Shown here in pieces: positions 1-26,423 of a stretch of 26,423 bases of DNA (positions are counted from its first letter, which is position 1; every line of letters begins with the position of its first letter). The DNA lies in IMG/VR virus record IMGVR_UViG_3300044972_001182, positions 1 to 26,423 of that record. The stretch is one strand, 5' to 3'. The translations under genes and the position numbers were made by a program. Under the pieces are notes generated by a model. That model was not told the origin of the DNA. It was given only the letters and a program-made list of their open reading frames with translations, and ran no database searches. The DNA comes from a virus.

Positions 1-1
1 C

Positions 2-142
2 ATTCGCCAGGTAGCTAACAATGTCCTTGTGCCATTGCGTGAAAGGTTTATGGATGAGATGGAGTTAGGATTCTTAATGTACGCTCGTTTTGATGGTAAA
101 TTAATTCAGACTGCTGCAATTAAGCACCTCAAGAATCTGTAA
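2..142 (+). CDS. Probable major capsid protein, C-terminal fragment
   Basis: An open frame enters from the left edge and runs to TAA at 140-142, giving 46 residues with no start in the window. The end contains the stretch GFLMYARFDGKLI followed by AAIKHLKNL. This resembles the last beta strand and tail of HK97-fold major capsid proteins, where a short ARFDG/RVDG-type strand closes the protein. Its position directly before a head-tail connector gene fits, because capsid genes usually stand there in siphoviruses. The fragment is too short to prove the family; another virion structural protein is possible. Confidence 0.5.
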   Translation: MRQVANNVLVPLRERFMDEMELGFLMYARFDGKLIQTAAIKHLKNL

Positions 143-159
143 TCAATAGGGGATAGTAA

Positions 160-185
160 AGGGATAGGGAGAAATCTCTATCCCT
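160..185 (+). other. Intergenic hairpin before the connector gene
   Basis: An 8-bp perfect inverted repeat, AGGGATAG at 160-167 and CTATCCCT at 178-185, encloses a 10-base loop. An alternative pairing with an inner GAGA/TCTC stem also exists. It lies between the capsid stop and the next start and has no T-run after it, so it is not a classic intrinsic terminator. The 13-mer TTAAAAATATAAA follows at 188-200, just before ATG at 202. It may be an mRNA processing or stability element, or a partial terminator. Confidence 0.5.
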
Positions 186-201
186 ACTTAAAAATATAAA
201 G

Positions 202-762
202 ATGGCTTGGAAAGTAACAACGGCACCTGCTAAAGAAGTTTTTACATTAAATGAAGTTAAGAATTATCTAAAAGTAGATACTTCTGCTGACGATACTTTG
301 ATTACTACTTTATTGCAGTCAGCTCGTGAAGTTGCTGAGCGTTATCTTAATCAAGCGTTAATCACACAAACAATAACAGAAAAGTTAGATAGGCTTAATA
401 ATCCTATTATTTACTTATCTGTCTCTCCAGTAATTGCCGTTAGCTCATTTCAATATAACGATGGAGTTAATAGCGTTCAAACATACAATGCTGCTAATTA
501 TGTAGTAGATACTTTTTTAAAGCCTGGAAGATTAGCTTTAGCATACGGTTCTACATGGCCTACACTTTACGGTAATATTAATGATGTAACAATTACATAC
601 ACGGCAGGATATAGCACAGAGCCATCTGGTGTGCCAATGCAGATAAGACAGGCTGTATTAATGATGATTGCAGATGGTTACGATAATAGAGAAGATTATA
701 TAAAGAAATTACCTACGGCATCGGAGTATTTACTTGATCAATATCGCGTTCAACTATTCTAA
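202..762 (+). CDS. Head-tail connector protein (HK97 gp6-like, Phage_connect_1)
   Basis: The 186-residue product starts with a helical region of the type TLNEVKNYLKVD followed by DDTLITTLLQSAREVAERYLN. This is the hallmark opening of the gp6-like / phiE125 gp8-like connector family, which forms the ring between portal and tail. The C-terminal part has a run of short beta strands and then a hydrophobic helix near residue 150, as in the family. Length is normal for the family (about 100 to 200 residues). The ATG follows the conserved A-rich leader, and the stop overlaps the next start as TAATG. The assignment is by recognisable family pattern plus position after the capsid gene. Confidence 0.85.
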   Translation: MAWKVTTAPAKEVFTLNEVKNYLKVDTSADDTLITTLLQSAREVAERYLNQALITQTITEKLDRLNNPIIYLSVSPVIAVSSFQYNDGVNSVQTYNAANYVVDTFLKPGRLALAYGSTWPTLYGNINDVTITYTAGYSTEPSGVPMQIRQAVLMMIADGYDNREDYIKKLPTASEYLLDQYRVQLF

Positions 763-1106
763 TGAGATACAACAAGAAAGAAGAAATAGGAAAGTTAAGA
801 GAAAGAATAATAGTACAGAGTGTTTCTCGTACTGTTGGTACTACTGGTTTTGGAACAGAGACGTGGAGTAATTTTGCCGAGGTGTGGGCAATAGTAGATT
901 ATAAAGGAATAAACAAGGAGGAGGTAGAAGGTGGCAAGATAACAGCATTAAGCCAGGTGAGAGTTACCTGTCGAAATAGGACAGACATAAACGAGCAACA
1001 AAGAATTATCTGGATGGACAAATATTATCAAATAGAGAATCTCCAGATAAGTGAAGACAATATGTATTTGCATTTATTTTGTTCATTTGCTCAAAATTAT
1101 GTGTAA
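762..1106 (+). CDS. Head closure protein (SPP1 gp16-like, PF05521 type)
   Basis: The 114-residue protein opens with IGKLRERIIVQSVSRT, then TETWSNFAEVWAIVDY, and ends with a WMDKYYQIENLQISEDNMYL-type strand pair. The LRERI start, the W-x-x-F-AEVWA segment and the Y-x-I-x-N end are the pattern of phage head-tail joining or adaptor proteins. These seal the connector after DNA packaging and provide the tail docking surface. The start overlaps the connector stop by one base (TAATG), and the same arrangement repeats at its own end. The size matches the family. Confidence 0.85.
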   Translation: MRYNKKEEIGKLRERIIVQSVSRTVGTTGFGTETWSNFAEVWAIVDYKGINKEEVEGGKITALSQVRVTCRNRTDINEQQRIIWMDKYYQIENLQISEDNMYLHLFCSFAQNYV

Positions 1107-1723
1107 TGGGATATTTATCAGCTAAACAAATAAATCACCTTAAAGATCTTCAAAAGTCTAACTACGCAGGTAGAAGGAGTTTCCAAGGTATGTCATTGAG
1201 AGTGGTAGGTTTAGCAGATGCGGTGATTGAATTTGCAGAGTTAATGGAGCAATGTACAGTAAAAGAAAGAAGTAGAGTAATAGATTCAGCTACTCCTATC
1301 GCATTACAAATTTATAAGTCATTAGTGCCGGTAAGTAATAAGGCTCACAGAATTAGCACTAATCCTTTTAGTAATAAAAAAATGAAAGGCTGGTCAGAAG
1401 ATGATCGAGCTTCAATGATTGTGCAACCAGGTAATTTAAGAAAGTCTATTATTGATTTATCTAAAAATCTTAAATCATATAGATATGCCGTTGGAGCGGT
1501 AGGGCCATTGTATAAAAGAGGTACAATGAATAAAGGTATTAATAGTAGCGAAGGAACAAATGGCTTTTATGCTCACATGGTTTTTGGAAGTACAAGAGCC
1601 TGGTATAATAAAATAGTAGTACAAGCAAGAAATTTAAGTAGAGAAAAAGTAATTAAAACCATGCGTAATGAATGCATTTTCATTATGCAGGAGAGACCTA
1701 AAAAATTCTGGCAAGTATTATGA
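1106..1723 (+). CDS. HK97 gp10-like tail completion / neck protein
   Basis: A 205-residue protein is read from the ATG at 1106, which overlaps the previous stop as TAATG. An earlier ATG at 1079 in the same frame lies inside the previous gene and is less likely. It has a helical N-terminal part (VIEFAELMEQ) and LRKSIIDLSKNLKS near residue 115. A short motif YAHMVFGSTRAWYNK follows, resembling the conserved Y-A-x-x-V-x-F/G-T segment of HK97 gp10 proteins. It sits exactly where gp10 homologues occur, between the head closure and DUF3168 genes, and ends with an ATGA overlap. It is longer than the usual gp10 (about 130 residues), so the family call is moderate. Confidence 0.65.
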   Translation: MGYLSAKQINHLKDLQKSNYAGRRSFQGMSLRVVGLADAVIEFAELMEQCTVKERSRVIDSATPIALQIYKSLVPVSNKAHRISTNPFSNKKMKGWSEDDRASMIVQPGNLRKSIIDLSKNLKSYRYAVGAVGPLYKRGTMNKGINSSEGTNGFYAHMVFGSTRAWYNKIVVQARNLSREKVIKTMRNECIFIMQERPKKFWQVL

Positions 1724-2109
1724 TAGGTAAAGTAATATATGGGAGACTATCAACTGATGTGGCAGTTACTGGTGTTTGCGGATTACGCATCTTTCCAGAT
1801 ATTGCTCCTCAAAATGTTACCTATCCTTTTTGTGTTTACACAATTATTAATAGTGTTGCAGTTGATTTTAAAGATGGTCAAAGTAATCTTGAAGAAGTTA
1901 GTTTCCAAGTAGATGTTTATACAAACAACTATGACACTACACAAAGTTTATCTAACTCTATAAGAAATAGATTAGACAGATTTGTAGGTACAGTAAATGA
2001 TATTAGTGTGCAGACAGTTAAGTATATGTCATCTGACTCACAAGCATACAATGCTGATTTAAATGTTTATTGGATGAGTATTGATTTTATGGCAAGAATG
2101 AAACGATAA
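1720..2109 (+). CDS. Tail completion protein (DUF3168 / gp17-like)
   Basis: The 129-residue product starts MIGKVIYGRLSTD and has the family-like sequence IFPDIAPQNVTYPFCVYTII, then a FQVDVYTNNYD strand, a helix SLSNSIRNRLD and a final WMSIDFMAR strand. The pattern (short helix, P-x-x-APQ, YPFCVY, later VDVYT and the helix IRNRLD) is typical of DUF3168 proteins. These include SPP1 gp17 and terminate the tail at the head end. The start lies in an ATGA overlap with the previous gene. Order and size match the usual siphovirus neck module. Confidence 0.85.
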   Translation: MIGKVIYGRLSTDVAVTGVCGLRIFPDIAPQNVTYPFCVYTIINSVAVDFKDGQSNLEEVSFQVDVYTNNYDTTQSLSNSIRNRLDRFVGTVNDISVQTVKYMSSDSQAYNADLNVYWMSIDFMARMKR

Positions 2110-2111
2110 TT

Positions 2112-2381
2112 ATGAAGTTAAGATTAATAAAAACGTGGAACGGCAAGCCAGTAGGCGCAACAGGTGTATTCCTTTCCGACTTTGGCAAGCAACTTGTTGC
2201 CGATGGCATTGCAGAACATCTTGATGATGACTTTGTGGTCGAGCAGATGCCAGAGAAACAAGTGCAAGAGGCACCTCAACCTATTTATATTCCGGTGCCA
2301 ATGCCTATGGAGTATTTTGAGCATGAGAATGAATTGGAAAAGATTGATGTTAATATAGATTTGTCAAAAGCTAAAAAATAA
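2112..2381 (+). CDS. Small structural-region protein, function unknown
   Basis: The 89-residue protein has an N-terminal half, MKLRLIKTWNGKPVGATG followed by DFGKQLVADGIAEHL. This resembles short proteins found beside tail tube genes in many phages, where a K-x-W-x-G-K-x-x-G pattern is followed by an A-x-x-L-V/I-x-x-G-x-A segment. The second half is acidic and rich in proline and methionine (IYIPVPMPMEYF), so is probably unstructured. It lies 2 bases after the DUF3168 gene and 4 bases before the tail tube gene. A minor head or tail decoration role is possible but not shown. Confidence 0.6.
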   Translation: MKLRLIKTWNGKPVGATGVFLSDFGKQLVADGIAEHLDDDFVVEQMPEKQVQEAPQPIYIPVPMPMEYFEHENELEKIDVNIDLSKAKK

Positions 2382-2385
2382 TAAA

Positions 2386-2814
2386 ATGGCAACAACTGGA
2401 ATAATTAATGGTACGTTGATGCGCTTGTATAAAGATTCGACTGCAATCGGTTACGCGACATCCTGCCAAATGAACATTTCTGCAGCAATGCGTGAAATTC
2501 TTACAAAGGATTCAGCAGCTGGAGGATGGAGGGAAGTAAAGAAGGGTCAGTTATCCGGCACACTTTCTACCGAGGCATTGTATGCAGGGCCTGGTGATTC
2601 ATCTACCAATTACTTGTTTGATGATCTCTTTACCGACTTGATTAGTGGTACTGCGCTTACTATTAAGTTTACTACCGATGTACAAGGTGACAATGTGTTT
2701 ACAATGTCTGCTATCTGTACATCATTAGACCTTAATGCAGCAGTGGAAGAAAATACAAGCTACTCTGCATCTTTTGAGGTGACAGGTGCAATCGTGAAGA
2801 CAACAAAAGCATAA
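2386..2814 (+). CDS. Major tail tube protein
   Basis: The 142-residue protein has the features of TP901-1-type tail tube proteins. The N-terminal strand is GTLMRLYKDSTAIGYATSC, followed by a polar loop (REILTKDSAAGGWREV), a central helix around the sequence YLFDDLFTDL, and a C-terminal beta pair ending SASFEVTGAI. Such proteins polymerise into the hexameric tube through which DNA passes. Its place directly before the chaperone and tape measure genes is the usual one. No domain for a contractile sheath is seen nearby, which supports a non-contractile tail. Confidence 0.85.
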   Translation: MATTGIINGTLMRLYKDSTAIGYATSCQMNISAAMREILTKDSAAGGWREVKKGQLSGTLSTEALYAGPGDSSTNYLFDDLFTDLISGTALTIKFTTDVQGDNVFTMSAICTSLDLNAAVEENTSYSASFEVTGAIVKTTKA

Positions 2815-2829
2815 TAAAAATTACCTAAC

Positions 2830-3159
2830 ATGAAAACAATAAAAATAGCTAATGCGGACATACCAGTTAAGTTTGGTATGTTCGTGTTAGGTACATTTTT
2901 ACGGGAGAGGAATCTAAAACTTAGCGACCTCTCCCAACTTGGCGAAGACCTCCTATTTGCTCTTGAACTTGCCTTTGCAGGTGTACAGGCAGGTTACAAG
3001 GCAAAGGGAGAGAAGTGCCCATATACCTTAGAAAAGTTTTGCGACTTAGTAGATTTGGATAAGGGAGGAATAAACAGGATAACGGAGCTGATAACAAATG
3101 AGATTTCAGTACCAGAAGATCCGGAAAGAAAAAACGAGATAGCGGAGGAGCAGAATTAA
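2830..3159 (+). CDS. Tail assembly chaperone, short form (gpG-like)
   Basis: The 109-residue protein reads from ATG at 2830 to the TAA at 3157-3159. It begins MKTIKIANADIPVKFGMFVLG, then is largely helical (LGEDLLFALELAFAGVQAGYKA) and ends with an acidic tail (PEDPERKNEIAEEQN). Sequence similarity is hard to judge, but the position between the tail tube and tape measure genes is where lambda gpG-like chaperones stand. Near its 3' end lies a clear slippery heptamer (3129-3135), which allows a longer product. The short form binds and protects the tape measure during tail assembly. Confidence 0.75.
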   Translation: MKTIKIANADIPVKFGMFVLGTFLRERNLKLSDLSQLGEDLLFALELAFAGVQAGYKAKGEKCPYTLEKFCDLVDLDKGGINRITELITNEISVPEDPERKNEIAEEQN

Positions 3160-3473
3160 CTCTTGATTATATTGAGCGTTTTTGCTTTGGAGTATTAAGA
3201 TTTTCCCCTCCGCAATACTATGAGATGACACTAAGAGAGGTTATTATAGCCATGCAAGGTTATAATAATCAATTTGAAATAGAGCAGCAATTTGAGTGGG
3301 AGAGAGCCAGGTGGCAAACAACACTTTTATTAAATGTTCATACGGCAAAAGGCAAATCAATTAAGCCTAAAGATTTGATTGAATTTCCTTGGGAGAATGA
3401 TAATCCAAAACCAACCAAAAGAAGTTTATCAGAAGTTGACAAGTCAATTTTTGACAAATGGGATAAAGAGTAG
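2830..3473 (+). CDS. Tail assembly chaperone, frameshifted long form (gpGT-like)
   Basis: The same start as the short form, with a -1 shift at 3129-3135; the product corresponds to join(2830..3135,3135..3473), 214 residues. After the shift the reading continues RDSGGAELTLDYIERF, then RFSPPQYYEMTLREV and ends KSIFDKWDKE. The -1 frame has no stop from the slip site to 3471-3473. The sequence before the first in-frame ATG (3225) is protein-like, so 3225 is unlikely to be a separate start. The second half matches the second tail chaperone of siphoviruses (a YYEMTLREV segment and many W residues). Production by frameshifting is inferred from the site and the conserved arrangement. Confidence 0.75.
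3129..3135 (+). promoter_or_regulatory. -1 ribosomal frameshift slippery site A AAA AAC
   Basis: In the zero frame the codons are AGA AAA AAC GAG, so the heptamer A AAA AAC sits exactly in the X XXY YYZ phase needed for a -1 slip. The stem described at 3142-3213 begins after a 6-base spacer, within the usual 5 to 9 bases for a stimulating structure. Confidence 0.85.
3142..3213 (+). promoter_or_regulatory. Predicted long-range stem stimulating the frameshift
   Basis: GCGGAGG at 3142-3148 is a perfect 7-base complement of CCTCCGC at 3207-3213. Closing this stem would loop out 58 bases containing the zero-frame stop codon. Its 5' arm begins 6 bases after the slippery heptamer. The pairing is seen in the sequence; that it forms in the mRNA is inference. 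Confidence 0.5.
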
Positions 3474-3476
3474 ATA

Positions 3477-5579
3477 ATGGCATTAGGTAAACTAAATTTA
3501 AAACTTGGCATTGATGTAAGTAATCTTGAAAAAGAACTTGGCAAGGTTGAGCGTAGTATGTCAAGGTTTGGTTCACAGATGCAGAACATCGGCAGCACTA
3601 TGACACAGTCATTAACTCTGCCTTTACTTGGTGTTGGTGCAGCTTCATTAAAGGCATTTGCCGACATGGAGAAACTGGAGAATGGACTGATTGCCATTAT
3701 GGGTAGTACGCAAGGGGCAAAGGAGGAGTTAGATAAATTAAGAGTTGTTGCCGAAAATCCTGGTCTTGCCTTGCCTCAAGTTGTACAGGCATCTGCCTCG
3801 TTGCAATCAGTAGGAATGTCTGCCGATGCAGCAAGGGAAACAATAACACAGTTTGGTAATGCCGTAGCGAGATCTGGAGGAGGAGCGGAACAGTTTAGTG
3901 GAGTTACATTAGCCCTTAGTCAGATAAGCGCAGTTGGTAAGGTAACACAGGAAGACCTTAATCAAATAAAAGAAAGACTGCCAGAGTTTGCTCGTGTGAT
4001 GAAAGAGGAATTTGGTACAGTGACTGCAGAAGGCATAAGGGCAATAGGTGTAAGTAGTGAGGAATTTATAACGCGTTCTGTTTCTGCCTTAGCAAAATTA
4101 GAAAGGGCGCAAGGTGGATTAGGTAATACATTTGATAATTTAAAAGATAATGTAACGGCTTCTTTAGCAGAATTTGGCAAGGCTATTAATGAATCATTAA
4201 ATCTACAAGCGGTTGCAGAAAGTTTAAGTAAATATATTCAAGGTTTAGTAGATGGATTTAAAAATCTTACACCAGAAGTCCAAGGCTTTATAGTTAAGGC
4301 TGCTTTAGTAGCTGCATCTATAGGGCCTATTATATTTATAGTAGGAAAATTAATAAGCACATACGGTGCTTTGGCTGGAGCTTCAAAATTAATAGTAACA
4401 GCCATAGGGAATATAAGTAAAGCATTTAGCTATTTAGCTGCCAATCCAATGATTTTGGTAGTTACTGCCTTAATTGCTGCTATTGGTGCTATTGCATTAT
4501 ATGTTTATGATAACTGGCAAGCCTTCACAGATAGATTTAAAAATATATGGATAAACATTAAAAACTCTGTAGGTAAAGGAGTAGCTAATGTTTTAAAAAA
4601 TATTGACTATTTACAAAAAGCATTAGGATTAAATTTATTTGATTTAAGAGGATTAACTACTTACCAGGAAGAGCAAAGAATAGTAGCCACAGAGTTTAAA
4701 ACAATAGGTCAAACAGTTGACAGTTTAAAAGGTAAACTTGCTTCATTGTTTACCGTAAGTAAAAAGGCTGGTACTATTGTTACACCAACTGAACCTACTA
4801 CTACAACAACCACAACTACAACAACACCAGGCAGTGGAGGCGGTGGTGCAGCTGCATTACAACCAACTACACAAGCTTTAGGTATTACTGCTATGCTTCC
4901 AACATTGGATGTATTGCCAACAAAATTAAGTAGCGTAACTGCTGAAGCAGAAAGATTAAAAGAAACAACATTAGCATTAAACGATGCTACTACAAAATTC
5001 GTTCCTCCTATTCCTGCTATTGTAGCTTTTAAAACTGAAATAGAATCTTTAGGATTAAAGATGAATGAATTAGGTAACGCATCTATAAATATCAATTCTG
5101 CTATATCATCTGGTATCGGACTTTTAGCAAATGAATTTGAAAAAGGTATAGGTTCATTTAATGATTTTGCTAATGCCGTTGTAAAAGGTGGTTTAAGCAT
5201 TATAAAATCATTGATACAACAAGGTGTAGCAGCTGCGGTTTCAAATACATTAAAAGGGCCTGCTGGTACTTTGGGCCCAGTCGGTGTTGCAGTTGCTGGT
5301 GCTGCTGGAGCATTGGCATCTGGATTATTTACAAGTTTAATTTCAAAGATAGGATTACCTAAACTTGCCGAAGGTGCTTTGGCAACAGGGCCGACAATGG
5401 CATTAGTAGGAGATAATAGAAATGCTCGTGTAGATCCGGAAGTAATTGCTCCTTTGTCAAAGTTAAAAGGGATGTTAGATGGTGGCGGTTCTCCATATAT
5501 TTTATCTACTCGTGTCAGCGGTGCGGATTTAATTGTAATAATGGAGAAAGCAAGAAATGTAAACACAAGGATAAGATAA
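3477..5579 (+). CDS. Tape measure protein
   Basis: The 700-residue protein opens with a helical LGKLNLKLGIDVSNLEKELG segment, then MTQSLTLPLLGVGAASLKAF. It contains the conserved tape measure core around residues 60-215, with PQVVQASASLQSVG, VTQEDLNQIKERLPEFA and TRSVSALAKLERAQGG. This is the TMP_3 family pattern. Two hydrophobic segments lie near residues 271-295 and 323-345. A threonine run of 10 followed by a glycine run lies near residues 440-455 and is probably a flexible linker. The C-terminus has a VGDNRNARVDPEVIAPLSKL stretch typical of tape measures. At about 1.5 angstrom per residue a tail near 105 nm is expected. Its stop overlaps the next start as TAATG. Confidence 0.93.
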   Translation: MALGKLNLKLGIDVSNLEKELGKVERSMSRFGSQMQNIGSTMTQSLTLPLLGVGAASLKAFADMEKLENGLIAIMGSTQGAKEELDKLRVVAENPGLALPQVVQASASLQSVGMSADAARETITQFGNAVARSGGGAEQFSGVTLALSQISAVGKVTQEDLNQIKERLPEFARVMKEEFGTVTAEGIRAIGVSSEEFITRSVSALAKLERAQGGLGNTFDNLKDNVTASLAEFGKAINESLNLQAVAESLSKYIQGLVDGFKNLTPEVQGFIVKAALVAASIGPIIFIVGKLISTYGALAGASKLIVTAIGNISKAFSYLAANPMILVVTALIAAIGAIALYVYDNWQAFTDRFKNIWINIKNSVGKGVANVLKNIDYLQKALGLNLFDLRGLTTYQEEQRIVATEFKTIGQTVDSLKGKLASLFTVSKKAGTIVTPTEPTTTTTTTTTTPGSGGGGAAALQPTTQALGITAMLPTLDVLPTKLSSVTAEAERLKETTLALNDATTKFVPPIPAIVAFKTEIESLGLKMNELGNASININSAISSGIGLLANEFEKGIGSFNDFANAVVKGGLSIIKSLIQQGVAAAVSNTLKGPAGTLGPVGVAVAGAAGALASGLFTSLISKIGLPKLAEGALATGPTMALVGDNRNARVDPEVIAPLSKLKGMLDGGGSPYILSTRVSGADLIVIMEKARNVNTRIR

Positions 5580-7825
5580 TGGCAGCAAGATATACATCTA
5601 CATTCTATTCAGAAAAAAGCCGCAAATATACCTTGTCAATAAATGACACAGTTTTTTCTGGTGCTACAACAGAAGTAGAAATGCTTGATGCTGCAATTAC
5701 ATGGCAGTCGGAGGTTGAAAATGGTTTAGAAAGATATGCTCCTATAATTGCCAGTAATTTTAAGTTTACTATTATTATAAATACAGAAACAATACAAGAC
5801 TTATTAGATGATTTTTTAGTAGCACCAGAAGGTAGATTTACTATTACTTTAATTGGTCATGACGCAGCAGATAGTCCTAACTTTTATTGGTATGGATTTA
5901 TATTAGCTGATTTAGTAGAATTTGATGATGTGCCGTTATCAGTTGGATATGCTTACACTATTAATGCAGTTGATGGCATAGGATGGCTAAAAGGAATTGA
6001 TTACAAGCCAGATGGCTATGATGTCTATCAAGGAGATGATACTATTGTAAATCATGTAAATAATTGTTTACAAAAACTTACATACGTTCAAGAAATATAT
6101 GGCACAAGTGTAGGTATTTTAGCTACTGCCTTTAATTGGCATGAAGATAGTTGGACTTATTCAACATCTATTGATCCGCTTCTTAGAATGCGTGTAAATC
6201 ATAAAGTATTTTATACTGTTGACACAAAAGACAATATAACGTACATGAAATGTTACGATGTCTTAAAAAGAATTATGAGTCCATTGGGGATGAGATTTTT
6301 CTTTTCAGACAGAAAGTTTTACATGATACAGCCTAATATGTATCTTGATAGTCCAGTATTATTATTTATTTATTATTTATCAAGTACATTACAACAAGCT
6401 ACAAGTTTTTTACCTACTTTATTAAATGACAATTATAGCGGCTCAAATAAACTATTAAGATTCAGTGGTGGCAGATGGGGATATTATGGACATATAAAAG
6501 ATTTAGATGTTGAATATGAACATATAGCATCGGTTAATTTATTGTCTGGTAAAATATTTAATAATTTAAACACAGAGTTTTTTACTGCTAATGACCTTGA
6601 TTATAATAATAATGAGGCAACAATTACTTACACCTCTATAATGAAATATAGAGATAGTCAAGTAGGAAGTAGTACAATCGCTCCGCACATTGTTGAAGGT
6701 AGCTTTGTTATTGAGTTAAGACCTATTGTAGTGCCATTGATTGATTTCTTAACTGCCAACCGTTCACCAGAAGTCAATACATGGACACTTGGTTCTGGAT
6801 GGACTTTCTCGGATGGTGGAGGTGCTGCACTTGGTCATGCAAAAGCAACAAATGCAACAGGAGATTTAGTATATACTAATTTTACTCCTACCAATGGAGC
6901 AACCTATTATGTGAGCTTTGGCATTGAAGTTACAAGTGGTACATTAGTTTTAAAAATGGGTGGTGACACTTATAGCATTACTGCAACAGGAGAATACTAC
7001 GAAAGGATAGTTTGTGTATCAACGCAACAATTAACCTTTGATCCAAGTGGAACATTTAACGGTATAATTAATTACGTTAAAATAAATCATGTAAAATATT
7101 GGTTAAAAAGAGATGTTACTTACAATGGCTTTCAGCACACCTTTACTGCTCAAACTTGGGAAACTTCTTTTAACTATTATAAATTTGTAATACCTGGAGG
7201 TTCATCAATTTTGCCTGCTGCTGGTGGAACAGTCAGTAATATAATAGTTAATTGGACATCTCCAACAATGCCAGAGAGCGGAGATGTTGGAGTAAGATTT
7301 TTAATTAGTCAAGTTAGAACTGAAACAGGAACTGATTTAATAGCATCCTATTTAAAATTCTACGAACTTGGCAATTTATTTATGGAGCATTTAGCAGCTG
7401 GAAATTTAGATGGGCAAAATGATGTTAAAGTATTTGGTTCTTTTAATAATGACACATCAAGTATTTCAGTAAAGAAACGTGTATTTTTTGGAGATGGGCC
7501 TTCGCTTGGTTCACCTGGTGCAATACGTGTAAAAAACACTGCAAATACATGGCAAGTTACTGATGGTGATGGTTGGAGAGTAGGTAATACAGGAGATGGA
7601 AAAAACATTAATCAATTATTAGTTAATGAAATTATAAAAGGTCAGTTGTTTCCAGTTAGAAAAATGGTGGGAATGAATTTTCAAATACTTGATAGAGATA
7701 ATCCTTGGTTTCCGCACCTTGCAATTATAAATAATAGCGTTACCTATATAATGGAAAACGCTACATTAGATTTGAAGACAGATATAGTTAATGGTACATT
7801 TGTAGAAATAACAGACCAAAGCTAA
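5579..7825 (+). CDS. Tail-tip protein (distal tail / baseplate hub-like)
   Basis: The 748-residue protein directly follows the tape measure, where the distal tail and hub proteins are encoded. Its N-terminal 110 residues (ITWQSEVENGLERYAPIIAS and later LLDDFLVAPEGRFTITL) look like a hub or distal-tail beta domain. Residues about 120-260 contain a helical and strand mix that resembles hub domains (YDVLKRIMSPLGMRFFFSDR). Residues about 393-510 read as a beta-sandwich of carbohydrate-binding type (WTLGSGWTFSDGGGAAL and then YYVSFGIEVTSGTLVLKM). The C-terminus (residues 630-748) is beta-rich. A role in host contact and closing the tail is likely. I cannot name the family, and separate distal-tail and tail-lysin genes are not seen, so this protein may combine their jobs. 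Confidence 0.65.
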   Translation: MAARYTSTFYSEKSRKYTLSINDTVFSGATTEVEMLDAAITWQSEVENGLERYAPIIASNFKFTIIINTETIQDLLDDFLVAPEGRFTITLIGHDAADSPNFYWYGFILADLVEFDDVPLSVGYAYTINAVDGIGWLKGIDYKPDGYDVYQGDDTIVNHVNNCLQKLTYVQEIYGTSVGILATAFNWHEDSWTYSTSIDPLLRMRVNHKVFYTVDTKDNITYMKCYDVLKRIMSPLGMRFFFSDRKFYMIQPNMYLDSPVLLFIYYLSSTLQQATSFLPTLLNDNYSGSNKLLRFSGGRWGYYGHIKDLDVEYEHIASVNLLSGKIFNNLNTEFFTANDLDYNNNEATITYTSIMKYRDSQVGSSTIAPHIVEGSFVIELRPIVVPLIDFLTANRSPEVNTWTLGSGWTFSDGGGAALGHAKATNATGDLVYTNFTPTNGATYYVSFGIEVTSGTLVLKMGGDTYSITATGEYYERIVCVSTQQLTFDPSGTFNGIINYVKINHVKYWLKRDVTYNGFQHTFTAQTWETSFNYYKFVIPGGSSILPAAGGTVSNIIVNWTSPTMPESGDVGVRFLISQVRTETGTDLIASYLKFYELGNLFMEHLAAGNLDGQNDVKVFGSFNNDTSSISVKKRVFFGDGPSLGSPGAIRVKNTANTWQVTDGDGWRVGNTGDGKNINQLLVNEIIKGQLFPVRKMVGMNFQILDRDNPWFPHLAIINNSVTYIMENATLDLKTDIVNGTFVEITDQS

Positions 7826-8190
7826 TGGGATATACTGAAAAAACAGTTTTATTAAGAGGTTTGGATTTTGATTCTGGTAGAACATCAAATCGAAGTGCTG
7901 GAGGTGTAGCAGGAACAGGTTCTATAAATCCTACAAATAGCGAACCAACTACACAAAATAATAGTGTAACAAAAGTATTTACAGAAGAATTTCTTAATTC
8001 TTATACTGCAATATTTACAGTTACAAAAAATGGAGGAGTATTACCATCAATAGAACAACAAATTTTATTGTTTCAAAATGGACAATTACTTATTGATACT
8101 CAATACAGTATATCTGGTTCAAGTGTTACAATAGATTCAAGTACACATTATGATGGTGCTAATTACGTTATATTTTTTATTATAATATAA
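7825..8190 (+). CDS. Small tail-fiber-associated protein with one FRNGQ-type module
   Basis: The 121-residue product starts in a TAATG overlap with the tail-tip gene. Residues 1-50 are Gly/Ser/Thr/Asn-rich and probably extended. Residues about 51-121 form a beta module with the line LLFQNGQLLIDTQYSI (residues 81-96), followed by VTIDSS and YDGANYVIFF. The same module occurs twice in the large fiber gene that follows (residues about 380-440 and 590-650 there). The pattern, x-N-G-Q followed by a Q-Y-S/T-I strand, is common in phage fiber and adhesin modules. It is probably a fiber linker or tip component. Confidence 0.55.
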   Translation: MGYTEKTVLLRGLDFDSGRTSNRSAGGVAGTGSINPTNSEPTTQNNSVTKVFTEEFLNSYTAIFTVTKNGGVLPSIEQQILLFQNGQLLIDTQYSISGSSVTIDSSTHYDGANYVIFFIII

Positions 8191-8192
8191 AT

Positions 8193-11100
8193 ATGGAACA
8201 AATACAGGCACCAAAGAAAGAAAGAAAGTTTTTAAAAGCCGTTGGAAACATTGCCAAGGTTTTAGCCAATGAATTAATAATGGGCATTGGGCGCAAGTTT
8301 ATCGGCAAAGCTATTAACAAAGTAGGCAACAAACGGCAAGGACTTGTAATTGCTTTCCTTTTGGTGGCAGGAATATCTTATGCCTCCATAGATTCCATTC
8401 CCTACCCAATCACAGGCAACAAACAAAGACTTGGTTTTCAGACAAGTGGAAACGGATTGGTTTGGAGAGGTCTTGTTTCTGATACAGTAACTAAGCCTAC
8501 AAGCTATGCAGATAAGAATGTAAAAGCCTATTTAGTGTTAGATAGTGTAACTGGAAGTATATATGTTTGGAAACAAGGTGCCTGGGCATCTTTAGTAGGT
8601 GGCGGCTCATTTACGCAGCCTGTTGACTCATTATTTTTTGATACAAGTGTTTCCCCTAACAATGTTGACACGGCTAAAATGCGATGGGATTATGAGTTAG
8701 GTACGGTTGTGTTAGGAATGTATGACCAAGTGCCAAATGAATTAGGATTTAAAAACTTTTGGCTTGTTAAGAATCAGACAGGCTCAACCATTGCAAAAAA
8801 TAGCCTTGTTTACGCAAGTGGTACAGTAGGAGCAAGTGGTAGAATATTGGTATCAAAATTTATAGCAAATGGCACAATAGATGCAAAATTGCTATTAGGA
8901 ATAACCGCACACGATTTAACTAATGGAGAAGATGGCTATGTTATTTCCTTTGGCAAGATAAGGCAAGTTAACACAGATACTTTTGCGGCTGGTGCAATCC
9001 TTTACCCTTCGCCAACTACTGCTGGTGTTTGGACAGATGTTGAGCCAGTTGCACCAAACATTGATATGCCTATTGGCTTTTGTATAAATTCATCTTCAAA
9101 CAATGGCACAATATCAATTCGTGTGGCATCGGGTTATGCATTGCATGAGCTTCATGATGTTGCCATTACCTCACCTTCTGCAAACGCAAGTTTATATTAT
9201 AAAAGTGGACTATGGAGAGATACTACTCAAGCACTTTTAGTAAGCGATACGGCTTCCATGTTAGCCAACTATGCCACTAAAGCATACGCAGATACAAGTG
9301 GCAGATTTTACGCAAGGCAAGATTTTACCAATGTTTCTTCAAGTACATTGACATGGACACAAAGTGATACATTAGTAGTAGGTGGTACGGGAGTGGTGCA
9401 AGTTTACCGTAATGGTCAAATTCTTTTGCCAACTCAATACACAATACCAACCAATGCTTCGGTAGTAATTGATGCCACTGCATTTAAAGTAGGTGAGAAT
9501 TATACGGTGATATTTCCTCGTGGCGGTGGTGGAGGTGGAAGTGGCAGCGGATCACTTACCTCAATATCTGGAGGCACTGGCATTACAGTATCACCAAATC
9601 CAATCACAACCACAGGCACAGTCTCCGCAGACTTATCTGTTTTAATGGAGTTAACAGATACTACTTTATTAAATCTTACTACAAGATTTGCCACTAAACA
9701 AAACAATATTACTTTAACTACTACAGGAAGCAGCGGAGCTTCTACATTAAGTGGTGATACTTTAAACATTCCACAGTACACAGGAGGCAGTGGCACAGTT
9801 ACCAGTGTAGGTAGTGGTTATGGATTACTTGGTGGGCCGATAACAACAACCGGTACACTACGCGTTGACACTTCCACGGTCTATGACTTTGTGCGAGATA
9901 GCATTGTAGCAGTTGAAATAGGAGGAGATACAATAAAAATAATTAAACAGGAATACGAAAATGTTACAAGTGACACATTAGTATTTACTATTTTACCTAA
10001 ATTTCCTATTCAGTTAAGGCAGTTTATTTTACTTTTCCGCAATGGGCAGTTATTACTTAATGACCAGTTTTCCGTTATTGACACAAACAAGGTTAAGGTA
10101 GCAGCTACATCTTACAAGGTAGGCGAAAATTATACCTTAGTCACAGTTAGCGGCATCGGCTCTGTTTCTTCCGGGCAAGGTAATCCAATCTATCCAGAGG
10201 CAGGCATAGCCCTATCAACAGGCACAACATGGACAACATCAATTACAAACAATTCAAGTAATTGGAATACTGCATTTACAGATAGATTAAAATGGGATGG
10301 AGGTAGCACTGGTTTAGTAGCATCTACAGGGCGAACAAGTTTAGGCGGCACAACGGTAGGGCAATCAATGTTTACCTTAACCAATCCTTCTGCTATTACC
10401 TTTCCAAGGTTCAATGCTGATAACTCTGTTACGGCATTATCTGCTGCTAATTTTCGTACTGCTATAGGAGCTGGAACTGTAACAACTGTAACGGCAGCCG
10501 CAGGCACTCCTATAAGCATAACTAATAATACAACAATTCCAGAACTTACAATAAATGCTGCATCGGCAAGTGTGCCAGGTTATTTAACATCTGCGGATTG
10601 GACTACATTTAATAATAAGCAAGCTGCCTTAGGATTTACTCCAGCAAATAGCACAATAACTATAGCAACAACCGCACCATTACAAGGAGGAGGTAATTTA
10701 ACGGCAAATAGGACATTATCAATAACACAGGCAACTACTTCGGCAAATGGATTTTTGACATCAACTGATTGGAATACCTTTAATAATAAAGTAAATATAT
10801 CCGATACGTCAACAATGTTATCTCCATATTTTAGAGATGCGGACACATCTTTATTAAATCTTACTTCAAGATTTGCCGCTAAACAGAATAATATTACATT
10901 AACCACAACAGGCACAAGTGGAGCTGCTACTTTAATAGGTAGTACCTTAAACATTCCACAATACAGCGGAGGAGGTGGAGGCTCTGGCACTGTAACAAGT
11001 GTAGGGTTAACTGCACCATCTATATTTACTGTTAGCGGTTCACCTGTTACAACATCTGGCACTTTAGCTCTTACATATAGCGGCACTGCTTTACCTTTAT

Positions 11101-12095
11101 TAAATGGTGGTACAGGTGCAACGACTGCCGATGGGGCATTAACTAATTTAGGAGTTACAACAGTTGGTAAGGCATTGTTAGTAGCTGATAATAGTGTTAG
11201 TGATAAATTTATAAAAGTTAACGCAGATAAAACAATAACACTTTTAAATGCAGCTGATACAAGGAGTGCTATTGGGGCAGGCACTGTTACAAATGTTAGC
11301 GGAACGGGTGCAATTTCAGTAATAAATAACACAACTACTCCATCAATTAGTGTAGCAACTGCGGCTTTTGGCACAGCAGGAATAGTTACGGCAACAGGTA
11401 CGCAACAATTTAGTGGTGATAAAGTATTTGAAGGAATAACACAATTTAACGGAAGAGCATTATTTAAAGATTATACCTATACTGCCACAAGATTAGCAGG
11501 TTTATCTTCAACAGATAGATTTGCTACTGTTACTTTGGGTACAGGCTTAACCTTATCAAGTGGCGTACTTTCTGCAACAGGAGGCGTAACAAGTGTTACA
11601 GCATCTACTCCTCTTTCATCTTCGGGAGGTGCTACGCCTAATATTACAATAGCTGACGCTGGAGCAAGTGCATCGGGTGTAGTTAATACAACTACTCAAA
11701 GTTTTGCAGGAAATAAAACATTTACGGGCACTTTAAGCGTTTCATCTACGGGAACATTTGGAGGCAGGGTAAATACGCCATGGCTTGAAAGAACTTACAC
11801 AAATTCTACAAGTTCGTCTTTTACAGTTGGAGTAGGAACAACATGGTTAGATATAAATACAAGTGTAATTACAACGATAACCCTTCCAAACGCAGCTACT
11901 TATCCTGGCAAAGAATTGCATATTAGGCAAACAGGCACAGGGCAAGTGTCATCTGCATCTTCCAATGTTATACCTTTTACTTCTCCTCCTACTGGTAGTG
12001 CAGGTACAGCAATTTTAAATCCAACGAATAATAAAGCCGTTACCCTTGTAAGTGATGGGTCAAATTGGATAATTATGCAAAGAAGTACCAATTAA
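8193..12095 (+). CDS. Large tail fiber protein with N-terminal membrane segment
   Basis: The 1300-residue protein opens with about 48 basic residues, then a hydrophobic stretch QGLVIAFLLVAGISYA (about residues 49-64), then SIDSIPYPITGNKQRLGFQ. The stretch could be a transmembrane anchor or an unusually long signal peptide. Next is a module also found in the following gene (GLVWRG, AYLVLDSV). The body is beta-rich and repetitive, with FRNGQ/YRNGQ modules at residues about 405 and 615, GTVTSV repeats, two copies of a 45-residue block (498-543 and 893-940) and SxDWxTFNNK repeats. These are typical of trimeric fiber shafts. The C-terminus (LPNAATYPGKELHIRQTGTG) looks like a tip domain seen in phage fibers; no S74 peptidase is present here. 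Host attachment is the likely role. Confidence 0.75.
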   Translation: MEQIQAPKKERKFLKAVGNIAKVLANELIMGIGRKFIGKAINKVGNKRQGLVIAFLLVAGISYASIDSIPYPITGNKQRLGFQTSGNGLVWRGLVSDTVTKPTSYADKNVKAYLVLDSVTGSIYVWKQGAWASLVGGGSFTQPVDSLFFDTSVSPNNVDTAKMRWDYELGTVVLGMYDQVPNELGFKNFWLVKNQTGSTIAKNSLVYASGTVGASGRILVSKFIANGTIDAKLLLGITAHDLTNGEDGYVISFGKIRQVNTDTFAAGAILYPSPTTAGVWTDVEPVAPNIDMPIGFCINSSSNNGTISIRVASGYALHELHDVAITSPSANASLYYKSGLWRDTTQALLVSDTASMLANYATKAYADTSGRFYARQDFTNVSSSTLTWTQSDTLVVGGTGVVQVYRNGQILLPTQYTIPTNASVVIDATAFKVGENYTVIFPRGGGGGGSGSGSLTSISGGTGITVSPNPITTTGTVSADLSVLMELTDTTLLNLTTRFATKQNNITLTTTGSSGASTLSGDTLNIPQYTGGSGTVTSVGSGYGLLGGPITTTGTLRVDTSTVYDFVRDSIVAVEIGGDTIKIIKQEYENVTSDTLVFTILPKFPIQLRQFILLFRNGQLLLNDQFSVIDTNKVKVAATSYKVGENYTLVTVSGIGSVSSGQGNPIYPEAGIALSTGTTWTTSITNNSSNWNTAFTDRLKWDGGSTGLVASTGRTSLGGTTVGQSMFTLTNPSAITFPRFNADNSVTALSAANFRTAIGAGTVTTVTAAAGTPISITNNTTIPELTINAASASVPGYLTSADWTTFNNKQAALGFTPANSTITIATTAPLQGGGNLTANRTLSITQATTSANGFLTSTDWNTFNNKVNISDTSTMLSPYFRDADTSLLNLTSRFAAKQNNITLTTTGTSGAATLIGSTLNIPQYSGGGGGSGTVTSVGLTAPSIFTVSGSPVTTSGTLALTYSGTALPLLNGGTGATTADGALTNLGVTTVGKALLVADNSVSDKFIKVNADKTITLLNAADTRSAIGAGTVTNVSGTGAISVINNTTTPSISVATAAFGTAGIVTATGTQQFSGDKVFEGITQFNGRALFKDYTYTATRLAGLSSTDRFATVTLGTGLTLSSGVLSATGGVTSVTASTPLSSSGGATPNITIADAGASASGVVNTTTQSFAGNKTFTGTLSVSSTGTFGGRVNTPWLERTYTNSTSSSFTVGVGTTWLDINTSVITTITLPNAATYPGKELHIRQTGTGQVSSASSNVIPFTSPPTGSAGTAILNPTNNKAVTLVSDGSNWIIMQRSTN

Positions 12096-12113
12096 TAACT
12101 AAAAAACATAAAC

Positions 12114-13289
12114 ATGAAACAACTCCTTTCCCTCTTCCTCTTCCTTTTGCCTTGCCTTGCTTTGGCACAGTATCCGAGCAATGGCAATCAAAAAATAACA
12201 CTCGGAGAACAGACGAGTGCCGATGGGCTTATTTGGCGAGGTGTGGCAAATGATACCAATGTAATTACACCGTTTAGCGATACAAGTGCTTACATTATTC
12301 TTGATACGGTAAATAGTAAATTTTACCATTACAACAGAACAAATACATATTGGGCATTGGCAGGAGGTGGTACGGCAGTCACAACCTTTAGCGGTGGAAC
12401 AACGGGCTTAACACCAAGCACGGCAACAAGTGGCGCGGTGACATTGGGCGGTACTTTGGCAGTGGCAAATGGTGGAACGGGAAGCGCAACGCAAAACTTT
12501 GTAGATTTAACAACAACGCAAAGTAGTATCGGAGGAGCAAAAACTTTTACAACAGGCATTAAAATTATTAATAATATTAATGCAGATGCAACGAATTTAT
12601 TTTTATCAAATAATAATGCTGGAACTTTTACGGAAGCAACATTATATGTTAGTAATAATAACTCAACGAATGGCAGTATATTTTTCGAAACACTTGGAGA
12701 AAATTTTACGACTCTTGGGGGCTTTCTTCAAGATGCTGGTGTTATCGGAACAGGTACTGAGATAAGTAATGGTATGTCTTTAATGGTTAGGGCAGCCGCA
12801 GATATGCGTTTTTATACCTCTGGACATACTAATGAACGTATGCGTATAAAAAGTGACGGTGAAGTAAATATTGGTTATGGGGCAACCGATAACGGAGCAT
12901 ATAAATTACAAGTTAATTCTCAAATTTTTGCTACTAATGCAACTATTGCAACATCTGATATAAGATTTAAAGAAAATATACAACCCTTAGATAAAGGATT
13001 AGAAATTATAAATAAATTAAAACCAGTTAAATTTAATTTTATAACTACAACTGAAAATAATTTTAGTGAATTTGACGAAATAGGTTTTATTGCGCAAGAT
13101 GTCGAAGGCGCACTGTCAACAGAATTATTTGCCAAAGCAGTTGTAAAAAAATTAGATGAAGATAAAGAAGATAGTGCGCTTGGACTAATGACTGAAAAAT
13201 TTATACCAATTTTAGTCAAAGCCATACAGGAGCAACAAGCCTTAATCAAAGCCCTTGAACAAAGAATTATTAACCTTGAAAATAAATAA
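12114..13289 (+). CDS. Secreted tail-fiber-like protein with C-terminal S74 chaperone
   Basis: The 391-residue product begins with a textbook signal peptide, MKQLLSLFLFLLPCLALAQ, with a predicted cut after ALA. The next 65 residues match the N-terminal module of the preceding fiber gene (DGLIWRG, AYIILDTV, YWALAGGG). A Gly/Thr-rich shaft follows (VANGGTGSATQNFVDL). The C-terminus is a Peptidase_S74 intramolecular chaperone from about residue 281, starting SDIRFKENIQPL, with GFIAQDVE and a final coiled coil (LVKAIQEQQALIKALEQR). Ser281 and Lys286 match the S...K dyad of endosialidase-type self-cleaving chaperones. Cleavage before Ser281 would release the folded trimer. A signal peptide on a virion fiber is odd; it may instead be a secreted or surface protein. 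Confidence 0.8.
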   Translation: MKQLLSLFLFLLPCLALAQYPSNGNQKITLGEQTSADGLIWRGVANDTNVITPFSDTSAYIILDTVNSKFYHYNRTNTYWALAGGGTAVTTFSGGTTGLTPSTATSGAVTLGGTLAVANGGTGSATQNFVDLTTTQSSIGGAKTFTTGIKIINNINADATNLFLSNNNAGTFTEATLYVSNNNSTNGSIFFETLGENFTTLGGFLQDAGVIGTGTEISNGMSLMVRAAADMRFYTSGHTNERMRIKSDGEVNIGYGATDNGAYKLQVNSQIFATNATIATSDIRFKENIQPLDKGLEIINKLKPVKFNFITTTENNFSEFDEIGFIAQDVEGALSTELFAKAVVKKLDEDKEDSALGLMTEKFIPILVKAIQEQQALIKALEQRIINLENK

Positions 13290-13290
13290 A

Positions 13291-13887
13291 ATGAGATACC
13301 TATTTTTATTCCTTCCCTTGTTTTCCTTTGCCCAAGACATTGTCAAAGACACAGTGTACATCCAAAAGCAAGGCAACATTTATTACATTATTCAGCAAAC
13401 GACTTTCTCTGATAGCACAGTCACGGGCTCAAAGCAAATATTAGGCGATAGTGCAACTGCCATTCAAAGCCTTGTCACAGATGCTGAAAGGCAAAGCAAC
13501 ACGATAGCTATTCATGCAAAGCCTATTATCACAAAGGCTAAGTCAGTGCAAAGGATAAATTACTACAATGATTTGCACCAACAAATAAGCGGAAAGCCTG
13601 TTTATTTTACCACGGCTCAAAGAGATACGGCAAAGTTTATCGGTGACTGGAAATTAAATTTTAACGGTGAAATCATTGATGGAGTAATTCAATTAAACAG
13701 CAATAAGCGTTTAATCTTTAATCCAGACAACGGCAAAGTTTACACAATTTCAACCAACCTTCTTTTATCTACATTTACTAATCAAGTTTCCTTTGCCTTT
13801 AATGGCATTAAATACGACTTGTATAAATATGCTGAGGGCAAATTTGCAACGGTTGATGGAGACGTGAGGTTAATAAAACTTGAATAA
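13291..13887 (+). CDS. Secreted protein of unknown function
   Basis: The start chosen is the ATG at 13291, which follows the previous stop by one base; an in-frame TTG at 13255 lies inside the previous gene. The 198-residue product begins MRYLFLFLPLFSFAQD, a short signal peptide with a typical Bacteroidota FAQ cleavage site. The mature part has no motif I recognise. It has QGNIYYIIQQTTFSDSTV, then a helix-like segment (AIQSLVTDAERQSNTIAIH) and a beta-rich end (DWKLNFNGEIIDGVIQL and VDGDVRLIKLE). It may act in the periplasm or outer surface. Its end overlaps the holin start (TAATG). It could be a tail accessory protein, a surface exclusion factor or a lysis-related protein; none is shown. Confidence 0.7.
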   Translation: MRYLFLFLPLFSFAQDIVKDTVYIQKQGNIYYIIQQTTFSDSTVTGSKQILGDSATAIQSLVTDAERQSNTIAIHAKPIITKAKSVQRINYYNDLHQQISGKPVYFTTAQRDTAKFIGDWKLNFNGEIIDGVIQLNSNKRLIFNPDNGKVYTISTNLLLSTFTNQVSFAFNGIKYDLYKYAEGKFATVDGDVRLIKLE

Positions 13888-14291
13888 TGAAAGCAACCTT
13901 AATCAACCTTTTGCACCTTGGATGGGAAAAGATAATGTATGCCATTTGTTGCGGATGGATATTTTCGTTTTTCATTCCGATAAAAGGATTTTTGATATTT
14001 ACGATATTTGTAAATTTTGCTGACATGGCAACGGGAATCCTCGCGGCAAAGAAGGAAGGGCAAAAGATAAATAGCCGTGGGCTTTATCGGACAATAGAAA
14101 AAATAGTAGTTTATTATTGTGCTATCCTTATTTTTGAAGGTGCAAGAAATACTTTTAGCCTTCCTTTCAACATTACATACATGGCAGCGTTTTTAATTGC
14201 AACCGTAGAGCTTTATTCTATTTCTGAAAACATAAAACGCATAACAGGTGTAAATCTTGGCGTTTTAATAACACGTTTTTTTAATCGTTAA
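13887..14291 (+). CDS. Phage holin (Phage_holin_4 type)
   Basis: The 134-residue membrane protein begins MKATLINLLHLGWEKIMYAIC. It has hydrophobic segments at about residues 16-50 and 80-125, and a short conserved-like stretch DMATGILAAKKEGQKINSRGL (Asp in a membrane helix, then a basic loop K-x-G-x-x-x-x-S-x-G). This D-x-x-T-G-x-x-A-A-x-K plus S-x-x-G-x-x pattern is typical of holin family 4 proteins. Holins form the membrane lesion that sets lysis time. The gene starts in a TAATG overlap and stands two genes before the endolysin, the usual lysis cassette order. Confidence 0.85.
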   Translation: MKATLINLLHLGWEKIMYAICCGWIFSFFIPIKGFLIFTIFVNFADMATGILAAKKEGQKINSRGLYRTIEKIVVYYCAILIFEGARNTFSLPFNITYMAAFLIATVELYSISENIKRITGVNLGVLITRFFNR

Positions 14292-14295
14292 GCCA

Positions 14296-14643
14296 ATGGA
14301 AAAAATTATTACTCATTCAATGATTTTAGAAACTTTAAAAAAACATAATATGCAGACTAATTTAAAAGATGCCCTCAAAAATGCAGATGGAATAAAGTCA
14401 CCAATGGGCGACGTGGCTTGTTACTCAATGAACTTTGCGGAGTTAGCCTCGGAGATAAATGTTCATCTTGAAGGCAACAAAGTGAAATTTACATGGCGCG
14501 AATACATCCAACTGGCTCAAATCATTTGGGATAAGATTAAGGAGACATCAAGAGAGTGTGCTGGGAAGGAGATTTCGGTTAGTTTACCGCCAAAATTTTC
14601 TATAATTTCCGCAGCATTTTCGCTCATCGGATTTAAATTATAG
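14296..14643 (+). CDS. Unknown protein in the lysis cassette
   Basis: The 115-residue product starts at an ATG 4 bases after the holin stop. It is mostly helical (MILETLKKHNMQTNLKDALK and TWREYIQLAQIIWDKIKETS) with a hydrophobic C-terminus (SIISAAFSLIGFKL). There is no signal peptide and no motif that I recognise. Lying between holin and amidase it might modulate lysis or act on the membrane through its hydrophobic end, but no family is assigned. The coding potential seems real from its regular codons and operon position. Confidence 0.7.
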   Translation: MEKIITHSMILETLKKHNMQTNLKDALKNADGIKSPMGDVACYSMNFAELASEINVHLEGNKVKFTWREYIQLAQIIWDKIKETSRECAGKEISVSLPPKFSIISAAFSLIGFKL

Positions 14644-14670
14644 GCGCAGAGAAGTCGCTACCTTAGTGCC

Positions 14671-14700
14671 AAGGGGAGTTGATTAATTTCTTCTCCCCTT
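14671..14700 (+). other. Intergenic hairpin before the amidase
   Basis: An 8-bp inverted repeat, AAGGGGAG at 14671-14678 and CTCCCCTT at 14693-14700, encloses a 14-base loop. It is followed by AAAAATATAAA directly before the amidase ATG at 14714. With the last two bases of the stem this makes the same 13-mer TTAAAAATATAAA seen after the hairpin at 160-185. There is no T-run, so it is not a classic terminator. Confidence 0.5.
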
Positions 14701-14713
14701 AAAAATATAAAAC

Positions 14714-15376
14714 ATGAAAGCAAATGAATTTTTAATATGCCTTGATGCCGGGCATGGTGGCATGAGAAACGGAACGGGCCCAGAGAAATATGTTACCTAT
14801 CCTTCAAAGTGCTACCAACATCGCACAGGCAAGTTTCATTCGTATGGATGGTTTTTTGAAGGAGTATTTAATCGCTCTTTAGCGAACTATTTAGAGCAGT
14901 ACCTCCTTGACTATGGCTTTTCAGTTAAAAAGATATACGAGCCTATCAATGACACAACATTGAATAAACGCTGCCAACTTGCCAACTCCTACGCATCTGT
15001 AGCTAAACACTCTGTACTTGTTTCTATTCATGGCAATGCAGCCGCAGCAACAACTGCCAGAGGATGGGAGATATTTACATCACCAGGAGAAACGAAAGCG
15101 GATTTGCTTGCGACTTGCATCGGGGAGCAGGTAAAGAGTAGTACACCAGGCTGGGTGCATAGAGCTGATTATTTAGATGGTGATTTAGATAGGGAGGCAA
15201 GGTTTACTATGCTTACAGGTGTATCAATGCCTGCGGTGTTGTCGGAGAATGGATTCTTTACCAATTATTCTGATGCAGGATTAATGATTGATTTGTCTTG
15301 GCAGCAGAGTATTGCTAAAGCGCACGCAAAGGGCATCTTAGACTACGCTGTGCAGCAAGGTGTAGTGTGGGAATAA
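14714..15376 (+). CDS. N-acetylmuramoyl-L-alanine amidase (Amidase_3), endolysin
   Basis: The 220-residue zinc hydrolase cuts the amide bond between muramic acid and L-alanine in peptidoglycan. All key residues are visible: His14 in DAGHGG, Glu49 in FFEGVFN, His106 in VSIHGNA (zinc ligands) and Glu178 in LSENGFF (catalytic). The remainder follows the Amidase_3 fold (NRSLANYLEQYL helix, KRCQLANSY and the closing AHAKGILDY helix). It is only the catalytic domain; no cell wall binding domain and no signal peptide are seen, so export depends on the holin. It is preceded by a hairpin and is the last rightward gene, converging on a leftward terminator. Confidence 0.95.
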   Translation: MKANEFLICLDAGHGGMRNGTGPEKYVTYPSKCYQHRTGKFHSYGWFFEGVFNRSLANYLEQYLLDYGFSVKKIYEPINDTTLNKRCQLANSYASVAKHSVLVSIHGNAAAATTARGWEIFTSPGETKADLLATCIGEQVKSSTPGWVHRADYLDGDLDREARFTMLTGVSMPAVLSENGFFTNYSDAGLMIDLSWQQSIAKAHAKGILDYAVQQGVVWE

Positions 15377-15404
15377 AAAAGGCGCAAGTATCTCTCTTGC
15401 GCCT
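15374..15404 (-). terminator. Intrinsic terminator of the leftward operon
   Basis: A perfect 9-bp stem, AGGCGCAAG at 15380-15388 and CTTGCGCCT at 15396-15404, encloses a 7-base loop. On the minus strand it is followed by a run of T complementary to the A-tract at 15374-15380, giving a good intrinsic terminator for leftward transcripts. It is placed between the convergent amidase and small gene; the plus-strand side lacks a T-run. Confidence 0.9.
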
Positions 15405-15431
15405 CTTAAACACCTTAAACATCAACAAACA

Positions 15432-15725
15432 CTAATTAACAACTATATCCTGCAATAACTTATTTAATAATCTAACGGCAGACTCTTTCACATCTTCTTT
15501 CTCGTTGTTTATTTTAACTACTTGCCATAACAAAGATACCATTCTTTCTGGATTCATATACTGGTAAAATTGTTTGTTTCTTTCATCTTTGGAATTGTAA
15601 AACGATACAAGTGTTGATGCGGAGGATACAACATTATTTGTCTTAATTCCTTTTGGATACTTTGCTATCATAGCCTCACAAAGTGCTATTTGCTTTTTAT
15701 CCAGTCCATACGTTTTAGCAGCCAT
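15432..15725 (-). CDS. Small protein of unknown function
   Basis: The likely start is the ATG at 15725, since the further upstream in-frame codon at 15734 is TTG. The product is 97 residues, mostly helical, opening MAAKTYGLDKKQIALCEAMI and containing NPERMVSLLWQVVKIN and a C-terminal leucine-rich helix VRLLNKLLQDIV. No family is recognised. It is the last gene of the leftward operon, about 30 bases before the terminator, and its start overlaps the preceding small gene by 11 bases. Confidence 0.6.
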   Translation of the reverse strand: MAAKTYGLDKKQIALCEAMIAKYPKGIKTNNVVSSASTLVSFYNSKDERNKQFYQYMNPERMVSLLWQVVKINNEKEDVKESAVRLLNKLLQDIVVN

Positions 15726-15891
15726 GTGTTCCAATTTTTAAAAGTGTAAGTTTAGTTTTCTCTTGTTTCATGCGTTGTTCAATAATGCCCATGAACCATT
15801 TATCTTGTTTTCTCCGATCCTTCATTGATTCGGCTATGTATATTTGTTCAAGATTGTTAAGACGTTTTCTGATAACTTTTTCCTGTATCAT
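15715..15891 (-). CDS. Short basic helical protein (58 aa)
   Basis: This small gene is read from ATG at 15891 to TAA at 15715-15717. Its start is in an ATGA overlap with the resolvase stop (15888-15890). The product opens MIQEKVIRKRLNNLEQ and continues with KDRRKQDKWFMG, very rich in Lys and Arg, with amphipathic helices. The tight overlap on both sides, the absence of stops and the high charge support a real gene. The function is unknown; a nucleic-acid binding accessory protein is one possibility. Confidence 0.55.
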   Translation of the reverse strand: MIQEKVIRKRLNNLEQIYIAESMKDRRKQDKWFMGIIEQRMKQEKTKLTLLKIGTHGC

Positions 15892-16346
15892 TTGAAATAT
15901 GCTTTTGATATTAACGCTAATTGAAATGCGTCAATTTCATCTTGTGATAATTTTTTGTTTCCAGTCACTTCAAGCTTCATTCCTTTAATTACGGACATGG
16001 CATAATCCAATGTCCATTTGCTTCCTTTATCCTGTGGTGATATTCCTTTAACTGTATGGCCATACAACTCCAACCAATCTATTGTAAATCTACTGGCTCC
16101 TTGATTCATGCCGACATTTCGACTAATCTTTGTTCGTGCCTTACCATCAACATATTTTCTAAAGGTAATATTCTGTAAAGATGAATCTTCTACAACTACT
16201 TTTATATCCGTTGACCAAGTCAGTGCATCCCTTGCCCAGTCAGCAAGTTTCTTGTACTTTCCAAAATAAACTTTATCCTCATCAATAATACACACGGCAA
16301 ATCCGTTAAGCCTCATAGATGGGTCAATGCCGACGAATTTTGCCAT
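15888..16346 (-). CDS. RuvC-like Holliday junction resolvase
   Basis: The 152-residue protein has an RNase H-like layout. A first strand has the acidic residue (MAKFVGIDPS, Asp8), a second strand ends in VVVEDS (Glu53, Asp54), and a later stretch is GMNQGASRFTIDWLELYGH. A C-terminal acidic set follows in SQDEIDAFQLA (Asp136, Glu137, Asp139), which would complete the metal site. This is the D...E...D-x-x-D pattern of RuvC-type resolvases. It probably resolves recombination or replication junctions before packaging. Its start overlaps the membrane protein gene by 23 bases. The family call relies on motif layout, and another RNase H-fold nuclease is possible. Confidence 0.75.
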   Translation of the reverse strand: MAKFVGIDPSMRLNGFAVCIIDEDKVYFGKYKKLADWARDALTWSTDIKVVVEDSSLQNITFRKYVDGKARTKISRNVGMNQGASRFTIDWLELYGHTVKGISPQDKGSKWTLDYAMSVIKGMKLEVTGNKKLSQDEIDAFQLALISKAYFK

Positions 16347-17226
16347 AATTTATTTTTTTATTTAAAAAGTTACGTTTAACATATTTGCTCACAAATTTGA
16401 GCAATCCTATATAATCATAGTATTTATTTTTATACTTCCATAAACCTGCTACTGGATAGTATTCAAAGTTCTGTGTGCCGTAAGTCATAAACATAGTATT
16501 ATCATAGGTTGTCCTACTGTAGCCATCCCACAAATTAATGCCAGATAACATATCATAGGTAATCGTATCAACTGTATAGCTTTCATCTGCCTCACTGTAA
16601 TAGCGTCTTTCCAACAAGCCTTTATCTATCTTTTCAATGCTCATGGTATTGTAGGCAAAGAAATGATTGTTCTGTGCAGGTAAATAGGCAACTGTTAGCA
16701 TAAAACAAACGGCCATGGTAAACTTAATCGGCTGTGTGCTGGTAATGTTTGTTGTAGTCGTTTCTTTAACTAACCTTCTCCTCCTTGTCTTTGGCTCTTT
16801 CACACCTATGCCGTATGCCTCTATGCCTTTCTCTATAAACTGTATCTCTAAGACATAGCCAAAGCAAATAATAGCACCAATAAAGAAAAACATAGCCCAA
16901 AACTCTGCACCAGTGCTTTGTCCTTGGATGCTAAACCATAACTCTAACAATGCAATTACTGTAGCAGCAGCAGCAACACGCGGAGGGTATTTACTGCGCT
17001 TGTCGGATGGATTAAGGAAATCAATAAAGACAACTGCAAATCTGCCAAACTGGAGCATTAGAGAGGCAGGAATGGATAGCAGCAGAGGAAGGGGAAGGAA
17101 GTACACATTAAGAGCTGCGGTAATAAGGTAAGTTAAAATTATACCTGTAAAAATAATCTTTGGCATTGAGGAGGTAATGTCCTGGAATAGCCATTCAAAG
17201 TTCTGATTGTTAAAATTCTTTTTCAT
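16324..17226 (-). CDS. Multi-pass membrane protein of unknown function
   Basis: The 300-residue protein has hydrophobic segments at about residues 23-42, 43-70, 84-101, 109-128 and 170-186, so four or five membrane helices. A basic patch (PKTRRRRLVKE) follows the fourth. After residue 190 comes a soluble Tyr-rich domain of about 110 residues (YYSEADESYTVDTITY, QNFEYYPVAGLWKYKNKYYDYI) ending in a basic tail. I do not recognise a family. It is unusual in an early or middle operon; a membrane-anchored exclusion or signalling protein would be possible. It is preceded by an AT-rich stretch with a palindrome that may be its promoter. Confidence 0.7.
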   Translation of the reverse strand: MKKNFNNQNFEWLFQDITSSMPKIIFTGIILTYLITAALNVYFLPLPLLLSIPASLMLQFGRFAVVFIDFLNPSDKRSKYPPRVAAAATVIALLELWFSIQGQSTGAEFWAMFFFIGAIICFGYVLEIQFIEKGIEAYGIGVKEPKTRRRRLVKETTTTNITSTQPIKFTMAVCFMLTVAYLPAQNNHFFAYNTMSIEKIDKGLLERRYYSEADESYTVDTITYDMLSGINLWDGYSRTTYDNTMFMTYGTQNFEYYPVAGLWKYKNKYYDYIGLLKFVSKYVKRNFLNKKINYGKIRRH

Positions 17227-17256
17227 GTTTGTGATGTTTTAATAATTAATGATAGC

Positions 17257-17275
17257 AAATATACAAAGTATATTT
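17257..17275 (-). promoter_or_regulatory. Putative promoter/operator palindrome upstream of the membrane protein
   Basis: AAATATAC-AAA-GTATATTT (17257-17275) is a perfect 8-base inverted repeat around a 3-base centre. On the minus strand it includes TATATTTG (17256-17263), which fits the Bacteroidota -7 consensus TAnnTTTG. No clear TTG-type -33 box is seen at the expected spacing. It lies about 30 bases before the membrane protein start. A near copy occurs at 23433-23451. Confidence 0.4.
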
Positions 17276-17292
17276 ATATATAATAATAAAAT

Positions 17293-17324
17293 AAAAAAAA
17301 GTGGGAAATAAATTACTTCCCACT
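17293..17324 (-). terminator. Intrinsic terminator after the 62-aa gene
   Basis: An 8-bp stem, AGTGGGAA at 17300-17307 and TTCCCACT at 17317-17324, has a 9-base loop. On the minus strand it is followed by a run of eight T (complement of the A-run 17293-17300). It stops leftward transcripts just after the 62-residue gene and separates them from the membrane protein unit. Confidence 0.85.
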
Positions 17325-17336
17325 ACAAACCACTAA

Positions 17337-17525
17337 TCACTCCTTTCGGAAAAGTTCTTCTCTGCGCTTGTGCATCTCATCTGCTGGCATAATAGTTAAC
17401 TCTTTTGCACTTGTTTCTATGCGTAATTCTTTAAACCTTTCAATAGCCTCTGCCACATCATTAGCAGCTACACTTACAATTCCTTCTCTGTACTTTATTA
17501 TAAAGCGCTTTGTTTTAACTTCCAT
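17337..17525 (-). CDS. Small protein of unknown function (62 aa)
   Basis: The preferred start is the ATG at 17525, which overlaps the stop of the upstream small membrane gene as TAATG; another ATG at 17534 is in the same frame. The product begins MEVKTKRFIIKYREGIVSVA, then NDVAEAIERFKELRIET, and ends KRREELFRKE. It is a strand-strand-helix pattern with a basic tail. No family is recognised. It is the last gene before the terminator at 17293-17324. Confidence 0.6.
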   Translation of the reverse strand: MEVKTKRFIIKYREGIVSVAANDVAEAIERFKELRIETSAKELTIMPADEMHKRREELFRKE

Positions 17526-17653
17526 TAGTACCATTTTTTTAAAGTGTCAACAATAAAATAAATGGCATAAGATAGTGTTATAATACCTCCAATGGCTACA
17601 AAGATGAGCGCAATGTCTTTGCCTAATTTCTTTTTTTCTTGTTCTGTTAGCAT
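17525..17653 (-). CDS. Single-pass small membrane protein (42 aa)
   Basis: Reading from ATG at 17653 gives 42 residues: a basic head MLTEQEKKKLGKD, a hydrophobic helix of about 22 residues (IALIFVAIGGIITLSYAIYF) and a short tail ending KKWY, with TAA at 17525-17527. The ATG follows the dCTP deaminase stop by two bases and the stop overlaps the next start (TAATG), so operon spacing supports it. The role is unknown; such micro-membrane proteins may act as holin-like, antiholin or exclusion factors. Confidence 0.5.
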   Translation of the reverse strand: MLTEQEKKKLGKDIALIFVAIGGIITLSYAIYFIVDTLKKWY

Positions 17654-17655
17654 GG

Positions 17656-18189
17656 TTATCTGTTTAAATAGTTTTTACTTGCTACCGGATCTTTTCCCTG
17701 GTCTTTATACTTTGCATCTGCTTTGCTGGCATAGTCGGTGTACGGCATTTCGCTAATGTCGTGGTAGCAAATTTGGGCAATCTTCATGCCAGGATATATT
17801 TTAACTGGCTGTACACAAACAAGCTCCAGCGTCCAATGCCCTCTAAAATTTACATCTCCAAATCCTGCAGTCACATGAACAAATAAACCTAATCTTCCTA
17901 ATGATGATTTGCCTTGTATTATTGGCACATGGCGAAGTGTCTCCGTATATTCGACAGTTGAGGCAAGGTATAAAATGTTTGGCTGTAAAATCATTCCTTC
18001 TTCCGGTATAATCATAGGAGCATAAGCATTCTTCTTCCTGGTGTCAAGAATATGGTCGGTGTACATTAGCAAAGTATTGCTTAGTGTTAAGTCAACACTA
18101 TTTGTACCAATGTTTGCCTCAATTAGTGGCTCAATGACGATATTTTTTAATGCTATTTCGTCAATAATGGTTTTGTCTGTTAAAATCAT
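17656..18189 (-). CDS. dcd: dCTP deaminase
   Basis: The 177-residue enzyme belongs to the dCTP deaminase / dUTPase family and converts dCTP to dUTP for dTTP synthesis. It shows the family core GKSSLGRLGLFVHVTAGFGD, then WTLELV with the catalytic Glu122 and PGMKIAQICYH, and ends with KYKDQGKDPVAS, like the closing segment of Dcd. This fits the nearby ThyX, which needs dUMP. Its start overlaps the upstream gene by 4 bases (ATGA). Whether it also hydrolyses dUTP (bifunctional type) cannot be decided from sequence alone. Confidence 0.9.
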   Translation of the reverse strand: MILTDKTIIDEIALKNIVIEPLIEANIGTNSVDLTLSNTLLMYTDHILDTRKKNAYAPMIIPEEGMILQPNILYLASTVEYTETLRHVPIIQGKSSLGRLGLFVHVTAGFGDVNFRGHWTLELVCVQPVKIYPGMKIAQICYHDISEMPYTDYASKADAKYKDQGKDPVASKNYLNR

Positions 18190-18425
18190 TTTTCTTCTTT
18201 TTTGTAAATTTCGTTGTAATATTTATTTGCATACTTATCGTAATGTGAATATTCAAGACCATAAGGTAAAGCCGACATATAAGCCTTCTTTATCTGCTCC
18301 TTTTCCATTTCTTTGGCTTGTTCGAAAATTTCATCTAATGATAAAACTGGAAAGCCATCAAAAGTACCATTTTGTTTGTTTATGATTTTACCAATCAACC
18401 ATTCAACTGCCGTTTGCTTGCTCAT
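18186..18425 (-). CDS. Small conserved phage-type protein (79 aa)
   Basis: The sequence starts MSKQTAVEWLIGKIIN, has the helix LDEIFEQAKEMEKEQIKKAY, and ends with DKYANKYYNEIYKKEEK. The combination QTAVEWL plus QAKEMEKEQI plus a C-terminal YYNE segment recurs in small uncharacterised proteins of Bacteroidota phages. The function is unknown. It is coupled by ATGA overlaps on both sides, to the DUF5664 gene and to dCTP deaminase, so it is likely translated with the nucleotide genes. Confidence 0.65.
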   Translation of the reverse strand: MSKQTAVEWLIGKIINKQNGTFDGFPVLSLDEIFEQAKEMEKEQIKKAYMSALPYGLEYSHYDKYANKYYNEIYKKEEK

Positions 18426-18727
18426 TTCTTTAAATCATTTAGTTCTGGATGAGTAAAATAAAACTCTGTCAGCATTGCTGCATTGCACATCAAGTGTGCA
18501 GAGTGAAGTAGTCCACTTTCATTGTCTATCATTTCACCAAGTCGCATGGCTTCCAGGTGACGCATAGCGGAGGCAATTACAACGGAGAAGGGAAAGCCTT
18601 TCTCCCAGTTGCCAGCAGGATACTTCTCTAAACCTTGCGTCCACACCTTGGCATACTCCCGTTGGGCAATGGCTGGGCAAAGGTCGTAACGTAGTTTATT
18701 TTGATTGTGTCGCATAGCTTCTTTCAT
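18422..18727 (-). CDS. DUF5664-type dATP/dGTP diphosphohydrolase-like protein
   Basis: The 101-residue protein has NKLRYDLCPAIAQREYAKV, GLEKYPAGNWEKGFPF and SAMRHLEAMRLGEMID, then LHSAHLMCNAAMLTEF. This matches the DUF5664 pattern (K-x-R-Y-D-L-x-P, K-Y-x-x-x-N-W, M-R-H-L-x-A) of proteins annotated as dATP/dGTP diphosphohydrolase domains, distantly MazG-like. It would change nucleotide pools, matching dcd and thyX beside it. Its start is coupled to the ThyX stop by ATGA. The enzymatic activity itself is inferred from the family, not shown here. Confidence 0.8.
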   Translation of the reverse strand: MKEAMRHNQNKLRYDLCPAIAQREYAKVWTQGLEKYPAGNWEKGFPFSVVIASAMRHLEAMRLGEMIDNESGLLHSAHLMCNAAMLTEFYFTHPELNDLKK

Positions 18728-19374
18728 AGGTGAAATGCTTCTAAAGATAATATAAATTTATTTGTAAGTTTTAATTCATGCAGCATCTCCATGGCTATAT
18801 ATCTTGTTTCTGCCTGGGCATTTGCGTCAATGCGTAGCTTAAACATATTTATGTAGGCATAAAGCGATCCAGTCCAGATAAAGGTAGTATTTAAATTTAA
18901 AGGTAAGATAGTACGTGCTTGTTCTTTGCTTACTCCTAACTCAATTAACGTGTGATAGGCTCTTTTAGCGTGGTCAATCATTTGCTCCTCTATAAACTTT
19001 GCCTTCTCTGCGACATCGGTAAACAACATACCTTCGCTGCCTTGTTTACTTGACTTGCTTTGTTTCCTCCATACATTGACCTTAGTGTATGTATCGGAAA
19101 AATCAACGTATCTGCCAGAGATACTATTGGCACTTAAGCCTACTTGGTGCTTAAACAACTGCCGTTCAACGTAGATAGGGCAAGTTATCCGGTACTGTAA
19201 TTGCGGATGGCGAAAAGGCGAAGTGTGACCATGTGAGGCAAGATAATTTATTAGGCTTTTGTTTTCGCCACTGGTGTAATTGGTTGCCTCTTTGCCATAG
19301 CTTACTCTGGCGGCATTAACTACCATTTCATCATTGCCAAATATTTCTAATAATTCTATTTTCATTTGTATCAT
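18724..19374 (-). CDS. thyX: Flavin-dependent thymidylate synthase ThyX
   Basis: This enzyme makes dTMP from dUMP using FAD and methylene-tetrahydrofolate. I place the start at ATG 19374; a GTG at 19410 would overlap the previous gene, and ATG 19365 (MKIELLEIFGN) is also good. The core is clear: MVVNAARVSYGKEATNYTS, SHGHTSPFRHPQLQYRI, VERQLFKHQVGLSANSISGR and NLNTTFIWTG, and then the closing helix DANAQAETRYIAMEML. The signature region reads KHQ...S-x-N-x-x-S-x-R instead of RHR...S-x-N-x-x-S-x-R. The protein is otherwise normal at about 216 residues. It probably works with dCTP deaminase in one operon. Confidence 0.9.
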   Translation of the reverse strand: MIQMKIELLEIFGNDEMVVNAARVSYGKEATNYTSGENKSLINYLASHGHTSPFRHPQLQYRITCPIYVERQLFKHQVGLSANSISGRYVDFSDTYTKVNVWRKQSKSSKQGSEGMLFTDVAEKAKFIEEQMIDHAKRAYHTLIELGVSKEQARTILPLNLNTTFIWTGSLYAYINMFKLRIDANAQAETRYIAMEMLHELKLTNKFILSLEAFHL

Positions 19375-19397
19375 TTTGTTGCTGTCAACGATATGGT

Positions 19398-20036
19398 TTA
19401 AAATTTCCACCAGTCTTTTTCTGATTCCATTTGGCTATTTACAAAAGTTTTATAACTTTTTTGAATTTCAGCATAAGGAACTACAAAGCCTGGTAATTGA
19501 TTTTCAAAATGTACGTTGCAATATTGATTCATAAAATCATAAAGAACAATATCATCAATGATTTGAAAATTTTCAACTGTTTTATTTGCATTTAAATTCA
19601 TGGAAGTATTTATTACAATATTCCAGTTTTCATTTTTTAACAGTACAAATTTGGCATGAACGCGAGCCATTCTAATATTTTCGGTGCCAAATAATTCATC
19701 TAATGCAATAGCATAATTTTTCTTTCTTGATGGAAAAGACATATCTGTAATAATTTTTAAGGTATTAATCATTTTAGTCTCAACCATCCATTTAATATTA
19801 TGACTATCTTTTATCCCAGCCGACCAAGTGCAAATTACTATATCTGCATTGCCAATCTTTTTTAATACTGCGTAAATAACATCAATTAAGCTAAATTTTC
19901 CATCGGTAAATCCATACACTTGACAATGAGGATACAATATTTTTGTAATATTATCAATATTCCCAGTATTAAAAACTCCTATATCCTTTTGCTTAAAGTG
20001 ATATTTAACGTCTTTAAAATTATCTGTTTTACTCAT
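19398..20036 (-). CDS. PLD-like nuclease family protein
   Basis: The 212-residue product has a single phospholipase-D-type motif. His127 and Lys129 (RVHAKFVLLKN) are followed by NIVINTSMNLNANKTVENF. This matches H-x-K...G/T-S-x-N...E of PLD nucleases, although the middle Asp is replaced by Asn (N135 in KNEN). A preceding strand ADIVICTWSAG fits the first half of the fold. A single HKD motif suggests activity as a dimer, like Nuc-type nucleases. The upstream gene (stop 6 bases away) encodes a helix-turn-helix protein, so they form a pair. Sequence is AT-richer than the nucleotide genes around it, as if inserted. It could be a DNA nuclease of a defence or exclusion module. Confidence 0.7.
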   Translation of the reverse strand: MSKTDNFKDVKYHFKQKDIGVFNTGNIDNITKILYPHCQVYGFTDGKFSLIDVIYAVLKKIGNADIVICTWSAGIKDSHNIKWMVETKMINTLKIITDMSFPSRKKNYAIALDELFGTENIRMARVHAKFVLLKNENWNIVINTSMNLNANKTVENFQIIDDIVLYDFMNQYCNVHFENQLPGFVVPYAEIQKSYKTFVNSQMESEKDWWKF

Positions 20037-20042
20037 AAAAAT

Positions 20043-20333
20043 TTATTTATTACGTTTTTTTAAAGCATCGAATCTTGATCTTTTACGGAAGTCAAGTTTG
20101 TCAAGTGCTTTAATGTCCCCAGATTTTGCCATATCAAATAATTTTAAATCGATAACATAGTCAGCCATATCAACACCTTTTTGGTATAATTTATAAAAGT
20201 CTGATGAAATATTTTTCATTTCTTTTATAATTTCTTGCTCTGGAACATCTAAAATATTACTCATTTTCAATGAATCGTATTCAAATACTCCAAAATTTAC
20301 TATTTGTTCTTCTTGTTCTTTTAAAATTACCAT
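20043..20333 (-). CDS. Small helix-turn-helix protein, terminase-small-subunit-like
   Basis: The start is taken as ATG 20333, giving 96 residues; an in-frame TTG at 20366 (MRIFKII) is possible but weaker. The protein has LKMSNILDVPEQEIIKEM, which looks like a helix-turn-helix, then a helix (YKLYQKGVDMADYVIDLKLFD) and MAKSGDIKALDKLDFRKRSR. The last part resembles the small DNA-binding subunits of phage terminases and related repressor-like proteins (aL...lAk.GD..Al). A terminase subunit far from the capsid genes would be unusual, so a dedicated partner of the downstream PLD-like nuclease is as likely. A function is not shown. Confidence 0.5.
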   Translation of the reverse strand: MVILKEQEEQIVNFGVFEYDSLKMSNILDVPEQEIIKEMKNISSDFYKLYQKGVDMADYVIDLKLFDMAKSGDIKALDKLDFRKRSRFDALKKRNK

Positions 20334-20609
20334 TATATTGTTTTTTATTATTTTAAAAATGCGCAAGGACTGGACTTGATACCAGCATAAACCATAATAG
20401 TTGGTGTGATTTATTTTATCTTCTTAAATAAGGTGTTCAGCCACTAACCAACATTGCCGAATCCTCTCTTTTAACTCGATGCGTTTACATTCCGCCACCT
20501 TGCTATTTGCCTGTCTTTCCAGGCTGCCAATTCATCCTCTGACACAATAGGATGGAAAGAAATGTTTAATCAGTAAACAAAACATCCTACTCCGAGGTCT
20601 GCAAATATT
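20334..20609 (-). other. 276-base gap with structured, tRNA-like and short reading-frame features
   Basis: The gap separates the PD-(D/E)XK region from the HTH/PLD cassette and is the longest stretch without a clear gene. It holds nested hairpins (20533-20589), a D-arm-like and T-arm-like pair 144 bases apart closed by GCAAGG/CCTTGC (20498-20503 and 20363-20368), and two overlapping minus-strand reading frames with protein-like content but no convincing start. One ends AAWKDRQIARWRNVNASS, the other AECKRIELKERIRQCW. I cannot decide between a decayed gene, a frameshifted small gene and a structured RNA. A promoter for the cassette is also likely here. Confidence 0.35.
20533..20589 (-). repeat. 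Mutually exclusive hairpins sharing one AGGATG arm
   Basis: On the plus strand CATCCT occurs at 20533-20538 and 20583-20588, and AGGATG at 20549-20554 can pair with either. The pair 20548-20554/20583-20589 (7 bp) also encloses a second stem, GTTTA 20564-20568 with TAAAC 20574-20578. Only one of the two outer hairpins can form at a time, an arrangement seen in attenuators and switches. Confidence 0.35.
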
Positions 20610-21020
20610 TTATGTAGTCATGTGTCCTACTAATATTCTTTCCTGCCTAAAGCTACTAAGCAAAGTTCGGTAGTTATCACTGGTAATAATTAACAGTTGC
20701 TTTACGGCTCGGCATTGCTCAAAGATGGCAGTGGCTTTTGGATATTTACCTTTAACATAGTAATCAGTCAAAGTAGAGGAGTGCTTTATTCTTTTATACT
20801 CCTCTTCTGCCATGTCACGGATGCACATCATTAGTAGCTGGCTATATATACTTTCATTCATGCCAGAGATAACGGTGTAGCGTGAATAGTAAGCGGATAA
20901 CTGTCGAAGATACTGGTCACATTCGTCAAGCATTTCCGCAGATGGTGCAACGGAAATAAAAGTATTTACTTCATCGCAAAAGGCTTTAATCTCCATCATT
21001 TGAGTGTTATACTCTTTCAC
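20610..21020 (-). CDS. Helical protein of unknown function (136 aa)
   Basis: The protein is entirely helical in appearance: MKEYNTQMMEIKAFCDEVNT, AEMLDECDQYLRQLSAYYSR, SQLLMMCIRDMAEEEYKRIK and FEQCRAVKQLLIITSDNYR. No family is recognised. It overlaps the stop of the PD-(D/E)XK nuclease gene (ATGA) and is thus its likely partner. In Bacteroidota phages such a helical protein next to a RecB-like nuclease is often part of the recombination or replication set, but this is inference. Confidence 0.55.
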   Translation of the reverse strand: MKEYNTQMMEIKAFCDEVNTFISVAPSAEMLDECDQYLRQLSAYYSRYTVISGMNESIYSQLLMMCIRDMAEEEYKRIKHSSTLTDYYVKGKYPKATAIFEQCRAVKQLLIITSDNYRTLLSSFRQERILVGHMTT

Positions 21021-21913
21021 TTTGCGTCTTTTACCGTTAGCAATGTAATTGTCTTTGTTTCCTCTGTTGCTACACCGTAAAGTATTTCCTGTTTCTTCTG
21101 TTCAGCCAGTTGCTCCTCTCTTTCTTGTAGTTCCGGGCTATGAGTATATGACTTCTTCTCATAAGTGCTATAACTTAATATCTTATCGTTAAATTTTTTA
21201 GTATATCTACTATTTTGCAACTTATCTTCTATTTTTTTTCTAATAATATCTCTTTGATATGTTGCTTGTTTAATAAAAATATCTAAATCAGTATATGTTT
21301 CTGTTAAAAAATATATTTGCCGATCACAGTGCAGCTCGTAGGCTTCCGCTATTTCCTCCGCTGCTTTTTTTATCCTAATCTCTGTCTTTGCCAAGTCTTG
21401 CATGGTGAAGGTGTGCTGATATGTTTCATGCACATCTGTCCACTCCATGGTTTTACCTTTTATCCTTGTCTTGTAATAATCAATAAAACAAGTAGGGATA
21501 ATGCCATATTGCTGAAATATTACATAGCTATAGGCTTGCATTTGTAAACTGTTTTCAAGTCGATCTTGTGTCCAGGCAGCGGTGCCTGTTTTAAAGTCAC
21601 GGATAATCTCAAATTTTTCGGAGGCATTGTCAATGTAGCCAATAAATTTAAAGTCTCCAAAATCATGTTCTAACTTGTGTTCAACATGAGGATAAATTAA
21701 TATATCGTTTAGAAAGTTATTAGGAAAATTAAACTCTCTTTTCTCTCCTTTGCAATAATCCTCAATGTCACTGGCAAACTGCTTTCCAAATTCCATCATA
21801 GGAGAAGGAGCATCCGGTATGTTTAAGAAATACCTCTTCATGTAGGCAGATGGATCGGACTCCCAGAGATTAATCTGCGAGATAGAAAGGTGTGGTCGTG
21901 GTAGTTTAAACAT
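21017..21913 (-). CDS. PD-(D/E)XK nuclease (RecB/Cas4-like)
   Basis: The 298-residue protein contains the nuclease core: FIGYIDNA (Gly92, Asp95), EIIRDFKTG (Asp106, Lys108) and QMQAYSYVIF (Gln124, Tyr128). Together with an acidic residue near position 78 these form the G-x-x-D...D-x-K...Q-x-x-x-Y pattern of RecB-type exonucleases. The first 30 residues (LPRPHLSISQINLWESDPSAY) match the usual SISQINLWE-type start of Cas4/RecB-like phage nucleases. The C-terminal 100 residues are helical and charged. The Fe-S cysteines of true Cas4 are not visible. A role in end resection for recombination or replication is likely. Confidence 0.85.
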   Translation of the reverse strand: MFKLPRPHLSISQINLWESDPSAYMKRYFLNIPDAPSPMMEFGKQFASDIEDYCKGEKREFNFPNNFLNDILIYPHVEHKLEHDFGDFKFIGYIDNASEKFEIIRDFKTGTAAWTQDRLENSLQMQAYSYVIFQQYGIIPTCFIDYYKTRIKGKTMEWTDVHETYQHTFTMQDLAKTEIRIKKAAEEIAEAYELHCDRQIYFLTETYTDLDIFIKQATYQRDIIRKKIEDKLQNSRYTKKFNDKILSYSTYEKKSYTHSPELQEREEQLAEQKKQEILYGVATEETKTITLLTVKDAK

Positions 21914-22154
21914 TGTCTTCTGTTGTGTAAGGTGTTTCTAAAAATTTCTTTAAATCATGAATAAGATAATCCAATGCTGATTTAATTATTTCTTCTTTAT
22001 TTATATTATTAACTTCTATTTTATCTTTTTGAGATGTAATAGTATGTACCAATAATGCTAATCTTGAACTGCCTTTAAATGCCCAATTTTGTATTTTTTG
22101 TTCTTCATGATCATAAAATGAAACATTGAACGGAGTTTTTCTATCTAAAGCCAT
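21906..22154 (-). CDS. Small protein of unknown function (82 aa)
   Basis: The sequence starts MALDRKTPFNVSFYDHEEQK, then WAFKGSSRLALLVHTITSQ, NKEEIIKSALDYLIHDLKKF and a polar end. It could be a strand pair followed by a helix; no family is assigned. Its stop overlaps the PD-(D/E)XK start by 8 bases, so they are expressed together. It follows the terminator at 22177-22204, so a promoter should lie between 22154 and that site, where only AT-rich sequence is seen. Confidence 0.55.
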   Translation of the reverse strand: MALDRKTPFNVSFYDHEEQKIQNWAFKGSSRLALLVHTITSQKDKIEVNNINKEEIIKSALDYLIHDLKKFLETPYTTEDNV

Positions 22155-22176
22155 TTTGTTTTGTTTTAAAGTTTTT

Positions 22177-22204
22177 AAAAAGGAGGCAGCGCAGTTACTG
22201 CCTC
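22177..22204 (-). terminator. Intrinsic terminator after the OB-fold-like gene
   Basis: A 7-bp stem, GAGGCAG at 22183-22189 and CTGCCTC at 22198-22204, has an 8-base loop. On the minus strand it is followed by CCTTTTT (complement of 22177-22182), giving a leftward intrinsic terminator just after the gene at 22217-22615. Confidence 0.85.
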
Positions 22205-22216
22205 ATAATAAGTCAT

Positions 22217-22615
22217 TCACCTCATTTTTTGGAAAACCTGTATAAAGATAGTGCTTGTCGCTGCCGTTGCATTCTCATGCGGTATGCCAGCTGCAACCAT
22301 AGCATTATATATATCAACATAGTTTTTGGAATACAATGCACACATCTCAAATACCTTTTGTTCAAAGTCTGGCTTCTCCGCTGCATCTGTACTTTGCACT
22401 GGTGCCTCATCCTCAACTACTTTGTATTTTCCTTTATCATCAATTAGCTGTATGTTCTGCCCAGACTTATATCTCTCTATCACATCGCCAGGCTTTCCGT
22501 ATACTCGCACTTGGCTTTGATCCTCCAGAGTTACAAGGATGTTTATTGAAGGCCCATATTGTCCTTCTCTTGGCGCACCTGCACCATACTTAACTACACC
22601 TTTAACGATTTTCAT
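22217..22615 (-). CDS. Possible OB-fold (single-strand DNA binding-like) protein
   Basis: The 132-residue protein begins MKIVKGVVKYGAGAPREGQY, continues SINILVTLEDQSQVRVYGKP and IERYKSGQNIQLIDDKGKYK, a run of strands and loops that resembles an OB-fold as in SSB-like proteins. From residue 80 it is helical (DFEQKVFEMCALYSKNYVDI, AAGIPHENATAA). The acidic SSB tail is absent. It lies in the replication operon between a nuclease unit and small genes, which fits a DNA-binding role, but the fold call is a guess from the strand pattern. The gene ends 13 bases from the terminator at 22177-22204. Confidence 0.5.
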   Translation of the reverse strand: MKIVKGVVKYGAGAPREGQYGPSINILVTLEDQSQVRVYGKPGDVIERYKSGQNIQLIDDKGKYKVVEDEAPVQSTDAAEKPDFEQKVFEMCALYSKNYVDIYNAMVAAGIPHENATAATSTIFIQVFQKMR

Positions 22616-22862
22616 AATCTTCCTTTTTGCAGTCTAAAATCTCTTGTTCGTATCTATCCCACACATCTGTGAGCTGCTCCGCTATCCAAGGCACATCAAG
22701 TGCTTCTGTCATGATTTCGTTAAATAATACTTGCTGGGCATCGTCAAGTAATTCATAGCGGAAGATTTTGTTAATAGCTTTGTCAACATCTTCTTCTGTT
22801 GTTCCTTTAATCTTGTAGTCATCCATTAGGTAGGATGCAAATCTTTTACTAATGTCGTTCAT
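22602..22862 (-). CDS. Small acidic protein of unknown function (86 aa)
   Basis: The sequence begins MNDISKRFASYLMDDYKIKG, then EEDVDKAINKIFRYELLDDA, VLFNEIMTEALDVPWIAEQL and a charged end ILDCKKEDYENR. It is helical and acidic. Its end overlaps the OB-fold-like gene start by 14 bases. No motif is recognised. The regular spacing in the operon supports that it is a real gene. Confidence 0.55.
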   Translation of the reverse strand: MNDISKRFASYLMDDYKIKGTTEEDVDKAINKIFRYELLDDAQQVLFNEIMTEALDVPWIAEQLTDVWDRYEQEILDCKKEDYENR

Positions 22863-22887
22863 GTTTGTTTTTATTAAGGTGATAAAA

Positions 22888-23385
22888 TTAATTTGCTTTT
22901 TTTATCCAAGTGTATGTTACATCTTCTTTTAACCAAGAATATTTGTGAGCAACATTACCTTTTTTTGTAATTACTTCTCCTAAAAATGTAGGCTCTGATA
23001 AAGTAGTGTATGGCTTGTTACCTACTTGAAAATTAGAGGTTAATATATCTGTAGTCAATGTTCTAATTTCTACCTGTTCGTAGTTACTTGGATTAATTTT
23101 TCTGTCAACTAATGCTATTAATTGGTCAATATTAAATCTTACTAAATCAATCATTATTTCAGTATCTTGTCTACCTCTGTTGGTAGCATAATGATCGCTT
23201 ATTCTAATCTTACAAATGTCAACTATATAATTAATAGGGCAAATTTTCTTTACTAAAATATATCCACTGTTACCAAAATCAGTAGATGAAAGTGTATTTG
23301 TAGTGTAATATCCTTCTGGTAAAAGGTTATTGATAGCTTGTAATGCTACTTCTACTTTCTGCTCAATTAATTGTAAAGTTGTCAT
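22888..23385 (-). CDS. Protein of unknown function (165 aa)
   Basis: The sequence has an N-terminal helix (LQLIEQKVEVALQAINNLL), then a mixed part (SGYILVKKICPINYIVDICK, RISDHYATNRGRQDTEIMID) and a C-terminal part with YSWLKEDVTYTWIKKAN. The helix-strand pattern with a conserved-looking RISDH segment does not match a family I can name. It is the first gene after a gap of 106 bases that holds a palindrome (23433-23451), so it probably has its own promoter. Confidence 0.6.
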   Translation of the reverse strand: MTTLQLIEQKVEVALQAINNLLPEGYYTTNTLSSTDFGNSGYILVKKICPINYIVDICKIRISDHYATNRGRQDTEIMIDLVRFNIDQLIALVDRKINPSNYEQVEIRTLTTDILTSNFQVGNKPYTTLSEPTFLGEVITKKGNVAHKYSWLKEDVTYTWIKKAN

Positions 23386-23432
23386 GATTGTGTGTTTTTG
23401 AGGTGAATCATCGTGTCTTTCTTACGATATGT

Positions 23433-23451
23433 AAATATACAAAGTATAATT
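23433..23451 (-). promoter_or_regulatory. Second copy of the promoter/operator palindrome
   Basis: AAATATAC-AAA-GTATAATT differs from the 17257-17275 site by two bases in its right arm. A further half site ATATAC follows at 23455-23460. It lies about 48 bases before the start of the gene at 23385. The sharing of a 13-base core (TATACTTTGTATA on the minus strand) by two upstream regions suggests a common regulator or promoter type. Confidence 0.4.
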
Positions 23452-23491
23452 ATAATATACAAGCATAAAGTAAAAATAAATTAAAATAATT

Positions 23492-24220
23492 TCATTTTTT
23501 TATCACTTTCCTCCACACTGCCAGTTTCTGCGCAATTACTACTGCCCTTTTCATGTTGCCTTGTTCTATTTTCTTGGCATGGCTGCGGATAGTAAGAAGG
23601 TCTAATGATTCTGGTGGCTCTTTAAGTGCAATGGCCTGTGCCTCATCCCATAATGCTCTTTTCTCTCCTTCCTCGTATGTTATCATGTCAAACTTTAGGC
23701 ACATATCATACCAGTACAGCGGCACATCTTCAAAGGTCTTACCGGTAAACTCTTTTATCATAGTTGGAAATTCTGCATACAACTTCTCTCTTTCTGCCTT
23801 TCCTCTTTCCTCCATCTGCACCTGGTGTCGGAGTGCTGCTACTTCATTGTCATGGCTTGCTATTATTTTCCTCCGGTAAGTCATATAGCCATTTAATATT
23901 TTACCGATGGTGTGCATATTTGCTTTGCCATAGAATTTAATATCATCATCAAGTTCTAAACTTTCAGCAGAGAAAAGGCGGAAAGCTATCTCAATCTCAT
24001 TGGCTGCTATTTGCCCAAAGGTCTTTACTATCTCCTTGGCTATGTTGGCAAAGAATGCTAAGTCTCCATCAATGCCGTACATTGGAAAAACCGAGCTAAT
24101 AACATTCAATGTTTGTTTGTACGCATCCTTTTGCTCCATGTTGGCAATGCGATTTGATCGGGCGGATATTATTGCCTGCTCGTCGGAGTTACGCGGTTGG
24201 TACTGTGTTAAATTACTCAT
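23492..24220 (-). CDS. Conserved phage replication-region protein (242 aa)
   Basis: The sequence starts MSNLTQYQPRNSDEQAIISA and has QTLNVISSVFPMYGIDGDLA, FGQIAANEIEIAFRLFSAES, FYGKANMHTIGKILNGYMTY and a coiled coil (HDNEVAALRHQVQMEERGKA). The block YGKANMHTIGKILNGYMTYR resembles a segment often seen in replication-region proteins of Bacteroidota phages; I do not know its fold. The end is helical and basic (KRAVVIAQKLAVWRKVIKK). Overlap of its start with the small gene upstream (8 bases) shows coupling. It may be a helicase loader or replication accessory factor, as judged only from position. Confidence 0.55.
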   Translation of the reverse strand: MSNLTQYQPRNSDEQAIISARSNRIANMEQKDAYKQTLNVISSVFPMYGIDGDLAFFANIAKEIVKTFGQIAANEIEIAFRLFSAESLELDDDIKFYGKANMHTIGKILNGYMTYRRKIIASHDNEVAALRHQVQMEERGKAEREKLYAEFPTMIKEFTGKTFEDVPLYWYDMCLKFDMITYEEGEKRALWDEAQAIALKEPPESLDLLTIRSHAKKIEQGNMKRAVVIAQKLAVWRKVIKK

Positions 24221-24419
24221 TAGTGAATTGTTTTAATTTGTGATAGGTTCTTTGGTATTCAATGTACTTCTGCCTTTCCTCCCTGCTCATGGCATGGTAC
24301 TTGGCACGGAGGCGCTGGTTCTCGCGTTCGCGGATCTTCTTGTAGGTGTATTCATTCATAGTGGCCCGGTAGCGTTTCATGTACTCACGCATATAGGCAT
24401 TGCGGTCTTGTTTAGTCAT
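24213..24419 (-). CDS. Small highly basic protein (68 aa)
   Basis: The sequence has MTKQDRNAYMREYMKRYRAT, then KIRERENQRLRAKYHAMSRE and QKYIEYQRTYHKLKQFTNE. It is rich in Arg, Lys, Tyr and Glu and would form a long amphipathic helix. Such proteins are common in phages and may bind nucleic acids; a specific family is not recognised. Its ends overlap its neighbours (ATGA at 24416-24419 and 8 bases at the other side). Confidence 0.55.
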   Translation of the reverse strand: MTKQDRNAYMREYMKRYRATMNEYTYKKIRERENQRLRAKYHAMSREERQKYIEYQRTYHKLKQFTNE

Positions 24420-24655
24420 AGTTTAAAATTTGCATAGTTTACTAATTCTACTTCAACTTCATGCCAGTACTCGTATGCTTTGTATTTTTTTTGTGACCAC
24501 TTTTCCGCTTGCATTTGGCTTGCAAAAAACAATGCGCATTGTTCTGCGAGGATGGAAACAAGGATTTCCTGCCCTAATTCTCCTCCAATTTCTTGGATTA
24601 AAATATAGTAGTGATCAAAGAGCTCCTTGGCTTTTTCTTTGGGTGTTTGTTTCAT
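24416..24655 (-). CDS. Small paralogue A of a tandem pair (79 aa)
   Basis: I choose the start at ATG 24655, which gives MKQTPKEKAKELFDHYYILI and ends with VEVELVNYANFKL; an upstream ATG at 24745 would add 30 unlikely residues and overlap the neighbouring gene. It has a central helix (EILVSILAEQCALFFASQMQ) and a W-rich segment (SQKKYKAYEYWHEVE). The N-terminus matches the next gene (MKQTPKEKA-x-EL), and the DNA around both starts carries a 27-base direct repeat. Its ATG is coupled to the previous stop (ATGA). Confidence 0.6.
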   Translation of the reverse strand: MKQTPKEKAKELFDHYYILIQEIGGELGQEILVSILAEQCALFFASQMQAEKWSQKKYKAYEYWHEVEVELVNYANFKL

Positions 24656-24656
24656 A
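24630..24656 (-). repeat. 27-base direct repeat, copy 1, spanning a start codon
   Basis: The 27 bases at 24630-24656 are identical to 24899-24925. On the minus strand they cover the ATG and the first eight codons of each of the paralogous genes (MKQTPKEKA). Confidence 0.85.
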
Positions 24657-24924
24657 GCTTTTCTATTTCTTCTTTTACTTTTTGCCAAAAATGAAGTGCT
24701 TGCGTTTTTTGAGCATCGTACCAATATCGATGTTCTCCGCCACAATCATCCCAATCAGCAAAGTTTGGGTTTAGTGGGCTTGAATTTAAAATTTCATTGA
24801 CTGCAATAAAAACACATTGTTTAGCGTTTATTAATGCTCTTTTATCATCAAATCCATTCCAATCTACATAAGGCATATAATTAAGTACTAATTCTTCAGC
24901 TTTTTCTTTGGGTGTTTGTTTCAT
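24652..24924 (-). CDS. Small paralogue B of a tandem pair (90 aa)
   Basis: I choose ATG 24924, giving MKQTPKEKAEELVLNYMPYV and ending FWQKVKEEIEKL; an earlier ATG at 24969 would add a hydrophobic stretch that overlaps the previous gene. The central part (AKQCVFIAVNEILNSSPLNP) parallels AEQCALFFASQM in paralogue A, and both end with an H/Y-W-rich segment (EHRYWYDAQKTQALHFWQKV). It probably arose by duplication. The function is unknown. Confidence 0.6.
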   Translation of the reverse strand: MKQTPKEKAEELVLNYMPYVDWNGFDDKRALINAKQCVFIAVNEILNSSPLNPNFADWDDCGGEHRYWYDAQKTQALHFWQKVKEEIEKL

Positions 24925-24925
24925 A
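24899..24925 (-). repeat. 27-base direct repeat, copy 2, spanning a start codon
   Basis: Identical to 24630-24656, at the start of paralogue B. The distance between copies is 269 bases. The repeat marks the duplication and could allow homologous deletion of one paralogue. Confidence 0.85.
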
Positions 24926-24949
24926 AATTTTAAGTTTTTAATATAATAA

Positions 24950-25306
24950 TTATCCCATATAATCATCATATATAGTAATTGTTGGTGTTTTATTTATAGA
25001 ATCTCCATTATCAATAATTAGAGTTCCATATTTATCTATTAGTTTATGCAAATCTTCTAAGGTATTTATATCAATAATGTATAACAATTTATCTTCTATT
25101 TGCCTTATTATATTGCCATCTAAAGTTGTAGTGTGATTTATTCCTTTTGAACGCCATAAACCTAACCTTTGACTATAATGTTCGTCAAAATATTCCTCAG
25201 TACAACAACGTTCTTGCCAATTTTCAAAAGGTCTTAAAACGGCTTCTTCGCACGGTGATTCTTTTTTAAATAAGTGATCACTTGCTCTTTTAATTATGTA
25301 TATCAT
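24950..25306 (-). CDS. Protein of unknown function (118 aa)
   Basis: The sequence has MIYIIKRASDHLFKKESPCE, EYFDEHYSQRLGLWRSKGIN and LLYIIDINTLEDLHKLIDKY. A strand plus helix in the last 50 residues (YIIDINTLEDLHKLID) with an acidic end is seen, but no family is recognised. It ends about 26 bases before paralogue B and starts 18 bases from the next gene upstream. Codon pattern and spacing support a real gene. Confidence 0.6.
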   Translation of the reverse strand: MIYIIKRASDHLFKKESPCEEAVLRPFENWQERCCTEEYFDEHYSQRLGLWRSKGINHTTTLDGNIIRQIEDKLLYIIDINTLEDLHKLIDKYGTLIIDNGDSINKTPTITIYDDYMG

Positions 25307-25323
25307 TTTTTTTTGTTTTAAAA

Positions 25324-26250
25324 TTATCCTTCAAATTCATTTACGAGCCTTTCAATCTCCTCCTGCCTCCGCTTCTCCTGTGCGGCTGGGTTGGAATACA
25401 TAAATTTAGTATAAATGTTATTTGCCTGTGAGTAGATATTGCTAATAGTAAAGTTAGCTTTAAGCCATTTATCGCTTATTTGCCATGCAGCCGTGGTAAA
25501 CATTGTCACCATTTCGTCTGGTGCCTGCTCATTCGCAGATACCTTCTTTAGCCATGTTACTAACTTTTTGCAGTTTGAACCATCTTTAGCTGTCATGATA
25601 TAATTATTCTTGTCGGAAGGATATGTTACACCGGCAAGCCGTTCATAGGTGGAGGCGAAGGCTGTAAAGCAGAGGTAGGTTTCCGAAGGCTCGCGCTCCT
25701 TTACCTTTTCTTTTTTCGCAAAATTTTCTTTTGGGTCAGAGTCATGGGTCAAGGAATCATGGTAAGCCTGGCGAGAGAAAGGATTTTTAATTTTTGTTTT
25801 GGGGAGTGGATTTTCAAATTCACAACCTTTATTATTATTTATAGTACTATTATCTTTAGTACTATTATATGTCGGATTATTTTCCGTCTTTTTTCGGATA
25901 TTTTTCCGAGCATCCTCGGATTTATTTCCGACTGTTGTGTTTAGACTATTCCATTGCTTACCTTTTTCCGTAATTCTTATACAATCTTTTTCGCCAAATT
26001 TCTTCCAATCAATTACTCCTTTAGTTTGTAATGATTTGTATAAACGATATACTGTATCTGATTTATCTGAAATAATAGGCATTTCATCTATGGCTTTATT
26101 TCTACTTGCAAAAAACCATACTTGATTATCTACAAATATTTGTTCTGCCCAGGATGGCACAGAGTATAAAAAGCTAAACATTGCAGCTTCGCTTAAACTT
26201 AATCCCCATGCTATGCTATGTGTCTGGTCTATGGATATTGTGTATTTCAT
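25324..26250 (-). CDS. Phage replication protein with winged-helix N-terminus
   Basis: The 308-residue protein begins with a winged-helix-like domain: LSEAAMFSFLYSVPSWAEQI, DNQVWFFASRNKAIDEMPII, SDTVYRLYKSLQTKGVIDWK and CIRITEKGKQWN. This is the shape of DNA-binding domains in phage replication initiators or replisome organisers (a Y-R-x-x-K-x-L-x-x-K-G-x-I segment). A long polar, Asn- and Lys-rich linker follows (residues about 100-185). A C-terminal domain (ETYLCFTAFASTYERLAG, KKLVTWLKKVSANEQAPDEM) resembles the helical end of DnaD-like or initiator proteins. No helicase motifs are present. An origin could lie in or near this gene, but I see no clear iterons. Confidence 0.7.
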   Translation of the reverse strand: MKYTISIDQTHSIAWGLSLSEAAMFSFLYSVPSWAEQIFVDNQVWFFASRNKAIDEMPIISDKSDTVYRLYKSLQTKGVIDWKKFGEKDCIRITEKGKQWNSLNTTVGNKSEDARKNIRKKTENNPTYNSTKDNSTINNNKGCEFENPLPKTKIKNPFSRQAYHDSLTHDSDPKENFAKKEKVKEREPSETYLCFTAFASTYERLAGVTYPSDKNNYIMTAKDGSNCKKLVTWLKKVSANEQAPDEMVTMFTTAAWQISDKWLKANFTISNIYSQANNIYTKFMYSNPAAQEKRRQEEIERLVNEFEG

Positions 26251-26252
26251 TA

Positions 26253-26423
26253 TTAAACTGTTATTTTATTATCCATTAAATTAAAAATATGTTCAATTTC
26301 ATCCATTTCAAGATTAAACCATTCTCCTCTAACATTTTTATTAGAAAATAAAGAATGTAAATATCTTTCACTTACTATGCTTTCTAAACATTTATTAATA
26401 AGTATAATTTTTGGTGTTTGGCT
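26253..26423 (-). CDS. C-terminal fragment of GIY-YIG/T5orf172-type protein
   Basis: An open frame enters from the right edge and ends with TAA at 26253-26255, giving 56 residues with no start in view. It contains ERYLHSLFSNKNVRGEWFNL followed by EMDEIEHIFNLMDNK. The L-H-x-x-F-x-x-K-x-V-x-G-E-W-F-x-L block is the hallmark of the T5orf172 / MUG113 branch of the GIY-YIG superfamily, usually at the end of phage antirepressor-like or nuclease proteins. The function cannot be decided without the N-terminal part. It would be the first gene of the leftward set seen here. Confidence 0.75.
   Translation of the reverse strand, partial: SQTPKIILINKCLESIVSERYLHSLFSNKNVRGEWFNLEMDEIEHIFNLMDNKITV

Follow-up and report, generated by a model that had tools for sequence, protein, structure and literature searches.

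A PLD nuclease gene and a small TerS-type gene as an accessory pair in a viral contig, with a possible root in phage packaging modules

Results

Organization of the gene pair and its surroundings

The window, that is, the whole stretch of 26,423 nt that was analyzed, carries two intact ORFs on its minus strand, with a small gene (here termed SMALL) ahead of a PLD gene. The features at the locus are as follows.

19398..20036, minus strand: single-HKD PLD nuclease, NucT-like, 212 aa (phrog_16945, tblastn, AlphaFold2, invariant residues and pN/pS)
20043..20333, minus strand: SMALL, a predicted HTH followed by a helical hairpin, 96 aa, classed as TerS-type from its position and architecture (AlphaFold2; PLD neighbors in 20 of 41 loci)
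20334..20609, minus strand: 276-base gap (fold z -1.13)
20362..20503, minus strand: putative tRNA-like element, 142 nt (shape of the MFE fold; independent of the pair)
20509..20524, minus strand: hairpin GCCTGGAAAGACAGGC (read from the sequence; absent from the terminator-scan list in the window)

The two ORFs are separated by 6 bases, and the preliminary description of a two-gene HTH and PLD set with this spacing was thus confirmed. SMALL was read from an ATG start (96 aa), and an alternative TTG start would give 107 aa. Downstream of the pair lie ThyX, a dATP/dGTP pyrophosphohydrolase-type gene and a dCTP deaminase gene, and a 136-aa gene and a PD-(D/E)XK gene are located on the upstream side, in agreement with the location between nucleotide genes and a nuclease gene that had been described. 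The stop codon of the PLD gene falls inside a leader sequence that is kept before ThyX in relatives. The GC content of the pair is 0.266, compared with 0.36-0.38 in the flanks, and other pairs were likewise AT-richer than their own loci (five pairs compared). The pair adjoins early nucleotide genes, and no TerL was found in the record of the window. The best named match of the tape-measure protein of the window was from a Cellulophaga phage (29%).

The PLD nuclease

The PLD protein matched phrog_16945 ("endonuclease") with an E value of 2.2e-44, and its Pfam PLDc_2 score was 18.5 bits, under the cut-off of 27. In tblastn searches it recovered 55 phage records, all below 60% identity and nearly all from actinophages, many of which are labeled "NucT-like nuclease"; no relatives were found in the plasmid collection, and profile searches directly against PDB sequences gave nothing useful. 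A putative relative in another contig (L003) was a false match, with just 14 residues matched. Neither protein of the pair matched an HNH domain in Pfam or PHROG.

The AlphaFold2 model of the PLD protein (pLDDT 88.1, 41-row alignment) was nearest in fold to Nuc of Salmonella (Z 12.6, rmsd 2.6, 137 aligned residues), followed by NucT of Helicobacter (Z 12.4), and the restriction-system PLD nucleases BfiI, SauUSI and NgoAVII also occurred among the fold matches. Residues H127, K129, N147, N149 and E155 were invariant in 42 rows, and N135 was present in at least 90% of them. The earlier remark that the motif carries Asn instead of the usual Asp holds approximately: N135 follows H127-x-K129 close to, rather than exactly at, the usual Asp position of the HKD motif. 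The protein therefore has the PLD fold in its model and the HxK and downstream Asn/Glu residues of Nuc/NucT-like proteins, with the HKD Asp replaced. Because pN/pS was 0.09 against the relative of 89% identity in L002, sequence comparison indicated that the PLD gene is under purifying selection.

The gap before the pair and a cargo hotspot before ThyX

The preliminary description took the 276-base gap for a structured leader standing in front of the pair. This was ruled out by its fold, which was no better than that of shuffled sequences (z -1.13, with 28 of 200 shuffles equally good), and by the tRNA-like element, which is present at the same site in phages without the pair. The gap itself had no Rfam match and no ARAGORN tRNA match. 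The element appears to consist of acceptor, D-arm-like and T-arm-like stems, with an arm of ~60 nt replacing the anticodon arm. Five relatives that are without the pair (L070, L071, L072, L082 and L099) carry it at this site with 97% conservation, and its core 30-mer occurred in 5 viral contigs only. In the empty relatives, the hairpin GCCTGGAAAGACAGGC is directly followed by a T-run. Other relatives carry at the same spot a tRNA-Phe gene identified by ARAGORN (L066, L075 and L078), other tRNA-like elements or small ORFs. The site before ThyX is a cargo hotspot.

Several further features of this site were recorded. A set of tRNA-like elements, comprising those of L067 (7412-7547), L077 (3692-3796), L079 (3281-3402), L071 (6805-6898), L086 (7415-7499) and the window, had in common an acceptor stem of the GCAAGG..CCTTGC type and mostly D-arm-like and T-arm-like stems, and their middles were very different (69 to 142 nt). 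The elements of the window and L067 showed a near-identical five-part fold, in which the ~60-nt arm stands where a tRNA has its anticodon arm, although their middle sequences are unlike each other. Approximately 170 bases before ThyX, four contigs (L070, L073, L077 and L099) encode a membrane-type protein of ~50 aa as further cargo; in three of them (L070, L073 and L099), the ThyX leader (TTAAACCATATCGTTGAC...) is duplicated and flanks this gene on both sides. A different small Cys-containing ORF lies at the ThyX site in L095.

The small protein

SMALL had no Pfam, PHROG or NCBIfam family above cut-off, and no relatives were found in named phages at an E value of 0.1. Its AlphaFold2 model (pLDDT 93.1, 21 rows) contains three short helices (residues 5-17, 21-28 and 32-40) followed by two long ones (45-70 and 74-95). 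According to a review of small terminases (PMC9611059), TerS architecture comprises an N-terminal HTH and a central helical hairpin, with protomers of 15-21 kDa. The model of SMALL has this HTH and hairpin, and its estimated size of ~11 kDa (96 aa) lies below the TerS range. No significant TerS fold match was obtained (best Foldseek E 0.36, Z at most 4.5), and the TerS Sf6 gp1 was among the top fold rows only weakly (E at least 0.5, Z ~4). In hhalign comparisons, SMALL weakly matched the TerS-type partner of a PLD gene in L196 (E 6e-4, probability 28%) and did not match the partner in L010 (E 0.21). Relatives of SMALL lie directly before TerL in three contigs (L119, L120 and L121). We thus call SMALL TerS-type, on the basis of its modeled architecture and its position, rather than a proven TerS.

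An accessory and reshuffled insert

We collected 35 loci (34 records) with a close relative of the PD-(D/E)XK gene of the window. The site from PD-(D/E)XK to ThyX was spanned in 30 of these loci, none of which carried the pair, and was not spanned in the other 5. Neither PLD nor SMALL was found anywhere in the 34 relative records, in a search in which the PLD query detected the window itself. The pair is an accessory insert in this phage group, and the earlier view of it as inserted cargo was borne out by the 30 empty sites and the low GC content.

The packaging modules that could be read in the relatives have the order HNH-TerS-(TM)-TerL (L108, L109, L110 and L111), and L112 begins at TerS. 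Because all 34 relative records are without the pair and the readable modules are of the HNH-TerS-TerL kind, the pair is dispensable for packaging. The preliminary description had also raised the case that the small protein might be a genuine TerS required for packaging. SMALL is TerS-type by position and model, but since these relatives are without SMALL and have their own Terminase_4-type TerS, it is not the required TerS of this group. In L112, a DNA methyltransferase-type gene (721-1389), apparently in two frames, was observed between the TM gene and TerL.

In three related phages (L002, L007 and L008), the same place in the module is occupied by PLD-SMALL-TerS1 instead of the TerS2 found in L108, L110 and L111; HNH is also present in the modules of L002 and L008, and L007 begins inside PLD. 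Flanking sequence in L008 shares 84% identity with L108 and L110, and no alignment was obtained for the block that is exchanged. The coordinates of the swap are 1904-3347 in L008 and 2790-3390 in L110. SMALL coexists with a Terminase_4 TerS in L002, L007, L008, L117 and L119 (Pfam-tested in L002, L117 and L119).

The window PLD is 89% identical to the PLD of L002, whereas the corresponding SMALL proteins are only 42-43% identical; conversely, the window SMALL is 70% identical to SMALL of L113 and L115, whose PLD belongs to another subfamily. In the PLD tree, grouping by type was recovered in 100% of 200 bootstraps. In the SMALL tree, the NucT-linked rows formed a single group in 0% of 200 bootstraps, and 3-4 changes would be needed. 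One clade was not rejected by the AU test (p 0.142 with five rows and 0.070 with ten rows). These results suggest that the window copy is likely a new combination produced by a partner swap of PLD and SMALL, and we grade the swap as likely rather than proven because the AU test leaves a single clade standing.

Pairing across viral and bacterial contigs

A scan of viral contigs, which in IMG/VR are mostly fragments, yielded 41 SMALL loci. A PLD gene directly adjoins SMALL in 20 of them, mostly with an overlap of 4 or 14-16 nt; PLD comes first in every neighboring pair other than that of the window, which alone has SMALL first. The PLD partners belong to three subfamilies, NucT-like, "MAWYDL" (PLD2) and L121-type, of which the "MAWYDL" proteins match the NucT profile at E values of 1e-5 to 1e-11 and the L121 protein scores above the Pfam PLDc_2 cut-off. 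The remaining 21 loci without an adjacent PLD comprise 19 from one large-phage lineage, a lone SMALL among tail genes and one locus at a contig end. In the large-phage lineage (L129, L130, L133-L148 and L150), the SMALL relative stands before tandem ParB-like genes and no PLD gene is present.

Scanning with the alignment of NucT-like proteins recovered 60 loci, in which SMALL occurred within 1 kb in 7 and a short Terminase_4-like gene in 44. In the other nine, an HTH gene and then TerL follow in L010 and L012, TerL is near in L059 and L061-L064, and L024 and L065 are cut. The distance to TerL was at most 3 kb in 32 loci and greater than 3 kb in 14, and TerL was not found in 14, in a search with ten seed proteins and three Pfam models that divergent TerLs can escape. 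The partner in L045 scored 34.3 bits in Pfam Terminase_4 against a cut-off of 24.7, and those in L029 (24.6) and L022 (18.8) were below it. In L132, a NucT-like gene (2376-3007) is split over two frames that overlap, which may reflect frameshifting or an error in the sequence. Bacterial genome contigs contributed 28 NucT-like loci, 14 of which had a P27-like partner by our own profile, one of them weakly (L152); in L153, a longer P27-like gene is followed by TerL.

A scan with the PLD2 alignment gave 31 loci, in which the gene after PLD2 was SMALL in 11, a P27-type TerS in 3 and another gene in 17. When nine of these other partners were sampled against PHROGs, six matched terminase families at E values of 0.01 or below, one matched "exonuclease" and two had no match; of ten such partners sampled against Pfam, two were above the GP3_package cut-off. 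Because the SMALL, PLD2 and P27-like profiles derive from loci of this same analysis, the counts lean toward these families, and the Pfam and PHROG searches on samples served as an independent check. Some loci are near-copies (L113/L114, L119/L120 and L211/L212), and some contigs entered two scans (L009/L131, L011/L126, L013/L127, L014/L124 and L007/L151).

The pairing of SMALL and PLD is beyond chance. Homologs of the two genes are not always apart, being neighbors in 20 of the 41 SMALL loci and across three PLD subfamilies, and the proposal that the nuclease and a DNA-binding partner of its own form one unit was well supported. The suggested search for synteny of HTH and PLD genes in phages and bacteria showed that the pairing recurs, including with other TerS-type partners, in many bacterial viruses that are not related to one another, frequently next to genes of the packaging motor.

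Discussion

A proposed reader and cutter unit

We proposed that a TerS-type reader directs a PLD nuclease, in a unit rooted in packaging or genome-end processing that here has become mobile cargo. SMALL, as a TerS-type DNA reader, would bind phage DNA and bring the NucT-like PLD nuclease, presumably dimeric, to it, and the nuclease would then nick or cut the DNA. We read SMALL as positioning the nuclease because TerS-type genes from several unrelated families lie directly behind PLD genes, often overlapping them and often near TerL. The analysis showed that the genes are paired, where they lie, the predicted fold of each single protein, the conservation of the catalytic residues, purifying selection and the accessory status; the physical interaction of the two proteins, their DNA target, the cutting and the packaging role are what we infer for the pair. 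The home of the unit would be the packaging module, where PLD genes stand before, and often overlap, small-terminase-type genes near TerL, and its job there may be genome-end or concatemer processing beside the terminase, comparable to that of HNH proteins. The window unit would be an accessory copy in the cargo hotspot before ThyX, probably formed when a NucT-like PLD and a SMALL related to that of another PLD subfamily were joined in reversed order. We give this reading about an even chance, because homing or exclusion of competitors would account for the patchy and reshuffled window copy no less well than packaging would.

Under such an explanation by intronless homing, the PLD nuclease would cut the equivalent site of co-infecting relatives without the pair, and repair would spread the pair together with a linked TerS or ThyX allele. 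The absence of the pair from all 30 spanned sites, with variable presence at a fixed site among close relatives, the exchange of PLD-SMALL-TerS1 and TerS2 en bloc, the low GC content, and the reshuffled partners in reversed order would all be expected, and PMC10448857 describes a hot spot for homing-type nucleases upstream of the terminase and regards homing and packaging roles as compatible. However, the flanks of the swap are no more alike near the junction (at a resolution of whole blocks, ~84%), the hotspot also takes cargo without a nuclease gene, and the constant TerS-type linkage is unexpected for a plain homing nuclease. We consider homing or exclusion of competitors the main alternative, though a rather doubtful one. 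It is unlikely that the pair serves in defence or takeover, with the nuclease destroying host or unrelated-phage DNA and SMALL acting as a regulator or specificity factor. An AT-rich accessory insert and the known occurrence of PLD nucleases in restriction systems such as those among our fold matches would suit this role, but PADLOC gave no match to the window proteins, the unit is without a methylase, helicase or immunity gene, and its relatives are located in packaging modules. Filing the pair as a known anti-phage defence system was rejected, as PADLOC returned 0 families for either window protein. The roles named in the preliminary description, superinfection exclusion, host DNA degradation and interbacterial defence, thus received no direct support, and the evidence points to packaging-module nucleases instead. 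That two common phage genes are merely carried together is very improbable: the 19 SMALL loci of one lineage that stand before ParB-like genes without PLD would fit, but adjacency in 20 of 41 loci, mostly with short overlaps and in three PLD subfamilies, and the recurrence of TerS-type adjacency in independent scans argue against it.

As a broader and more tentative proposal, the reader directing a nuclease may be one form of a general modular reader and cutter in tailed phages, in which almost any TerS-type protein may couple with a PLD nuclease. Within packaging modules it would process genome ends; a detached form such as that of the window would be a mobile unit that cuts competitor phages at their packaging or allelic sites.

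Significance

The nuclease family is already named in actinophage records, and the parts are known. In searches of an open-access collection, mostly at the level of listings, we did not find the rule of a PLD nuclease with a TerS-type partner, the SMALL family or a detached copy, and the text of PMC10448857 contains neither "PLD" nor "phospholipase". HNH proteins are recognized nuclease helpers of phage terminases, and PLD with a TerS-type partner, if our reading is correct, would be a second class. Many terminase-side genes labeled "hypothetical" or "NucT-like" would then gain a testable role, and the detached and reshuffled window copy would show a packaging part turning into mobile cargo.

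Comparison with known systems

The closest known proteins are the actinophage NucT-like nucleases (a SEA-PHAGES name; phrog_16945), which share 37-42% identity over ~140 residues in phages of Corynebacterium, Gordonia and Arthrobacter. They hold the corresponding position ahead of a gene of small-terminase type, from which three small genes separate the nuclease gene in BetterKatz. Their partner is Terminase_4-like, whereas that of the window is SMALL, which is placed first and in the hotspot at the ThyX side. In linear coordinates, ~32-35 kb lie between the NucT/TerS-like pair and TerL in Arthrobacter phages, where the neighbor of TerL is a different small gene ("terminase small subunit" in Eesa and "DNA binding protein" in Abidatro).

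The small terminases (Sf6 gp1, P27/Terminase_4 and gp3-type) resemble SMALL in the HTH and hairpin of its model and in the position next to TerL in L119-L121, but SMALL has just 96 aa, has no family match and coexists with a Terminase_4 TerS. The HNH packaging endonucleases of the HK97 gp74 type are likewise encoded by small nuclease genes adjoining TerS and TerL, and gp74 promotes cos cleavage with TerL, as stated in PMC9410871. The packaging modules of L002, L007, L008 and L119 carry PLD, with HNH present too in L002, L008 and L119. In contrast to the HNH kind, the nuclease of the pair has a PLD fold; in those modules PLD occurs alongside HNH and does not take its place, and it could be a functional analog only. 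Finally, the phage homing endonucleases at exchange boundaries, as described in PMC10448857, are also terminase-adjacent nucleases that vary among close relatives, and packaging and homing roles can go together there; the pair differs from them in its constant TerS-type partner.
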